DNA of 64,000 nucleotides from Mycolicibacterium tokaiense (GTDB taxonomy: Bacteria; Actinomycetota; Actinomycetes; Mycobacteriales; Mycobacteriaceae), in assembly GCF_010725885.1 (NCBI RefSeq), contig NZ_AP022600.1, positions 744,001 through 808,000 on the forward strand, in the 5' to 3' direction. The notes beneath the pieces are model-generated. The model searched no databases. It was not told the DNA's origin and saw only the letters and a list, made by a program, of their open reading frames with translations. The position numbers were made by a program, and so were the translations under genes. Each line of letters starts with the position of its first letter. Position 1 is the stretch's first letter. Below, in pieces: positions 1 to 64,000 of this stretch.

Positions 1-81
1 CAGGCTTCCCACCCGCTCTGCGGTGATCAAGCCCATGCTCTCCCCCACCGTGACCACATCGACGGGATCCTGTGATGTCAC
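1..81 (-). CDS. PfkB-family sugar kinase, N-terminus only (likely 2-keto-3-deoxygluconate kinase)
   Basis: Only the first 27 codons lie in the window. From a GTG start overlapping the TGA of the upstream aldolase gene (GTGA overlap), the reading frame gives TSQDPVDVVTVGESMGLI and continues off the edge. The VVTVGES segment is the usual beta-strand and G-E-S opening of PfkB/ribokinase-family carbohydrate kinases. Directly after a KDPG/KDG-type aldolase, the likely activity is phosphorylation of 2-keto-3-deoxy-gluconate or -galactonate before aldol cleavage. Translational coupling to the aldolase suggests the same operon. Substrate is inferred from context only. Confidence 0.6.
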   Translation of the reverse strand, partial: MTSQDPVDVVTVGESMGLITAERVGSL

Positions 82-701
82 CGCGCACATACCGATTCGG
101 CAGCCGCCAGAGCGGAGCGGGCTGCGCCGGCCACCGCCCCGCGGTCAGGCGTCGCGGTGATCCAGCTGCCGGAGACGGCGAAGACCGAGGGCAGAGACAG
201 CAGGTTCGCAACGCTGGCCAGCCGGACGCCTCCCGAGGGCATGAACCGCACGCCCGGATACACGGAGGCAAAGGCCCTGAGGCAGGCGGTCACATCCACA
301 GCATCGGCGGGAAAGAGCTTGAGCTGGGTCAGCCCCAGACCCGAAGCCGTCTGGACCTCCGAAGGGGTGAGCACTCCCGGGATCACCGGAACACCGCAGG
401 CTTGCACATACCGCACCACCTCGACGTCGAGGCCGGGTGTCACGATGAAGCGCGCGCCCGCCTCGAGCGCGGCGCGGGCCTGTTCCACGGTCAGTACCGT
501 TCCCGCGCCCACCAGGATGTCCGCGCGGGCCGCCAGCCGCCGGAGTGCCGCCAGGCTGTGCGAAGTGCGTAGCGCCACTTCGACGATCGGCAGCCCGCCG
601 TCGACGAGCCCGTCGCCGATCACGTCGACATCTCCCATGGCCCGTACCGTCAGCAGAGGAATGACGGGATACTCGGACATCCGGGTGTCCGGCTGGGACA
701 T
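78..701 (-). CDS. KDPG/KHG-type 2-keto-3-deoxy-phosphosugar acid aldolase
   Basis: A 207-residue class I aldolase of the Eda/DgoA family, which splits 2-keto-3-deoxy-6-phospho-sugar acids into pyruvate and glyceraldehyde 3-phosphate in the cytoplasm. Visible family marks are GLPIVEVALRT near the N-terminus (catalytic Glu region), VGAGTVL, ARFIVTPGLD, GVPVIPGVLTPSE, and LKLFPAD, which carries the Schiff-base lysine, then FMPSGGV. The start chosen, MSQPDTRM, sits 2 nt after the stop of the enolase-superfamily gene. The longer open frame would run far into that gene. It belongs to the minus-strand ABC importer/deacylase operon. Confidence 0.88.
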   Translation of the reverse strand: MSQPDTRMSEYPVIPLLTVRAMGDVDVIGDGLVDGGLPIVEVALRTSHSLAALRRLAARADILVGAGTVLTVEQARAALEAGARFIVTPGLDVEVVRYVQACGVPVIPGVLTPSEVQTASGLGLTQLKLFPADAVDVTACLRAFASVYPGVRFMPSGGVRLASVANLLSLPSVFAVSGSWITATPDRGAVAGAARSALAAAESVCAR

Positions 702-703
702 GC

Positions 704-1873
704 TCACACCGCCACGGCAAAGTCGGGATTCGTGCCGTAAGCCGCCAACGCGTCCGGGTTCAGCGAGATACCGAGACCGGCGGAGTCCGGGACGCCGAGC
801 ATGCCGTCGGCGTCGAGGGTCCAGCCGCCTGCCACCAGTTCGTCGATATAGGCCGCGCCCGTCTTGTACTCCACCAGGTCCGTGCCGGCCAGAGCGGAGG
901 CCAGGTGCAGATCGGCTGCCAGACCCACACCGGTGTTCCAGCCGTGTGGCACCAGACGGACACCGTGATCCTGTGCTGCCCAACCGATCCGGCGTGATTC
1001 ACTGAGCCCGCCACCCTTCGTGGTGTCCGGCTGAACGATGTCGAAGGCGCCTGCTGCGATGAACGGCGCGAACGTCTGACGGCGGGTGAGCACCTCGCCA
1101 CCGCTGATCGGAACCTTCGAATAGGCGCGCAGCGCCACGAACCCGTCGAGGTCGTCGGGCGCCAGCGCCTCTTCGAACCACGCCACGTCGTATGCGGCGA
1201 GCATATCCGCGGTACGCCTGGCCCACGACAAGCCGCCGGGGAAAAACGCCTCAGAACCACCCGCATCCACCGCAAGCAGACGTTCACCGACCGCCTCGCG
1301 CGCCGCGGCCACGGTGCGCTCGTCGGTGGCGCTGTCGACACGTCCGAACTTCCACCACCCGATCTTGAAGGCGGTGAAACCCTGTTCGACCAACGATTCC
1401 AGGTTCTCGGCCATGACCGGCGCTTCGTCCATCAACACCGACGCATACGGCCGGACCCGGTCCCGGTAGCGCCCTCCCAGCAGCCGGCCGACCGGCTGAT
1501 TCGAGGCCTGGCCTGCGAGGTCCCACAACGCGATGTCGATGGCGCTGGTGGCGTGTGTCAACGCACCGCCTCTGCCCATCCAGAAAGCGCTCTGGTGCAG
1601 GGTCTCGGTCAAGCGCTCGGCCTCCAGCGCACTCTGCCCGACGAGCTGGGGACTCAGCAGTTCCAGCGCCGCACGAACCAGCCCCTCTGTGGTGAAGGCA
1701 CTTCCGATCCCGACGTGCCCGGAGTCGGTGTGAACGGCAACCAGGGTGTGCACGACGTCATCGGGACGGAGCTCGTTGGACCAACCGCCCTCCGGCGTGG
1801 CACCCCGCAGGCCGCAGGTTTCGATTCGGGTGATCAACATGTTCTGCTCTTCTTTCGTTGTGGTTGTGGACAT
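704..1873 (-). CDS. mandelate racemase / muconate lactonizing family (enolase superfamily) protein, probable sugar-acid dehydratase or racemase
   Basis: A 389-residue enolase-superfamily enzyme, which abstracts a proton alpha to a carboxylate using Mg2+. Metal ligands are visible as Asp203 (LAVDAGG), Glu234 (WFEEAL) and Glu260 (SGGE). Lys170 in AFKIGWW is the base on one face; the second Lys of the usual KxK motif is Gly. His310 (VPHGWNTG) with Asp283 (QPDTTKGGG) forms a His-Asp dyad as in the mandelate racemase subgroup. Its start overlaps the deacylase stop (TGATG). A second ATG at residue 12 with a GAAGAG-like site upstream is an alternative. Beside a keto-deoxy-sugar aldolase a sugar-acid dehydratase is likely; the substrate is unknown. 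Confidence 0.82.
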   Translation of the reverse strand: MSTTTTKEEQNMLITRIETCGLRGATPEGGWSNELRPDDVVHTLVAVHTDSGHVGIGSAFTTEGLVRAALELLSPQLVGQSALEAERLTETLHQSAFWMGRGGALTHATSAIDIALWDLAGQASNQPVGRLLGGRYRDRVRPYASVLMDEAPVMAENLESLVEQGFTAFKIGWWKFGRVDSATDERTVAAAREAVGERLLAVDAGGSEAFFPGGLSWARRTADMLAAYDVAWFEEALAPDDLDGFVALRAYSKVPISGGEVLTRRQTFAPFIAAGAFDIVQPDTTKGGGLSESRRIGWAAQDHGVRLVPHGWNTGVGLAADLHLASALAGTDLVEYKTGAAYIDELVAGGWTLDADGMLGVPDSAGLGISLNPDALAAYGTNPDFAVAV

Positions 1874-3471
1874 CAGCGCAGCAGCCGGCCGGCCAGCCGG
1901 CCGGTGTGCCGCGCGTCCGCTATGACGGGAACTCCGTTGACCCAGACGTGTCGGGCTGCGTCGGCGTAGTCGCCCGGCGGCATGGCCCAGGTGTCGGTTC
2001 GCGACAGCACACCCGGGTCGAACACGACGACATCGGCGACGTGCCCGTCTCGCACGTATCCGCGGTCACGAATACCGAAGTGGTCGGCCACCATTCCGGT
2101 CATCTTGTGAATCGCAGCCTCGAACGTCAGTGTTCCCGCCGATACGTGGTGGGCGAGGTAATGCGTGTGCCCGTAGTAGAACAGCGGGTGCCGGGTGCGG
2201 GTGCTCAGCGGGCCTCGACGGCACGCGCTGAAGGCGTCCACCCCCAGCAGGAAATGATCGTGCGCAATCGCCTCCGCAAGATGGTCTTCGGTGAACAGCA
2301 GACCCAGAAGCTGGACACTGCCCAGATCGGAACCGGCAGCGGCAAGCACATCGAACAGGCAATCCCACTCGTCGCGGCCGTGGCGCTCGGCGATCTCGGG
2401 GAAGCTCAATCCTTCCCACTCGGGATGCGTGGCCGAGACCCCGAGCCGAACCCTGTCCCACTGCCCTCGATGGACGAACCGCCAGTAGCGATCGCCGTCC
2501 CGGCGCACCTGGTCACGGACTTCCGGGTCCTGCAGCAGCCGGGCAGCCTCGGCTGCCGGACGCTCGGCGAGCCAGCCGGGCAGCAGCCCGGCAGCCAACC
2601 CGATCCCCTGCGGGTACGGCGTCATGTCGGCCAGGACGTCGGTATCCCGACTGCGCTCGTCGACCACCCGTTGGGCTGCACGTTCCCACGCGCCGCTGTG
2701 CGCGCCGCTGTCGTGACGGACATTCAGATGCGACAGCTGGGCGCGGACCCGACCCTGGTGAACGATGTCGAAGAACTCGTCGACCGCTTGCTCCAGTCCG
2801 GCGTCGCGATTACGGATGTGGCTGGAATACATGCCATCTCGTCGACCCGCCACACGCGCCAGTTCGGCAATCTCCGCCATGTCCGCGAATCGTCCCGCAC
2901 CGTATTCGAGTCCGGTGGACAAGCCGATGGCCCCGGCATCCATCGCTTCCTCGAGGAGGCTGATCCGTTCTTTCCGCTCGCTTCGCCCGTGCCGGACAGC
3001 GTTGGATCGCGCTGCTTGCCGTATCGCGGTATGCCCGACGAACCACACCAGGTTCTGGGCGGTACCCCCGGAATGCACCCTGTCGAGGAGTTCCCCGAAA
3101 CTGCGCCAGTCGACGACACCCTCGAAACCCAGTGCCTGCAGCGCGTTCTGCGCTGCCTCGACATCATCGAGCCCCAATGGCGCGTAGGTGACTCCGCAGT
3201 TGCCGACCACTTCGGTGGTGACACCCTGGTAGATGGTGCTCAACGCGCTTCGGTTACCCAGAACTGACCAGTCACTGTGGCTGTGCGGGTCGATGAGCCC
3301 CGGGGTGACGATCATCGCGTGGGCATCCACGGTGTGTGCAGCCTCCACGGCGTCATCGACCCCGAGGTAGGCGATGCGGTCACCACGGATTCCGACATCA
3401 CACCGCCGGGCGGGATCGCCTGTGCCATCGATGACATCGGCACCGACGATCAGCGTGTCCAGGACAGGCAT
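1873..3471 (-). CDS. N-acyl-D-amino-acid deacylase (D-aminoacylase family amidohydrolase)
   Basis: A 532-residue amidohydrolase that would hydrolyse N-acyl-D-amino acids, or related acylated amino compounds, to free amine plus acid. The N-terminal beta-sandwich is followed by DPHSHSD (His63 and His65 metal ligands) and VVGNCG with Cys92, the unusual cysteine ligand typical of D-aminoacylases. Later it has GLSTGLEYGAG, YSSHIRNRD, QLSHLNVR, and the C-terminal VADVVVFDP closing the sandwich. Its stop and the next start share a TGATG overlap, and the ABC ATPase gene ends 2 nt upstream, so it is part of one importer-enzyme operon. Substrate specificity cannot be read from sequence. Confidence 0.85.
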   Translation of the reverse strand: MPVLDTLIVGADVIDGTGDPARRCDVGIRGDRIAYLGVDDAVEAAHTVDAHAMIVTPGLIDPHSHSDWSVLGNRSALSTIYQGVTTEVVGNCGVTYAPLGLDDVEAAQNALQALGFEGVVDWRSFGELLDRVHSGGTAQNLVWFVGHTAIRQAARSNAVRHGRSERKERISLLEEAMDAGAIGLSTGLEYGAGRFADMAEIAELARVAGRRDGMYSSHIRNRDAGLEQAVDEFFDIVHQGRVRAQLSHLNVRHDSGAHSGAWERAAQRVVDERSRDTDVLADMTPYPQGIGLAAGLLPGWLAERPAAEAARLLQDPEVRDQVRRDGDRYWRFVHRGQWDRVRLGVSATHPEWEGLSFPEIAERHGRDEWDCLFDVLAAAGSDLGSVQLLGLLFTEDHLAEAIAHDHFLLGVDAFSACRRGPLSTRTRHPLFYYGHTHYLAHHVSAGTLTFEAAIHKMTGMVADHFGIRDRGYVRDGHVADVVVFDPGVLSRTDTWAMPPGDYADAARHVWVNGVPVIADARHTGRLAGRLLR

Positions 3472-3472
3472 G

Positions 3473-4201
3473 TCACAACACCTTGCTCAGGAACTCCCGG
3501 GTCCTGAGCTCTCTGGGGGCGCCGAAAAGCGTTGCCGGTTCGGCGACCTCGACGATGCTTCCCTTGTCCATGTAGATCACCCGGTCGGCGACCTCACGGG
3601 CGAACCCCATCTCGTGGGTCACCACCACCATGGTCATGCCATCGGCGGCGAGTCCCTTCATCACGGCGAGCACCTCCCCCACGATCTCGGGATCGAGCGC
3701 TGAGGTGGGCTCGTCGAAGAGCATGATCTTCGGGTCCATCGCAAGAGCCCGGGCAATTGCCACGCGCTGCTTCTGGCCGCCGGACAGGGCGTCGGGGTAG
3801 GCCGCTGACTTGTCCGTCAGACCGACTCGATCCAGGAGGGCGCGTGCGCGCTCGACGGACGCTGCTCTGGTGCGTTTGAGCACTCGCTGCTGGGCCAGCG
3901 CGACGTTGTCCAACACCGACATATGGGGAAACAGGTTGAAGTGTTGGAAGACCATGCCGACATCACGTCTGACGACCGCCAGGTCTGCGGTCTTCTCCTG
4001 CGGGCCCAGGGTGTGCTTGTTGATGACGATACTGCCGTGTGAGGGCCGTTCCAGGCCGTTCATACACCGGAGCAGCGTGCTTTTGCCCGAGCCGGAAGCA
4101 CCGATGATGCAGACCACTTCGCGTTCTTCGACATCGCAGGACACTCCGTGCAGAACCTCGTTGTCGCCGAAACTGAGGCGCAGGTCTTCGACGTGAATCA
4201 C
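3473..4201 (-). CDS. polar amino-acid ABC transporter ATP-binding protein (GlnQ/HisP type)
   Basis: A 242-residue cytoplasmic ATPase that would energise the importer encoded next to it. Motifs in order are Walker [11 protein letters not shown]-loop [10 protein letters not shown], signature [15 protein letters not shown], Walker [15 protein letters not shown] and the switch histidine in [10 protein letters not shown]. Length and the [12 protein letters not shown] segment are typical of the PAAT family for amino acids. The start is a GTG overlapping the permease stop by 4 nt (GTGA). The permease, permease and binding-protein genes directly upstream complete the transporter. Confidence 0.93.
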
Positions 4202-4908
4202 TTTCTGGCTCCTGGGTTGAGGGCGGTCAGTGCATCGCCGACTCTGGGCGCGGGCACGCGGGTTCCGAGTCGCCGTTCAAAGCGGCGGGCAACGCTGGAC
4301 AGGACAAAGCAGATGACGAAGTAGAACGCCCCCACCACTTTGTAGGCGACAATGGGATCGGCGGTCTGCGAGCTCACGATGTTGCCGGCGCGGGTGAGCT
4401 CGATCAGGCCGATGACCGCCACGAGCGAACTGTCCTTGATCAGGATCACCAGGAAGCCGACACCGGGTGGCACGATTAGACGGGCGGCCTGGGGCAGGAT
4501 GATCCAGCGCATCCGTTCGACGTAGGGCATCCCGAGTGCCTCGGCAGCCTCGAACTGCCCTCTGGGCACCGCTTGGATGCTGCCGCGCACGAGTTCACCG
4601 ATGTAGGCCGCGGCGAAAATGGACAGCGCGATGACGCCCGCCCAGTATTCGGCCAGACTGCTACCGGGCGCCAGTAACGGGACACCGAAGTAGACGAAGA
4701 AGATGATGAGCAGCACCGGGATCCCGCGGATGAGCCCGACGTACACACCGCTGACCCACCGCAGCGGGCGGATGGTCCCGGTGGACATCAGGCCTATCAA
4801 CAGGCCGAAGAATCCACCGAAAACCACGGACAACACACAGATCTGCACGGTGACGAGCGCTCCCTGCAGGATCAGTGAAAGGTGCTGCCAGCCAAAGGTT
4901 TGGAACAT
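4198..4908 (-). CDS. amino-acid ABC transporter permease (HisM/GlnP family), subunit 2
   Basis: An integral membrane subunit of about 236 residues with about five hydrophobic segments and the EAA-loop pattern ([24 protein letters not shown]) that contacts the ATPase. Start: an ATG coupled by TGATG to the stop of the first permease and preceded by AAGGTGG at good spacing is preferred over an in-frame ATG 15 nt upstream. It overlaps the ATPase gene by 4 nt. Two different permease genes in one operon suggest a heterodimeric channel, as in HisQ/HisM. Confidence 0.9.
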
Positions 4909-5570
4909 CACGCCACCTTCCATCTGATGAACTTCGTCTCGACGACCCGGGACGCACCGGCGATGAGAAAGGCGACGCTGAAGTACAGCAAGCCCCCGAC
5001 GGTGAACGTCTCGATGGTGCGGAACGTGGTCGAGGTGATCCCCAGCATGGCGTGCATGAGATCCGGCAGGGCGACCACAGAGGTCACCGAGGAGGCCAGG
5101 AACAGCAGGATCGTCTGATTGGTGATCGCCGGTAGGACGTTGCGCACAGCCGGTGGGAACAGCACCCGCCAGAAGGTGTCCCGCGAGCTCATCCCCAGTG
5201 CCGCGCCGGCCTCCCGGAGACCGGCAGGTACCGATTGGAAGCCGGCGCGGTATATCTCGGCCATGTACGCGGCGTTGTTCAGCGTCAGCGCCACCACGCC
5301 TGCCGCGATCGGGTCCAGATTGACACCGGCCTGCGGCAGCGCGAAGTACACGAGGTAGAGCTGCAACAACAACGGGGTGTTGCGGATGACCTCGATGTAC
5401 GTGCGCGAGGCAGCTCGACAGATCCGTACGTCAGATGCGCTGCCCGCGTAGAGCAGAACGCCCAGGGCACCGCCTGCGACGGCGGCGGCAAGGCTCACGC
5501 CGAGACTGACTGCCAGCCCCTGCAACAGGGGCCCGAGATAGGGGATGATGTCGCCGTAGTAGAGCTGCAT
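4908..5570 (-). CDS. amino-acid ABC transporter permease (HisM/GlnP family), subunit 1
   Basis: A 220-residue polytopic protein with the same family features as its neighbour: N-terminal GLAVSLGVSLAAAV helix, IRNTPLLLQLYLVYF, and an EAA loop (GLREAGAALGMSSRDTFWRVLFPPA). It would form one half of the translocation pore in the cytoplasmic membrane. It starts 12 nt after the binding-protein gene and is coupled to the second permease by a TGATG overlap. Confidence 0.9.
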   Translation of the reverse strand: MQLYYGDIIPYLGPLLQGLAVSLGVSLAAAVAGGALGVLLYAGSASDVRICRAASRTYIEVIRNTPLLLQLYLVYFALPQAGVNLDPIAAGVVALTLNNAAYMAEIYRAGFQSVPAGLREAGAALGMSSRDTFWRVLFPPAVRNVLPAITNQTILLFLASSVTSVVALPDLMHAMLGITSTTFRTIETFTVGGLLYFSVAFLIAGASRVVETKFIRWKVA

Positions 5571-5582
5571 GGTGGGCTGCTG

Positions 5583-6398
5583 CTACTTGATCAGCGCCGG
5601 GACGTCCATGCCGAGCCACCTGTTGTAGGACTCGTTCGCGGCGTCGCTGATGTTGTAGTTCATGATGAAGTTGTTCAGGTAGTTCAGCCACACCTGGTCA
5701 CCCATCTTGGCCCCGAAAGAGACCAGCGACGGCGACAAGGCGGGCGCCTCCAGCACACGCACGGCGTCGCCCTCGCTGCGGCGGATGTCTGCCACCACGG
5801 CCGTGCTCTCCATCAGGGCATCGACCTTGCCGCTGCGCAGCGCCTGGATCGAATCAGCCACCGCCTCATACAGACTCGCGTTGGCCTGCGGGAAACGTGA
5901 TTCGAGGATCGATGCCGGAACGCTGCCACGGGTGGCCGCCACGGCCCGGCCCTCGAGGTCGTCGTAGGTACGGATGTCACTGGCGGCGGGCACCACCACG
6001 AGCTGTCCTTCGGAGGCGTACGGCCGTGTCATCGCGACCACCTGGGCGCGCTCGTCGAGGTTTGTCAGCGCGGCGATGATGACGTCGACCTTGCCGGTTT
6101 CCAGCATCGGGATACGGCTGGCATTGGTGGTACTCACGAATTCCACTTCGGCACCCAGCGAATCAGCCAGCGCGTGGGCCTTGTCGATGTCGAACCCCTC
6201 GTACTGACCCGAACTGTTCATCACGCCGTACGGCGGTGCGTCCGCGAAGACCCCGACCGTCAGTTTCTTGTTCTCGAGGACCTTGGTCAGTGTGCTGGGT
6301 CCGCCTGCAGCCGGCCCCGTCTGACCCGAAGATGTGCAGCCGGATGCCAGCAGCACCACTGCCAGGGCGGCTATCGCCGCGCGTATTCCCTTGCGCAT
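5583..6398 (-). CDS. amino-acid ABC transporter substrate-binding lipoprotein
   Basis: A 271-residue periplasmic binding-protein-type lipoprotein and first gene of the importer operon. The N-terminus MRKGIRAAIAALAVVLLASG followed by C is a lipoprotein signal with lipobox LASGC, so the mature protein is anchored outside the membrane. The SBP family 3 fold is shown by KLTVGVFADAPPYGVMN, GFDIDKAHALADSLG, VDVIIAALTNLDERAQV and a C-terminal YNRWLGMDVPA. Ligand unknown; the downstream deacylase and sugar-acid enzymes suggest an acylated amino acid or amino-sugar acid rather than a common amino acid. Confidence 0.92.
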   Translation of the reverse strand: MRKGIRAAIAALAVVLLASGCTSSGQTGPAAGGPSTLTKVLENKKLTVGVFADAPPYGVMNSSGQYEGFDIDKAHALADSLGAEVEFVSTTNASRIPMLETGKVDVIIAALTNLDERAQVVAMTRPYASEGQLVVVPAASDIRTYDDLEGRAVAATRGSVPASILESRFPQANASLYEAVADSIQALRSGKVDALMESTAVVADIRRSEGDAVRVLEAPALSPSLVSFGAKMGDQVWLNYLNNFIMNYNISDAANESYNRWLGMDVPALIK

Positions 6399-6610
6399 GG
6401 GTTCCTCTGATTCGTCGGTGATGGGACGGGTTCGTCCTCGATGGGGCGCTCACACCCGTCCGCCGGCAGACCCGGCGGCGATTAGAGATTATTTACAATC
6501 TATTATCTTGGCAAGCCCCGAATGAGATCGAATGTCCGGTGATCAGTCGGGAGCACCTGCGTTGCCTACGATTGACATGGCGCCGGCCCGGCGCGGAGGG
6601 AGACGATTGC
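6399..6610. promoter_or_regulatory. divergent regulatory region between importer operon and GntR gene, with AT-rich palindrome
   Basis: A 212-bp gap between two divergent starts. It contains an AT-rich stretch, out of character for this genome, with the inverted repeat AGATTATTTACAATCT at 6486-6501 (5-bp arms, 6-bp spacer). This is the natural place for the promoters of both transcripts, and the palindrome is a plausible binding site for the GntR protein encoded next door. The GGAGGG at 6595-6600 is the ribosome binding site that decides the regulator start. Confidence 0.5.
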
Positions 6611-7294
6611 ATGACCCACGCAACAGAGGGCCTTTCCGCGGACGCCCCGTCCCTGATCAACCAGTCCCGACGCCATCAGATCGCCGATTGGCTGCGCGAA
6701 CAGATCGTCAAGGGAAGCCTCGCTCCGGGAGCGCAACTCAAACAGGACATTCTCGCCGCTCGCCTTCGAACCAGCCCGGGACCAGTGCGAGAGGCACTGC
6801 GACAGCTGGAAAGCGAAGGCCTGGTGCAGCACATTCCGAACCGGGGTGCGTTCGTGAACTCGGTCAGCGCCGACGAACTGCTGGGCGTGTTGCTACCCGT
6901 ACGGTTGTCGATCGAGTCCTTCGCAGTGGCCCACGTCGGCGACGATCCGGAGACCGTCGCCGAGCTGGAACGCCTCGTCGGATTGATGGACTCCGCCGCC
7001 GCGGTCAACGACCTCGACCAACTCAACGAGCTGGACGTGGCCTATCACGAAACCATCGTCCGCAGTGCGCATTCCGTGCATGCGATGCAGCTGTGGGCGA
7101 GTGTGCAGCCCCGGATCCGCATGCAGATCCACCGGTTGGCCAAACGCCACGCCAGTCCGTTCGCGATACCGCAAGAGCACCGGGTGCTGCTTGATTCGAT
7201 TCTCCGCGACGGCCCTGATGAGCTGCAACGGGCTTTGGATGACCACATCATGGCCAGCGCGCGGAGCCTGCTCGCCTACGAGCAGTCCGACTGA
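6611..7294 (+). CDS. GntR-family (FadR/FCD subfamily) transcriptional regulator
   Basis: A 227-residue DNA-binding regulator. The winged helix near residues 15-80 has QIADWLREQIVKGSLAPGAQ, DILAARLRTSPGPVREALRQL and VQHIPNRGAFV. An all-helical FCD ligand domain follows, with metal-binding-type residues in ELDVAYHETIVRSAH and a late EHRVLLDSI. The ATG at 6611 has a good GGAGGG site 10 nt upstream, so the 24 extra N-terminal codons of the longer open frame are probably not translated. Divergent from the importer/deacylase operon, it is the likely local repressor responding to a carboxylate intermediate. Confidence 0.88.
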   Translation: MTHATEGLSADAPSLINQSRRHQIADWLREQIVKGSLAPGAQLKQDILAARLRTSPGPVREALRQLESEGLVQHIPNRGAFVNSVSADELLGVLLPVRLSIESFAVAHVGDDPETVAELERLVGLMDSAAAVNDLDQLNELDVAYHETIVRSAHSVHAMQLWASVQPRIRMQIHRLAKRHASPFAIPQEHRVLLDSILRDGPDELQRALDDHIMASARSLLAYEQSD

Positions 7295-7311
7295 CGCCAC
7301 CGAGGCGTCAG
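7291..7311. terminator. palindrome holding both convergent stop codons (GntR / TetR)
   Basis: Perfect 8-bp arms CTGACGCC and GGCGTCAG with a 5-nt loop. The TGA stop of the plus-strand GntR gene and the TGA stop of the minus-strand TetR gene lie one in each arm. It could act as a compact two-way terminator; there is no T-run. Confidence 0.5.
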
Positions 7312-7925
7312 CGCGGGGCCGCCAGGCCCATGATCACGCGGTCGCACACCGTGTACATCTCGGCCTTGGCAGCGTCCTGGTCGGCAGCAGCCGCTATGTA
7401 GAGCGCCGCTTCGTCGAGGGCCCCCAGCAGGACATGCGCACCGGCCCGCAACGGCTGCTCCGGTATCGCTCCCTCGGCCACGGCCTGCGCCAGCATCGCC
7501 TCGATGACCCCAAGCCCGTACTTCGCACCCATCGCGCGCCACTGCTGCCACCCCAGCACACCGGGGGCGTCCAGCAGCGCGATCTGCTGTGCGGCCGGTT
7601 CGGAGCACAGGTCGAGGAACAACCGGGCTCCCAGCCGCATCGCCTCCACCGAGCCGGTAGGCGCGGCCTCGGCAATGCCTGCGCCCACCGCGGCCACCAG
7701 TTCGGCCTCGAGCTCTTCGTAGACCGCCGTGAACAGTTCGGCCTTGTCGGCGAACTGGTGATACAGCGCGCCCCGGGTGACACCCGCGGCCTCCACGATG
7801 GCCTGGGTGGACACCTCGGCAAACCCTTTGGTGGCGAACAGGTTCCGGGCGGCAGCCAGTAACGCCGCACGGGTGGCGGCGGTGCGCTCGGCCTGGGTAC
7901 GGCGGGCAGGGGGGTTGACTTTCAT
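7308..7925 (-). CDS. TetR-family transcriptional regulator
   Basis: A 205-residue repressor. The N-terminal TetR HTH is clear: TRAALLAAARNLFATKGF, STQAIVEAAGVTRGALYHQF, ADKAELFTAVYEE. The C-terminal ligand domain is of the type common in actinobacterial regulators next to hydrolases (LGARLFLDLCSEPAAQQIALLDAPGVLGW). It is divergent from the alpha/beta hydrolase and APC permease genes, with a palindrome in the 57-bp gap, and so most likely represses them and itself. Confidence 0.9.
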   Translation of the reverse strand: MKVNPPARRTQAERTAATRAALLAAARNLFATKGFAEVSTQAIVEAAGVTRGALYHQFADKAELFTAVYEELEAELVAAVGAGIAEAAPTGSVEAMRLGARLFLDLCSEPAAQQIALLDAPGVLGWQQWRAMGAKYGLGVIEAMLAQAVAEGAIPEQPLRAGAHVLLGALDEAALYIAAAADQDAAKAEMYTVCDRVIMGLAAPR

Positions 7926-7944
7926 ACAGGCTGTACGTAACTTT

Positions 7945-7967
7945 CATACTCAGTGTTTGTAAGTATG
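7945..7967. promoter_or_regulatory. probable TetR operator
   Basis: Inverted repeat CATACT (7945-7950) and AGTATG (7962-7967) with an 11-bp spacer, in an AT-richer patch between divergent TetR and hydrolase genes. It covers the region where promoters of both would lie. Spacing of about one and a half helical turns fits a TetR dimer site. Confidence 0.5.
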
Positions 7968-7982
7968 GAGAGGATAGCCGAC

Positions 7983-8825
7983 ATGCCCCAGGTCACGTTG
8001 CCCCACGCCGCCGTCGAGTACCGCGAACTCGGGCCGGCCGACTCCGTGCACCCACCGGTGGTGTTCGTGCACGGCATGCTGGTCGACCACCGGCTGTGGT
8101 CCGAGGTGGCCACCACCCTGGCTGAGCAGGGCTATCGCTGCATCCTGCCGGACTGGCCGCTGGGCTCCCACACCCTCCCGGTGTCCGATCGCAGCAGGCA
8201 GTCCCCCGCCGGCGTGGCGGAGACCATCAACGATTTCCTCGAGGCCCTCGACCTGACCGACGTCACCCTGGTGGGCAACGACACCGGCGGCGGTCTGTGC
8301 CAATTCCTCATCGACGCGCACCCCGAACGCATCGGACGGGTGGTGCTCACCAACTGCGACGTGTTCGACAAATTCCCACCGTTCCCGTTCAACGCGGTGT
8401 TCGCCATGCTGCGCGGTCCGCGGACCATCACCGCGTTGTTCAGCGCCCTGCGCCTGAAGGCACTGCGGCACTCGCCCCTGGGATATGGACTGCTGGCCGA
8501 CGCGGACCCCGCCCTGACCGCCGCGTGGCTGACACCCGCCCGCACCGATCGCCGGATCGCCACCGACCTGGCCGTCATGCTCCGCCACGTCGCCCACACC
8601 GACCTGACCGAGGTGGCGCCGCGGCTGCGTGCGTTCACCCGCCCGGTGACGGTGGTCTGGGGCATGGCCGACCGTTGCTTCACCCCGGAACTCGGACGCC
8701 GGCTGGCCGCCCTGTTCCCCCAGGGCACCTTCGTCGAGGTGCCGGGCGCACGCACGTTTGTCCCCATCGACAACCCTGCGGCAGTGGCGCGGGCGATCGC
8801 GAGCGTCGGCGCCACCTGCGCCTAA
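7983..8825 (+). CDS. alpha/beta hydrolase with Asp at the nucleophile elbow
   Basis: A 280-residue alpha/beta-hydrolase. VVFVHGML provides the oxyanion-hole region, and the nucleophile elbow reads VGNDTGGG, so the nucleophile is Asp, as in haloalkane dehalogenases and epoxide hydrolases, not Ser. VVWGMADRCF is the late acid-strand region. At the place where the catalytic His is expected, the sequence is GARTFVPIDNP with no His. Start: the ATG at 7983 has GGAGAGG upstream; two earlier in-frame starts overlap the operator. Regulated by the divergent TetR. Substrate unknown. Confidence 0.85.
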   Translation: MPQVTLPHAAVEYRELGPADSVHPPVVFVHGMLVDHRLWSEVATTLAEQGYRCILPDWPLGSHTLPVSDRSRQSPAGVAETINDFLEALDLTDVTLVGNDTGGGLCQFLIDAHPERIGRVVLTNCDVFDKFPPFPFNAVFAMLRGPRTITALFSALRLKALRHSPLGYGLLADADPALTAAWLTPARTDRRIATDLAVMLRHVAHTDLTEVAPRLRAFTRPVTVVWGMADRCFTPELGRRLAALFPQGTFVEVPGARTFVPIDNPAAVARAIASVGATCA

Positions 8826-8848
8826 CCTTCGCGTGTTATGAGTGAGCG

Positions 8849-10048
8849 GTGGGAGCACCGCTGACACGAAGACTGGGACTGACCGATGCCGTCCTGATCG
8901 GGCTGGGGTCGATGATCGGTGCCGGCGTCTTCGTCGCCTTCACTCCCGCCGCCGCGGCCGCGGGATCGTGGTTGCTGATGGGTCTGGCCCTGGCCGCCGT
9001 GGTGGCCTACTGCAACGCCAGCTCGTCGGCGCGTCTGGCGGTGCTGTACCCGGAGTCCGGCGGTACCTATGTCTACGGCCGGGAACGCCTGGGGCCGTTC
9101 TGGGGCCACCTGGCGGGATGGTCGTTCATCGTCGGGAAGACCGCGTCGTGTGCCGCGATGGCCATGACGGTGGGGTTCTACGTCTGGCCCGCCCACGCGC
9201 ACCTGGTCGCTGTAGCCGCCGTGGTGGCGCTGACCGTGCTCAACTGCTTCGGGGTGCAACGCTCGGCACTGCTGACCCGGATCATCGTTGCGGCGGTGCT
9301 CGCGATCGTGGCCGCGGCCGTCGTCGGGATCTTCACGGCGGGCAACCCCACTGCGACCGTAAGCGACTCGCCGCCATCGGTTCTCGGGGTTCTGCAGGCA
9401 GCCGGTCTGCTCTTCTTCGCCTTCGCCGGGTACGCCCGCATCGCGACGCTGGGCGAAGAGGTGCGCGACCCGCACCGGACCATCCCCCGCGCCATCACAC
9501 TGGCCCTCGGTATCACCCTGGTGGTCTACGTCGCTGTGGCGCTGGCCCTGCTCCACGCGCTCGGCGACACCGGACTGGCCGCCGCGACGGCACCGGTGGC
9601 GGAGGCGGTGAGCGCGGTCGGGCTGCCGTGGCTGTCACCGGTGGTCCGGGTGGGTGCTGCGCTGGCCGCGCTGGGCGCGCTACTGGCGTTGATCCTCGGC
9701 GTATCCCGGACCACGCTGGCCATGGCACGCGACCGCCACCTGCCGGCAGTGTTGGCGACCGTGCACGCGGGGGTGCCCCGGTACGCCGAGATCACCGTGG
9801 GAGTGGTGGTGGCACTACTGGCCGCCACCGTGGATCTGCGCGGCGCCATCGGCTTTTCGTCGTTCGGCGTGCTGGTGTACTACGCCATTGCCAATGCCTC
9901 GGCCTTCACGTTGGGGCGACACGTGGTTCCGGTGATCGGACTGACCGGCTGCCTGGTGCTGGCGGTGACGCTGCCGTGGACGTCGGTGCTCACCGGCGCC
10001 GCCGTGCTGGCCGTCGGTGCGCTGTCCTATGTTCTGCGCCGGAACTAG
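8849..10048 (+). CDS. APC-family amino acid/amine permease
   Basis: A 399-residue polytopic transporter with about 12 hydrophobic segments. Family motifs are LGLTDAVLIGLGSMIGAGVF at the N-terminus, GRERLGPFWGHLAGW, FFAFAGYARIATLGEEVRDP (the APC signature after TM6) and TIPRAIT. It starts with GTG 23 nt after the hydrolase gene and probably shares its transcript. It would import an amino acid or amine at the cytoplasmic membrane. Its TAG stop overlaps the convergent GntR stop within a CTAG. Confidence 0.88.
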   Translation: MGAPLTRRLGLTDAVLIGLGSMIGAGVFVAFTPAAAAAGSWLLMGLALAAVVAYCNASSSARLAVLYPESGGTYVYGRERLGPFWGHLAGWSFIVGKTASCAAMAMTVGFYVWPAHAHLVAVAAVVALTVLNCFGVQRSALLTRIIVAAVLAIVAAAVVGIFTAGNPTATVSDSPPSVLGVLQAAGLLFFAFAGYARIATLGEEVRDPHRTIPRAITLALGITLVVYVAVALALLHALGDTGLAAATAPVAEAVSAVGLPWLSPVVRVGAALAALGALLALILGVSRTTLAMARDRHLPAVLATVHAGVPRYAEITVGVVVALLAATVDLRGAIGFSSFGVLVYYAIANASAFTLGRHVVPVIGLTGCLVLAVTLPWTSVLTGAAVLAVGALSYVLRRN

Positions 10049-10704
10049 GCGACCAGAACGTGGGCCGCGCCGGCCATGTGGCTGGCCACGGTGGCCGCGG
10101 CGAGGTCGGCGTCACCCGCTTCGATGGCGTCGACGATCTCCATGTGCCGCTTGGCGTCCATGTTCTTGATGGCACGGTCCACGCCGGCGAACATGATCGA
10201 CATCCGGATGCTGCCCTCCAGCGAGGTCCACTGGTGCAGCAACGTCTCGTTGCCGGTGAGCTGGCACATGGTGCGGTGGAAGCGCAGGTCGGCTTCGATC
10301 CGGTCTTCGAGATTGGATGCCGCCCAGCGGTCCATGTCGTCGACGGCATCCCGCAACAGCCGCACGCACTCGGTACGGTCAGCCAACGCGGCGAGTTCGC
10401 GCGCGGCCAATGACTCCAGGGCGGCCCGGACGTTGAAGATGTCGCGAATCTCCTTGGTGTCCAGGTGCCGTACCGAGAGCCGGCCGCGCGCGCCCGCCGA
10501 GATCAGCCCCTCCTGCTGCAGCTGGCGCATGGCCTCGCGCAGCGTGCCACGGCTGATCTGCAATTTCTCCGACAGCTCGGTCTCCACCAGGTGGGTGCCC
10601 GGGGGCAGTTGACCGGTGGTGATGGCCCGGCGCAGCGCGCTCAGTGCCTGCTGGCGCAGACTGGTTTTCTCCAGCCGCAGCAGCGATGTCGCATCAACGG
10701 ACAT
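10045..10704 (-). CDS. GntR-family (FCD) transcriptional regulator of the transketolase cluster
   Basis: A 219-residue regulator. The winged helix has LRQQALSALRRAITTGQLPP, VETELSEKLQISRGTLREAMRQLQ and ISAGARGRLSVRHLD; the FCD domain has DLRFHRTMCQLTGN and HMEIVDAI. An ATG 12 nt further upstream is possible, but the chosen one follows GGGGTGG. Directly upstream lie two TGTCAACA boxes, and the same octamer recurs in the divergent region at 13959-14065, so autoregulation plus control of the transketolase/MHS and isomerase/SDR genes is likely. Confidence 0.87.
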   Translation of the reverse strand: MSVDATSLLRLEKTSLRQQALSALRRAITTGQLPPGTHLVETELSEKLQISRGTLREAMRQLQQEGLISAGARGRLSVRHLDTKEIRDIFNVRAALESLAARELAALADRTECVRLLRDAVDDMDRWAASNLEDRIEADLRFHRTMCQLTGNETLLHQWTSLEGSIRMSIMFAGVDRAIKNMDAKRHMEIVDAIEAGDADLAAATVASHMAGAAHVLVA

Positions 10705-10720
10705 CGGCCACCCCATCGGT

Positions 10721-10743
10721 TTGTCAACACTTGTCTGTCAACA
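10721..10743. promoter_or_regulatory. tandem TGTCAACA boxes, candidate GntR autoregulatory site
   Basis: TTGTCAACA at 10721-10729 and CTGTCAACA at 10735-10743 sit in the short gap between the GntR start and the end of the transketolase gene. The same TGTCAACA core recurs in the 13915-14116 promoter region. Confidence 0.5.
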
Positions 10744-10748
10744 ACACC

Positions 10749-11732
10749 CTACAGGCGGTCGAGCACCGTTGCGACGACCCGCGCCGTGGACAGTCCGTAC
10801 CGTTCGTGCAGCGTGGGCAGCGCCCCCGCGGCCAGGAACTCGTCCGGCAGGGCGACGGGAACCACCTGCTTGCCGAGTCCGCGACGCACCACCTCGGCGG
10901 CCACCGTTTCGAACAACCCGCCCACCACGGTGTGGTTCTCGCACGTCACCACCAGGCGGTCCGAATCAACCTGCTCCAGTACGGTTTCCGCGTCGAACGG
11001 CTTGATGGTCGGGGTGTGCACCACGGCGACGTCGACGTTGTGCGCCGCCAGTTCCCGGGCTGCCGCCAGCGCACGCATGGTCATCAGACCGCTGGAGATC
11101 AGCACCACGTCATTACCGCCACGCAGCACCTTGGCCTTGCCCAGCTCGAACGAATAGTCGTACTCGTCCAGCACCGTGGGCACCTGGCCACGCAGCAGCC
11201 GCAGGTAGGTGGGGCCGGGACTGGCCGCCAGCTGCGGTACCGCCTGCTCGATGTCCACCGAGTCGCACGGGTCCACGATCGTCAGCCCCGGCACCCCGCG
11301 GAAGATCGCCATGTCCTCGGTGGCCTGATGGGACGGGCCGTATCCGGTGGTGAGACCGGGCAGCCCGCCGACGATGTTGACGTTGAGCCCCGGCTCGGCG
11401 ATGTCGAGGCAGATGAAGTCGTATGCCCGCCGGGCGGCGAACACCGAGTAGGTGGACGCGAACGGTACCAGCCCCGTCTCTGCCATGCCGGCGGCCGCAC
11501 CGAAGAGCAGCTGCTCGGCCATACCCATCTGGAAGAAGCGCTCCGGGAACGCCTTTGCGAAGACGTGCATGTCTGTGTACTTGCCCAGGTCTGCGGTCAG
11601 CCCGACGATCCGCGGGTCGGCTTCGGCTGCCTGCACCATGGCGTGACCGAAGGGCGCCGGCGCGGTCTTCTGCCCTGGGTCGGCGAACGACGCGATCATC
11701 GCCGACGTGCGCAGCTTGGCGGGGGCGCTCAT
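10749..11732 (-). CDS. transketolase, C-terminal subunit (split type)
   Basis: A 327-residue protein corresponding to the pyrimidine-binding and C-terminal domains of transketolase. Marks are FFQMGMAEQLLFGAAAGMAE (catalytic Glu contacting the thiamine N1'), ASTYSVFAARRAYDFICLD, GPSHQATEDMAIFRGVPGL, DPCDSVDIEQAV and the C-terminal VVTCENHTVVGGL. It needs the N-terminal subunit encoded just upstream, to which it is coupled by an ATGA overlap with GGAG before the ATG. It transfers two-carbon ketol units between sugar phosphates. Split transketolases beside dedicated transporters usually serve a special sugar pathway. Confidence 0.93.
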   Translation of the reverse strand: MSAPAKLRTSAMIASFADPGQKTAPAPFGHAMVQAAEADPRIVGLTADLGKYTDMHVFAKAFPERFFQMGMAEQLLFGAAAGMAETGLVPFASTYSVFAARRAYDFICLDIAEPGLNVNIVGGLPGLTTGYGPSHQATEDMAIFRGVPGLTIVDPCDSVDIEQAVPQLAASPGPTYLRLLRGQVPTVLDEYDYSFELGKAKVLRGGNDVVLISSGLMTMRALAAARELAAHNVDVAVVHTPTIKPFDAETVLEQVDSDRLVVTCENHTVVGGLFETVAAEVVRRGLGKQVVPVALPDEFLAAGALPTLHERYGLSTARVVATVLDRL

Positions 11733-12574
11733 GCGGATACTCCTTCGAAACCGGTGCGGAGCTGCTCGCGGCAGATCGCCCACTCGTCTTCCTCGATGCG
11801 CATGAAGTGCGCCTTCTCCCGGTTCTCCAGCAGTGGCACACCGCGTCCGATCCTGGTGTCGCACAGGATGACTGCCGGGACGTCGGCATCGTTGGCCGCG
11901 TCGAACGCGGCCAGCAGGGCGTCGACGTCGTTGCCGTCGACACGCTGGGCGAACCAGCCGCAAGCCGTCCACTTGTCGGCGACCGGTTCGGTGCGCAGCA
12001 CCCCGGCAGTGGGGCCGTCGGCCTGCAGGGCGTTGATGTCGACCATGGCAATGAGATTCGACAGCGCGTGGTGCGACGCACCCATGGCGGCCTCCCACGT
12101 CGAGCCCTCGTCGAGTTCGCCGTCGGACAGGAAGTTGATCACCCGCGCGCCGTTGCCCTGGTGCCGCAGGCCCAGGGCCATCCCCACCGCGACGGTCAGA
12201 CCGTGCCCCAGCGATCCGCCGGAGATCTCCATTCCCGGTGTGTAGCTCGCCATTCCGGACATTGGCAGCCGGGAGTCATCGGAGCCGTAGGTCTCCAGCT
12301 CCTCGACGTCGATGATGCCGGCCTCGGCGAGCGCAGCATAGAGGCCGATGGCGTAGTGCCCGGTGGAGAGTAGGAACCGGTCGCGGCCCTGCCAGTGCGG
12401 ATCGTCGGCGCGGTACCGCAGTTGGTGGGCGTACACCACGGCCAGCATGTCCGCGGCGCCCAGCGCCTGGCCGACGTAGCCCTGCCCCTGCACCTCGCCC
12501 ATGTGCAGCGCGTTACAGCGGATGCGGTAGGCCGCTTCCCGGACTTTCTGGGAGGTACTCAGCACCGCGGTCAT
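11729..12574 (-). CDS. transketolase, N-terminal (TPP-binding) subunit
   Basis: A 281-residue partner carrying the thiamine diphosphate pyrophosphate-binding domain: RDRFLLSTGHYAIGLYAALAE, EISGGSLGHGLTVAVGMALG, and the GDG-N cofactor motif region as SDGELDEGSTWEAAMGASHH through MVDINALQADG. Together with the C-terminal subunit it makes one active centre. Coupled downstream to that subunit (ATGA overlap) and upstream to the MHS transporter (4-nt overlap), it is in one transcript. Confidence 0.93.
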   Translation of the reverse strand: MTAVLSTSQKVREAAYRIRCNALHMGEVQGQGYVGQALGAADMLAVVYAHQLRYRADDPHWQGRDRFLLSTGHYAIGLYAALAEAGIIDVEELETYGSDDSRLPMSGMASYTPGMEISGGSLGHGLTVAVGMALGLRHQGNGARVINFLSDGELDEGSTWEAAMGASHHALSNLIAMVDINALQADGPTAGVLRTEPVADKWTACGWFAQRVDGNDVDALLAAFDAANDADVPAVILCDTRIGRGVPLLENREKAHFMRIEEDEWAICREQLRTGFEGVSA

Positions 12575-13914
12575 GCGATCGCGCTCTGCGGGGCGGGGGT
12601 GCGGGCCTCGGCTTCGGCGGCCAGCTGACGCTCACGCGGGCCCCAGGTTTCGCGGGTGGACAGCGCGGCCCACAGCCCGATCGCCATGTAGGTGCTGAAC
12701 AGCACCGCCGGGCCCCACCAGCCGAACGCCTCGAAGAGCAGGGTGGTGACGAAGGGGGTGAATCCGGAGGCGATGGCCGAGATCTGGTAGGCCAGTGAGG
12801 CGCCGGAGGATCGGGTGTTGGCGTTGAATAGCTCGGGGAACCAGCCGCCCTGGGCACCGGCGAGGGCGTTCTGGCAGACGCCGTAGGCGATGGCGAAGCT
12901 CGCGATGTAGAGAAACATCTGCCCGGTGTTCACCATCGTGAACATGAGGATGCCGAATGGGATACCGAAGGCGGTGACCGCGATGTAGACGGGCCTGCGG
13001 CCGATCTTGTCGGTGAGGGTGGCCCAGCCGAACGTGGCGAAGATGCCGAGTGCGGACGCGATGCACAGCGCTGTCAGCGTCTGGCTGGCGCTGGCCAGTC
13101 CGGTGCTCTTCAGGTAGGAGATCATGTAGGTGATCGAGACGGCGTAACCGGCGGTCTCGGCGATGCGAAGACCGATGCCGCGCAGAATATTTCGCCAGTC
13201 GGTCTTGAGCACCTCGGCGATGGGTGACTTCACGATGCTGCCGGATTCCCTGACCTCTTCGAACACCGGCGACTCGGGCACCTTGGCGCGGATCACGAGG
13301 CCGACGATCACCAGGATCATGCTGGCCAGGAACGGCACCCGCCACGCCCAGTCACCGGGCAGGTGCACGCTGACCAGGAAGGTGAGGTTGGCCAGCAGCA
13401 GGCCGACCGGGAAGCCGGCCTGCACGATGCCGGTGTACTGGCCCTTCTTCTTCCACGGCGCGTGCTCGTAACACATCAGGATGGCGCCGCCCCACTCCGC
13501 GCCGAAGGCCAGGCCCTGGATGATGCGGACGGTGACCAGCAGCACCGGGGCCAGGATCCCGACGGCAGCGTAGGTGGGCAGCAAGCCGACGGCGAACGTG
13601 GCCAGGCCCATGATGATCAGCGAGGCGACCAGGACCGGCTTGCGTCCCACCTTGTCGCCCAGGTGGCCGCCGATGACGCCGCCGAGCGGACGGGCCAGGA
13701 AGCCCACACCCAGGGTGGCGAACGCGGCCAGCGTGCCGGCCAGCGGCGAGGCGGAGGGGAAGAAGGCGGTGCCGAAGTACAGCGCCGCGGCGGTTCCGAA
13801 ACCGATGAAGTCGTAGGTCTCGATCACGGCGCCGACGCCGGATCCGACGGCAACTCGTTTGGCTTCCGGCGTGCCGTGCACCGGGCCGCGCATCTTCAGA
13901 GCGTCGTCGCTCAT
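12571..13914 (-). CDS. MFS transporter, metabolite:H+ symporter (MHS) type
   Basis: A 447-residue transporter with about 12 helices. The MHS/ProP-type signatures are GAVIETYDFIGFGTAAALYF, the loop GGHLGDKVGRKPVLV between TM2 and TM3, LLVTVRIIQGLAFGAEWGGA, and TLTDKIGRRPVYI in the second half. It probably imports a sugar acid, polyol or carboxylate for the adjoining transketolase enzymes. The start at 13914 follows GAGAGG at proper spacing; upstream in-frame starts have no spaced site. First gene of the operon, facing the regulatory region with TGTCAACA-type boxes. Confidence 0.88.
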   Translation of the reverse strand: MSDDALKMRGPVHGTPEAKRVAVGSGVGAVIETYDFIGFGTAAALYFGTAFFPSASPLAGTLAAFATLGVGFLARPLGGVIGGHLGDKVGRKPVLVASLIIMGLATFAVGLLPTYAAVGILAPVLLVTVRIIQGLAFGAEWGGAILMCYEHAPWKKKGQYTGIVQAGFPVGLLLANLTFLVSVHLPGDWAWRVPFLASMILVIVGLVIRAKVPESPVFEEVRESGSIVKSPIAEVLKTDWRNILRGIGLRIAETAGYAVSITYMISYLKSTGLASASQTLTALCIASALGIFATFGWATLTDKIGRRPVYIAVTAFGIPFGILMFTMVNTGQMFLYIASFAIAYGVCQNALAGAQGGWFPELFNANTRSSGASLAYQISAIASGFTPFVTTLLFEAFGWWGPAVLFSTYMAIGLWAALSTRETWGPRERQLAAEAEARTPAPQSAIA

Positions 13915-14116
13915 GGGCGTCATCCTCTCAAATCCTGGTCTAGCTGGGCAATCACGATCACTGTCGACGGTCAACAGTGCGATGCGACATAGTGTGACCC
14001 CGCGCACACGTCACTGTCAACAGTCAACATGAACTAGTGCTTATCAGTTGACTGTCAACAGTCGACCGAGCTACTGTGGCTGTCGTCACAAGCCCTGCAC
14101 GTCCCGAGGTGTCCCG
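13915..14116. promoter_or_regulatory. divergent promoter region with three GntR-like boxes and two imperfect CRP-like sites
   Basis: A 202-bp region between the MHS and isomerase genes. Boxes: a near-perfect 21-bp palindrome with CACTGT and ACAGTG ends at 13959-13979; CACTGTCAACAGTCAACA at 14012-14029; GACTGTCAACAGTC at 14050-14063. These share the core of the boxes before the GntR gene at 10721-10743. Between and beyond them are TGTGA-N6-GCACA (13993-14008) and TGTGG-N6-TCACA (14075-14090), each one base off the CRP consensus. The arrangement suggests repression by the local GntR plus possible cAMP-CRP input. Confidence 0.55.
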
Positions 14117-14956
14117 ATGTCCTGCCCCACCACAACCTTCGACAGCCGGCTCGGCTGCTCCACGATCAGCTTCCGGCACCAGGCCCTGGCCACCGCGCTG
14201 GCCACCATCGCCGATCTCGGTTTCGAGGAGATCGACCTGGGCGCCCTGCCCGGCGTGTGCGACCACGTCCCCTACGTCCTCGACGAGGCGGCCGTGGCCG
14301 ACGTTGCCGCCACCGTGGCGGCCTCCGGACTCCGGGTACGGTCCATCAACGGCGACATCGGCGACCTGAACACACCGCTGGCTGACGGTCCGCGCGCCGA
14401 CCGTCAGCGCCATCTGATGATGCTCGTCGAGCTCGCCGTCGCCACCGGCTCACGGGCGCTGGTCCTGCCTTGCGGTGCACTGGAACACGAACCGGTGCGC
14501 ACCCTGGCCGACGACCTGGACCTGGTGGCCGCCGAACTGACCGCCGCCGCACAGATGGCAGCAGACCGCGGGGTCGAGCTGTGGACCGAGTCCCTGCACT
14601 ACTACCGCCTCTGCTACGACATCGAACGCGCACAACAGCTTTCCGACCGGCTGCCCGAGCAGGTGGGCATCGTGATGGACTTCAGCCACATCGTCGCTTC
14701 CGGCGCCGACCCCGGCGAGTTCGTCCGCCGCTTCGGCCCCCGCATCACCCACGTGCACATCCGCGACGCCGTGGCCGGGAACATCAACCTCTCCGTGGGC
14801 AACGGCGCCGTCGATTTCGGCTTCGGACTCAAGACACTGGCCCACGCCGGTTACCAGGGGCACTTCTCCCTGGAACTGGAAACCAGAGACATCACGCACG
14901 ACGAACGACCCGCTGCCGCCGCACGGGCCGGCCGCTTCATCACCGAATCGATCTAG
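14117..14956 (+). CDS. sugar phosphate isomerase/epimerase (xylose-isomerase-like TIM barrel, IolE/AP endonuclease 2 family)
   Basis: A 279-residue TIM barrel. The metal ligands of the family are visible: Glu in VELWTESLHYY, Asp in VGIVMDFSHI, His in ITHVHIRD, and the C-terminal Glu in FSLELETRD. It would isomerise or epimerise a sugar, inositol derivative or sugar acid. The ATG chosen has GAGGT six nt upstream; the 23 codons before it in the open frame cross the operator region and are unlikely. Followed after 9 nt by the SDR gene, and divergent from the MHS/transketolase operon under shared boxes. Confidence 0.85.
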   Translation: MSCPTTTFDSRLGCSTISFRHQALATALATIADLGFEEIDLGALPGVCDHVPYVLDEAAVADVAATVAASGLRVRSINGDIGDLNTPLADGPRADRQRHLMMLVELAVATGSRALVLPCGALEHEPVRTLADDLDLVAAELTAAAQMAADRGVELWTESLHYYRLCYDIERAQQLSDRLPEQVGIVMDFSHIVASGADPGEFVRRFGPRITHVHIRDAVAGNINLSVGNGAVDFGFGLKTLAHAGYQGHFSLELETRDITHDERPAAAARAGRFITESI

Positions 14957-14965
14957 GGAGAACAC

Positions 14966-15742
14966 ATGTCGATCACAACCCAGCGCACCGCCGTCATCAC
15001 CGGGGCCACCTCCGACAAAGGCATCGGCATGACCGTCGCGCAGCGCTACGCCGCCGAGGGCTGGGCCGTGGTGATCCTGGATCTCGACGGCGAGAAGAGC
15101 GCCAAGGTGGCCGCCGACATCGGCAACCAGTTCGCCGTGCCGGCCTACGGCCACGCCGTCGACGTCACCTCCGAGGACTCGGTGACCGCCGCCCACGCCG
15201 CCGTCGCCGCCGAGGTGGCCGCCGGCAATCTCCCCGCGGTCGGGGCGCTGGCCAACATCGCCGGCATCACCTCCCCCGTTCCGTTCCTGGAGACCACCCT
15301 CGAACTGTGGAACAAGGTGTTCGCGGTCAACTCCACCGGCACCTACCTGGTCACCAGGGCATTCCTGCCGGACATGATCGAGCAGGGCTGGGGCCGCATC
15401 GTGAACATGAGTTCGGTGTCCGCCCAGCGCGGCGGCGGCGTCTTCGGCAAGGTGCCCTACTCGGCGGCCAAGGCCGCGCTGCTGGGGTTCACCAAGGCGC
15501 TGGCCCGCGAGGTCGCGGACAAGGGTGTGACCGTCAACGCCGTCACCCCCGGAGCCGTCGACACCAACATCCGGGTGGGCTCCACCGACGAGCAGGAGGC
15601 CGCCCTGGCCGCCGCCATCCCGGTCGGCCGCACCGCCACCACCGATGAGGTGGCCGCCTGCATCACCTTCCTGTCCAGCGAGGACGCCAGCTACCTGACC
15701 GGCACCACCATGGACATCAACGGCGGCAGCCACATGCACTGA
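14966..15742 (+). CDS. short-chain dehydrogenase/reductase (SDR)
   Basis: A 258-residue classical SDR. The cofactor site is TGATSDKGIGM, then a Ser in IVNMSSVSAQ, Tyr and Lys in VPYSAAKAALLGFTK, NAVTPGAVDT, and a C-terminal TGTTMDINGG. It likely oxidises or reduces a sugar or polyol hydroxyl with NAD(P). GGGAG precedes the ATG. Position after the TIM-barrel isomerase and opposite split transketolase suggests one sugar catabolic pathway: dehydrogenase, isomerase, transketolase. Confidence 0.92.
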   Translation: MSITTQRTAVITGATSDKGIGMTVAQRYAAEGWAVVILDLDGEKSAKVAADIGNQFAVPAYGHAVDVTSEDSVTAAHAAVAAEVAAGNLPAVGALANIAGITSPVPFLETTLELWNKVFAVNSTGTYLVTRAFLPDMIEQGWGRIVNMSSVSAQRGGGVFGKVPYSAAKAALLGFTKALAREVADKGVTVNAVTPGAVDTNIRVGSTDEQEAALAAAIPVGRTATTDEVAACITFLSSEDASYLTGTTMDINGGSHMH

Positions 15743-15797
15743 GGCCGAAGGCGGGGTTCGGTGTGCGCCCTCCGCCGCAGTGGTGTGTCATCTACGG

Positions 15798-17084
15798 ATG
15801 ATTCCGCTGACCTGGAAGCCCGTCACCAGCACGGCCGATCCCTCCTTCGTCGTCGGCCCCGACGAGCGGCTGAGCTGGCCCAAGACCATCGGCATCGGCG
15901 CCCAGCACGTGGTCGCCATGTTCGGGGCGACCTTCCTGGTGCCGGTGCTCACCGGCTTCCCGCCGGCCACCACCTTGCTGTTCTCCGGCATCGGCACCAT
16001 TCTTTTCCTGCTGATCACCGGCAACCGACTGCCCAGCTACCTGGGCTCCAGCTTCTCGGTGATCGCACCCGTCACCGCGGCGACGGCCTCGGCCGGCACC
16101 GGTAGCGCGCTCGGCGGCCTCATCGCCGTCGGGGTGCTGCTGATCGTCATCGGCGCCGTCGTGCACATCGCGGGCACCCGGTGGATCGACATCACGTTGC
16201 CGCCCATCGTGACCGGCGCGATCGTCGCGCTCATCGGCTTCAACCTGGCGCCGGCCGCCAAGAACAACTTCGTCGAAGGGCCACTGGTCGGCATCGTCAC
16301 CCTGGTGCTCCTGGTGGCCGCGCTGGCCTTCTTCCGCGGGCTGATCGGCCGCCTGGCCATCTTCCTGGCCGTGGTCATCGGCTACCTGCTGGCGCTCGCC
16401 CTCGGCGACGTCGACACCTCGGCGATCGCGGCTGCCGCCTGGATCGGGCTGCCCGAATTCCAGGCCCCCTCCTTCGATCTCGCCGTTCTGCCGATGTTCC
16501 TGCCCGCGGTGATCGCCCTGGTGGCCGAGAACATCGGGCACGTGAAGTCGGTGGGTCAGATGACCGGTACCGACGTCGACCCGCTGACCGGGCGCGCGCT
16601 GGCCGCCGACGGCATCGCCACCGTGCTGGCCGGCGCCGGCGGCGGTTCGGCCACCACCACCTACGCCGAGAACATCGGCGTCATGGCCGCCACCCGGGTG
16701 TACTCCACCGCCGCCTACTGGGTGGCCGGGATCGCCGCGATCCTGCTGGCACTGTGCCCGAAGGTGGGCGCCACCATCTCGGCGATACCGCCGGGTGTCC
16801 TGGGCGGTGCGACCATCGTGCTCTACGGCCTGGTGGGTGTGCTCGGCATCCGGATCTGGCTGACCAACCACGTCGACTTCTCCCTGCCGATCAACCAGAT
16901 GACCGCCGCCATCGCCCTGATCATCGGCATCGCCGACTTCACCTGGCAGATCGGGGATCTCATCTTCACCGGCATCGCCCTGGGGTCCATCGCGGCGCTG
17001 GTGGTGTACCACGGGATGCGCGGGCTCGGCGCGTTGCGCGGCGTCCCGGCCACGCCCGCGACGCCGGCCGAACCCCTGACCTGA
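15798..17084 (+). CDS. NCS2-family uracil/xanthine permease (UraA-like)
   Basis: A 428-residue nucleobase transporter with about 12-14 membrane segments. The UraA-type signature near the start is GIGAQHVVAMFGATFLVPVL; the substrate-binding motif region reads VIALVAENIGHVKSVG, where the Glu contacts the base, and GGGSATTTYAENIGVMAATR is the second conserved segment. It brings uracil or a related base across the membrane with protons. The ATG at 15798 is preferred over an upstream GTG in the same frame. It follows the SDR gene by 55 nt; whether it belongs to the sugar pathway is unclear. Confidence 0.9.
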   Translation: MIPLTWKPVTSTADPSFVVGPDERLSWPKTIGIGAQHVVAMFGATFLVPVLTGFPPATTLLFSGIGTILFLLITGNRLPSYLGSSFSVIAPVTAATASAGTGSALGGLIAVGVLLIVIGAVVHIAGTRWIDITLPPIVTGAIVALIGFNLAPAAKNNFVEGPLVGIVTLVLLVAALAFFRGLIGRLAIFLAVVIGYLLALALGDVDTSAIAAAAWIGLPEFQAPSFDLAVLPMFLPAVIALVAENIGHVKSVGQMTGTDVDPLTGRALAADGIATVLAGAGGGSATTTYAENIGVMAATRVYSTAAYWVAGIAAILLALCPKVGATISAIPPGVLGGATIVLYGLVGVLGIRIWLTNHVDFSLPINQMTAAIALIIGIADFTWQIGDLIFTGIALGSIAALVVYHGMRGLGALRGVPATPATPAEPLT

Positions 17085-17146
17085 CACCACAAACCACGGG
17101 TTTTCCGGGGTCCCGTACGGCCGACTGCATTGTCAGGCTGGGCGGT

Positions 17147-18094
17147 ATGACTGATCACGTGCTCGAACCGGCGGCCCAGGAGTTCGCCGACGCCACCTCC
17201 ACTCCCCCATTCCTCTACGAACTCGGTCCCGAGGGGGCGCGCAAGGTCCTCGACGACCTGCAGGCCGCGCCCATCGCCAAGCTCGACGTGGACGACCGCT
17301 GGATCACGGTGGCGTGCCGGTTCGGCGATGTCGCGGTGCGCATCGTCACCCCACCTGGCACGACGGGCCTCCTGCCGGCCGTGCTCTACATCCACGGCGG
17401 CGGCTGGGTGCTGGGCAACGCGGGCACGCATGACCGGCTGGTGCGTGAACTGGCCAACGGCGCCGGCGCGGCGATCGTCTTCGTCGAATACGACCGGTCA
17501 CCCGAGGCGCACTACCCGGTGGCCATCGAGCAGGCCTACGCCGTGGCGCAGTGGATCACCCAGCAGGGTGCCGAGCACGGACTGGACGCCGAACGGATGG
17601 CCATCGCCGGGGATTCCGTCGGCGGCGACATGACGGCGGCGGTGGCCATCATGGCCAAGCAGCGCGGCGACGTCCGATTCATCCACCAGTCGCTGTACTA
17701 CCCCGTCACCGACGCCGGGCAGGACACCGCAAGCTACTCCGAGTTCGCCGACGGCCCGTTCCTGACGGCCAAGGCGATGGCCTGGTTCTGGGACTGCTAC
17801 CTGCCCGATGAGGCGAAGCGTTCCGAGATCACAGCGTCACCCTTGCGGGCCGGGCTCGACGACCTGCGCGGCCTGCCCCCGGCGCTGGTGATCGTCGACG
17901 AGAACGACGTCCTGCGTGACGAGGGCGAAGCCTATGCCCGCAAGCTGACCGCCGCCGGGGTCCCGACCACCAGCCTGCGGGTCAACGGGATCATCCACGA
18001 CTTCATGATGCTGAACCCGGTGCGCGAGACCGCTGCCACCACCGTCGCCATCGAGATCGCGATCCAGAGCCTGCGGAAGGCGTTCGCCCGATGA
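17147..18094 (+). CDS. alpha/beta hydrolase, hormone-sensitive-lipase-type esterase
   Basis: A 315-residue carboxylesterase of the HSL (LipH/Est) group. HGGGW forms the oxyanion hole, GDSVGG contains the catalytic Ser, VIVDENDVLRDEG the Asp, and IIHDFMML the His, so the triad is complete. It would hydrolyse short acyl or acetyl esters. It overlaps the next reading frame by 4 nt (ATGA), as in many mycobacterial lipase gene clusters. Confidence 0.92.
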   Translation: MTDHVLEPAAQEFADATSTPPFLYELGPEGARKVLDDLQAAPIAKLDVDDRWITVACRFGDVAVRIVTPPGTTGLLPAVLYIHGGGWVLGNAGTHDRLVRELANGAGAAIVFVEYDRSPEAHYPVAIEQAYAVAQWITQQGAEHGLDAERMAIAGDSVGGDMTAAVAIMAKQRGDVRFIHQSLYYPVTDAGQDTASYSEFADGPFLTAKAMAWFWDCYLPDEAKRSEITASPLRAGLDDLRGLPPALVIVDENDVLRDEGEAYARKLTAAGVPTTSLRVNGIIHDFMMLNPVRETAATTVAIEIAIQSLRKAFAR

Positions 18095-18393
18095 GTCTGG
18101 TCGCCGTCACGGGAGCCTCCGGCTACGTCGGGAGCCACGTGGTCAATCAGCTGGTGCGCCAGGGCTATCAGGTGCGCGCAGTGGTGCGGGGCAGCGGACG
18201 TGCCGACGAGGTGCGCCGACTGGCCCAGACCGAGCCGGCGATGCGGGAAGCGCTGCACCAGCTCGGCAGGCGGCCGCAGATCGACAACACCAAGGCCAAG
18301 ACCCTGCTGGGCTGGTCGCCGCGGCCGGTCGAGGACACCATCCTCGACACCGCCCACTCACTGCTGCGTGCCGAGACCGACGTTTCGCCGTGA
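18091..18393 (+). pseudogene. internally deleted NAD-dependent epimerase/dihydroflavonol reductase-like gene
   Basis: An open frame of 100 codons made of two ends of a much larger enzyme. Residues 1-45 are the start of an extended SDR with the NAD motif VTGASGYVGSHVVNQL and a strand/helix ending DEVRRLAQ. Residues from about 50 on match the C-terminal tail typical of the same family (IDNTKAKTLLGWSPRPVEDTILDTAHSLL). The substrate domain, with its YxxxK motif, is missing, about 220 residues compared with usual 320-340. The deletion kept the frame. It starts in the ATGA overlap with the esterase gene. Not likely to be enzymatically active. Confidence 0.72.
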
Positions 18394-18440
18394 GCCACTA
18401 GCACTTTCGGGCCCGTGCGTGAGATTGGGCGGGTCAGGGG

Positions 18441-19925
18441 TCAGGGGCCCATCGCGGAGCGGTGGCGCAGGTCGTGGGCGGGCACGCCGTTGGGGCCCTC
18501 GATGGAAGATGCGTAGGTCCCGACAGTGAAGGCCAGACCCGAGCCCGTGATGGCCAGCGCCTCGCGGTTCACCGCCCGGGCCGTGTCCCGCACAGTGTGG
18601 TAGTTCGGGTCGAAGGGCGCGCCGGCGGTGCCACCCCACAGCCGGGCCTGCACCGCGGTCTTCTGTTGCGGCCCACCGGTGGTCAACCCGCCCACCGGAA
18701 TCCCCGCGGTCAGGAAGGGGTGGTAGTCGGTGCTCGCGGACAAGGGCATGTCAGCCGGGCGCATCCCGGCCAGATTCAGATAGCCGGCCAGCGTGCGCTC
18801 CAGCCCCTCCGATCCGACGGGCACGTCCTCGGCGTCCACATCGGGGCTCGGCGCCCCGGACTGGTCCCCGTCATAGGTGAAGTACCCGGCATTCGGCGAG
18901 CCGATCATGTCGACGTTGAGATACAGGGCGATGTCGTTGAGTTCGTCGCGGCTGCGGTTGAACACGTAGTCCAGCGACCCGGCCAGCCGACTCTCTTCGC
19001 CACCCCAAAATGCGAACCGCACCGCGTTGCTGACGTCGGGTTCGGGCCCGAGTTGCAGGGCGGTCTCGAGCACCGCCGCCACCCCCGTGCCGTTGTCGTT
19101 GATTCCTGGGCCCTGCGGCACGCTGTCGAGATGCGCACCCACCATCACGACATCCCTGGTGGAGCCGGTCCTGGTCTGCGCCAGCACATTACGCGAGGTG
19201 ACCGTGGCCGTTTTCCCGTCGAGCACCACCCGCGCCGGACCGGTGGCCCGACGCAGCGCCGCGCCGCCCTCGTCACCGATGACGGCCACCGGAAGCGTGA
19301 GCCGCTCGTAGTACCCCCGCTCGAAAAGCCCCGGCGGACTACCGTTTCGGCCACCTGCGCTGACCACCACCAGCGCTGCGGCCCCTTTGTCTACGGCCGC
19401 CTGGTGTTTGGCCACCACCGAACACCCGGTGTCGTCCACCACCACCACCGCACCCCGGGGCACCCGGGCCGGATAGTCGGCCGCGCTGCAGCCGGGAGCG
19501 CGGGCGGGCCGGACCACCGGACCCTCGACGCCGCGTGACTGCACCAGCAGCGAGGCCTGGTCCACCTGGTAGGTGCGGCCGCCGACAGTGACCGTGGGAC
19601 GGCCGGCGTCCTGGGTCTCCAACCGCTCGAATTCGGTGGTCTCGACGTCGAAACCCTTGTCGCGCAACACAGTGATCACGTAGTCCACGCTGGCGTCGAA
19701 GCCAGGTGTGCCGTCGGCCCGGTTTCCGCCGTGCTCGGCCGCGATGTCCTGCAGCCGCTGCAGGTGCACCGACATGCCGGCCTCGGTGACCTGTTCGGCC
19801 AGATGGTCGGCCAGGCTGACCACCTGCTCGGGTGGCGCCGGCGCCGGCGGCGAGGAACATCCCGACAGCACCACCACCGTCGAGAAGACCGCCACCAACC
19901 CCGCCCCTGCACGCCTCACCCGCAC
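18441..19925 (-). CDS. M28-family zinc aminopeptidase lipoprotein with PA domain (paralogue of LpqL)
   Basis: A 494-residue exported peptidase. The signal peptide ends in a lipobox, VVVLSGC. A protease-associated domain sits around residues 130-240 (APGCSAADYPARVPRGAVVV). The M28 metal ligands are in VGAHLDSVPQGPGINDNGTG, FWGGEESRLAGS and VDMIGSPNAGYF, with the last His in FDPNYH. The gene downstream of lpqL has the same layout and nearly the same motifs, so the pair is a tandem duplication. This copy is the more divergent; M. tuberculosis, as I recall, has one. Confidence 0.87.
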   Translation of the reverse strand: MRVRRAGAGLVAVFSTVVVLSGCSSPPAPAPPEQVVSLADHLAEQVTEAGMSVHLQRLQDIAAEHGGNRADGTPGFDASVDYVITVLRDKGFDVETTEFERLETQDAGRPTVTVGGRTYQVDQASLLVQSRGVEGPVVRPARAPGCSAADYPARVPRGAVVVVDDTGCSVVAKHQAAVDKGAAALVVVSAGGRNGSPPGLFERGYYERLTLPVAVIGDEGGAALRRATGPARVVLDGKTATVTSRNVLAQTRTGSTRDVVMVGAHLDSVPQGPGINDNGTGVAAVLETALQLGPEPDVSNAVRFAFWGGEESRLAGSLDYVFNRSRDELNDIALYLNVDMIGSPNAGYFTYDGDQSGAPSPDVDAEDVPVGSEGLERTLAGYLNLAGMRPADMPLSASTDYHPFLTAGIPVGGLTTGGPQQKTAVQARLWGGTAGAPFDPNYHTVRDTARAVNREALAITGSGLAFTVGTYASSIEGPNGVPAHDLRHRSAMGP

Positions 19926-19976
19926 AGGCTAGCCCCTCACCGGTGCCCGCCCGGCGTCATCGTTGCCGTACCGAGA

Positions 19977-21479
19977 TCAGGAGGGACCGATCTCGTGCCG
20001 GGTCCGGTCGTCGCGGACCGGCATGCCGTTGCGGCCGGACTGGTCCTGGGAGTAGAGGCCAACCGCATACCCCACACCCGCCCCCTGGATGGCCTGGCTG
20101 GTGACGTCGATGTTGTCGATGTTGTCCTGCGGCCGGTGATAGTTCGGATCGAACGGCTCGCCGGCGGTACCGCCCCACTGCTGCTGCTGAGCTTCGGTCT
20201 TGTCCCCTTCGGCGCCGGAGTACAGCCCCCCGGCCGGGATCCCGGCGAAGGTGAACGCGTCGTAGTCGGAACGGCCATCGAAGAACGTGTCCTGCGCCGG
20301 CATGCCGGCCGACTCGAGATACGCGGTCAGCGTCCGTTCGATCCCGGCCGAGCCTTCCGGCACCCGGGCCGGCACCTCATCGCGGCGGAACGCGGTGGAC
20401 TGATCACCGTCGTAGGTGAAGTAACCGGGGTTGGGTGAACCCACCATGTCGAAGTTCAGATACATCGCGATGTCCTTGAGCTGCTCGGTGTTCAGCGACT
20501 CGACGTACTTCTGCGAACCGACCAGCCCGATCTCCTCGGCTCCCCAGAAGGCGAACCGCACCGCGTTGGCCACCGGCGGCGAACTGCCCAGCTGCAGCGC
20601 GGTTTCCAGCACCGCCGCCACCCCCGAGCCGTTGTCGTTGATGCCCGGTCCCTCGGGCACGCTGTCCAGGTGGGCGCCCACCATCACGACGTTCTCGGTG
20701 GAGCCGGTCGCGGTCTGGGCGATCACGTTGCGACTGGTCAGCTCACGCATCTCGGCCTGTACCCGGATGGTCGCCTCACCGGGACGGGCCCGCAGCTGCG
20801 CACCGTCGGCCTTGCTGACGCTGACCACCGGCACGGTTACCGACGTGTCGTCGCCCAACGTGCCGCCCATCCGTTCCTCGTCCACGTTGTCGGCGATGAC
20901 GACCCCCACGGCGCCCAGGTCGGCCGCCACGGTGGCCTTCTCCCCGAACGGGCATCGGCCCCGGTCCACCAGCACCACGGCCCCGGACACGTCGAGGCCG
21001 TCGTAGTCCTCGACGGTGCAGCCCGGACTCTCCTCCGCCGGCGCCGCCACCAACCGCGCCGTCACCCCTGACCCGGAGGTGCCGGGCGAGTATTCGAGCG
21101 CCCGGGCGCCGAAGTCCGTGCCGCCGACGCTGACGGTGCCGGGCTCGGAACGGAACACCCGCACATCGAACTCCGGGGTCTGCACCTCGAAGCCCTTGGC
21201 CCGCAGCGCCTCGGCGACATAGTCGACGCTGGCGTCGTACCCGGAGGTGCCGGCGGCGCGGTTGCCGTCGTGGGCGTCGGCGATGTCCTGCAGCGCGCGC
21301 AGGTGGGTCATCATGGCGTCACCGCTGATGCGCTCCTGTAGCCCGGTGGCGAACTCGACGGCCTCGGCCGGGGTTCCGGGGGGCGCCGCGACCGGTTGCG
21401 GATCCTGCGCCCGTTGCCCGCATCCGGCCAGCGCGAGCACTGAAAGCATCGTGACTGCTGCCAACGTCCTGGACACCAT
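19977..21479 (-). CDS. lpqL: LpqL, M28-family aminopeptidase lipoprotein
   Basis: A 500-residue exported metallo-aminopeptidase, the same length as M. tuberculosis LpqL and at the same place after thiG. The signal peptide MVSRTLAAVTMLSVLALAG is followed by the lipobox Cys. A PA domain contains SPGCTVEDYDGLDVSGAVVL. Zinc ligands occur in VGAHLDSVPEGPGINDNGSG, FWGAEEIGLVGS, FDMVGSPNPGYF and FDPNYH. It should cleave N-terminal residues of peptides at the cell surface. The ATG three codons inside the longest frame gives the better signal peptide. It lies 51 nt after the ABC permease gene. Confidence 0.9.
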   Translation of the reverse strand: MVSRTLAAVTMLSVLALAGCGQRAQDPQPVAAPPGTPAEAVEFATGLQERISGDAMMTHLRALQDIADAHDGNRAAGTSGYDASVDYVAEALRAKGFEVQTPEFDVRVFRSEPGTVSVGGTDFGARALEYSPGTSGSGVTARLVAAPAEESPGCTVEDYDGLDVSGAVVLVDRGRCPFGEKATVAADLGAVGVVIADNVDEERMGGTLGDDTSVTVPVVSVSKADGAQLRARPGEATIRVQAEMRELTSRNVIAQTATGSTENVVMVGAHLDSVPEGPGINDNGSGVAAVLETALQLGSSPPVANAVRFAFWGAEEIGLVGSQKYVESLNTEQLKDIAMYLNFDMVGSPNPGYFTYDGDQSTAFRRDEVPARVPEGSAGIERTLTAYLESAGMPAQDTFFDGRSDYDAFTFAGIPAGGLYSGAEGDKTEAQQQQWGGTAGEPFDPNYHRPQDNIDNIDVTSQAIQGAGVGYAVGLYSQDQSGRNGMPVRDDRTRHEIGPS

Positions 21480-21530
21480 TCGCTCCAAGATACTGACGGT
21501 GCAGGCCGGCCTGCGGTGGGTGATCCGCCG

Positions 21531-22289
21531 TCAGGCGTCGCGGCGGTCGACGACGACTGAGGCCACGGCGAAGACGAGGGCGGCGACGGCGGTGAAGTAC
21601 ACCAGACCCCCGACACCGCCCCAGCGCAGGTCGTAGCCCAGGCGGAGCAGTTCTACGCCGGTGAACGCCACCCCGTTGACGAAGGGCAGGGACGGCCCCA
21701 CCTGGGGCCCGATGTCGGGCAGCAACGCCAGGACGGTTTCGATCACCAACGGCCACAACAGCAAGAGAACGACAGTGCCCGGAGCGGCGCGGATCAGCGC
21801 CCCGACGCCGACCCCCAGCACCGCGGCAACGGCCGCGTACAGCGCGAAAGCCCCGGCCAGCAGCCACGGCCCGCCTCCTAGCAGCGACAGCGCATCCGTG
21901 GTCATCGGCGGCGCCACCAGGCCCGCGGCCACCACCGAGGCCAACACCATCGCCGCAGCGGCCACCGCGGCCACCGCCGCACTGACGACCGCCTTGGCGG
22001 CGAGCACCAGGTAGCGATTGGGGACCGCCAGGAACGTGGTGCGAATCATCTGCGTACGGAACTCCGAGGTGACGGTCATCGATGCCACCACCATCAGCAC
22101 CGGCACTCCGACCATCGCGACGGCGACGGCGGTGTCCTCGGGTGCGATGTCTCCCATCCGGCTGCCCCACGCCTGCAACGCGGCCAGTGCCACGCAGACC
22201 CCGGCCGCGGCGGCGATGGCCAGCCACGGAGCCCGGGTGCTGACCAGCTTGATGCGTTCGGCGGACAGCGCCGCCAGGACCTGACTCAT
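21531..22289 (-). CDS. ABC-2-type transporter permease
   Basis: A 252-residue membrane protein with about six hydrophobic segments. It starts with a short cytoplasmic ERIKLVSTRAPWLA region, typical of ABC-2 permeases, and has the conserved VTSEFRTQMIRTTFLAVPNR coupling loop after TM2. It would pair with the ATPase encoded just upstream (4-nt overlap) in an export-type transporter. Substrate unknown. Alanine- and valine-rich helices predominate, as is usual in this lineage. Confidence 0.85.
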   Translation of the reverse strand: MSQVLAALSAERIKLVSTRAPWLAIAAAAGVCVALAALQAWGSRMGDIAPEDTAVAVAMVGVPVLMVVASMTVTSEFRTQMIRTTFLAVPNRYLVLAAKAVVSAAVAAVAAAAMVLASVVAAGLVAPPMTTDALSLLGGGPWLLAGAFALYAAVAAVLGVGVGALIRAAPGTVVLLLLWPLVIETVLALLPDIGPQVGPSLPFVNGVAFTGVELLRLGYDLRWGGVGGLVYFTAVAALVFAVASVVVDRRDA

Positions 22290-23205
22290 GACACCGACCG
22301 AAAGTCGGTGACGCTGTCGGTCAGTTCCAGGTACGCGTCCTCCAGCGACGCCTTCTGCGGGCTCAGTTCGTGCAGGGTGATGTCGTTGCGGGCGGCCAGG
22401 TCACCGATGACGTCGGCCGAGGCACCGCTGACCGCCAGCACATCCGGATGGTCGTCGAAGCCGATGCCGGCGTCCACCAGCGCCGCCCGCAGCTGCTCCA
22501 GGTGCGGGCTGCGGACGCGCACCACGCCGCCGCGCGACCGCGCCAGGAAGTCCTCCACCGAGGTGGTGGCCACCAGCTTTCCCCGCCCGATCACCAACAA
22601 CCGGTCGGCGGTGTTGGCCATCTCGGCCAGCAGGTGGCTCGACACCAGGACCGCGCGGCCCTCGGCGGCCAGGCTGCGCATCAGCGTGCGGACCCAGCGG
22701 ATGCCTTCGGGGTCCAGCCCGTTGACCGGTTCGTCGAACAGCAGCACCGGCGGATCTCCCAACAGCGCAGCGGCGATCCCCATCCGCTGGCTCATGCCCA
22801 GCGACAGCGCTCCCGCTTTCCGGCCCGACACGTCCTGCAGACCGACGATGCCCAGCACCTCGTCGACCCGGGCGACCGGAATGGAGTTGGCGGCGGCGAT
22901 CCAATGCAGGTGGGCGCGCACCGATCTGCTGGGGTGCACACTGCGCGCGTCGAGCAGCGCGCCCACGGTGCGCAGCGGATCGCGCAGCTCCCGGTAAGGC
23001 TGCCCGCAGACGGTGGCCGAACCCGAGGTCGGCCGGTCCAGCCCGAGGATGAGCCGCATGGTGGTGGATTTCCCCGCGCCGTTGGGGCCGAGAAAGCCGG
23101 TGACCACCCCGGATTCCACCCTGCAGGTCAGATCGTCGACGGCCCGGGTGGCCCGCGGACCCCGGCCGAACACCTTGGTGAGCCCGCTCATCTCGATCAC
23201 CGGAG

Positions 23206-23209
<4 letters not shown>
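22286..23209 (-). CDS. ABC transporter ATP-binding protein (drug/lipid export type)
   Basis: A 307-residue ATPase: Walker A GPNGAGKST, signature LSLGMSQRMGIAAAL (a degenerate LSGGQ), Walker B VLLFDEPVNGLDPEG and H-loop VLVSSHLLAEM. A C-terminal extension of about 90 residues is typical of exporters paired with ABC-2 permeases. The GTG start overlaps the SGNH hydrolase stop (GTGA). A longer open frame adds 38 low-complexity residues and is less likely. Confidence 0.9.
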
Positions 23210-24923
<1,714 letters not shown>

Positions 24924-24924
<1 letters not shown>

Positions 24925-25940
24925 CAGACGCTCACGGCCGACAACTGCGCACCGATCGTGGCCGCGGTCCAGGGCGCCAACAGGAAACCCGAGCGGCCGT
25001 GACCGGTGGCCACCAGGGTGCGCTCGTCGAGCCGGCCCACCAGCGGCAGATTGTCCGGCGTCATGGGGCGCAGTCCCGCGGCGCTTTCGGCGAGTTCGTA
25101 CTCACCGAGCGCCGGGACCACCGCGCAGGCGTCGTCGAGCAGTTCGCGCACCCCGGCGACCGTCGGCGCGGTGTCGCGGCCGTGTTCGTACTGCGTGGCA
25201 CCCACCACCACGCCGTCGGCCCGCGGCACCAGATAGACCTGGCGCCCGCGCACCCGCGCGCGGATGACGCGCTGCGGCACAGGCAGGCAGCCGCGGCGCC
25301 AACGCAGCCGCAGCACTTCACCTTTCACCGGGCGTACTGCCAGGCCCGGCCACAGCGTCGGTGCGTCGATGCCGTTGGCGAGTACGCGGGCGTCGGCGTC
25401 CACCTCGGCGAGGTCACGAACCGGGCCGGCCCACTGCACCCCGAGTCGCTCGCAGTGTTCACCCAGAGCGGCCAGGACGGCGCGGTTGTCGACGGCCAAT
25501 TCGGTCCTGGCGAGCAGGCCGTGCCGGATGCCCTGCGCCAGAAGCGGTTCGATGTCACGGGCGCTGGTGGTGACCTCCACCGGGTGGCCCTGCGCCGACA
25601 GCCACTGCCCCACCGTGGCCAGATCGGCGGCGTCGGCGCGGTCGACGGCCACCACCAAGGACTCCCGGGCCGTGACGATGTGGGCGGGCAGTCCGTCGCG
25701 ATAGGACCCCGGGCCGTCGGCGGTCCACAACGCCAGCGACTCCAGGCCCAGGCGCAGCAGCTCCTCCTCACCTGGCCAGCCCTCGCTGTGCGGGGCGAGC
25801 ATCCCGCCGGCCACCCAGGAGGCACCCGTCTCGGGGGTGCGGTGCACCCGCACGGTCCAGCCGTCGAGTGTGGCGCGGCGGGCCACCGACAGGCCGATGA
25901 CGCCCCCGCCGATGACCGCGAGTGTTCCCCTGTGCTGCAT
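24924..25940 (-). CDS. thiO: glycine oxidase ThiO
   Basis: A 338-residue flavoprotein of the D-amino acid oxidase family that oxidises glycine to dehydroglycine for thiazole synthesis. The FAD motif is LAVIGGGVIGLSVARRA at residues 8-24; WVAGGMLAPHSEG and the C-terminal LRPMTPDNLPLVG and VATGHGRSGFLLAPWTA complete the fold. It is the first gene after the TPP riboswitch on the minus strand and is coupled to thiS by TGATG. Confidence 0.95.
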
Positions 25941-25944
25941 GGCC

Positions 25945-26040
25945 GTTGGCTCCCTATCGCCGGCATGACCCGGATCAGGTGTGACGGTAAGGGCAATGCG
26001 TCGTGCCCACTCTCAGCCCCGCGACCGGGACTCCCGCGCT
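25945..26040 (-). promoter_or_regulatory. TPP (THI-box) riboswitch upstream of thiO
   Basis: Read on the minus strand, the leader contains GGGGCTGAGAG (26020-26010) and, 30 nt later, ACCTGATCCGGGTCATGCC followed by GGCGATAGGGA. These are the pyrimidine-sensing CUGAGA bulge and the pyrophosphate-sensing half of the TPP aptamer. The 3' part ends about 10 nt before the thiO ATG, so it can hide the ribosome binding site (AGGGAG at 25956-25951). High thiamine diphosphate should switch off thiO and the genes coupled to it. Confidence 0.93.
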
Positions 26041-26051
26041 GTCGAGAGACC

Positions 26052-26061
26052 ACAGTACCCT
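26052..26061. promoter_or_regulatory. overlapping divergent -10 elements for thiE and the thiO leader
   Basis: TACCCT at 26056-26061 ends six nt before the thiE ATG, as for a mycobacterial leaderless promoter (TANNNT). On the other strand TACTGT (26057-26052) lies about 7 nt before a start near 26045 that would just include the whole riboswitch. The two hexamers overlap, so only one polymerase could bind at a time. Confidence 0.45.
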
Positions 26062-26067
26062 CGCCAG

Positions 26068-26739
26068 ATGCCCGAAGAGCTGGACCGCCTGACAACCGCA
26101 CGGCTGTATCTGTGCACCGACGCCCGCCGTGACCGCGGCGATCTCGCGGAGTTCGCCGACGCCGCGCTGGCCGGAGGCGTCGACATCATCCAGCTGCGGG
26201 ACAAGGGGTCGGCCGGGGAACGGGAGTTCGGGGCGCTGGAGGCGCGCCAGGAGTTGGCCGCCCTGGAGGTGCTGGCCGACGCGGCCGCCCGCCACGGTGC
26301 GCTGCTGGCCGTCAACGACCGCGCCGACATCGCCCGCGCGGCCGGGGCCGACGTCCTGCACCTGGGCCAGGACGACCTGCCGTTGCCCGCCGCCCGCGAC
26401 ATCATCGGGCCGCGGCCCCTGATCGGCCGGTCCACCCATGACCGCGAGCAGGTGGACCGGGCTCTGGACGAGGCCGTGGACTACTTCTGTGTGGGACCGT
26501 GCTGGCCGACCCCAACCAAACCCGGCCGCACGGCACCGGGGCTGGATCTGGTGCGCCATGCCGCCGCCACTGCCGGTGAGCGGGTGTGGTTCGCCATCGG
26601 CGGCATCGACGAGCAGCGACTTCCGGAGGTCCTGGCCGCGGGCGCCACCCGCGTGGTCGTGGTCCGCGCCATCACCGGCGCCGACGATCCCGAGGCCGCC
26701 GCCCGGCGTCTCAAAACTGCGATTTCGGCGCGCTGGTAA
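26068..26739 (+). CDS. thiE: thiamine phosphate synthase ThiE
   Basis: A 223-residue TIM barrel joining the pyrimidine diphosphate and thiazole phosphate to thiamine monophosphate. Motifs: [81 protein letters not shown] and RVVVVRAIT. The ATG at 26068 gives the normal length, and a TANNNT element just upstream suggests a leaderless mRNA. Divergent from thiO. Its stop codon lies within a hairpin shared with mutT3. Confidence 0.96.
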
Positions 26740-26754
26740 CCGCCCAGCGGTTAC
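26736..26754. terminator. hairpin holding the stop codons of thiE and mutT3
   Basis: Perfect 8-bp arms GTAACCGC and GCGGTTAC with a 3-nt loop. The TAA of thiE lies in the left arm and the TAA of the convergent mutT3 in the right arm. Likely a compact two-way terminator or mRNA 3' end. Confidence 0.6.
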
Positions 26755-27242
26755 GAGCGCGCCGAGATCACGCCCAACTCGCTGATGACCTCGAGCAGCT
26801 GCGGCCAGCTGTCGGCGAAACCGGGATGCAGCGGCAGGTCGGCCACCGCATCCGTCGGCACCCAGCGCAGCTCCGAACTCTCCCGGTTGGGCACCGTCTC
26901 CAGCAGCGATCCGGCGTCGGCGATCACCGTCGTGTAGGTCCACCCCGGCACCTCGGCGGTGACCACACTGGTGCGCACCACCAAGACCTCGGCGGTCAGT
27001 CCGGCCTCTTCCCAGGCTTCGCGCACCGCGGCCTCTTCGGGTGTCTCGTGGCTGTCCCGGGCGCCGCCGGGCAGCGCCCAGGTGCCGCCCTGATGACTCC
27101 ACGGCGCGCGGTGTTGTAGCAGCACCGACACCGAGCCGTCCGGTGCGGCAGCCCGCAGCAGCAGCCCCGCGGCGCCGAACCTCCCCCAGTAGTGGTTGCC
27201 GGTCTCGGAGACCACCACCCACCCGTCGCCGTCGCCATGCAC
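26751..27242 (-). CDS. mutT3: NUDIX hydrolase MutT3
   Basis: A 163-residue nucleotide pyrophosphohydrolase. The NUDIX box is complete: GGARDSHETPEEAAVREAWE continuing EAGL, matching GX5EX7REUXEEXGU. The flanks LLLQHRAPWSHQGGTWALPG and VPNRESSELRWVPTDAVADL match the MutT3 (Rv0413) group, which acts on oxidised dGTP-type substrates. It is shorter at the C-terminus than the 217-residue M. tuberculosis protein. GTG is the only usual start after the last in-frame stop, and it falls at the VHGDGDGWVV opening seen in that protein. Confidence 0.88.
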   Translation of the reverse strand: MHGDGDGWVVVSETGNHYWGRFGAAGLLLRAAAPDGSVSVLLQHRAPWSHQGGTWALPGGARDSHETPEEAAVREAWEEAGLTAEVLVVRTSVVTAEVPGWTYTTVIADAGSLLETVPNRESSELRWVPTDAVADLPLHPGFADSWPQLLEVISELGVISARS

Positions 27243-27384
27243 GCGCTCAACAATAAGCCGCGCACCGAGACCGCGTACCAGCTCACCGATCTGACCCCAC
27301 GCGTCACAGGAATGCTCTTAGAATTCGCTTATACAGTTGGAATGAGTCCGGGCAAACGCAAGCGGGAAACGAGGTCCGCACAAG
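27243..27384 (+). promoter_or_regulatory. promoter region of glnX-glnH-pknG (divergent from mutT3)
   Basis: A 142-bp gap holding an AT-rich run TTAGAATTCGCTTATACAGT. TACAGT or the overlapping TATACA (27330-27337) is a plausible -10, which would put the transcript start about 40 nt before the glnX GTG. No clear -35 or operator is seen. Confidence 0.4.
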
Positions 27385-28704
27385 GTGACGGTTGAGTTGG
27401 CGCACCCGTCGACCGAGCCTCTGGCGTCCCGGTCGCCCGCCGAGCCTGCCCACCCCCGGTGGTGGTTCCTGTGGACCACGCCGGGGCGCATCCTGGCGAT
27501 CGGCGTCATCCTGGCCACCCTCGGCGTCATCAGCGCTTTCGCCACCTCGACGACAATCGACCAGCGCCAGCAGCAGCTCACCACCGTGCTGGATCACACC
27601 GAACCGCTGGCGTTCGCCGCGGGCCAGCTGTACACCACGCTGTCGGTGGCCGACGCCGCGGCGGCCACGGCCTTCATCGCCGGGGCCGAACCGCGGCCGG
27701 TGCGCCAGCGTTACGAGCAGGCCATCACCGACGCGGCGGTCGCGCTGACCCAGGCTTCCAGCGGCCTCACCGACAAGCCGATGCAGGAACTGCTGGGCAA
27801 GATCAACGCGGAACTGGCCGTCTACACCGGGCTGATCGAGACTGCGCGCACCAACAACCGGGCGGGCAATCCCGTCGGCTCGTCCTACCTGTCCGAGGCG
27901 TCGTCGTTGATGCAGGACACCATCCTGCCCAGCGCCCAGCGGCTCTACGAGGTGACCAGCACCCGCGTCGACGAGGAGACCACGGCCTCGACCCGCATCC
28001 CTGCTCCGGTCATCCTGGTGGTCGGGGCCACCATCCTGTTCGGCGCGTTCGCCCACCGCTGGCTGGCGCGGCGCACCCGGCGGCGGATCAACATCGGGTT
28101 GATCGCCGGCGGGCTGGCCATCCTGATCATGGTGGTCTGGGTGGGGACCGCGCTGACCATCTCCACCGCGGGCAGCCGCAGCGCCAAGAACACCGCGGCC
28201 GAATCGCTGAAGACGATCACCAGCCTGGCGATCACCGCCCAGCAGGCCCGCGCCGACGAAACCCTGTCGCTGATCCGCCGCGGCGACGAGGATGTCCGCA
28301 AGCAGTCCTACTACGAACGCATCGACACCATGCAACAGGAGCTCAGGCAGTATCTGGAGCGCGAGGACGCGATCGACAAGACCGATCTGGCCAGTGCCGA
28401 CGAGTTGCTGACGCGCTGGCGCTCGGCCGACGAGCGGATCAACGCCTACATCTCGGTGGGCAACTACCAGGCGGCCACCCAGGTGGCGCTCGGTACCGGC
28501 GAGGACGACTCCACCCCCGCCTTCGACAAGCTGGAGGAGGCGCTGGCCGGCGGTATCCAGGAGAGCCGCGATCAGCTGCGCAGTGACATCGCCAATGCGC
28601 GGCGGGTGCTCTCCGGTGCCACGGTGGGCGGAGTGGTGCTCTCCCTGGGCGCCGCGGTGGCAGTGGCTCTGGGAATCTGGCCGCGACTGAGTGAGTACCG
28701 ATGA
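27385..28704 (+). CDS. glnX: GlnX, membrane sensor partner of GlnH and PknG
   Basis: A 439-residue protein in the Rv0412c position. It has four predicted membrane helices: about residues 35-53 (ILAIGVILATLGVISAFA), a pair at about 208-225 and 238-256, and one near the C-terminus (VLSGATVGGVVLSLGAAVAV). Two helical extracytoplasmic domains lie between them, resembling bacterial receptor sensor regions. In mycobacteria GlnX is reported to relay binding of Asp/Glu by GlnH to the kinase PknG. The GTG start follows an AT-rich promoter region, and the gene overlaps glnH by 4 nt. Confidence 0.88.
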   Translation: MTVELAHPSTEPLASRSPAEPAHPRWWFLWTTPGRILAIGVILATLGVISAFATSTTIDQRQQQLTTVLDHTEPLAFAAGQLYTTLSVADAAAATAFIAGAEPRPVRQRYEQAITDAAVALTQASSGLTDKPMQELLGKINAELAVYTGLIETARTNNRAGNPVGSSYLSEASSLMQDTILPSAQRLYEVTSTRVDEETTASTRIPAPVILVVGATILFGAFAHRWLARRTRRRINIGLIAGGLAILIMVVWVGTALTISTAGSRSAKNTAAESLKTITSLAITAQQARADETLSLIRRGDEDVRKQSYYERIDTMQQELRQYLEREDAIDKTDLASADELLTRWRSADERINAYISVGNYQAATQVALGTGEDDSTPAFDKLEEALAGGIQESRDQLRSDIANARRVLSGATVGGVVLSLGAAVAVALGIWPRLSEYR

Positions 28705-29660
28705 GGTGGAAAGCGCTGCTGGCCGCCTGCGCGGTGGTCCTGACCGGATGCGGAGCGACGGCACCCCCGTCCTCGGCACCGCTGCTGACGCTGCCGCCGC
28801 CCACCCCGGCCGGCATGCAGGAAATGGCTCCCGAGGCGCCCACCCCGCCGAACCCGGAGGAGGACGACTGCGACCCCACCGCCAGCCTGCGCCCGTTCTC
28901 CAGCCGGGCCGACGCCGAAGAGGCGGTGGCCAACATCCGAAGCCGTGGCCGGCTGATCGTCGGCCTGGACATCGGCAGCAACCTGTTCTCCTTCCGCGAC
29001 CCGATCACCGGAGAGATCACCGGGTTCGACGTGGACATCGCCGGCGAGGTGGCGCGCGACATCTTCGGTACGCCGTCGCAGGTCGAATACCGCATCCTGT
29101 CCTCGGCCGACCGGATCAGCGCGCTGCAGAACAACGAGGTGGACATCGTGGTCAAGACCATGAGCATCACCTGCGAGCGGCGGCAGCTGGTGAACTTCTC
29201 CACGGTGTACCTCAATGCCTATCAACGCATTCTGGCCCCGCGCGACTCAGCGATCAGCCAGGCGTCGGATCTGCCGGGCAAGCGGGTGTGTGCAGCCAAG
29301 GGCACCACGTCGCTGGACCGGATCCGCGAGATCACCCCGGCGCCGATCATCGTCACGGTGGTGACCTGGGCCGACTGCCTGGTGGCGCTGCAGCAGCGCC
29401 AGGTGGACGCGGTGTCCACCGACGACTCGATCCTGGCCGGGTTGGTCTCCCAGGATCCGTACCTGCACATCGTCGGCCCGAACATGAACCAGGAGCCCTA
29501 CGGCATCGGAGTCAACCTGCAGAACGAGGGCCTGGTGCGCTTCGTCAACGGCACGCTGGAACGCATCCGTCGCGACGGCACGTGGAACACGCTGTACCGC
29601 AAGTGGTTGACCGTGCTCGGACCGCCGCCCGCCCCGCCCAGCGCCCGGTACTCGGATTAG
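28701..29660 (+). CDS. glnH: GlnH, Asp/Glu-binding lipoprotein
   Basis: A 319-residue substrate-binding lipoprotein. The signal MRWKALLAACAVVLTG leads to a lipobox Cys in LTGCGA. The SBP family 3 fold starts at about residue 85 with RLIVGLDIGSNLFSFRDP and ITGFDVDIAGEVARDIFG, followed by VDIVVKTMSITCERRQLVNFS. Unlike importer-linked proteins, it has no ABC permease neighbours; it sits between glnX and pknG, fitting its reported sensing role. Directly adjoins pknG. Confidence 0.92.
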   Translation: MRWKALLAACAVVLTGCGATAPPSSAPLLTLPPPTPAGMQEMAPEAPTPPNPEEDDCDPTASLRPFSSRADAEEAVANIRSRGRLIVGLDIGSNLFSFRDPITGEITGFDVDIAGEVARDIFGTPSQVEYRILSSADRISALQNNEVDIVVKTMSITCERRQLVNFSTVYLNAYQRILAPRDSAISQASDLPGKRVCAAKGTTSLDRIREITPAPIIVTVVTWADCLVALQQRQVDAVSTDDSILAGLVSQDPYLHIVGPNMNQEPYGIGVNLQNEGLVRFVNGTLERIRRDGTWNTLYRKWLTVLGPPPAPPSARYSD

Positions 29661-32021
<2,361 letters not shown>

Positions 32022-32054
32022 CGCCGAAACCGACAAAATGCCGGATTCTTTTCG

Positions 32055-32083
32055 AAAAAACCCGCCCCAAACGGCGGTTTGGG
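32055..32083 (-). terminator. Rho-independent terminator of pta-ackA
   Basis: Stem CCCAAAC and GTTTGGG (32066-32083) with a 4-nt loop. Read on the minus strand it is followed after GCGGG by six T residues (32060-32055). It lies between the convergent pknG and ackA and points away from ackA. Confidence 0.7.
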
Positions 32084-32091
32084 CCGGTCTG

Positions 32092-33288
32092 TCAGGTGAG
32101 GGCGTCGACGCAGGCGCGGGCGATCGCGAGTTCCTCGTTGGTAGGGATCACCAGCACGGTGGTGGGTGACCGGTCGGCGGAGATGATCCGGGGCCCGCGG
32201 GCGGGACTGTCATTGAGGTGTTCGTCGAGTTCGATACCCAGCGGCGCCAGCCCGGACAGCGCGTCGCGGCGCACCGCCGCATCGTTCTCACCGACACCTG
32301 CGGTGAACGTCAGGACATCCACCGTGCCGAGCAGTGCCAGGTACGCGCCGATGTACTTGCGCAGGCGGTGGATGTAGACGTCATAGGCCAAGCCGGCGTC
32401 TTCTGAGCCGGCGTCGATCTGGCGGTGCAGTTCCCGGAAATCGGTGGCACCGCCGAGACCTTGGACGCCGGAGCTGCGGTTGAGCATGGTCTCGATGTCC
32501 TCGACGGACATCTGCGCGGTACGCCAGAGGTACATCACGACGCCGGGGTCGATGTCACCGCTGCGGGTGCCCATCACCAGGCCCTCCATCGGGGTCAGGC
32601 CCATCGAGGTGTCGACGGGGCGCCCGCCCACGATGGCCGAGGCCGAGGCGCCGTTGCCCAGGTGCAGCACAATCTGGTTGAGGCTCTGCAGCGGCACGTT
32701 CAGGAACTCCGCGGCGCGCTCACTGACGTACTGGTGTGATGTCCCATGGAAGCCGTAGCGGCGAATCTTCCACTCCCGGGCCACGTCCCGGCTGATTGCA
32801 TAGGTGGCGGCGGCCGGGGGCAGGTCGTGGAAGAACGCGGTGTCGAAGACGGCCACGTGCGGGACGTCGGGCAGCACCTTCTGTGCGGTTGTGATGCCGA
32901 GCACGGCGGGCGGATTGTGCAGCGGCGCCAGCGGGGACAGCTCGGTGATGGTGGCCAGCAGCGCGTCGTCGACGACGGTGGGTCGGTAAAGGTCTTGTCC
33001 CCCGTGCACCACTCGGTGCCCGACGGCCATCAGACCCTGTTCGTCCAGCCGCGCGCCGGCCTCGTCGAAGAGTTCGAACACTGTCCGCAGCGCTGCCTCG
33101 TGGTCGGCAATGGGTGTCTCACGGCCCCAGTCCCGGCCTCCCAGTACCAGTGCGGCCGAAGCGTTGTCGTCACCGATGCGCTCGACGATTCCGTGTGCGA
33201 CCGAGGTTCCGGTATCGGGTTGTACGAGTTGGAATTTGACCGACGAGGAGCCGGAGTTGAGCACCAGAACGGTGCGCTGGTCGCTCAC
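32092..33288 (-). CDS. ackA: acetate kinase
   Basis: A 398-residue ASKHA-fold kinase that interconverts acetyl phosphate plus ADP with acetate plus ATP. Signatures are [15 protein letters not shown] at the N-terminus, [62 protein letters not shown] and FTAGVGEN. Its GTG start overlaps the pta stop (GTGA). Followed by a T-run terminator. Confidence 0.97.
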
Positions 33289-35381
33289 TTGCTTTGCGCC
33301 TGGATCGCGGTGATGGCCACCGTGTTGACGATATCGGACACCAACGCTCCCCGGGACAGGTCGTTGACGGGTTTGTTCAGCCCCTGCAGCACCGGGCCGA
33401 TGGCAATGGCGCCGGCGCTGCGCTGCACCGCCTTGTAGGTGTTGTTACCGGTGTTGAGGTCCGGGAAGATGAGCACCGTGGCCCGACCCGCCACCGGCGA
33501 GTCGGGCATCTTCGTGGCGGCCACCGAGGGTTCCACGGCGGCGTCGTACTGAATAGGGCCTTCCACCAACAGTTCCGGGGCGCGTCGGCGGACCAGCTCG
33601 GTGGCCGAGCGCACCTTGTCGACGTCGGCACCGGTGCCCGAGGTGCCGGTGGAGTAGGACAGCATGGCCACCCTGGGGTCGATGCCGAACTGGGCGGCGG
33701 TGCGCGCGGAGCTGATGGCGATGTCGGCAAGCTGTTCGGCGGTGGGGTCGGGCACGATGGCGCAGTCGCCGTAGGCCAGCACCCGATCCTCCAGGCACAT
33801 CAGGAAAATGCTCGACACCGTGGAGACGTCCGGCTGGGTCTTGATGATCTCGAATGCCGGGCGCACGGTGTGCGCGGTGGTGTGCCGCGCGCCGGAGACC
33901 ATGCCGTCCACCAGCTCGTTGTGCACCAGCATGGTGCCGAAGTACGAGACGTCGTGGATGATCTCCCGGGCCTGCTCCAGCGTCACGCCCTTCTTCTTGC
34001 GCAGCTCGGCATACTGCTCGGCGAACCGGTCGCACAGCTCGCTGGTGCGGGGGTCGAGCACCACGGCGTCGGAGAGGTCCACGCCGAGTTCGGCGGCCCG
34101 GCCCCGCACCGCCGACTCCTCGCCCAGGATCGTCAGCTCGGCCACCCCACGGTCCAGCAGCCGTCCCGCCGCCTTGAGGATGCGGTCGTCGTCGCCCTCT
34201 GGCAGCACGATCCGTCTGCGGTCGGCGCGGGCCCGGTCGATCAGCTGGTACTCGAACATCTGCGGGGTGGTCACCGCTGGCATCTCGATGGCCAGTTGCG
34301 CGAGCAGCTCGGCGGTGTCGACGTGGCGGTCCATCAACTCCAGCGCGGTGTCGATCTTGCGCGCCGAATCGACGGTGACCCGCCCCCGGGCACCGGCCAC
34401 CGCGCCGGCCGTCGCGAAGGTGCCGAGGTCGGTGGCGATGATGGGTAGCCGCAACCGGAGCCCGTCGACCAGCGCCGCGATCGAGGGGTGCAGGGCGAGG
34501 CCGCCGTTGAGGATCACCGCGGACAGCGAGGGGAAGCCGTCGGCGGCGTGCGCACTCATCACGGCCAGCACCACGTCCGAGCGATCCCCTGGGGTGATCA
34601 CCGCGACCCCTTCGGTGAGCCGCTCCACCACGTGCTCGGCGGTCATCCCCGCCACCAGGACGTCGAGCACCTCTCTCCCGAGGAGGGCGTCGTCGCCGTT
34701 GATCAGGGTGCCGCTCACCGCGGCGCGCAGATCGGCGACAGAGGGGGCGACCAGCAGTTTGTCCTCGGGTAGGACGTAGGCGGCGGGTTCGAAGCGTTCC
34801 AGGGCAGTGGCCACCGCCGCCATGTCCTGCGGTTCACACCGGTTGGCGACGACGGCGGCGGTGTGCGCGTGCTGGTGGCGCAGCTCGGCCAGGCACAACT
34901 CCACCACCTGGGCCACCTCGTCGGGAGTGCGGTTCTTGGCGCGCACCGCCAGCACCACCGGAGCGCCGAGGTTCACCGCGATCCTGGCGTTGACGCTGAG
35001 CTCACTGGGGCTCGCGACGTCGGTGTAGTCGCTGCCCACGATGAGCACGGCGTCGCAGTGGTCGGCGACCCGGTGGAAACGATCGACGATCTCGGCGATC
35101 GCGGAGTCAGGGTCTTCGTGCAGCTCTTGGTACCCGACGCCCACACAGTCCTCGTAGGTGAGGCCGGCCGACGTCTGCGACAGGAGCAGCTCGAGGATGT
35201 AGTCACGTTCCTCCCCGAGCCGTGTGATGGGGCGAAACACACCCACCTTCGGAACGGTGGCGGTCAGCCGGTGCAGGATCCCCAGAGCGATGGTGGATTT
35301 GCCGGTGTCCCCCTCCGGGGACGCGATGTAGATACTGGATGCGAATCCCGGGGCCTCAGGCACCCCTACAGCCTCCCGCAT
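33285..35381 (-). CDS. pta: phosphate acetyltransferase (long, DRTGG-domain type)
   Basis: A 698-residue two-part enzyme. The N-terminal 350 residues have a P-loop-like start ([17 protein letters not shown]) and a DRTGG regulatory region. The C-terminal 330 residues are the phosphotransacetylase catalytic part ([73 protein letters not shown]). It converts acetyl-CoA and phosphate to acetyl phosphate. A perfect CRP-type palindrome sits 49 nt before the start codon. In M. tuberculosis the next gene upstream is fgd1; here an 8.7 kb block intervenes. Confidence 0.96.
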
Positions 35382-35429
35382 CAGCGGAAACGGGTCCAGC
35401 GCACCCCACTCGAGACCATTCCGCTCCGG

Positions 35430-35445
35430 TGTGACTCATATCACA
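35430..35445. promoter_or_regulatory. canonical CRP/GlxR-type binding site
   Basis: TGTGACTCATATCACA is an exact TGTGA-N6-TCACA palindrome, the consensus of mycobacterial cAMP receptor proteins. It lies 49 nt from the pta start and about 30 nt upstream of the possible plus-strand -10, so it could serve either or both divergent units. Confidence 0.75.
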
Positions 35446-35736
35446 ATGCAACTCGTGTGTTTGCTGTAACTGCGTAGGCTAACGTTTTTGCCAGTTCGCC
35501 GATCGGAGTTGCCGGGTACCAGATGATGCTGAAACTGAGTCAGCCAGCAGGAAACCCGGCGATCGGTGCGGCGGCAGGCATCACCAGCACGATCGTTGCC
35601 CGGAAGCGCGCTCGCGGCCTCTGCGAGCGAAGGCGTCCAGGTGACTGCGCCTCGGGGGAAGCGCGGCAGAACGAGGCAATTGCCCCGGTCGCCGCGCGCG
35701 GTTGTCGGCATCCAGACCCTGGAGCCGGCGGCATTC

Positions 35737-35756
35737 CGGCATCGACATCGATGCCG
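35737..35756. repeat. 20-bp palindrome in the long leader
   Basis: Arms CGGCATCGA and TCGATGCCG separated by CA. Located about 105 nt before the start codon of the first polysaccharide-block gene. Its near-zero spacer fits a protein site better than an RNA hairpin. Confidence 0.5.
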
Positions 35757-35860
35757 AATCGACACGCGATCCACAGCATCGTCTTGGCTGGCACGGGTCG
35801 CAGGTCGCGTACTGTAGGCCTTTGCCACGAATGCCGTGGCACGTAGTCAGGACAGAGAGT

Positions 35861-37354
35861 ATGCCCACCGACTCCCCGGCGTTCAGTGCGAGTTCCCCCC
35901 GCATCGAGGTTGTCAGCGATGTCAACGGCGGCGCTGTGATCTTTGCCGAGTCAACATCCAACCGTCCCGGCCGGGCGGAGATCTGGGCGCGGGTCTGGTT
36001 TGTCCTGGCACTGGGGACCCTGGCCTACTTCGTCCCGCTGACCGAGATCGGACGCGCCGCGTTCGACGGTTCTCAATCGGTTTATCTGTTGGTGGCACCG
36101 ATCCTCGCCGGCCTGGTGGCGTCGGGATATGTCGGCGCTCCTCGGGGTGCACACGACACCGACATGGACTGGATCGGCGCCCTGCTGGTTGCGGTGTGCG
36201 GTTTCGCCACCATCTGGCTGATCGGCGACCGACTGCCCACGATGGCGGCGCTGTGGCACCTCGACAACGTCGGGTTGATCGTGTGGATCGTCGCCTCCGG
36301 CATGGTGGTGTTCTCGGCGCGGCACATCCTGCGGATGTGGCATGTCTGGGCGGTCGGCCTCCTGCTGGCGCCGGTGACACCGTTCCTGTTGGTCACCGCC
36401 CAGTTCGGCGGTACTGACACCGCCATCGCGATGACGACGGCAACCCTGGGCAGCCTCGCGGTGTTCCTGGCCACCCGGTGGGCCGATCTGCGGTCGCGGT
36501 TGCTGATCACGGTGGTCAACGTCGCGCTGTCCGCCGCCGCTGTCCTGCTGCTCGCCGAGGCCTCGCTCTACGTCCGCGTGCTGCTGGCTGCCGGCGCCGT
36601 CCCGGTGCTCGTGGTGCTCGCCGCGCATCGGCTGGTGCCCGGCGCGCGGGACACCGGAACCTCCGCGGCCACCGCGGGGTTGCCCAGGCGCAGGCTGCAC
36701 TCCTATGTGGCGCTCATCCTCGCCGCGGCCGCGATGTTCTGGGCCCACCTCCCGATGGCCCGGCCCGCGCCGGTGGCGGAGGCCCCCTCGGACTGGGTGG
36801 CCGAGGCAGCGCTGGATCCCATCGAGAATTTCGACTTCATCACCGATTTTCTGGGTCCCGACGCCACTTTGACCCGCTACCGTGCGCTCGGTGGCGCCGG
36901 TGAGTACCAGACCGTGGTCGACGTGATGACTGCACCGAGTCTCGGCCGCCTGCAGGACTTCTCCGATGCCGTCTGGTATCCGTCCACGGCGCCGGTGAAC
37001 TACCGGCCCTACGACGTTGCCCCCGCGGCAGACCGGCCTGCGCCCGCCGGAATTCAGACCGCGCACAGTGACGCCGATGCCGCGCAGGTGCAGGGCGCGC
37101 CGAACTGGAACGCTGTGACGTGGATCTGGCACTCCGGCAATGCCTTTCAGCGCGTCACGGTGGTCACCAGCCAGAGCAGAGGCGTGCCCGCCCCCGCACC
37201 GCGGCCACTGACCGTGCACAACCTCGTGGTCGAGCCCGCACTGTGGCTGACCCGCCAGCAGCAGCTGCAGGCCGGTGCGCTGGACCCGATTGTCGCGGCC
37301 AGCACCAACGTGGTGGTACAGCGACTGCTTGCCGTGGGCTCTTCACCCTCCTGA
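35861..37354 (+). CDS. polytopic membrane protein of unknown family, copy 1 (polysaccharide block)
   Basis: A 497-residue protein I do not recognise. After a 40-residue cytoplasmic N-terminus there are about nine hydrophobic segments up to residue 300, then a soluble C-terminal domain of about 180 residues that should lie outside the membrane. It is clearly paralogous to the protein encoded next: shared blocks include LPTMAALWHLDN, SARHxLRMWxVW, LVTAQFGGxDTAIAM, and in the C-terminal domain FLGPDA, LGRLQDFSDAVWYPS, AHSDADAA and EPALW. No enzyme motif is evident. Position before a cellulose-synthase-like GT2 and BcsB-like gene suggests a role in polymer export or assembly. RBS is weak. Confidence 0.75.
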   Translation: MPTDSPAFSASSPRIEVVSDVNGGAVIFAESTSNRPGRAEIWARVWFVLALGTLAYFVPLTEIGRAAFDGSQSVYLLVAPILAGLVASGYVGAPRGAHDTDMDWIGALLVAVCGFATIWLIGDRLPTMAALWHLDNVGLIVWIVASGMVVFSARHILRMWHVWAVGLLLAPVTPFLLVTAQFGGTDTAIAMTTATLGSLAVFLATRWADLRSRLLITVVNVALSAAAVLLLAEASLYVRVLLAAGAVPVLVVLAAHRLVPGARDTGTSAATAGLPRRRLHSYVALILAAAAMFWAHLPMARPAPVAEAPSDWVAEAALDPIENFDFITDFLGPDATLTRYRALGGAGEYQTVVDVMTAPSLGRLQDFSDAVWYPSTAPVNYRPYDVAPAADRPAPAGIQTAHSDADAAQVQGAPNWNAVTWIWHSGNAFQRVTVVTSQSRGVPAPAPRPLTVHNLVVEPALWLTRQQQLQAGALDPIVAASTNVVVQRLLAVGSSPS

Positions 37355-37419
37355 CGGCCAATCGGGCGACGCCCGGCACCCTGCAGGGCATGCCATTTGT
37401 TTGCTAGTTTCGCTAGCTC

Positions 37420-37448
37420 TGGCATTTTTACGAGCTAGTCAGTACTAT
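37420..37448 (+). promoter_or_regulatory. probable sigma-A-type promoter inside the polysaccharide block
   Basis: TGGCAT (37420-37425), a 17-nt spacer and TACTAT (37443-37448) lie in an AT-rich patch between the two paralogous genes. This is close to the TTGACA/TATAAT consensus and would give a leader of about 115 nt before the second copy. Several GCTAG repeats surround it. Confidence 0.5.
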
Positions 37449-37571
37449 TCCAGACGTAGCGCAACGATGCTGGTCAGCTTCCGACGATCAACATCGTGCG
37501 CCAGCTGTAGTGCCACCCACTTGCCCACAGTCGCGGTCGCCCCGACCCGACTCGTACCGAGAACTGGGAAC

Positions 37572-39038
37572 ATGTCGATCGATCTGCCCCTCTATCGTCC
37601 CGACCCTGCCGACGGCCGCGTCGACATGGCGGAGTTCGAACAGGCGGTACTCCCCACCCGGTCCCGCGTCAATCCCGAACTGTGGGCCAGGATCTGGTTC
37701 ATCCTGTTCGTCACCGCTGTGGCCTACTTCGTCCATCTCGCCGAGTTGGGTCGCACCGCCGCCGGTGGCTCTCAGGCTGCCTATCTGGTGGTGGCGCCGG
37801 TGCTGGCGGGTCTGGTGGCCGCGGGATACAGCCGAGCACCTCGTGGCGTGATCGACGCCGAATCAGATTGGATCGCCGCCGCTCTGCTGTGCATCGGCGG
37901 GTTCGCCGCGATCATCCTGATACAGCATCGACTGCCGACCATGGCTGCCCTGTGGCACCTCGACAACCTCGGGCTGCTGGTGTGGGTGGCCGCCTGCGGC
38001 ACCGTGGTCTTCTCTGCCCGCCATGTCCTGCGGATGTGGAATGTCTGGATCCTGGGTCTGGTGCTGGCCCCGGCGATGCCGTTCATGCTGGTGACTGCCC
38101 AGTTCGGCGGATCCGATACCGCCATCGCCATGGTTTCGGCCGCCATCGGCACCATCGCGGTGTACCTGGCATCCCGATTCGTCTCTCTGCGGGTGCGCCT
38201 GGCGGTCACCTTGGCCAACATGGTGGCCTCCACCGCCACTGTCCTGCTGCTCGGCGGGGTCGGCCTGTACGTCACCGTGCTGATCGCCGCCGGCGCCGTC
38301 CCCGTGGTGGTGGTCCTCGCTCTGCACCGGATCACCTGGGTCCGAAGCGATCCGGACATCGCGACTTCGCCGCTGCCACTGCCCTCGTGCCGACCGCAGT
38401 CCTACGCCGTCCTGGTGGTCGCCGCCCTCGTGATGCTGTGCATCCAGCTGCCCCTGAGCCGACCTGAGCCGGTGGCCGATGCCGCCCCGGGCTGGGTGGA
38501 CAGCAGCGGACTCACGGATGGCGAGAGCTTCGAGTTCATCACCCGCTTCCTGGGGCCCGACGCCAGCCTGGTCCGCTATCGGGTGACCGCCCGATCCGAT
38601 GCCTACGACACCGTGGTCGACGTGATGACCTCACCAGATCTGGGTCGTCTGCAGGACTTTTCGGACGCGGTCTGGTATCCCTCCGCGGTTCCGGTGAACT
38701 ACGCACCGTTTGACGCCGGTGCCGACGCCCCGGCCGGGATCAAGTCCGCGCACAGCGATGCCGACGCGGCCACCACCAGTGACACCCCCAACTGGGACGC
38801 GGTCACCTGGGTCTGGCGCAGCGGCGACGTCTACCAGCGGGTGACCGTGTTGACCAGTCAGACCCGCAACATGCCCGCGCCTGCACCACAACCGCTGTCG
38901 GTGCGCAGCGCGCTCATCGAGCCCGCATTGTGGACACTGCGTCAGCAACCCTCCGACCCCGGTGCGGTGAACCCGTTGGCCAGAGCCGACACCGAGGCCG
39001 TGGTGGACATGCTGCTGCACCAGCACTCCCGCGCATGA
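37572..39038 (+). CDS. polytopic membrane protein of unknown family, copy 2 (polysaccharide block)
   Basis: A 488-residue paralogue of the preceding protein with the same layout: about 45 cytoplasmic residues, nine hydrophobic segments, and a C-terminal soluble domain beginning near residue 310 (FEFITRFLGPDASLVRYR). The two copies agree over their whole length, so they arose by tandem duplication, yet each has kept its own upstream region. The gene ends in an ATGA overlap with the GT2 gene, showing that it is translated together with the synthase. Start: ATG after GGGAA. Function unknown. Confidence 0.78.
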   Translation: MSIDLPLYRPDPADGRVDMAEFEQAVLPTRSRVNPELWARIWFILFVTAVAYFVHLAELGRTAAGGSQAAYLVVAPVLAGLVAAGYSRAPRGVIDAESDWIAAALLCIGGFAAIILIQHRLPTMAALWHLDNLGLLVWVAACGTVVFSARHVLRMWNVWILGLVLAPAMPFMLVTAQFGGSDTAIAMVSAAIGTIAVYLASRFVSLRVRLAVTLANMVASTATVLLLGGVGLYVTVLIAAGAVPVVVVLALHRITWVRSDPDIATSPLPLPSCRPQSYAVLVVAALVMLCIQLPLSRPEPVADAAPGWVDSSGLTDGESFEFITRFLGPDASLVRYRVTARSDAYDTVVDVMTSPDLGRLQDFSDAVWYPSAVPVNYAPFDAGADAPAGIKSAHSDADAATTSDTPNWDAVTWVWRSGDVYQRVTVLTSQTRNMPAPAPQPLSVRSALIEPALWTLRQQPSDPGAVNPLARADTEAVVDMLLHQHSRA

Positions 39039-40483
39039 GTCAGGAGTACGCGACGGCGCAACTGCCGCCGCATCTGTCCGCGCGCACTGTGCTGGACCGC
39101 CGGTCGATGGTGCGCATCGCCGTGGTTGCCGCGCTAATCGCGGCGGCCTTCCTGATGGTGCCCAACGGGGCCGCCGCGGTGATCACCACCGTGATCGCGA
39201 TCTGCTATCTCATCACGTCGCTGGACCGGAACTGGTTGCTGATCAAGGGTTTCACCTCACCGTCGCTGGTGACGGTCAGCGATGAGGACGCCAGAGCCGT
39301 GCCGGATGACCAACTGCCGTTCTACACAGTGCTTCTGCCGGTGTTCAACGAACCGACCATCATGGAGAACCTGCTCACCGGCGTCGGCCGACTCGACTAC
39401 CCCGCGGACAAGTTGGAAGTACTGCTGCTCATCGAAGAGGACGACCTACCCACCCAGCTCGCGGTCGCGGACATAGTGCTGCAGTCCGTCCGGGTGGTCC
39501 TGGTGCCGCCGAGTGAGCCCCGCACCAAGCCCAAGGCGTGCAATTACGGGATGTCCGTTGCCGATCCGCGCAGTGAGATGATGACCATCTACGACGCCGA
39601 GGACATTCCCGAGCCGCTGCAACTGCGCCGCGCGGTGGTGGCCCTGCGACGTGCACCCGACGACGTCGGCTGTGTGCAGAGCCGGCTCGGGTACTTCAAC
39701 GAGAATCAGAACCTGCTGACGCGGTGGTTCGCCCTGGAATACGACCAGTGGTTCGGCGTGGTGCTGCCCGCCATCCAGGATGCCCGCTGCGTGGTACCGC
39801 TGGGCGGCACCTCCAACCACATGCCGACCCGGGTGTGGCGGGAAGTCGGCGGCTGGGACGAGTTCAACGTCACCGAGGACGCCGATCTCGGAGTGCGCCT
39901 GGCCCGGTACGGGTACCGCACCATCATCTTGGACTCGGTCACGTTGGAGGAGGCCAACTCCGACGTCGTCAATTGGATCCGGCAACGCTCGCGGTGGTAC
40001 AAGGGCTACCTCCAGACGATGATGGTGCACCTGCGCCATCCCCTTGCGTTGCGCCGGGAGATCGGCACCAAAGCCATCCTGCGACTGATCACGATGACCG
40101 GCGCTGTGCCACTGGGCAATGCCTTCAACCTGCTGTTCTGGTTTGCGCTGCTGTGCTGGATCGCCGGCCGGCCGCCGTTCGTCAGCTTCCTCTTCCCGCC
40201 CTTCACCTACTACCTGTGCCTGACGCTGTTCATCGTGGTCGCCCCCATGGCGATGTTCGTCGGACTGGTGGTCAGCCATGAACTGGGCAAGCCGTACCAC
40301 TGGTGGGCCGCCCTGCTGGTCCCTCTGTACTGGCTGCTGCAGTCGGTCGCTGCGATCAAGGCGATCTACCAACTGATCTTCCGGCCGTTCTTCTGGGAGA
40401 AGACCGTGCACGGCCTCACCCACAACCCCCTCACCTCACACCATTCTGCGGTCGCCACCGCAAGACCCGACGGAGACGAGTAA
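39035..40483 (+). CDS. cellulose-synthase-like family 2 glycosyltransferase
   Basis: A 482-residue processive-type GT2. Two N-terminal helices are followed by the catalytic domain FYTVLLPVFNEPTIMENLL, KPKACNYGM, the UDP/metal site MTIYDAEDIPE (about residue 187), acceptor-base motif NVTEDADLGVRL (about 280) and the translocation gate motif QRSRWYKGYLQ (QxxRW, about 316). Four to five C-terminal helices form the channel. There is no PilZ domain, unlike BcsA, so direct cyclic di-GMP control is not expected. With the BcsB-like gene 2 nt downstream it should polymerise and extrude a beta-glycan or similar polymer. Confidence 0.9.
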   Translation: MSQEYATAQLPPHLSARTVLDRRSMVRIAVVAALIAAAFLMVPNGAAAVITTVIAICYLITSLDRNWLLIKGFTSPSLVTVSDEDARAVPDDQLPFYTVLLPVFNEPTIMENLLTGVGRLDYPADKLEVLLLIEEDDLPTQLAVADIVLQSVRVVLVPPSEPRTKPKACNYGMSVADPRSEMMTIYDAEDIPEPLQLRRAVVALRRAPDDVGCVQSRLGYFNENQNLLTRWFALEYDQWFGVVLPAIQDARCVVPLGGTSNHMPTRVWREVGGWDEFNVTEDADLGVRLARYGYRTIILDSVTLEEANSDVVNWIRQRSRWYKGYLQTMMVHLRHPLALRREIGTKAILRLITMTGAVPLGNAFNLLFWFALLCWIAGRPPFVSFLFPPFTYYLCLTLFIVVAPMAMFVGLVVSHELGKPYHWWAALLVPLYWLLQSVAAIKAIYQLIFRPFFWEKTVHGLTHNPLTSHHSAVATARPDGDE

Positions 40484-40485
40484 CC

Positions 40486-42393
40486 GTGCAACCCGCCCTT
40501 CGCCGCATCGTGTGTACGGTCGGCGCCGCCGCCATGACGGCCGCGCTGGCCCTGCCATCGATCGGCACTGCCCACGCCGCACCCAGCACCTCCCCGGCCA
40601 TCGGATGGAATCAGCTCGGACTGTCCGATCAGATGCAGTTGCTGGGCGCCAATCAGCCCACCGACGTGGAGATGCCGGTGCCGGACGGAGTGTCCCCGGC
40701 CCGGCTCACCGGTCAGATCGGATCCGTGGTCAACACCGACGGCCGCATCGATGTGGTGGATTCCCGCGGTGTGGTGATTGCCACCATCGCGATCCCGGCC
40801 GACCTGGCCACCGTGCCCTTCACCATCGATATCTCCAAGGCCGAGGTGGTCGACGGCGTCGCCAGGTTGAGTTTCCGGCTGCGCGACTTCGCCAATCAGC
40901 GTGTCGACAGCTGTGTCCAACCTCCCGAGGTGACGTTGAGTCAACTCGCCGCAACGTATTCGGGCACCGCGCCGGATCCCGGCACCGTGGCGGACTTCCT
41001 GCCCGGTTACCTGGACCGGATCACCATCCAGGTGGGTTCCGAACCCACCGAGGACCAACAGCAGGCCGCGCTGGACCTGGTGGCCAAGCTGACCCACCTC
41101 TACCGGCCGATGCCGGTACGCATCGACGTCGACACCGCGGGCGACCCCGGGGCCGACACCGGCCGGGACGCCCACCGGACCATCGTGATCCGCGACGGCG
41201 CACCCGGGATCACCGTCGAGAACGCCGACTCCCCCGATGCACAGCTGGTGATCTCCGGCTCCGGCCCGGAGCTGCAACAACAGGTGGAACTGTTCGCCGA
41301 CCGCCGATTCGGGTTGGCGCAGAACAGTTCTGCCGTGGTACTCACCGCGAGCCAGGAGCAGGCACAGCTGTCCAACATCAAGACCTTCGAGCAGCTGGGC
41401 ATGACGGGTCAGGTGTCGGTTCTCGGCCTCACCACCATGTACGCCGGTTTTGACGTCGCGACATTCGGCGTCGGTTCCATCACCAACGCCAAGGTGCACC
41501 TCAAGGCCCGCTACACCCCGGTGGTGGGAGGCGATGCCTCGGTGCTGATCCGTTCCGGGTCAACCGTGCTGGCCACCCAGAAGCTCGACGAGTCCGGTGT
41601 CCTCGACATCACCGGTGACATCCCCGCCGAGGACATCACCTCGAATGTCGGGATGGCCCTGGAACTGCGGTACACACCGCGTCAGGAATGCGCGCCGCTG
41701 AACGACAGGATCAGCTTCGCACTCGACCCGCAGTCCACCATCACCGTCACCCCGGGTAGCCGCAACCGGGGCGGATTCCCGGTGTTGCCCATGGCATTCA
41801 ACCCCGACTTCGAGGTGGCTCTCGACCAGCCCGGGCATCTGGACTTCGCCGCCCAGGCGATCAATCTGATGGGTCAGCAGAGCTCGATGCCACTGCGGCC
41901 ACACATCACCAGCTTCGCCGAGGCCGCGACGGCTGGCACCGGCCTGCTGGCGGTCACCGGCGGCAGTGAGCTGGCAGCAGCCGGAATGCGGGCCCCGTTG
42001 CTGCCGTCGTCGGAGGCCTCGGTGGACGTGGCGGGAAGTCCGGAGACCGACATCGACCTGCAGGGCGGAGTCGGTGTGGTGCAGGCCTTCACACACAACA
42101 ACCGGACCGTGCTCGCGGTCACCGGGACCGACGACTGGGCGCTGGTGGAGGCCAGCTTCGACTACATCCGCGGGCTGCCGAACCGGTGGGCATCGCTCAC
42201 CGGTGACGTGGTGGCCACCGGCGCGGCAGGCGACTCCCTGAATCTCACGCTGCACGAGGGCGGCGGTATGACCAACGAATACCCCGGCGACGGCTGGAAG
42301 TGGTGGGCCTGGGCATCGATCGCCACCGGCGGCGCCGCGGTGCTGGCGGCGCTGGCGTTCGTTGTGCTGCGGCGACGGCGTGCCGGCCACTGA
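40486..42393 (+). CDS. BcsB-like cellulose synthase accessory protein
   Basis: A 635-residue secreted, C-terminally anchored protein. Signal peptide about 1-31 (ending GTAHAA); a single helix near the end (WASIATGGAAVLAALAFVVL) followed by RRRR. The interior repeats lectin-like and flavodoxin-like modules in the BcsB manner: TFEQLGMTGQV, VHLKARYTPVVGGDASVLIR, GSTVLATQKLDESG, IPAEDI and NVGMALELRYTPRQEC. BcsB guides the nascent glucan leaving BcsA. The GTG start is placed by GGAG upstream and 2-nt distance from the GT2 stop. Two Cys (VDSCVQPP and RQEC) may pair outside the cell. Confidence 0.78.
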   Translation: MQPALRRIVCTVGAAAMTAALALPSIGTAHAAPSTSPAIGWNQLGLSDQMQLLGANQPTDVEMPVPDGVSPARLTGQIGSVVNTDGRIDVVDSRGVVIATIAIPADLATVPFTIDISKAEVVDGVARLSFRLRDFANQRVDSCVQPPEVTLSQLAATYSGTAPDPGTVADFLPGYLDRITIQVGSEPTEDQQQAALDLVAKLTHLYRPMPVRIDVDTAGDPGADTGRDAHRTIVIRDGAPGITVENADSPDAQLVISGSGPELQQQVELFADRRFGLAQNSSAVVLTASQEQAQLSNIKTFEQLGMTGQVSVLGLTTMYAGFDVATFGVGSITNAKVHLKARYTPVVGGDASVLIRSGSTVLATQKLDESGVLDITGDIPAEDITSNVGMALELRYTPRQECAPLNDRISFALDPQSTITVTPGSRNRGGFPVLPMAFNPDFEVALDQPGHLDFAAQAINLMGQQSSMPLRPHITSFAEAATAGTGLLAVTGGSELAAAGMRAPLLPSSEASVDVAGSPETDIDLQGGVGVVQAFTHNNRTVLAVTGTDDWALVEASFDYIRGLPNRWASLTGDVVATGAAGDSLNLTLHEGGGMTNEYPGDGWKWWAWASIATGGAAVLAALAFVVLRRRRAGH

Positions 42394-44197
42394 TGTCCTG
42401 AGCCCACCGGCTGCGGCGTCCCCCGCCGAGGACGCCGCTACCGGGCGGGCCCGGGCACCGAAACGCATCTGGGGTGTCGCACTCTTCGCGGTGCTGTCCG
42501 TCTTCTACTTCGCCGTAGGCGCCGTTCTGGTGTTGCGCTACAACCTCTTCGACCCCGACGCACCCAGCCGCGTGGCCAACGCCGGCTATGCCCTCTACAG
42601 CAGACAGCCCCACCTGTCCGCCATCGGTTTCGTGTGGAATCCGCTGCCCAGCCTGGTACAGATCCCGGTACTGCAACTCAGCGGCTGGTGGCCCGCGCTC
42701 AAGACCCACGGTCTGGCTGCAGTGGTGCAGAGTGCTCTGTTCATGGCCGGTGCGGCGGTGATGGTGCGCCGCATCGCGCTGGACCGCGAGGTGGGCACCT
42801 GGTGGCGGTGGCTGGCGGTGGCGGCGTTCGCGCTGCAGCCGATGATCATCGTCTACGGCGCCTCCGGGATGAGCGAGGCAGCGCAGGCGTTCTTCCTGCT
42901 GTGGTGTGTACGCCACCTGATGCGCTGGCTGGGCAACAACTGGGTGGGTGACCTGGCTTGGGCGGGGATCGCTCTGGGTCTTGGTTATCTGGCCCGCTAC
43001 GAGGTGATTCCGGCTGCATTCGGCGCGGCGCTGCTGGTGGCCGCGGCAACGTTCCTGCGGTCGGCGGCACCGCTGCGCGACAGGATCAACTCCGCCCTGC
43101 TCGCAGTGCTCATCGTGGGCTTCCCCCTGGTGTCGGTCTTCCTGATCTGGGCGCTCACCGGCTGGGTGGTCACCGGCGAACTGTTCGCGACACTGACGTC
43201 GCAGTACGGCAACGAGAGCCAGGTGTCGGCAGCCATGGAACGCGGCGGGCCCGCTGCGCTGGCGGCCTCCGACGACTGGGTGGTGATCGCCGCCCGGTTG
43301 TTGGGAATGCAGCCCTTCGTCCTGGTGGCCATCGCGCTGGCAGTGGCGCTGGCACTGCTGCGCCGCAACATCGCCGCGCTGGCACCGGCCCTGGTGTTCG
43401 GCGGTGTCCTGGCGTTCGCCGCGGCGGGCCAGTACTCATCGACCACCTTCGGGTGGTTCCGCTTCTACCTGTTGGCCATCCCACTGGTGATCTGTGTGGC
43501 ACTGGCGCTGTGGACGCCGGCCGGCACAGCCGCACCCGGCCCCTGGCGCACGGGGGACATCACCGCCCGTCTCGGCGCGGCGCTGATATCCCTGTCCCTG
43601 GTGGTGGGTATTCCCGTGACCGTGTTTGCCATGTCAGACTCGCGAATCGGCAACCAGCAGTTGCAGTTCGGCTTCCAGTCGCTGCTGGACCCCGCGGCGC
43701 ATCCGCCCGAGGAGCAGTGGTACCGACGCCTGATGGTCAACGATCGCACGCTGGCGGCATACTTCGACAACCGGCACCTGCCGCCGGGGTCGGTGCTGAT
43801 GGACTCGTTCAACACCTGGGGAGTGTGGCTGGCGTCAGACAACCCGAAGCAGTTCGTGATCACCAGCGACTACGACTTCACCGCAGTGATGAACCGGCCG
43901 TGGGACTTCGGCATCCGCTACATCGTGGCGAGCAACCCCGCGATCAGCGACGCCGACGCACTGAACGTCCGGTACCCGCAGCTGTGGGACAACGGAGCGG
44001 GCCTGGGCCGGCTGGTGCTGTCGGTGTACGGCGCCACCGGGGACGAGCGGTTCCGGGTCTACCGGTTCACCGGGAAACCGCCCGACTCCGAGGACGAGGT
44101 CAGCCCAGCTTTCGCAGGCGGGGTTCCAGATCCCGTTGGAACAGTTCCAGGAAGCGGCGCTGGTCGTGACCCGGTGCGTGGAACACCAGGTGGTTGA
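42380..44197 (+). CDS. GT-C family membrane glycosyltransferase (ArnT/PMT-like)
   Basis: A 605-residue protein with about ten to twelve membrane segments. The first large extracytoplasmic loop carries acidic residues typical of GT-C enzymes ([15 protein letters not shown]), and the loop [11 protein letters not shown] follows; the C-terminal third from about residue 430 is soluble ([14 protein letters not shown]). It would use a polyprenyl-phosphate sugar to decorate a polymer outside the membrane. The GTG start overlaps the BcsB-like gene by 14 nt; a TTG 18 nt earlier is possible. The last 33 codons run antisense into fgd1 and are low-complexity Gly/Pro, so the natural C-terminus may have been lost. 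Confidence 0.78.
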
Positions 44198-45110
44198 GAC
44201 CCCAGTCCACGTAGTCCTTGACCTTGGCGACGGCCTCATCGGGATCGGAGGCCACGATCCAGCGTTTGGCGACCTGCTCGATGGGCAACGCGTCGGCGGC
44301 CTTCTCCATCTCGATCGGGTCGTCGATGGAGTGTTTCTGCTCGGCGGTCAGCGACAGCGGCGCCCAGAAGCGGGTGTTCTCCAGTGCCGCCTCGGGATCG
44401 GTGTCATAGGAGATCTTGATCTCGATCATCCGGTCCACGTCATCGGGGTTCTTGCCCGCCGCCTCGGCACCTTCGCGCATGGCGGGGATGAGCTTGTCCT
44501 TGTAGAGCTCCTCGCCCTTGCCCGAGGTGCAGATGAAGCCGTCGCCGGCGCGGCCGGCGTACTTGGCCACCTGGGGGCCGCCCGCAGCGATGTAGATCGG
44601 GATACCGCCCTCGGGCACGTCGTAGATCGAGGCCCCCTTGGTTTTGTAGTAGTCGCCGTCGAAGTCCACCCGGTCACCGAGCCACAGCTCGCGCATCAGG
44701 CGCACCGACTCGCGCAGCCGGGCATAGCGTTCCTTGAACTCCGGCCATTCCCCTTCGTAGCCGGTGGCGATCTCGTTGAGCGCCTCACCGGTGCCCACAC
44801 CGAGGAAGATCCGTCCCGGGTACAGACACCCCATGGTGGCGAACGCCTGCGCAATGACCGCCGGGTTGTAGCGGAACGTCGGGGTCAGCACCGAGGTACC
44901 CAGCTGCAGCCGCTGGGTGCGCTCCCCGACCGCGGTCATCCAGGCCAACGACCAAGGCGCGTGCCCGCCCTCGTGGCGCCACGGCTGGAAGTGATCACTG
45001 ACCGTGGCGCTGTCCATCCCGTGCGCCTCGGCGGCCACCGCCAGCTCCACCAACTCACGCGGCGCGAACTGCTCCGCCGACGCCTTGTACCCCAGTTTCA
45101 GTTCAGCCAT
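44100..45110 (-). CDS. fgd1: F420-dependent glucose-6-phosphate dehydrogenase
   Basis: A 336-residue luciferase-like TIM barrel that oxidises glucose 6-phosphate with coenzyme F420, the main source of reduced F420 in mycobacteria. Key parts: [20 protein letters not shown], the catalytic His in VSDHFQPW (about residue 40), [21 protein letters not shown] with the catalytic Glu (about 109), and [21 protein letters not shown] precedes the ATG. In M. tuberculosis pta follows directly; here its 3' end is overlapped for 98 bp by the convergent glycosyltransferase frame. Confidence 0.96.
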
Positions 45111-45201
45111 TTTTCCTTTCTACTCCTCGGCGGGGCCGTGGCCGTCGGCGGTGCCGCTTTGCCTCGGGCGTCGGCACGAGCACGCCGCTACACTGCGTGG
45201 C

Positions 45202-45945
45202 GTGGGGGCTCGGGGAAACGATCTGACTCAGGTGGGCGACAGCGTGTATCTGGCGCAGACCCGCCTGGTGAACTGGACGCTGGTGACGGGGGCCGACGGC
45301 CTGATCCTGATCGATGCCGGGTATCCCGCGCAGCGGCAGGAGGTGCTCTCCAGCATCCGCGCACTCGGCTACGACGTCGGCGATCTGCGCGCAATCCTGT
45401 TGACACACGCTCATATTGACCATTTCGGCACGGCCATCTGGCTGGCCGGTCAGCACGGAACACCCGTGTACTGCCACGCCGACGAGGTGGGACATGCCCG
45501 GCGCGACCATCTGGAACAGGCCACGCCGCTGGATGTCATCCGGCAGGCGTGGCGGCCGCGGTGGTTGCTGTGGTCATTGGAGATCGCGCGCAAGGGCGCT
45601 TTTGTGCACGACGGCATCCCCACCGCCGCGGCACTCACCGCGGACATCGCCGCGACGCTGCCGGGCGCACCCCAGATCGTCGCAACGCCCGGCCACACCG
45701 GCGGACACTGCTCGTATCTGGTGGACGGGATCCTGGTCAGCGGCGACGCGCTGGTGACCGGCCATCCGACCTCGAACCGGCTGGGCCCGCAGCTGTTACA
45801 TCCGGTGTTCAATCATGACGAGTTGGCTTGCGCCCGTAGCCTGGACACCATCGCTGCGCTGGAGGCGGACGTGCTGATCCCGGGCCACGGCGATCTCTGG
45901 CGCGGACCGGTGCGTGCGATGGCCGAGCAGGCCCTGGCGCGCTGA
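45202..45945 (+). CDS. metallo-beta-lactamase fold hydrolase (Rv0406c-like)
   Basis: A 247-residue MBL-fold protein. Metal motif LLTHAHIDHFG (HxHxDH) at about residue 66, then ATPGHTGGHCSY, LVSGDALVTG and the late IPGHG. Typical of the glyoxalase II-like group; true substrate unknown. Divergent from fgd1 with a 91-bp gap, the same arrangement as Rv0406c/fgd1 in M. tuberculosis. GTG chosen because the longer frame runs through the fgd1 promoter and start. Confidence 0.9.
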   Translation: MGARGNDLTQVGDSVYLAQTRLVNWTLVTGADGLILIDAGYPAQRQEVLSSIRALGYDVGDLRAILLTHAHIDHFGTAIWLAGQHGTPVYCHADEVGHARRDHLEQATPLDVIRQAWRPRWLLWSLEIARKGAFVHDGIPTAAALTADIAATLPGAPQIVATPGHTGGHCSYLVDGILVSGDALVTGHPTSNRLGPQLLHPVFNHDELACARSLDTIAALEADVLIPGHGDLWRGPVRAMAEQALAR

Positions 45946-45987
45946 GCTGCGGAAAACCACTGTGCCCGTGGTGAACTGATCAGCGCG

Positions 45988-46185
45988 TCACCGCCAGGAA
46001 TCCTCGCGATGTGCGCTGCGCCCGCGCGCCCGCATGACAATGGCGGCGTTCAGCAGCACCCACACCCCCACCAGCAGGACGATGGCGGCGATCCAGCCGT
46101 CGACGATCACGGCCAGTACCACGCACACCACGATGGTGACCGCCAGGGCGATCAGGCTCCCGGCGATCCGGGTGACTGTAGGCAA
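45988..46185 (-). CDS. small two-helix membrane protein
   Basis: A 65-residue frame from a TTG start with GGAG five nt upstream. It encodes two hydrophobic segments (IAGSLIALAVTIVVCVVLAV and WIAAIVLLVGVWVLLNAAIV) and a basic C-terminus MRARGRSAHREDSWR, a common shape of small actinobacterial membrane proteins. Neighbouring genes give no hint of function. It may be real because the composition is that of a membrane protein and it fills a gap. Confidence 0.5.
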   Translation of the reverse strand: MPTVTRIAGSLIALAVTIVVCVVLAVIVDGWIAAIVLLVGVWVLLNAAIVMRARGRSAHREDSWR

Positions 46186-46293
46186 CTGCGCTCCGATTCC
46201 CCACGATCTGCGTCAATGATTTGCTGAATACAGAATATACCCCCAAAGTTGCAGTTCATGCCCGCTTCTTGCGACGGACACTGTAATAACTGT

Positions 46294-47412
46294 TCAGGGA
46301 GGCGTCGCTCCCCACTCCCGCGCGATCAGCTGATGGCTGCGCAGCCGGTCGGCGTGATCGTGCGCCACCGAGGTGATCACCAACTCGTCCGCACCGGTCA
46401 CGCGTTGCAGCGTGGTCAGCCGCTCGACCACCGAAGCCGGATCACCGACGAACTGGGTGGCCGTGCGGTCCAGCACGGCGGCCTGCTGCTCGTCGGTCAG
46501 CGGTGGCACCGTCTCCGGATCCGGATACGGCGCCGCACCGCCGCCGGCCCGAATCGAGTAGACCCAGTGCCCGAAGCTGGCGGCCAGCCGGTGCGCAGTC
46601 GCGCTGTCCTCGGCGGCCAGCACATCGGCGGACACCACCACGTAGGGCCGTGTCAACGCAGCAGACGGCTCGAAAGCGTTGCGGTAGAACTGGATTGCGT
46701 CGAGTGCCGTGGCCGGAGTGATGTGGTAACTGGCCACGAACGGCAGCCCGAACCGGGCGGCAACCCGGGCGCTCTGGCCCTTGCTGCTGCCGAACACCCA
46801 CGGCACCAGACCGCTACGCTCCCCGGGCACGGCGTGCACGTCGAAGCCGGAGGCGGTGTGGGTGCCGTCGATCATGGCGAGGATGTCGGCCACCTGGTCG
46901 GCGAAATCCGGTGCCACCGCGCCCGGTTGCTGCAGCAGCGCCGTCGTGGCCTGCAGCCGCTCACTGCGCATCAGGGCGCCGACGTCCACGGGTGGCGGCA
47001 CCACCACGCCGTCGATGTCCCGCCACTCGGTCTGCCGCACCGGATTTCCGGACGGCTGCCGCTGGGCTTCGGTGCGCAGTTGCGCGGAGCGTCCGACCCC
47101 GAGATCGATCCGGCCGGGATGGAACGCAGCGAGCATGCCGAAGCTCTCCACCACGGCGCTGGCGGTGGTGAAGCCGAGCTGCACCGCCGCGGCGCCGACG
47201 TGAATGGTGTTGGTGGCGGCGGCGATCTGGCCGATCAGAACTGCGGGCGCCGAGCCGGCCACCGACACGAAGTGATGCTCGGCCACCCAATACCGGTGAA
47301 AGCCCCACCGCTCGGCGTGCTGGGCCAGGTCGACGGTGTTGCGCAGCGCCGTAGCGACGTCGGAACCGGCGCTGACCGGGGACAGATCCAGGATCGACAA
47401 CGGCACGCTCAT
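46294..47412 (-). CDS. LLM-class flavin-dependent oxidoreductase (MsnO8-like)
   Basis: A 372-residue bacterial luciferase-like monooxygenase. Family marks are [21 protein letters not shown] at the start, [29 protein letters not shown]-type segment as [28 protein letters not shown] and [23 protein letters not shown] or F420 could be the cofactor; in mycobacteria both occur in this fold. Substrate unknown. The start overlaps the GNAT stop (ATGA), so the two are co-transcribed. Confidence 0.88.
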
Positions 47413-47924
47413 GCGGACACCTCCGGGGTGAGGACCTTGGCGAAAGCAACGGGATACACGGGACCGCGTCCCGTCAGCGGCGCGGGCAGCCGCTGGTAGC
47501 CCAGCGAGGTGTAGAGCCCCTCGGCCTCGGGCTGCCGGTCGCCGGTCATCAGGTAGATCCGGCGGTAGCCCCGGTGGGCGATCTCGGCTTCGAGTCTGGC
47601 CATCGTGGCAGTGGCCAGCCCCCGCCGGCGTGCGCCGCGCGATGTCCAGATCCGCTTGAGTTCGGCAGTGAGTTGACCGTCGACGTCGCCGAATCGCCGG
47701 AACGCACCGCCGGTGAGCGGGGTCCCGTCGGCTCCCACCCCGATGAACAGCCCACCCCACGGCGGAGCGAAGTCATCGGCGGGGTGGTCCCGCAGGCTGC
47801 GCAGCTGCGCTTCCTCGGTGCCGCCGTAGCGCTGCGAGTACTCCGCGGCCAGCTCGGCGAGCAGCGGCCCGGCCAGCGCATCACCCTGCGCGACCGCGAC
47901 AAAGCGCAGCTCTTCACCGGTCAT
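47409..47924 (-). CDS. GNAT-family N-acetyltransferase
   Basis: A protein of about 171 residues with the GNAT core: [20 protein letters not shown], acetyl-CoA site [22 protein letters not shown] (the R-x-x-R/G-x-G/A pattern as RRRGLA) and [24 protein letters not shown]. It transfers an acetyl group to an unknown amine. The start is uncertain: ATG at 47924 or an in-frame TTG at 47996. Coupled to the LLM oxidoreductase gene. Confidence 0.83.
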
Positions 47925-48012
47925 CACTCCAGGGTCCAACGTCGGGCCGACGCGCGCATTCCTGGGGTGCCCTTCGATTCGTGGTGAGTAAAACAAAAGT
48001 CAGTTCAGGAGC

Positions 48013-48042
48013 TTGTCTGCCAAAACTTGACAGGTGTAAAGT
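48013..48042 (+). promoter_or_regulatory. possible promoter of the SDR gene (near-leaderless)
   Basis: TTGTCT (48013-48018), 18-nt spacer, TAAAGT (48037-48042), which ends eight nt before the SDR ATG. The transcript would begin at or just before the start codon; no ribosome binding site is seen upstream, which fits a leaderless mRNA. Confidence 0.4.
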
Positions 48043-48050
48043 TCGGCGCC

Positions 48051-48905
48051 ATGGACAACATCCGAGGTAAGACCATCGTGATCACCGGCGCCGCCCGCGG
48101 AATCGGCCTGGCCACCGCGAAGGCGCTGCTGGCCCGGGGCGCCCGGGTGGTCATCGGGGACCGCGACGTCGCAGTCCTGGACAAGTCGGTCACCGAACTC
48201 AACCGCCTGGGCCAGGTCAGCGGATATCCGGTGGATGTCACCGACCGGGAGTCATTCGCGGTGTTCCTCGACAAGGCCCGCGCCGACGGTGGCGGCCACA
48301 TCGACGTCCTGATCAACAACGCCGGAGTGATGCCCATCGGCCCGTTCCTGGACGCGTCCGAGCAGTCCATCCGCACCTCGGTCGAGGTGAACTTCTACGG
48401 TGTCCTGACCGGCAGCCAGTTGGTGCTGCCGGAGATGGTGAAGCGCCGCAGTGGCCACATCATCAACATCGCCTCGCTCGCGGGGTTGATCGCGCTGCCC
48501 GGGCAGGTCGTCTACGCCGGTACCAAATTCGCCGTCGTGGGCCTCACCACCGCGATGGCCGACGAATTCGCCCCGCACGGCGTCAACGTCACCTGCGTCA
48601 TGCCGACCTTCACCAACACCGACCTGACCTCGGGCACCAAGAACACCGGTGCCCAGAAGCCGGTGCAGCCCGAAGAAATCGCCGCGGGGGTGGTCAAGGC
48701 GCTCGACAACCCCAAGATCACCCACCTCTCGGTGCCGGGGCCGTTGCGCTTCGTCGGTCTGCTCACCTCGCTGTTGCCTCCCAGGGGCAGGCGCTGGCTG
48801 ACCAAGAAGTTCGGCAACGACGACGTGTTCCTCAAGTTCGACGCCACGGCGCGCGCCGCCTACGAGCAGCGTGCGCAGACCGCCATCGGGGTGGTCGAGG
48901 ACTAA
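48051..48905 (+). CDS. short-chain dehydrogenase/reductase
   Basis: A 284-residue SDR with NAD(P) motif ITGAARGIGLATAKAL, NNAGVM, Ser in IINIASLAG, and YAGTKFAVVGLT carrying the catalytic Tyr and Lys. The C-terminal part (about residues 225-284) has an extra hydrophobic and basic segment (GLLTSLLPPRGRRWLTKKFG), as in mycobacterial SDRs that act on lipids or ketones. Its end overlaps the LuxR gene by 4 nt on the other strand. Confidence 0.9.
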   Translation: MDNIRGKTIVITGAARGIGLATAKALLARGARVVIGDRDVAVLDKSVTELNRLGQVSGYPVDVTDRESFAVFLDKARADGGGHIDVLINNAGVMPIGPFLDASEQSIRTSVEVNFYGVLTGSQLVLPEMVKRRSGHIINIASLAGLIALPGQVVYAGTKFAVVGLTTAMADEFAPHGVNVTCVMPTFTNTDLTSGTKNTGAQKPVQPEEIAAGVVKALDNPKITHLSVPGPLRFVGLLTSLLPPRGRRWLTKKFGNDDVFLKFDATARAAYEQRAQTAIGVVED

Positions 48906-51535
48906 CGGACGGTGCCGTAACCGCCCCGACGCAGGATCTCGGCCAGCTCGTCGCGTGACGAGGCGCCGACCCGCTGGCAGGCGCGGTAGATGTGCCCTTC
49001 GACGGTGCGCACCGAACTGTAGGTGCGCTCGGCGATCTGCTTGTTGGACAATCCCGCCACCACCAGTTCGGCCACCTCCCGTTGCTTGCCGGTCAACGGT
49101 GTCGGGGTGGGCGGAGTCCGCGTGGCGGGGGTGGACAGGCCCCCGCAGTCGGCGGCCAGTTGCGCGGCGATGGAGGCCGCGAACAACCCGCGGCTGCGAG
49201 ATTGTGCGCCGGTGAGGATGACGGCAGCCTGCGCGGCGGCATCCGCCGCCGTGGCGCGGTCACCCAGCAGCTGGTACGCATGCGAGGCCTGCAGCAGCCC
49301 TTCGCCGTCCCGGCGGTGCAGCGCTTCGGCATGCAGCGCAACGGCATCGGCCAAGGGCAGCCGCAACAGGCCGGCCAGCGTCCGGGCGCGGACCGCTATC
49401 TCGGGCAGGTGCTCGGTGGCACCCCACTGGGTGGCGGCCTGCAGACACGCCAGCTCATGGGTGAGCTGCCCCCGGTCGGCAGCCACCTTGGCCTCGGCCA
49501 GCACGGTGTCGATGGCCTCCGAGAGCCGACCCCCCGCCACCAGCGCCCAGCCCCTCGCGGTGGCCAGACCCGTCTGCATGAACAGGAAATCCGGCCGCAC
49601 CACCCTGGTGGCCTCGGTCAGCATCTCCGCGGCCGCATCGGCCTGCCCCAACTTGGCGTGGGTCTCGGTGAGGGCGAACGCGCATGCCGGCCGCAAACCC
49701 GTTGTGATGCCGTGGTTTTCGACACCGGCCAATGCTTCGTGCAGCAGCCGCGCGGCGGCCTGCAGGTCACCACGCATCAGCTCGGCGCTGCCGAGCAGAA
49801 ACACCAGGTTCGCATACGCCAGCCCCGGCATGTCCCTGGCCAGTTCCGAGAGCACCTCTGCAGCGCGCGTGCAGTCCTCGATACGCCCGGTCAGACGGCA
49901 CGCCCGCGCGTACACCCCACCGAACCAGAACCGCATGTGGGCACTCTCATGGGAGTTGGCGGCACGGTCCAACGCGGCCCTCGCCGCCGGCGAGATGTCC
50001 TCGGCGTGGCCCAGCGCACCGCAGGCCATCATCAGGGCCACCGAGGCCAGCATGTGCTCTGAGTCCGACAGCAAACCCGAATCCAGTGCGGCCCTGGCTT
50101 TCTGCTCGGCGTCAGCGCACCGGGCCAGTACCGCGTCCAGACCGGCTTCCACCGAGTAGCGCGACATCCGCTCGGTGTCGGTCTCCGGCCCGGCCGCCAG
50201 TGCCGCCAGGATGTCCGCCGCCGCATGGGGATCGGCCATCATCCAGATCGAGTTGGCGGCACGCAGCACCGCCCAGCGGTGGCGGTCCCGGTCACCGTCG
50301 CCACTCAGCTCGCGCAGCAACTCCTCGGCGGCAGGCCCGCGACCGGCCAGAAACCGGTTGACGGCCCGGATCTCGACCGCCTCCCCCACACCCGCTTTCG
50401 CGGATTCGGCGGCAAAGCGTTCGGCCAGATCGAGATCCAGCAGCCGCATGGTGTGCCGCGCGGCCTCCAGGTACAGCCCGGGGTCAGGCGGCAGGTCGGA
50501 CTCGAGTGTGAGCAACGCCCGGCGCACCACGGTCTGCGGCTCGTCGTCCGCGGACAGCCGGCAGGCCAGCCTGCCGCGAACCTTCGACAGGTACATCTCC
50601 CCCGCGCGTGCCCGCCGCAGCTCACCGAACAGCGGGTGGGCCAGCCGCACCAGCAGGGCGGCCCCGGTGCGTTCGACGGTGATCAGGTGCATCTGCTCGG
50701 CGATCTCGAGGTTGCCGCGCCCCACCAGGGCGGCCAGCAGTTCCACCTCCAGCGGCTCACACTGCGACAGGTTGTCGACCACTGCGGCCAAATCCGTTGG
50801 CAGCTGGTCTAATTGGTTTCCCACCAGATCACTCATGCTCTGCGACACCGCCACCGGTCCGGGCCAGCTCCACACCCCCGCGACCTGACGCAGATGACCC
50901 GCCGAAGCCTGGTCCTTGGCCAGTTGCTGGAGGAACAGCGCATTGCCTCCGGTCAGCTTCCAGAACCGTGCCGCGCTGCGCGCATCCAGGGGTCCGCCCA
51001 GGATGGACTCCACCATCAACCTGGTGGACTCCGGCGACAGCGGCTCGAGGTCCAGGCGGTCCAGCAGACCGTCCTTCCACAGCGCCTTGATGGCGTCCGG
51101 GGCCGGCACGCCGGAGCGCACCGTCACCACCAGTCGCGCCTCGCGTGTCTGGGCCAGCTGGTGCACGACGTGCGCGGAGAAGCCGTCGAGCAGGTGGGCG
51201 TCGTCGATACCCACCAGCACCTTGGCGGCGCGCTGCCGGCCCACCAGCGCGGCGATCACCCGCCGCACACTCGGGGCGGGTTCGGTGATCGTGTCACCCA
51301 GCTCTGCACTGAAGGCCCCTAGCGGAATAGGGCGCGCCGACGCGGTCCCGACGACCCAGCGGGTGCGCACACCGGTGGTGGCGGCCTGCGCGAGTTGCTC
51401 GCGGGCCAGCCGGGTCTTGCCGACTCCGGCGGCACCGGCGATCACCACTCCGGCGAGGTTGCCCGTACCGCCGAGTGCCCGGCGCATGGCCGTGAGTTCA
51501 CTGTCCCGACCGGTCAGCGCGTCACCGCTGATCAC
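48902..51535 (-). CDS. large LuxR-family ATPase regulator (LAL/MalT type)
   Basis: An 877-residue regulator. The N-terminal AAA/NTPase has Walker A AGAAGVGKTRLAREQ (about residue 35), Walker B VLVGIDDAHLLDGFS, and a sensor region. A long helical-repeat midsection (TPR-like, residues 330-780) follows, ending in a GerE/LuxR helix-turn-helix at about 815-870 (LTGKQREVAELVVAGLSNKQ, SVRTVEGHIYRACQRVGA). Such proteins sense a ligand, hydrolyse ATP and activate promoters. M. tuberculosis has a related LuxR gene near purT/metZ. GTG start; the target genes are not evident. Confidence 0.9.
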   Translation of the reverse strand: MISGDALTGRDSELTAMRRALGGTGNLAGVVIAGAAGVGKTRLAREQLAQAATTGVRTRWVVGTASARPIPLGAFSAELGDTITEPAPSVRRVIAALVGRQRAAKVLVGIDDAHLLDGFSAHVVHQLAQTREARLVVTVRSGVPAPDAIKALWKDGLLDRLDLEPLSPESTRLMVESILGGPLDARSAARFWKLTGGNALFLQQLAKDQASAGHLRQVAGVWSWPGPVAVSQSMSDLVGNQLDQLPTDLAAVVDNLSQCEPLEVELLAALVGRGNLEIAEQMHLITVERTGAALLVRLAHPLFGELRRARAGEMYLSKVRGRLACRLSADDEPQTVVRRALLTLESDLPPDPGLYLEAARHTMRLLDLDLAERFAAESAKAGVGEAVEIRAVNRFLAGRGPAAEELLRELSGDGDRDRHRWAVLRAANSIWMMADPHAAADILAALAAGPETDTERMSRYSVEAGLDAVLARCADAEQKARAALDSGLLSDSEHMLASVALMMACGALGHAEDISPAARAALDRAANSHESAHMRFWFGGVYARACRLTGRIEDCTRAAEVLSELARDMPGLAYANLVFLLGSAELMRGDLQAAARLLHEALAGVENHGITTGLRPACAFALTETHAKLGQADAAAEMLTEATRVVRPDFLFMQTGLATARGWALVAGGRLSEAIDTVLAEAKVAADRGQLTHELACLQAATQWGATEHLPEIAVRARTLAGLLRLPLADAVALHAEALHRRDGEGLLQASHAYQLLGDRATAADAAAQAAVILTGAQSRSRGLFAASIAAQLAADCGGLSTPATRTPPTPTPLTGKQREVAELVVAGLSNKQIAERTYSSVRTVEGHIYRACQRVGASSRDELAEILRRGGYGTVR

Positions 51536-51574
51536 GCGCTCAGGATAGACGCCGGACGCCCTCCGTGGGCCGGA

Positions 51575-52798
51575 CTACGTCAAAGCCTGGTCCAGATCCT
51601 TGATCAGGTCGTCGGTGCCTTCGAGCCCCACCGAAATCCGCACTACACCGTCGCCCAGCCCGATGGCCGCCCGGCCCTCGGGTCCCATGGCGCGGTGTGT
51701 GGTGGTGGCCGGATGGGTGATCAGCGACTTGGCGTCGCCCAGGTTGTTGGAGATGTCGATGATCTGGAGCTTGTCGAGCACCTCGAAGGCACGCGCCTTG
51801 GTGCCCCCGTCGAGTTCGAAGGTGATCACCGTGCCGCCGCCGGACATCTGCCGCCGGGCCAGGTCGTACTGCGGATGCGACGACAGGAACGGGTACTTCA
51901 CCCAGTTCACCGCCGAATGACCCTCGAGGAACTCGGCGACCCGCTGTGCCGAGGCGTTGGCGTATTGGACGCGCACGGCCAGGGTCTCGAGTCCCTTCAG
52001 CAGAGTCCACGCGTTGAAGGCACTGATAGCCGGGCCGGTGTGGCGCATCAGGGTCTGCACCGGGCCGTCGATGTAGTCCTTGTCGCCCAGGATCGCACCG
52101 CCGAGCACCCGGCCCTGCCCGTCGATGTGCTTGGTGCCCGAGTACACCACCACGTCGGCACCGAGCGGCATGCCCTGCTGCAGCAGCGGTGTGGCAAAAA
52201 CATTGTCCAGCACCACTTTTGCGCCCGCAGCGTGTGCCAACTCGGCGACCGCGGCGATGTCCACCAGGGACTGCATGGGGTTCGAGGGCGTCTCGAAGAA
52301 CACGGCCTGGGTGGGCACCGACAGTGCCTGCTCCCACTGGGACAGGTCCTCGCCGTCGACGAACACGGTCTCCACACCCCAGCGCGGCAGGATCTCGTTG
52401 CACACCACGAAACACGAGCCGAAGAGGCTGCGGGCGGCCACCAACCGGTCGCCCGCTTTGAGCAGCGCACCGAGCGCGGTGAACACCGCCGCCATGCCGG
52501 TGGCCGTGGCGAACGCCGCGGGTGCCCCCTCGATCAGACGCAACCTCTCCTCGAACATCGAGATGGTGGGGTTGCCGTAGCGGGAGTAGACGTAGCGGTC
52601 GATCTCCCCGGTGAAGGCCTTCTCGGCGTCGGCGGCCGAGGAGTAGACGTAGCCCGACGTCAGGTACAGCGCCTCGGAGGTCTCTTCGAAACCCGACCGC
52701 AGCAGCCCGCCGCGCACACCGATGGTGGCCTGGCTGACCCCGTCGGGCAGCGGCGCCGGGATCCGGACGCTGGGCACGTCGGCGTTGTCGCCGCTCAT
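51575..52798 (-). CDS. metZ: O-succinylhomoserine sulfhydrylase MetZ
   Basis: A 407-residue PLP enzyme of the Cys/Met metabolism family that makes homocysteine from O-succinylhomoserine and sulfide. Marks: YSRYGNPTISMFEERL, ATATGMAAVFTALGALLKAGD, FFETPSNPMQSLVDI, KVVLDNVFATPLLQQGM, and the PLP lysine in VVVYSGTKHIDGQGR; then SLGDAKSLITHPATTTH-like segment as NNLGDAKSLITHPATTTHRA. It is coupled by ATGA to the rhodanese gene, a sensible sulfur-transfer pairing, and matches M. tuberculosis MetZ in length and context. Confidence 0.95.
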   Translation of the reverse strand: MSGDNADVPSVRIPAPLPDGVSQATIGVRGGLLRSGFEETSEALYLTSGYVYSSAADAEKAFTGEIDRYVYSRYGNPTISMFEERLRLIEGAPAAFATATGMAAVFTALGALLKAGDRLVAARSLFGSCFVVCNEILPRWGVETVFVDGEDLSQWEQALSVPTQAVFFETPSNPMQSLVDIAAVAELAHAAGAKVVLDNVFATPLLQQGMPLGADVVVYSGTKHIDGQGRVLGGAILGDKDYIDGPVQTLMRHTGPAISAFNAWTLLKGLETLAVRVQYANASAQRVAEFLEGHSAVNWVKYPFLSSHPQYDLARRQMSGGGTVITFELDGGTKARAFEVLDKLQIIDISNNLGDAKSLITHPATTTHRAMGPEGRAAIGLGDGVVRISVGLEGTDDLIKDLDQALT

Positions 52799-53208
52799 GA
52801 CTGCACCCATGGCAGGCCGAGCGCACGCCAACCGGTGGTTCCGCGGTGGCGGTGCTCGTCGAGATTGCCCTCGAACCCGTCGAGCACGTTGTACGACGGC
52901 CCGATCCCGGCGGCGGTGGCCGCCTCGGCGGCGCCGATGGACCGGTTGCCCGAGCGGCACAGGAAGATGACCGGACGCTCACCGGGTTCGATCCCGGCGG
53001 CCATCAGGTCGTCGACGAAGTTCTCGTTGTGGGTGCCCGCGTAGGTGTTCCACTCGATGAAGACGGTCTGTCGGTCCAGCCCGCTGAGGTCAGGCACCCC
53101 GACAAACTTCCACTCGGCGTCGGTGCGACAGTCCACGAGCACCGCGTCGGGATCGTCGCTGAGAATCTTCCACGCCTCTTCGGGGGTGATATCGCCGGCA
53201 TAACTCAC
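52795..53208 (-). CDS. rhodanese-like sulfurtransferase
   Basis: A 137-residue single-domain rhodanese. The active-site loop is FLCRSGNRS, with the catalytic Cys followed by R-S-G-N-R-S; the N-terminal part reads TPEEAWKILSDDPDAVLVDC and WKFVGVPDLSG. It probably delivers or relays sulfane sulfur for MetZ encoded next (ATGA overlap). GTG start. Equivalent to Rv0390 by position. Confidence 0.92.
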   Translation of the reverse strand: MSYAGDITPEEAWKILSDDPDAVLVDCRTDAEWKFVGVPDLSGLDRQTVFIEWNTYAGTHNENFVDDLMAAGIEPGERPVIFLCRSGNRSIGAAEAATAAGIGPSYNVLDGFEGNLDEHRHRGTTGWRALGLPWVQS

Positions 53209-53244
53209 AGAACCGAGTTTTCCACACCGCCGCAGCCGCCTGCG

Positions 53245-53691
53245 TCACTGTGCCGGCGTGCACACCTTCCACCGGCCGTCCTCCCGCACGAACGTGGTGG
53301 GGATGTCCACTTTGTCGTCGGGTGTCTTGTCGAAGTGGTAGGTGACCGTGCCGGTGGCCGTGTCGCCGTCGATGGTGACTCCGGAGATGCCGTCGATGTA
53401 ACGCTGCCCGTCGGTGGCCACCGAACGTTGTTGAGTGTCCAGGACTTTCGATTCCTCACCGACTTCGGCCGCGCAGGTGTAGGTGGCGTAATCGGCGAAG
53501 TCGGCCCGCTGCAGCGCGTCGTTCTGGGCGATCGCGGCCTGAGCCACCACGTCGACCTCCGGGATCTCGTCCCCGTCGAGCCAGCGCACGACCGCGATGC
53601 CGCCGATCACGATCACGATGATCGTGAGAGCGATCAGGAAGGGCCACGGAGTGGACCCCACCGAGTCGGCCGGCTCGTCTTTCGGGGCCAT
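53245..53691 (-). CDS. membrane-anchored conserved protein of unknown function
   Basis: A 148-residue protein with a short cytoplasmic N-terminus, one helix (PFLIALTIIVIVIGGIAVVRW, about 20-40) and an outside domain of about 100 residues resembling the NTF2/SnoaL or DUF4878 fold: an aspartate-rich helix, then strands (TATGTVTYHFDK, TTFVREDGRWKVCTP). Two Cys may form a disulfide. Start at the second ATG, which has GGGAGAG at proper spacing, 2 nt after purT. Function unknown. Confidence 0.75.
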   Translation of the reverse strand: MAPKDEPADSVGSTPWPFLIALTIIVIVIGGIAVVRWLDGDEIPEVDVVAQAAIAQNDALQRADFADYATYTCAAEVGEESKVLDTQQRSVATDGQRYIDGISGVTIDGDTATGTVTYHFDKTPDDKVDIPTTFVREDGRWKVCTPAQ

Positions 53692-53693
53692 CG

Positions 53694-54974
53694 TCATCTC
53701 TCCCAGAGTCGTCGCAGTGCCGTGGACACCTGTTGCACGCGGTCCCTGGCGGTGGTCACGTCGGCGGCGGTGGACAGTGCCAGGCTCAGTCGGTGCCGGG
53801 CCGTCGTCGCGGGCACCTGCGTCGCGTACACCCGGGCGTCGCTCTCGGGAACCTGCAGCGCCGTGGCCAGTCCGGCCACCAGCGCGGCGCGGTCGAGGTC
53901 ACCGGTGCCGTAGACCAGCTCCGCAGCGGCCGGCGAGATCATGATGGTGTCCACCGGGAGTCCCAGCACGGCCCGGGCGTGCAGCTCGTAGACGTCCAGG
54001 CGCTGGGAGCGCACGGTGACCACCGCACTGTCTGTGGGCCGGGCGGTGACGTCGGAGAAATAGACCTCGTCCCCGCGGACCAGCAGTTCGACCGCGAACA
54101 CGCCACGACCGCCCAGCGCATTGACCACCCGGGCCGCGATCGACTTCGCGGCATCCAGCCCCGCGGTGCCCATGGGCTGAGGCTGCCAGGACTCCACCAC
54201 CAGTTCACCGGCGAAACCGTCCACCTGGCGGTGGCCGATCGGCTCGCTGAAGTGCAGGCCGGCCGGGCCGTCGCCGGTACGCACCGTCAGCAGAGTGACC
54301 TCGTAGTCGATCTCCACGACGGTTTCGGCGAGCACCCGGTCATGGGTGAAGCGGCCACCCGCCGAGACCGCGCGCTCCCAGGCCGGTTCCACGTCGTCGG
54401 GCCGCAACAACACCGACTGGCCCTCACCGGGCAGGGCCACCAGCGGCTTGACCACCAGCGGGAACCCGGCGTGATCGGCGATGGCCTCGAGCTCGGTCAC
54501 CGAGCCCGCGAACCAGAACGGCGCCGTCGGCAGCCCCAGCTCATCGGCGGCCAGCCGCCGCAGCCCCTCGCGATCCAGGGACAGCCGGGTGCTGCGCGCA
54601 CTGGGTACCACCTCGATGCCGGCGGCTTCGGCCGCCTCCAGCGCATCGGCCGCCACGGCGCCGGTGGCGCTCACCACGTAGTCGGGCCGCACCGCCGCGA
54701 TGAGCGCGGACAGCTGCTCTCCGTCGGCCAGTTCCACCACCCGGGCGTCGTCGGCGACGGCGTGCGCGGATGCGTCGGGCTGGGATTCGGCGGCCACCAC
54801 GGCAGCGCCCAGGTGCTGCAGTGCCACCACCAGGTCATGGCCGTTCTCCCCGGCGCCCAACAACAGCACCGTCGGAGAGCTGTGTGCCTGCGGATCGTCG
54901 GCGACCGTGGCTTCGGGTTCGGTGCCGGACGCGGGCTCAGCCGCGTCGTCAGCCTCCGATGACACCGGTGCCAA
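53694..54974 (-). CDS. purT: formate-dependent GAR transformylase PurT
   Basis: A 426-residue ATP-grasp enzyme that uses formate and ATP to formylate glycinamide ribonucleotide, an alternative to the folate route in purine synthesis. N-terminal VLLLGAGENGHDLVVALQHL, ATP-grasp segments LPTAPFWFAGS, FPLVVKPLVALPGEGQSVLL, and metal residues near GGRGVFAVELLVRGDEVYFSDVT. The last is the conserved F-x-V-E-L segment. A low-complexity 30-residue acidic N-terminus comes from a TTG start; a GTG nine nt downstream is possible. Matches Rv0389 by position. Confidence 0.93.
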   Translation of the reverse strand: MAPVSSEADDAAEPASGTEPEATVADDPQAHSSPTVLLLGAGENGHDLVVALQHLGAAVVAAESQPDASAHAVADDARVVELADGEQLSALIAAVRPDYVVSATGAVAADALEAAEAAGIEVVPSARSTRLSLDREGLRRLAADELGLPTAPFWFAGSVTELEAIADHAGFPLVVKPLVALPGEGQSVLLRPDDVEPAWERAVSAGGRFTHDRVLAETVVEIDYEVTLLTVRTGDGPAGLHFSEPIGHRQVDGFAGELVVESWQPQPMGTAGLDAAKSIAARVVNALGGRGVFAVELLVRGDEVYFSDVTARPTDSAVVTVRSQRLDVYELHARAVLGLPVDTIMISPAAAELVYGTGDLDRAALVAGLATALQVPESDARVYATQVPATTARHRLSLALSTAADVTTARDRVQQVSTALRRLWER

Positions 54975-55063
54975 CTTCCCCCTGGCTCACGCGCACCTCC
55001 TGGCTGTGTCCTGCATGCTGTGCGTCCAAGGATAGGTTGCGGACTTCGGGGGGTCGGTCGGAC

Positions 55064-56623
55064 GTGGGTGCCCAGACGGTGGCCGTACTCCTCGTCGCGG
55101 TGGCGGTGGCTGCGCTGGCCCGGCGGCGGGGCGTGTCGGCACCGCTGCTGCTGGTCGTGGTGGGCCTGGTGGGCGGGCTGATCCCCGGGGTGCCGACGAT
55201 CACCCTGGAGCCAGATGTGGTGCTGTTCGTGCTGCTGCCGCCGCTGTTGTGGTCGGCGGGGCTGGAGAGCTCGTATGTGAACCTGCGGCGCAACATCCAC
55301 CCGATCGGCATGCTCGCGGTCGGCTTGCCCCTGGTCACCACCTTCGCCGTCGGAGTGGTGGCCTTCGAGCTGGTGCCCGACCTGTCGCTGGCCGCCGCCC
55401 TGACGCTGGGGGCCATCGTCGCGCCGCCGGACGCGGTGTCGGCCACGGCGATCGGACGCCGGCTCGGGCTGCCGCGCCGGATGATGACGCTGCTGGGCGG
55501 TGAGTCACTGCTCAACGACGCCACCGCCCTGACCGCGTACAAGGTGGCGCTGGCCGCCGCCATCGGCACCGCGACGGGCTGGGACCGGGCTCTGGGCACC
55601 TTCGCGCTGGCGGTGGCGGGCGGCGTGCTGGTGGGCGTGGTCCTCGGGCGCGTGCTCGACGCGGCCCGGACCCGGCTCGACGACCCGCTGGCCGAGAGCG
55701 CGCTGGGACTGGTGGCGCCGTTCCTGATCTATCTGATCGCCGAACAGGTGCACGGTTCCGGGGTGCTGGCCGTGGTGGCCGCAGCCCTGGTGGTGGGACA
55801 GCGCTCCACCACGGCGGGCTATGCCACCCGGCTGCAGGACGACGCCGTGTGGAAGGCGCTGCAGCTGCTGCTGGAATCGTTTGCGTTCCTACTGATCGGG
55901 CTGCAGCTGCCCACCGTGATCGGCGAGCTGGCCGGCATCTCCGCGGCGACCTTGGTGGTGGCGTCGGCGGGCGTGCTGGCCGCGGTGATCGTGGTGCGGA
56001 TCGCCTGGGTGTTCCTGGTCGCGTACACGCCGCGGCTGTGGGGAAGGTCCACCGCGCCGGCATCGCATCTGTTCGTGGTGACGTGGGCCGGTATGCGGGG
56101 CGTGGTGTCGCTGGCCGCGGCGTTCGCGGTACCTCTGACGACGCTGTCCGGGGACGCGTTCCCGGGCCGGCCGCAGTTGATCTTCCTCACCTTCGTGGTG
56201 GTGATCGGAACGCTGCTGTTGCACGGGTTGACACTGCCGTGGCTGGTTCGCGCTCTCGGGGTGGGCGGTGACGAGGCGACGGTCGATGCGCAGCGGGCGG
56301 CCGCCGCGCAGTACCGGGCCAGCGCCGCAGCGATCGAGCGGCTGGAACAGCTTCTCGACGAGCGGCGCAGCAGTGGCCGGTCTTCGGAGGTGCACGAGCG
56401 CGCCGGGGAGGTGCTGCGGCGGTGGAGCACCGCCCGGGCTGACGCCGCGCTGAACCCCGGGGAGACGACGGCGCCGGTGTTCCGCGACCTGCGTCTGCAG
56501 ATGCTGGCCGCCGAGCGCGCCGCGCTGATCCAGGAGCGTGACGACGGCCGCATCGACGACGAGGTGTTGCGCGCGCTGTTACACGGCCTGGACCTCGAAG
56601 AGGCGACCCTGAACCGGCGCTGA
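55064..56623 (+). CDS. Na+/H+ antiporter, CPA1 (NhaP) family
   Basis: A 519-residue antiporter with about 12 helices to residue 395 and a 100-residue cytoplasmic helical tail. CPA1 marks: FVLLPPLLWSAGLESS, GAIVAPPDAVSATAIGRRLGL, LLGGESLLNDATALTAYKVAL (the ND ion-binding pair), ALQLLLESFAFLLIGLQLP and VTWAGMRGVVSLAAAFAVP. It exchanges protons for Na+ or K+. GTG start after a G-rich site; a TTG 27 nt upstream with AAGGATAGG is an alternative. Confidence 0.92.
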   Translation: MGAQTVAVLLVAVAVAALARRRGVSAPLLLVVVGLVGGLIPGVPTITLEPDVVLFVLLPPLLWSAGLESSYVNLRRNIHPIGMLAVGLPLVTTFAVGVVAFELVPDLSLAAALTLGAIVAPPDAVSATAIGRRLGLPRRMMTLLGGESLLNDATALTAYKVALAAAIGTATGWDRALGTFALAVAGGVLVGVVLGRVLDAARTRLDDPLAESALGLVAPFLIYLIAEQVHGSGVLAVVAAALVVGQRSTTAGYATRLQDDAVWKALQLLLESFAFLLIGLQLPTVIGELAGISAATLVVASAGVLAAVIVVRIAWVFLVAYTPRLWGRSTAPASHLFVVTWAGMRGVVSLAAAFAVPLTTLSGDAFPGRPQLIFLTFVVVIGTLLLHGLTLPWLVRALGVGGDEATVDAQRAAAAQYRASAAAIERLEQLLDERRSSGRSSEVHERAGEVLRRWSTARADAALNPGETTAPVFRDLRLQMLAAERAALIQERDDGRIDDEVLRALLHGLDLEEATLNRR

Positions 56624-56631
56624 GGTCAGCG
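56618..56631. repeat. palindrome joining the stop codons of antiporter and MarR genes
   Basis: CGCTGA and TCAGCG around GG; both genes stop with the TGA in their own arm. With a 2-nt centre it would form at most a small hairpin. The two convergent coding regions are only 2 nt apart. Confidence 0.45.
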
Positions 56632-57096
56632 AGCTTCGAGTCCAGCCTGGAAGGCGCGCATCGCTCCGATCAACGCCGTGAAGACGCGGTGCGCCGCGGC
56701 CAGGTCCTCCTCCGGCAGGTCGACCAGTGCCGCGTGCGTGTGCTCGGCCAGCGGGGTGAAGAAGTCGCGTGCGACGGCCATCCCGTGTTCGTCGTAACGC
56801 AGGATCACCTTGCGCCGGTCGTCGGGGTCGGACTCGCGACGCAGATGACCTGAGGCGATCATCCGCTCCACCAGGTAGGTGATGGCACCACCGCTGAGCC
56901 CCATCCGCTTGCGCAGTTCGCCGGCGGTCAGCGGTGCGCCGAAGTCGTCGGCGACCAGCACGTGCACCAGGGCCCGGAAATCACCGGCCGACAGGTCATG
57001 CTGGCCGGCGAACGTCCGGCCGATCTGTTCCGACTCCGCCGAGAGCGCGCGTACATCGGCAGCCAGCAGCCCTTCCAGCTGCGCGCGGTCGGTCAT
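56626..57096 (-). CDS. MarR-family transcriptional regulator
   Basis: A 156-residue winged-helix regulator: LSAGDFRALVHVLVADDF, GAPLTAGELRKRMGLSGGAI (recognition helix region), TYLVERMIASGHLRRESDPD and DRRKVILRYDEHG. The conserved D-x-R wing motif (DPDDRRK) is present. Start at the second ATG of the frame; divergent from the MMPL exporter, with a palindrome between them, so it most likely represses that exporter. Confidence 0.92.
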   Translation of the reverse strand: MTDRAQLEGLLAADVRALSAESEQIGRTFAGQHDLSAGDFRALVHVLVADDFGAPLTAGELRKRMGLSGGAITYLVERMIASGHLRRESDPDDRRKVILRYDEHGMAVARDFFTPLAEHTHAALVDLPEEDLAAAHRVFTALIGAMRAFQAGLEAR

Positions 57097-57124
57097 GGCC
57101 CGATCATAGTTCACTTGCTAAATG

Positions 57125-57145
57125 TTTCAGTAACTGAAATAGTTT
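57125..57145 (+). promoter_or_regulatory. MarR operator palindrome and leaderless-type promoter of the MMPL gene
   Basis: TTTCAGTAACTGAAA (57125-57139) has perfect 7-bp arms about a single base. Directly downstream, TAGTTT (57140-57145) is a TANNNT -10 ending five nt before the MMPL ATG. A regulator bound to the palindrome would cover the -35/-10 spacer. Confidence 0.6.
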
Positions 57146-57150
57146 TGAGC

Positions 57151-59139
57151 ATGAGTTGGAACCGATTGGCCGACATGGTGACCGGCCGTCGCTCGTGGAT
57201 CCTCGCCCTCGTCATCGTCGCTCTGTCGGGGCTTCTGATGGGACTGGCCGGCAGTGATGAGTCGGCGGGCCAATCCCCCGTTTCACTGCCCCCCGACGCC
57301 GAAGCAGCGCGAGCAGCGGCCCTGCAGACCGAGTTTCCCGGCGGCGACCAGGCTCCGGCCGTCGTGGTGATCACCCGCACCGACGGCGGCGTCCTCGATC
57401 CCGCCGACCGGGCCGCGTCCGGAGCGAGCATGTTCTCCGAGGACGGCAAAGCCGGGCTGTCGGTGGTCCCGCTGGACGGTGAGCTGTCCGGGTTCGCCCT
57501 CGACGACGCCATCAGCTCGCTGCGGCAGACCACCGCCGAGAATCTGGCGCCGCAGCTGCAAGCCGAGGTCACCGGCGGACCGGCCTTCGGCGCCGACATC
57601 GCCAACGCGTTCTCCGGGGCCAACATCACCCTGCTGGCCGTGACGGCGGCGGTGGTCGCGTTGCTACTCATCCTGACCTACCGGTCGCCGGTGCTGTGGT
57701 TGGTGCCGCTGGCGGTGATCGGCTTCGCCGACAGGTTGGGGTCGGTGGTCGGTGGTCGGGTGACCGCGCTCGCCGGCCTGATCGCCGACGGGTCGACGGC
57801 CGGGATCACCAGTGTGCTGGTGTTCGGGGCCGGCACCAACTACGCGCTGCTGTTGATCTCGCGCTACCGCGAGGAACTGCACCGTGTCACCGATCACCGC
57901 GCGGCGCTGCGCACCGCCGTGCGGACCGCGGGCCCGGCGATCGTCGCGAGCAACGCCACCGTGGTGCTGGCGCTGCTCACCCTGCTGTTCGCGGTGTCGC
58001 CGAGCACCCGCAGCCTGGGACTCCAGGCCGCATCGGGACTGGTTGTCGCAGCGGTGTTCTCACTACTGGTGCTGCCACCGCTGCTGGCGCTGTGCGGGGT
58101 GCGGCTGTTCTGGCCGTTCATCCCGCGCGGCGGCGGCCCGGAACTGGTCGAGTCCGGCGTGTGGCACCGGGTGGCCGCCGGGGTGGCGCGGCGCCCGGTT
58201 GCGGTGCTCACCGCGTCGGTGACCGCACTGGCGGTGCTGGCGTGCGGCCTCATCGGCCTGCACATCGGGCTGTCGCAGACCGAGCAGTTCCGGGTCGAGG
58301 CCGAATCCGTGAGCGGGTTCGAGACCCTGGCCGCACACTTCCCGAGCGGCCTGACCGACCCGGCGACGGTGATCGGCAGCGGCGATCTCAGCGCCGCCAT
58401 CGCGGACACCCCCGGCGTCGTCTCGGTGAACGAGACGGGCCGGTCGGACACCGGCCTCACCCGGTGGTCGGTGGTGTTCGACGCCGCGCCCGCCACCGAC
58501 GAGGCGTTCGACAGTGTTGCCGCTCTGCGCGATTCGGTGCGATCGGTGGATCCCACCGCTGTGGTGGGCGGGTCCGACGCCCAGGCCCTGGATGCTCGCG
58601 ACGCCGCCGTGCGCGACCGGTGGGTGATCATCCCCGCCATCCTGGCCGTCGTCCTGGCAGTCCTGCTGGTCCTGCTGCGTGCGGTGGTGGCCTCGGCGCT
58701 GCTGGTGGGCGTGACCGTGTTGAGTTCCGTTGCCGCCCTGGCTCTCGGCGGCTGGCTCAGCGTGCACGTGTTCGGGTTCCCCGCCCTGGACAACAGCACC
58801 CCGCTGTTCGCCTTCCTGTTCCTGGTGGCGCTGGGCGTGGACTACACCATCTTCCTGGTCACCCGCGCCAAGGAGGAGACGGTGGGACACGGGACCCGCG
58901 CCGGAATCGTGCGGGCGGTGTCCGCCACCGGTGCGGTCATCACCAGCGCAGGCATCGTGCTGGCAGCGGTGTTCTGCGTGCTCGGCGTGCTGCCCCTGAT
59001 CGTCTTGACCCAGCTGGGCATCATCGTCGGACTGGGAATCCTGTTGGACACCTTCGTGGTTCGCACGGTGGTGATCCCGGCCCTGTTCACCCTGATCGGT
59101 CCGCGCATCTGGTGGCCGGCCCGGCTGGACGCCGCCTGA
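57151..59139 (+). CDS. MMPL/RND-family membrane transporter
   Basis: A 662-residue RND transporter with two repeats, each of a helix, an outside domain and five helices. First half: SWILALVIVALSGLLMGLAG, VVALLLILTYRSPVLWLVPL, VLVFGAGTNYALLLISRYREE; second half: FLFLVALGVDYTIFLVTRAKEE. The G-x-D-Y pair of the proton relay is present in the second half but reads GTNY in the first. It is short for mycobacterial MmpL (usually about 950), like MmpL11-type or actinorhodin-type exporters. Probably exports a lipid or drug under control of the adjacent MarR protein. Confidence 0.9.
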   Translation: MSWNRLADMVTGRRSWILALVIVALSGLLMGLAGSDESAGQSPVSLPPDAEAARAAALQTEFPGGDQAPAVVVITRTDGGVLDPADRAASGASMFSEDGKAGLSVVPLDGELSGFALDDAISSLRQTTAENLAPQLQAEVTGGPAFGADIANAFSGANITLLAVTAAVVALLLILTYRSPVLWLVPLAVIGFADRLGSVVGGRVTALAGLIADGSTAGITSVLVFGAGTNYALLLISRYREELHRVTDHRAALRTAVRTAGPAIVASNATVVLALLTLLFAVSPSTRSLGLQAASGLVVAAVFSLLVLPPLLALCGVRLFWPFIPRGGGPELVESGVWHRVAAGVARRPVAVLTASVTALAVLACGLIGLHIGLSQTEQFRVEAESVSGFETLAAHFPSGLTDPATVIGSGDLSAAIADTPGVVSVNETGRSDTGLTRWSVVFDAAPATDEAFDSVAALRDSVRSVDPTAVVGGSDAQALDARDAAVRDRWVIIPAILAVVLAVLLVLLRAVVASALLVGVTVLSSVAALALGGWLSVHVFGFPALDNSTPLFAFLFLVALGVDYTIFLVTRAKEETVGHGTRAGIVRAVSATGAVITSAGIVLAAVFCVLGVLPLIVLTQLGIIVGLGILLDTFVVRTVVIPALFTLIGPRIWWPARLDAA

Positions 59140-59149
59140 GCGGCGCCCG

Positions 59150-59201
59150 AGATAGAGCTCAGTCGACAGACTCGGCGAAATCTGTCGACTGAGTTCTATC
59201 T
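59150..59201. terminator. 21-bp hairpin between convergent MMPL and IclR genes
   Basis: Arms 59150-59170 and 59181-59201 are complementary over 21 bp with a single G-T type mismatch; loop CTCGGCGAAA. It lies exactly between the two convergent stop codons. There is no T-run, but stem length and position make a two-way terminator very likely. Confidence 0.8.
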
Positions 59202-59210
59202 GGAGCTCTG

Positions 59211-59984
59211 TCAGGGCAACTTCTTGGCGATCTCCGCAGCCCCCGCGATCACCTGTGCTCCAGCGTGTTCCAGGCGTTCGGGCGTCAGCCGGTGGGTCAG
59301 GAAGCTGATGCTCAGGGCGTAGCGGGACGGCCCGCCACCGGCCACCGGCACTGCCGCGGCCACGCAGGTCAGCTCCTCGGCGGCTTCCTCCCGGTCCACC
59401 GCGAAGCCCTGCTCACGCACCTCGGCGATCTCGGCGGCCATCTTCTTCATGGTGGTGATGGTGTGCGGCGTCAGCTCCGGCAGACCCGCTGACGCCACGA
59501 TGTCGCGCCAGACACTGTCGGGCATGGTGGCCATCAGGGCCTTGCCCAGCGCCGAGGCGTGCCAGGGGTCTGACTGCCCGACGTTGCTCAGCTTGGTGAC
59601 CGCGCGCCGGCCCTCGACCACTTCGAGGATGACCACGCTGCGGTCCTTGTTCGCGGCGAAGTTCACGGTTTCGTTGAACTCCAGCATCAGCCGCTCCATG
59701 GTGGGTAGCACCGCGTCGGCCGGGACCTGCCCCGAGAAGGCACGCTGCCCCAGCCGGAAGATCTCCCAGCCGAGCCGGTACTGCGCGGTGTTGAACCGCT
59801 CCACATATCCCAACGCAGCCAGGCTGTTCAGGTAGCGCAACACCGTGGCCTCGTTCAGGCTTGTCCGCCTGGCGATCTCGGTCAGATTGCCGTTCTCCGC
59901 ATCGGCGACCGCGCTGAGGATACGGGCTGTGCGCTCCACGCCGATCAGGTTCGACCCCTTCTCGACCTTCGCCTCGTTTTTCAC
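59211..59984 (-). CDS. IclR-family transcriptional regulator
   Basis: A 257-residue regulator with an N-terminal winged helix (GVERTARILSAVADAENGNL, EIARRTSLNEATVLRYLNSL, ALGYVERFNTAQYRLG) and a GAF-like effector domain (MLEFNETVNFAANKDRSVVI, PWHASALGKALMA, GFAVDREEAAEELTCVAAAV). Divergent from the aldolase/dehydrogenase operon. The start codon itself is inside a TTCAC-CCA-GTGAA palindrome, suggesting autoregulation. GTG start. Confidence 0.92.
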   Translation of the reverse strand: MKNEAKVEKGSNLIGVERTARILSAVADAENGNLTEIARRTSLNEATVLRYLNSLAALGYVERFNTAQYRLGWEIFRLGQRAFSGQVPADAVLPTMERLMLEFNETVNFAANKDRSVVILEVVEGRRAVTKLSNVGQSDPWHASALGKALMATMPDSVWRDIVASAGLPELTPHTITTMKKMAAEIAEVREQGFAVDREEAAEELTCVAAAVPVAGGGPSRYALSISFLTHRLTPERLEHAGAQVIAGAAEIAKKLP

Positions 59985-60138
59985 CCAGTGAAGGCTACCA
60001 GCACCCAGCGACAGCCCGGTTTGGTTGCTTCCTCTTGACAGGGCGATGGACGTCTTCTAAATTTTTCATTCAGCGCAGTTGTATTTCACTCAATGAAATC
60101 ACGCGCTTCGCACCGCCGCTTCCCCGAAGGAGAACCCC
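59985..60138. promoter_or_regulatory. IclR control region with TTTCA repeats
   Basis: Sites seen: TTCAC-CCA-GTGAA at 59980-59992 over the regulator start; direct repeats TTTCATTCA (60064-60072) and TTTCACTCA (60084-60092), 20 bp apart; and an ATTTCA-N5-TGAAAT palindrome at 60083-60099. AAGGAGA at 60130-60135 is the ribosome site of the downstream gene. The pattern fits binding of IclR dimers. Confidence 0.5.
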
Positions 60139-61101
60139 ATGTCCCCCGCAGCCGAGCGCCGCACATCCGAAGTGAACGGAGCCGGCATCCTGGCTTCCCA
60201 GGGCCTCTTGTCGGCCGATGACTACACCCTGGCCTCCTCGACCGCCTCGTTCGACGACGGTGGTAAGTACCGGCTGGAAATCTCTGGTGTGGAACGTCTT
60301 TCGACGCTGGAGGTGCTGCTGGACGAAGCCGCCAAGCAGGATGTCTTCATTCACCGCATCATCGCGTTCGGCGGTGGCACCACGCTGTTGAACACCTCCG
60401 AACTGCGCGACGTCGGCACACTCGCCGCGGAGAACGGCATCGAGCTGATCGCCGTCCCCGGCCCGCGAACGGGTTGGGACACCGGCCGTCAGGCGCTGAG
60501 CACCGAAGGCCAGGCCGGCGGGCGTCGCGTCCGGGGCCTGGACAACATCCGCTATCTGCTCGACGATTACCTGCGCATCTTCTCCACCGGTATCCGCGGT
60601 GTGCTGGTCTGGGACGAAGGGGTGCTCGACATCCTCAACAAGGCCCGCGATGCCGGCCACATTCCCGCTGACGCGAAGTTCAAGATCTCCGTCTACGCCG
60701 GCCACGCCAACCCCGCCTCGATCAAGATCCTGCAGGAACTCGGCGCCGACAGCGTGAACCCGGTGGGCGACCTGAGCCGGCCCATGCTGGGCGCCATCCG
60801 CCGCAATGTCGATGTGCCTCTTGATGTCTGGGCCGAGACCTTCGAATCGTTCGGCGGGATGAACCGGCTCTGGGAAGCCGGCGACATCGCCCGCGTCGCC
60901 GGGCCGGTCTACTTCAAGATCGAGCCGGGCGAGTCCGAGGCCGTGATGTACAACGGCTGGGTCCGGCCCGAGTTCCACGAGGAACTCATCCGCCACAAGG
61001 TGCGGCACGCGGCCATCCTCAACGAGCTGGTCGCCACCAGCACCCCCGACGTGGCCGTGTCACCCCGGCCCCGGCTGGCCGCTACGGCGCTGACGAACTG
61101 A
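60139..61101 (+). CDS. TIM-barrel-like conserved protein of unknown function in an aldolase operon
   Basis: A 320-residue cytoplasmic protein I cannot name with certainty. Strand/helix alternation such as [80 protein letters not shown] and [15 protein letters not shown] suggests a TIM barrel, and the overall style recalls the peptidase U32 group, although its Cys signature is absent. Good ribosome site AAGGAGA. First gene of the operon with acylating dehydrogenase and HOA-type aldolase, 8 nt before the next, so a role in making or presenting their substrate is likely. Confidence 0.7.
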
Positions 61102-61109
61102 CGTCACGG

Positions 61110-62060
61110 ATGCACACCACGCGAAGGCGCCCCGCGGCCGCGGTCATCGGCTCGGGGAACATCGGGACCGACCTGATGTACAAGCTGCGACGGTCGGAGG
61201 TGCTCGACATCGCGGCCATGGTCGGGATCGACCCGCGCAGTGACGGTTTGGCCCGCGCGGCGGGCCTGGACGTGGCGATCACCGCTGACGGTGTGGAAGG
61301 GCTGCTGGCGATGAGCGTCTTCGATGACGTCGACGTCGTATTCGACGCCACCAGCGCCTACGCCCACCGCCACAACGACGCCCGGCTGGAACCCACCGGC
61401 CGGCTCGTCGTGGACCTGACCCCTGCGGCCATCGGCCCGTACGTGGTGCCGGCGGTCAACTTGTCCGGATTGGCCGGCCGGCGCAATCTGAACATGGTGA
61501 CCTGCGGCGGCCAGGCGACGGTGCCCATCGTCGCCGCCCTGTCGCGGGTCACCCGGGTGCACTACACCGAGATCGTCGCGTCCATCTCGTCGCGGTCGGC
61601 AGGCCCCGGCACCCGGGCCAACATCGACGAGTTCACCCAGACCACCTCGCGCGCACTGGAAACGGTGGGCGGCGCCGCCCGCGGCAAGGCGATCATCGTG
61701 CTGAACCCGGCCGAACCGCCGATGATCATGCGCGACACCGTGGCCGCGCTGGTGGCGAGTGTGGACCAGGCCACCATCAGCGCGGCGGTGGCCGCGATGG
61801 TGCACGACGTCGCTCACTACGTCCCCGGTTACCGGCTGCGTCAGGACGTCCAGTTCTCCACCGTCACGGCAGCTGATCCGCGCAGAAGACTTGTCCCCGA
61901 AGCGCATCGGACAGCCGATCTCACCCACGTGACGGTGTTCCTGGAGGTGGAGGGAGCCGGCGACTACCTGCCGCCTTACGCCGGCAACCTCGACATCATG
62001 ACGGCGGCTGCGGTCCGGGTGGCCGAGCACGCAGTCTCCGGTGCGGGGGTGACGATGTGA
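61110..62060 (+). CDS. acetaldehyde dehydrogenase (acylating), DmpF/MhpF family
   Basis: A 316-residue enzyme that oxidises an aldehyde to acyl-CoA with NAD. Marks: [17 protein letters not shown] (Rossmann), [49 protein letters not shown], catalytic Cys in [30 protein letters not shown] and [10 protein letters not shown]. It works in a complex with the aldolase encoded next, to which it is coupled (GTGA overlap), so the aldehyde is channelled. Confidence 0.95.
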
Positions 62061-63061
62061 AAGACGGCCTCTACATCCAGGACGTGACCCTGCGCGACGG
62101 GATGCACGCGATCGGGCACTCGTTCACCCTCGACGACGTGCGACGGATCGCCCGGGCACTCGACCAGGCCGGCGTCACCGCCATCGAAGTGGCCCACGGT
62201 GACGGTCTGGCCGGCGGCAGCCTGACCTACGGAGCCGGCGCCCACAGCGACACCGAATGGATCAGCGCCGCCGCGGAGGTCATCGACAACGCCCGCCTGA
62301 CCACCCTGCTGCTGCCCGGTATCGGCACCGTCGACGACCTGCGCGCCGCCGTGGATCTCGGCGTCACGTCGGTGCGGATCGCCACCCACTGCACCGAGGC
62401 CGACATCGCCCGCCAGCACATCGGCACCGCAGTCGACCTGGGCCTCGACGTGGCCGGCTTTCTGATGATGGCGCATCTGACGGATCCGGAAACGCTGGCG
62501 GCGCAGGCGAAGATCATGGAAGACGCCGGGGCGCACTGTGTGTATGTCACCGACTCCGGCGGCCGGCTCACCATGGCCGGTGTGCGCGACCGGGTGCAGG
62601 CCTACCGCGCCGCACTCGACCCGAGCACCACCATCGGGGTGCACGCGCACCACAACCTGGCTCTGGGCGTGGCCAATTCGATCACCGCCGTCGAGCAGGG
62701 TGCCCATCGGGTCGATGCGTCCCTGACCGGGCTGGGCGCCGGGGCGGGCAACTGCCCGTTGGAGGCGTTCATCGCAGTGGCCGAACTCAACGGCTGGCTG
62801 CACGGGTGCGATCTGTTCGCCCTGATGGACGCGGCCGACGACCTGGTGCGCCCGCTGCACCAGCGCCCGGTGCGGGTGGATCGCGAGACCCTCACGCTGG
62901 GCTATGCCGGGGTGTACTCGAGCTTCCTGCTGCACGCCGAACGGGTTGCCGTCGACATCGGTGTCGACACCCGGGACCTGCTGGTCGAGGCCGGCCGCCG
63001 CGCGATGGTGGGCGGCCAGGAAGACCTGCTCACCGATCTCGCGCTGGACATGAGGAGGTGA
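62057..63061 (+). CDS. 4-hydroxy-2-oxovalerate aldolase (DmpG/MhpE family)
   Basis: A 334-residue HMGL-like TIM barrel with metal site [17 protein letters not shown] and [41 protein letters not shown] and [17 protein letters not shown]; a C-terminal communication domain follows. It cleaves 4-hydroxy-2-oxo acids to pyruvate and an aldehyde that passes to the DmpF-like partner. No hydratase or decarboxylase gene of a classical meta-cleavage pathway is next to it, so the source of the hydroxy-oxo acid is unusual. GTG start. Confidence 0.95.
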
Positions 63062-63171
63062 AGAGTCGCTTTCTCCACCGTGCTCAGCGATCGGTCGCCG
63101 GGCACCTGGAAACGGATCCAACGCGGATCCGCCCCCCTACGATCGTCCCAAGCCACGAGAGATGAAACACC

Positions 63172-64000
63172 ATGGAGAACGTCACCGCACCTGTGCCTTC
63201 CCGACGGCCGACCACGACGGCGCCCGTCACTCCCGCCGAACCCGGCGGGCGCCGTAACCACGGCCTGAAAGAGAACACCCTGGGTGTTCCGAGCATCTTC
63301 TTCTACATCATCGCCGCCGCATCCCCGCTGACCGTGGTGGTGGCGCTGTTCCCCATCATCATCGGCGCCGGCAACGGCGTCGGCATGCCCGGTGCCTTCG
63401 TCATCGCGGCGGTGGTGCTGATGATCTTCGCCGTCGGTTACGTGGCGATGAGCCGCCATGTCACCAACGCCGGCGCCTTCTACGCTTACGTCACGCTGGG
63501 GCTCGGCCGCGTTGCCGGCCTCGGATCGGCGTCGCTGGCCATCTTCGCCTACAACGCGATCCAGGCCGGTCTCTACGGCGGGTTCGGGTACTACGCAGCC
63601 GAACTGCTCAATCCGGCCCTGGGCATCAGCCTGCCGTGGTGGGTGTACGCCTTTGTCGGGCTGCTGCTGTGTCTGGGCCTGGGCGTGCAGGGCGTGCATT
63701 CGGGCGCCCGCGTACTCGGGGTGTTCATGACCCTCGAAGTCCTCATGATCACCGTCCTGAGCGTCTTCAGCCTGTTCGGCGATGCGGTTCCGGTCTCGGA
63801 GTTCAGTTTCGAGCCCTTCAACCCGAGTGTGGTGCTGGCCGGCGCCCTCGGAGTGGCGTTGATGTTCGCCCACGCGTCCTTCATCGGTTTCGAGGGTTCG
63901 GCCATCTACGGTGAGGAAGCCCGCGACCCGGCGCGGACCATCCCCCGGGCGACCTACCTGTCCATCGCGTTCATGGGCGTGCTCTACGCCGTGTCGGGCT
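63172..64000 (+). CDS. APC-family amino acid permease, N-terminal part
   Basis: 276 codons are in the window and the frame stays open at the right edge. After a 30-residue Pro/Arg-rich cytoplasmic leader, helices follow: SIFFYIIAAASPLTVVVALF, GAFVIAAVVLMIFAVGYVAM, and later a signature like that of APC transporters, ASFIGFEGSAIYGEEARDPA and TIPRATYLS. GAGATGA lies before the ATG. It is 110 nt after the aldolase gene and in the same direction, so it probably imports the substrate of the operon, likely an amino acid or amine. Confidence 0.87.
   Translation, partial: MENVTAPVPSRRPTTTAPVTPAEPGGRRNHGLKENTLGVPSIFFYIIAAASPLTVVVALFPIIIGAGNGVGMPGAFVIAAVVLMIFAVGYVAMSRHVTNAGAFYAYVTLGLGRVAGLGSASLAIFAYNAIQAGLYGGFGYYAAELLNPALGISLPWWVYAFVGLLLCLGLGVQGVHSGARVLGVFMTLEVLMITVLSVFSLFGDAVPVSEFSFEPFNPSVVLAGALGVALMFAHASFIGFEGSAIYGEEARDPARTIPRATYLSIAFMGVLYAVSG

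What the first reader, a model, noticed from the sequence alone, without database searches (positions are those of the whole stretch)
35382..44197. An 8.7 kb polysaccharide-synthase block sits between pta and fgd1, which are adjacent in M. tuberculosis
Five plus-strand genes (two paralogous unknown membrane proteins, cellulose-synthase-like GT2, BcsB-like protein, GT-C transferase) interrupt an otherwise conserved order MBL/fgd1/pta/ackA/pknG/glnH/glnX/mutT3/thi. GT2, BcsB-like and GT-C genes are packed with 2-nt gaps or overlaps. The set looks like a complete machine for making, guiding and decorating an extracellular glycan, and I know of no named mycobacterial system with this content. This is the strongest candidate for an undescribed system.
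Basis: partly seen in the sequence, partly recalled or inferred. Interest (0 to 1): 0.85.

Follow-up and report, generated by a model that had tools for sequence, protein, structure and literature searches.

The report
Mycobacterial surface-polysaccharide synthase gene cassette
A block of genes in an environmental mycobacterium looks like an undescribed machine that spins a sugar polymer out of the cell and decorates it, and one of its parts appears to descend from a protein-anchoring enzyme that has lost its active site.

Summary
The block is real: between pta and fgd1 lie M1, M2, a BcsA-like GT2, a BcsB-like protein and a GT-C-type protein, the last four overlapping or 2 nt apart. M-GT2-BcsB-GTC recurs as a unit: 29 of 30 close GT2 loci in 198 genomes have BcsB and GTC adjacent, and a diverged version exists elsewhere. 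The BcsB-like protein has no significant Pfam hit, but its predicted fold matches solved BcsB. The 'unknown' membrane proteins are relatives of exosortases (profile probability 97-99.5%, nine controls at most 7.1%), yet 54 of 54 lack the Cys-Arg-His triad. [quoted passage not shown] six of six tested with M or exosortase do not; four other GT2s have neither. pta-fgd1 is a variable spot that also hosts Wzx/Wzy-type clusters, and the window's cassette is a mosaic. Best reading: a synthase-dependent exopolysaccharide system with a pseudo-exosortase as scaffold or regulator. Product, export and function are not shown. The named searches found no paper on it.

The parts
35861..37354 (+). M1: polytopic membrane protein with a C-terminal extracytoplasmic domain; exosortase-related, no active-site triad; lineage-specific duplicate of M2
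   Evidence: ORF; 55% to M2; no Pfam/NCBIfam hit; family comparison with exosortase
37572..39038 (+). M2: same family as M1; model mean pLDDT 84; C-terminal domain Mog1/PsbP-like (middling Z); the M gene directly before GT2
39035..40483 (+). GT2: BcsA-like glycosyltransferase with D137, DAED 187-190, TED 280-282, QRSRW 317-321; no PilZ or MshEN hit
40486..42393 (+). BcsB-like: beta-rich protein with predicted BcsB fold, N-terminal hydrophobic segment and C-terminal anchor helix; invariant C143 and C402
   Evidence: not found by the Pfam BcsB model
42380..44197 (+). GTC: GT-C-type polytopic glycosyltransferase; D60/R64/P77/H78 invariant in 23 actinobacterial rows, in what should be the first outer loop (topology inferred); 3' end overlaps fgd1
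   Evidence: PMT_2 over cut-off in relatives L118 and L120
35382..35860 (.). 479-nt divergent region between pta and M1, presumed to hold the promoter(s)
   Evidence: no sigma-70-like site or Rfam match found
33285..35381 (-). pta, left flank
   Evidence: 78-92% identical copies in the loci
44100..45110 (-). fgd1, right flank

Best explanation
The block is a synthase-dependent exopolysaccharide cassette. Inferred working: GT2 polymerises a glycan from a cytosolic nucleotide sugar and threads it through its own membrane channel; the BcsB-like protein, anchored by one C-terminal helix, receives and guides the chain outside the plasma membrane; GTC, a polyprenyl-phosphate-sugar-dependent GT-C, adds side residues on the outer face; [quoted passage not shown] Shown here: gene content, conservation as a unit, predicted BcsB fold, GT2 motifs, exosortase ancestry and triad loss of M. 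Inferred: every biochemical step, the product and the role of M. How the polymer crosses the mycomembrane is unknown.
Confidence: 0.66

Rival explanations
1. It is a plain mycobacterial cellulose synthase: GT2 makes unbranched beta-1,4-glucan from UDP-glucose with BcsB, and GTC and M belong to another task.
For: GT2 profile's best solved relatives are BcsA; predicted BcsB fold; cellulose is reported in mycobacterial biofilms without a known synthase (passages).
Against: CelA equivalog cut-off missed by far (45.7 against 699.1 bits); no PilZ hit; GTC travels with GT2 and co-varies most closely with BcsB (0.90), so decoration looks like part of the system; Listeria pairs a BcsB ortholog with a GT2 whose product could not be predicted as cellulose (section 11 of PMC4125290).
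Confidence: 0.15
2. GT2 is not processive: the cassette builds or extends a lipid-linked glycan or cell-wall side chain, with GTC adding further sugars and BcsB-like acting as a carbohydrate-binding chaperone.
For: BcsB-like paralogues also sit in Wzz/Wzy/Wzx-type clusters without this GT2 (L036, L148; 47 of 51 BcsB rows at 33-37% have no GT2 of this family nearby), so BcsB-like proteins do not require a processive synthase; a Bac_transf gene lies near the type 2 cassette.
Against: GT2 keeps QRSRW and a membrane region aligned with BcsA; BcsB occurs with it in one tight unit.
Confidence: 0.15
3. M is still an enzyme, an exosortase-like protein with a changed active site that processes or attaches a partner, rather than a dead scaffold.
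For: Polar residues persist: D84, D88 and R139 of the exosortase are kept in 57 of 57 rows; D95 and R150 of M2 are invariant in 23 of 23 rows.
Against: The D88 position (D99 of M2) is Asn in L037 and L050; the same residues are also kept in the catalytic exosortases, so they may be structural; no Cys column is shared by more than 20 of 54 M rows; the BcsB tail has no motif common to all types.
Confidence: 0.1
4. The genes are unrelated cargo gathered at an integration hot spot.
For: The pta-fgd1 interval is variable (52 of 133 with 1-30 kb inserts).
Against: Same genes in the same order at 29 of 30 loci, a second diverged set, and four-gene sets in two other genera (L118, L119).
Confidence: 0.03

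Closest known systems
Listeria monocytogenes Pss exopolysaccharide (pssA-E)
   Same: GT2 (PssC) next to a BcsB ortholog (PssD) in one operon, product not predictable as cellulose (PMC4125290, section 11 read in full; other passages)
   Different: Listeria has a degenerate-GGDEF c-di-GMP receptor (PssE); no such hit in the window block, which has M and a GT-C. Composition of the Listeria polymer (ManNAc with galactose) is recalled, not read here.
Bacterial cellulose synthase BcsA-BcsB
   Same: GT2 catalytic motifs and membrane region; predicted BcsB fold
   Different: No PilZ hit; no BcsC/BcsZ/BcsQ-type genes recognised in the block; extra GTC and M; about 23% identity to E. coli BcsA over 334 residues
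E. coli NfrB-NfrA (MshEN-controlled polysaccharide synthase; passages of PMC8669469)
   Same: GT2 relatives of the window protein in other actinobacteria carry an MshEN domain, as NfrB does
   Different: In NfrB MshEN is C-terminal, in these relatives N-terminal; GT2 identity 22%; window GT2 has none
Exosortase EpsH/XrtA family (PF09721, TIGR02602/TIGR04178)
   Same: M aligns with an exosortase occupying the same position between GT2 and GTC in L120/L146/L147
   Different: M lacks the Cys, Arg and His; own genome has no PF09721 match at E up to 0.01

Membership tests
BcsB (cellulose synthase periplasmic subunit) | Pfam PF03170 over its cut-off | tested here: not met
   No hit for the window protein; 1 of 41 members at E 0.061
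BcsB (cellulose synthase periplasmic subunit) | BcsB fold over most of the chain | tested here: met
BcsB (cellulose synthase periplasmic subunit) | Genetic pairing with a BcsA-like GT2 | tested here: met
   29 of 30 close loci; but 47 of 51 BcsB-like rows at 33-37% have no such GT2 nearby
BcsA / cellulose synthase | D, DxD, TED, QxxRW motifs | tested here: met
   D137, DAED (a DxxD variant), TED, QRSRW
BcsA / cellulose synthase | NCBIfam CelA TIGR03030 cut-off and PilZ domain | tested here: not met
   45.7 against 699.1 bits; no PilZ hit
Exosortase | Homology to PF09721/TIGR04178 proteins | tested here: met
   hhalign 97.4% and 99.5%, controls at most 7.1%; direct HMM hit absent
Exosortase | Catalytic Cys, Arg, His | tested here: not met
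   0 of 54 M rows in the aligned columns
GT-C glycosyltransferase | Polytopic protein with acidic residue in first outer loop and PMT-like match | tested here: inconclusive
   D60 invariant in 23 of 23 actinobacterial rows, not in the wider set of 7; PMT_2 below cut-off in window, above in L118 and L120
Listeria Pss-type system | GT2 plus BcsB ortholog plus GGDEF-type c-di-GMP receptor | tested here: not met
   GT2 and BcsB-like present; no GGDEF hit in the five proteins
Synthase-dependent exopolysaccharide system | Secreted polymer made by a processive GT2 | not testable with these tools
   Needs biochemistry

The most novel reading that the evidence does not exclude
Mycobacteria and some other actinobacteria own a separate class of polysaccharide synthase in which an exosortase, once the protein-anchoring partner of the same GT2 and GT-C, lost its active site and became a structural or sensory subunit, replacing c-di-GMP control, while a BcsB-type crown protein was added. 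Its product would be the long-sought decorated cellulose-like glycan of environmental mycobacteria, exchanged between strains as a surface-antigen module.
Probability: 0.3. Interest if true: 0.82.

Novelty: new variant of a known kind. Interest (0 to 1): 0.64.

Why it matters
The genes for a cellulose-like matrix in mycobacteria are described as unknown in papers I read passages of. A conserved GT2-BcsB cassette in culturable Mycolicibacterium makes the question testable by gene removal. A dead exosortase as a fixed partner of a polysaccharide synthase would be a new kind of pseudoenzyme, and would tie two processes (exosortase sorting and exopolysaccharide synthesis) that are known to co-occur without a known physical link (recalled).

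Tried and rejected
Sorting-signal idea: that M holds the C-terminal tail of BcsB as an exosortase would hold its target. The EYPGDGW motif before the BcsB tail helix is not shared by all type 1, type 2 or type 3 proteins. Dropped.

M identity by direct HMM and by fold search against PDB gave nothing; only comparison with the L120 gene resolved it. Absence of a PDB match for the membrane part is no evidence of a new fold (notes).

Riboswitch or sigma-70 promoter in the block: none found. M. smegmatis fgd1-pta interval (that MSMEG_0778-0782 lie there is recalled): papers describe regulator, dehydrogenase, permease and aminotransferase annotations for those numbers (passages). A search for MSMEG_1446-1450 gave one paper, seen in the listing only. 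The protein search with A7 listed 120 of 406 hits, none with a Pfam domain; it added names (for example M. goodii, M. neoaurum) but no further exosortases.

Rows dropped before a count: for I copied 129 of the 150 BcsB rows that one search printed and left out 21 of the weaker ones (itself did not print all), so 'BcsB missing' at 3 of 37 type 2 loci is an upper bound. In one search the label 'GT2 between' is by genome; by coordinates 19 of the 21 labelled genomes have the cassette between pta and fgd1 (18 close, 1 intermediate; G079 has it elsewhere, G111 has BcsB alone). My notebook says 21, which is wrong. In one search the M2 rows compare with the only full-length M found in L055 and L059, so they are not strictly orthologous. 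The clade tested was chosen after seeing identities, so its p-values are descriptive; 23 of the 39 sequence sets (window plus 38 loci) were used, with the quick method and the simple model. In one search, near but not in the aligned columns, 2 of 44 type 1 M rows have a Cys within 4 residues of C215 and 10 of 44 a His within 4 of H281; the alignment there is uncertain.

It also overlooked that D99 of M2 is Asn in two relatives; the 'still an enzyme' rival went from 0.12 to 0.10 for that.
Full report
1. Observation. The five plus-strand ORFs are there and open. By start-codon reading they are M1 35861-37354, M2 37572-39038, GT2 39035-40483, BcsB-like 40486-42393, GTC 42380-44197, between pta and fgd1 on the minus strand. 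M2/GT2 overlap by 4 nt, GT2/BcsB are 2 nt apart, BcsB/GTC overlap by 14 nt, so these four look like one transcription unit (inference); M1 is 217 nt upstream of M2. Only GT2 has strong family hits (PF13632, PF13641). NCBIfam CelA, PgaC and MftF models hit GT2 far below their cut-offs.

2. Conservation. The window's genome (G000, 6,328,149 bases) has a second GT2 (45%) and two more BcsB-like proteins (36% and 27%). Across 198 genus genomes a BcsB-like protein is found in 108, GT2 at E up to 1e-60 in 69, GTC at E up to 1e-20 in 64. Of 80 GT2 rows, 30 are close (type 1), 3 intermediate, 37 diverged (type 2) and 10 distant. BcsB and GTC lie next to 29 of 30 type 1 (the 30th is split over contigs), 3 of 3 intermediate and 34 of 37 type 2; the other 3 have GTC; of the 10 distant, one has GTC. 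Of 74 GTC rows 4 have no GT2 nearby: two at contig borders, two partial matches (see dropped rows). M accompanies the cassette in 26 of 29 loci; of the three others one holds BcsB alone and two end at a contig border. Two type 2 loci that I read (L003, L069) lie beside ribosomal-protein genes by my reading. Named hosts of type 1 include M. komossense, M. wolinskyi, M. elephantis, M. chubuense, M. chlorophenolicum, M. vaccae and M. iranicum (23 of 31 loci; the other 8 are Lentisphaerota records with GT2 at 38-42%).

3. Site. In 133 of 138 genus genomes with a pta hit, fgd1 and pta are under 150 bp apart in 62 (58 of them same strand with fgd1 upstream), 150-1000 bp in 6, 1-30 kb in 52, over 30 kb in 4, on another contig or absent in 9. 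None of the 62 carries a type 1 GT2. By coordinates 19 genomes have the cassette in the interval (18 type 1, one intermediate). Four genomes with 15-17 kb intervals and no type 1 (G113, G101, G052, G137) have a BcsB-like gene of 33-34% identity there (type 3); in G137 it comes with Wzx-, Wzy- and GT4-type genes. Type 3 in the own genome sits with Wzz, Wzy_C, flippase and GT genes. So the interval is a polysaccharide hot spot with exchangeable cluster types that share a BcsB-like protein. Decay is seen too: G040 keeps an 82-residue GTC relic (76%), G111 only BcsB. G079 carries the intact four-gene set elsewhere, which suggests it moves as a unit.

4. Mosaic. Over 26 type 1 loci, pairwise distances correlate 0.85 for M-GT2, 0.90 for BcsB-GTC, 0.82 for GT2-BcsB, 0.69 for GT2-GTC, 0.48-0.70 with pta and 0.16-0.25 with fgd1. 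The window's GT2 groups with L055 and L059 (support 100), as do M and pta by identity, while BcsB and GTC reject that grouping (p 0.003 and 3e-12). GTC then lies with L080/L088 (97) and BcsB, less firmly, with L053 (92); by identity both are nearest L080, L037 and L088. The BcsB-GTC half seems to have been exchanged, a pattern familiar from surface-antigen loci (inference).

6. GT2. Identity is 21-23% to E. coli BcsA, NfrB and PgaC over parts; a profile of 12 relatives finds solved BcsA at 5e-21. Key motifs are invariant in 23 of 23. In 396 genomes of the phylum GT2 appears in 23, 18 outside the genus; I read 12 of those 18. Nine (L121-L129) have GT2 fused to an N-terminal MshEN domain over Pfam's cut-off and no M found. 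MshEN is described as a c-di-GMP receptor (abstract start of PMC5013675; NfrB passages of PMC8669469). The three with M or exosortase (L118, L119, L120) have no MshEN hit. Against a strict rule: three of the eight Lentisphaerota GT2s (those tested) and mycobacterial L131 have neither, so overall 9 of 13 tested GT2s without M carry MshEN (M absence).

8. Mechanism. Polymerisation by GT2, guidance by BcsB-like, outer-face decoration by GTC, and a scaffold or gating role for M are inferred from families. Support for M as a stand-in for MshEN is the distribution in point 6; numbers are small and phylogeny was not corrected for. Missing pieces are the donor of GTC's sugar (probably a housekeeping polyprenyl-phosphate sugar, recalled) and the route through the mycomembrane.

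9. Novelty. Searches for the locus in print: MSMEG numbers (16, 60), mycobacteria with cellulose synthase and BcsB (49), Mycolicibacterium with BcsB (50: none), exosortase with mycobacteria (111), exosortase with exopolysaccharide in Actinobacteria (112), mycobacterial cellulose (120). Judged by the listings (titles and abstract starts) and the passages I opened, none describes this cassette. PMC6364259 and PMC7952908 (passages) mention putative cellulose-synthase components in M. neoaurum and M. cosmeticum. The library holds open-licence papers only, so this is no proof of novelty.

Noticed in passing
window 44100-45110 (fgd1); own genome C1:5737622-5738626 and C1:2738569-2739570: The genome carries a second fgd1-like gene with 100% protein identity over residues 2-336 and a third at 93%.
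   Followed up: no
L136 7278-7514 (G040 C19): A relic of about 80 residues of GTC (76%, 78%) remains between pta and fgd1; no other cassette gene was found there: a decayed copy.
   Followed up: partly
L150 4438-6366 (G111; same locus L057): A BcsB-like gene stands alone between pta and fgd1, without M, GT2 or GTC.
   Followed up: partly
L146 13607-14359, L147 12930-13757: Beside the exosortase loci lie proteins ending in a PEAP motif, a hydrophobic stretch and an Arg tail, possible sorting-signal targets (my reading, no search).
   Followed up: no
L055 12412-13868: M2 matches in two pieces in different reading frames while M1 is in one piece.
   Followed up: no
L080 4445-6262 (M. sediminis): An extra BcsB-like gene (52%) sits beside pta, ahead of a full cassette.
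   Followed up: no
L101-L104 (Lentisphaerota): GT2 at 38-40% is followed by a GT-C-like gene and preceded by a large secreted protein with what reads like an SGNH-type end; both are my reading, neither has a Pfam hit in L101.
   Followed up: partly
L135 (G082), L132-L134 (G183, G018, G145): At the same pta-fgd1 site, cassettes pair a type 1 or intermediate GT2 with a type 3-like BcsB, another sign of module exchange.
   Followed up: partly
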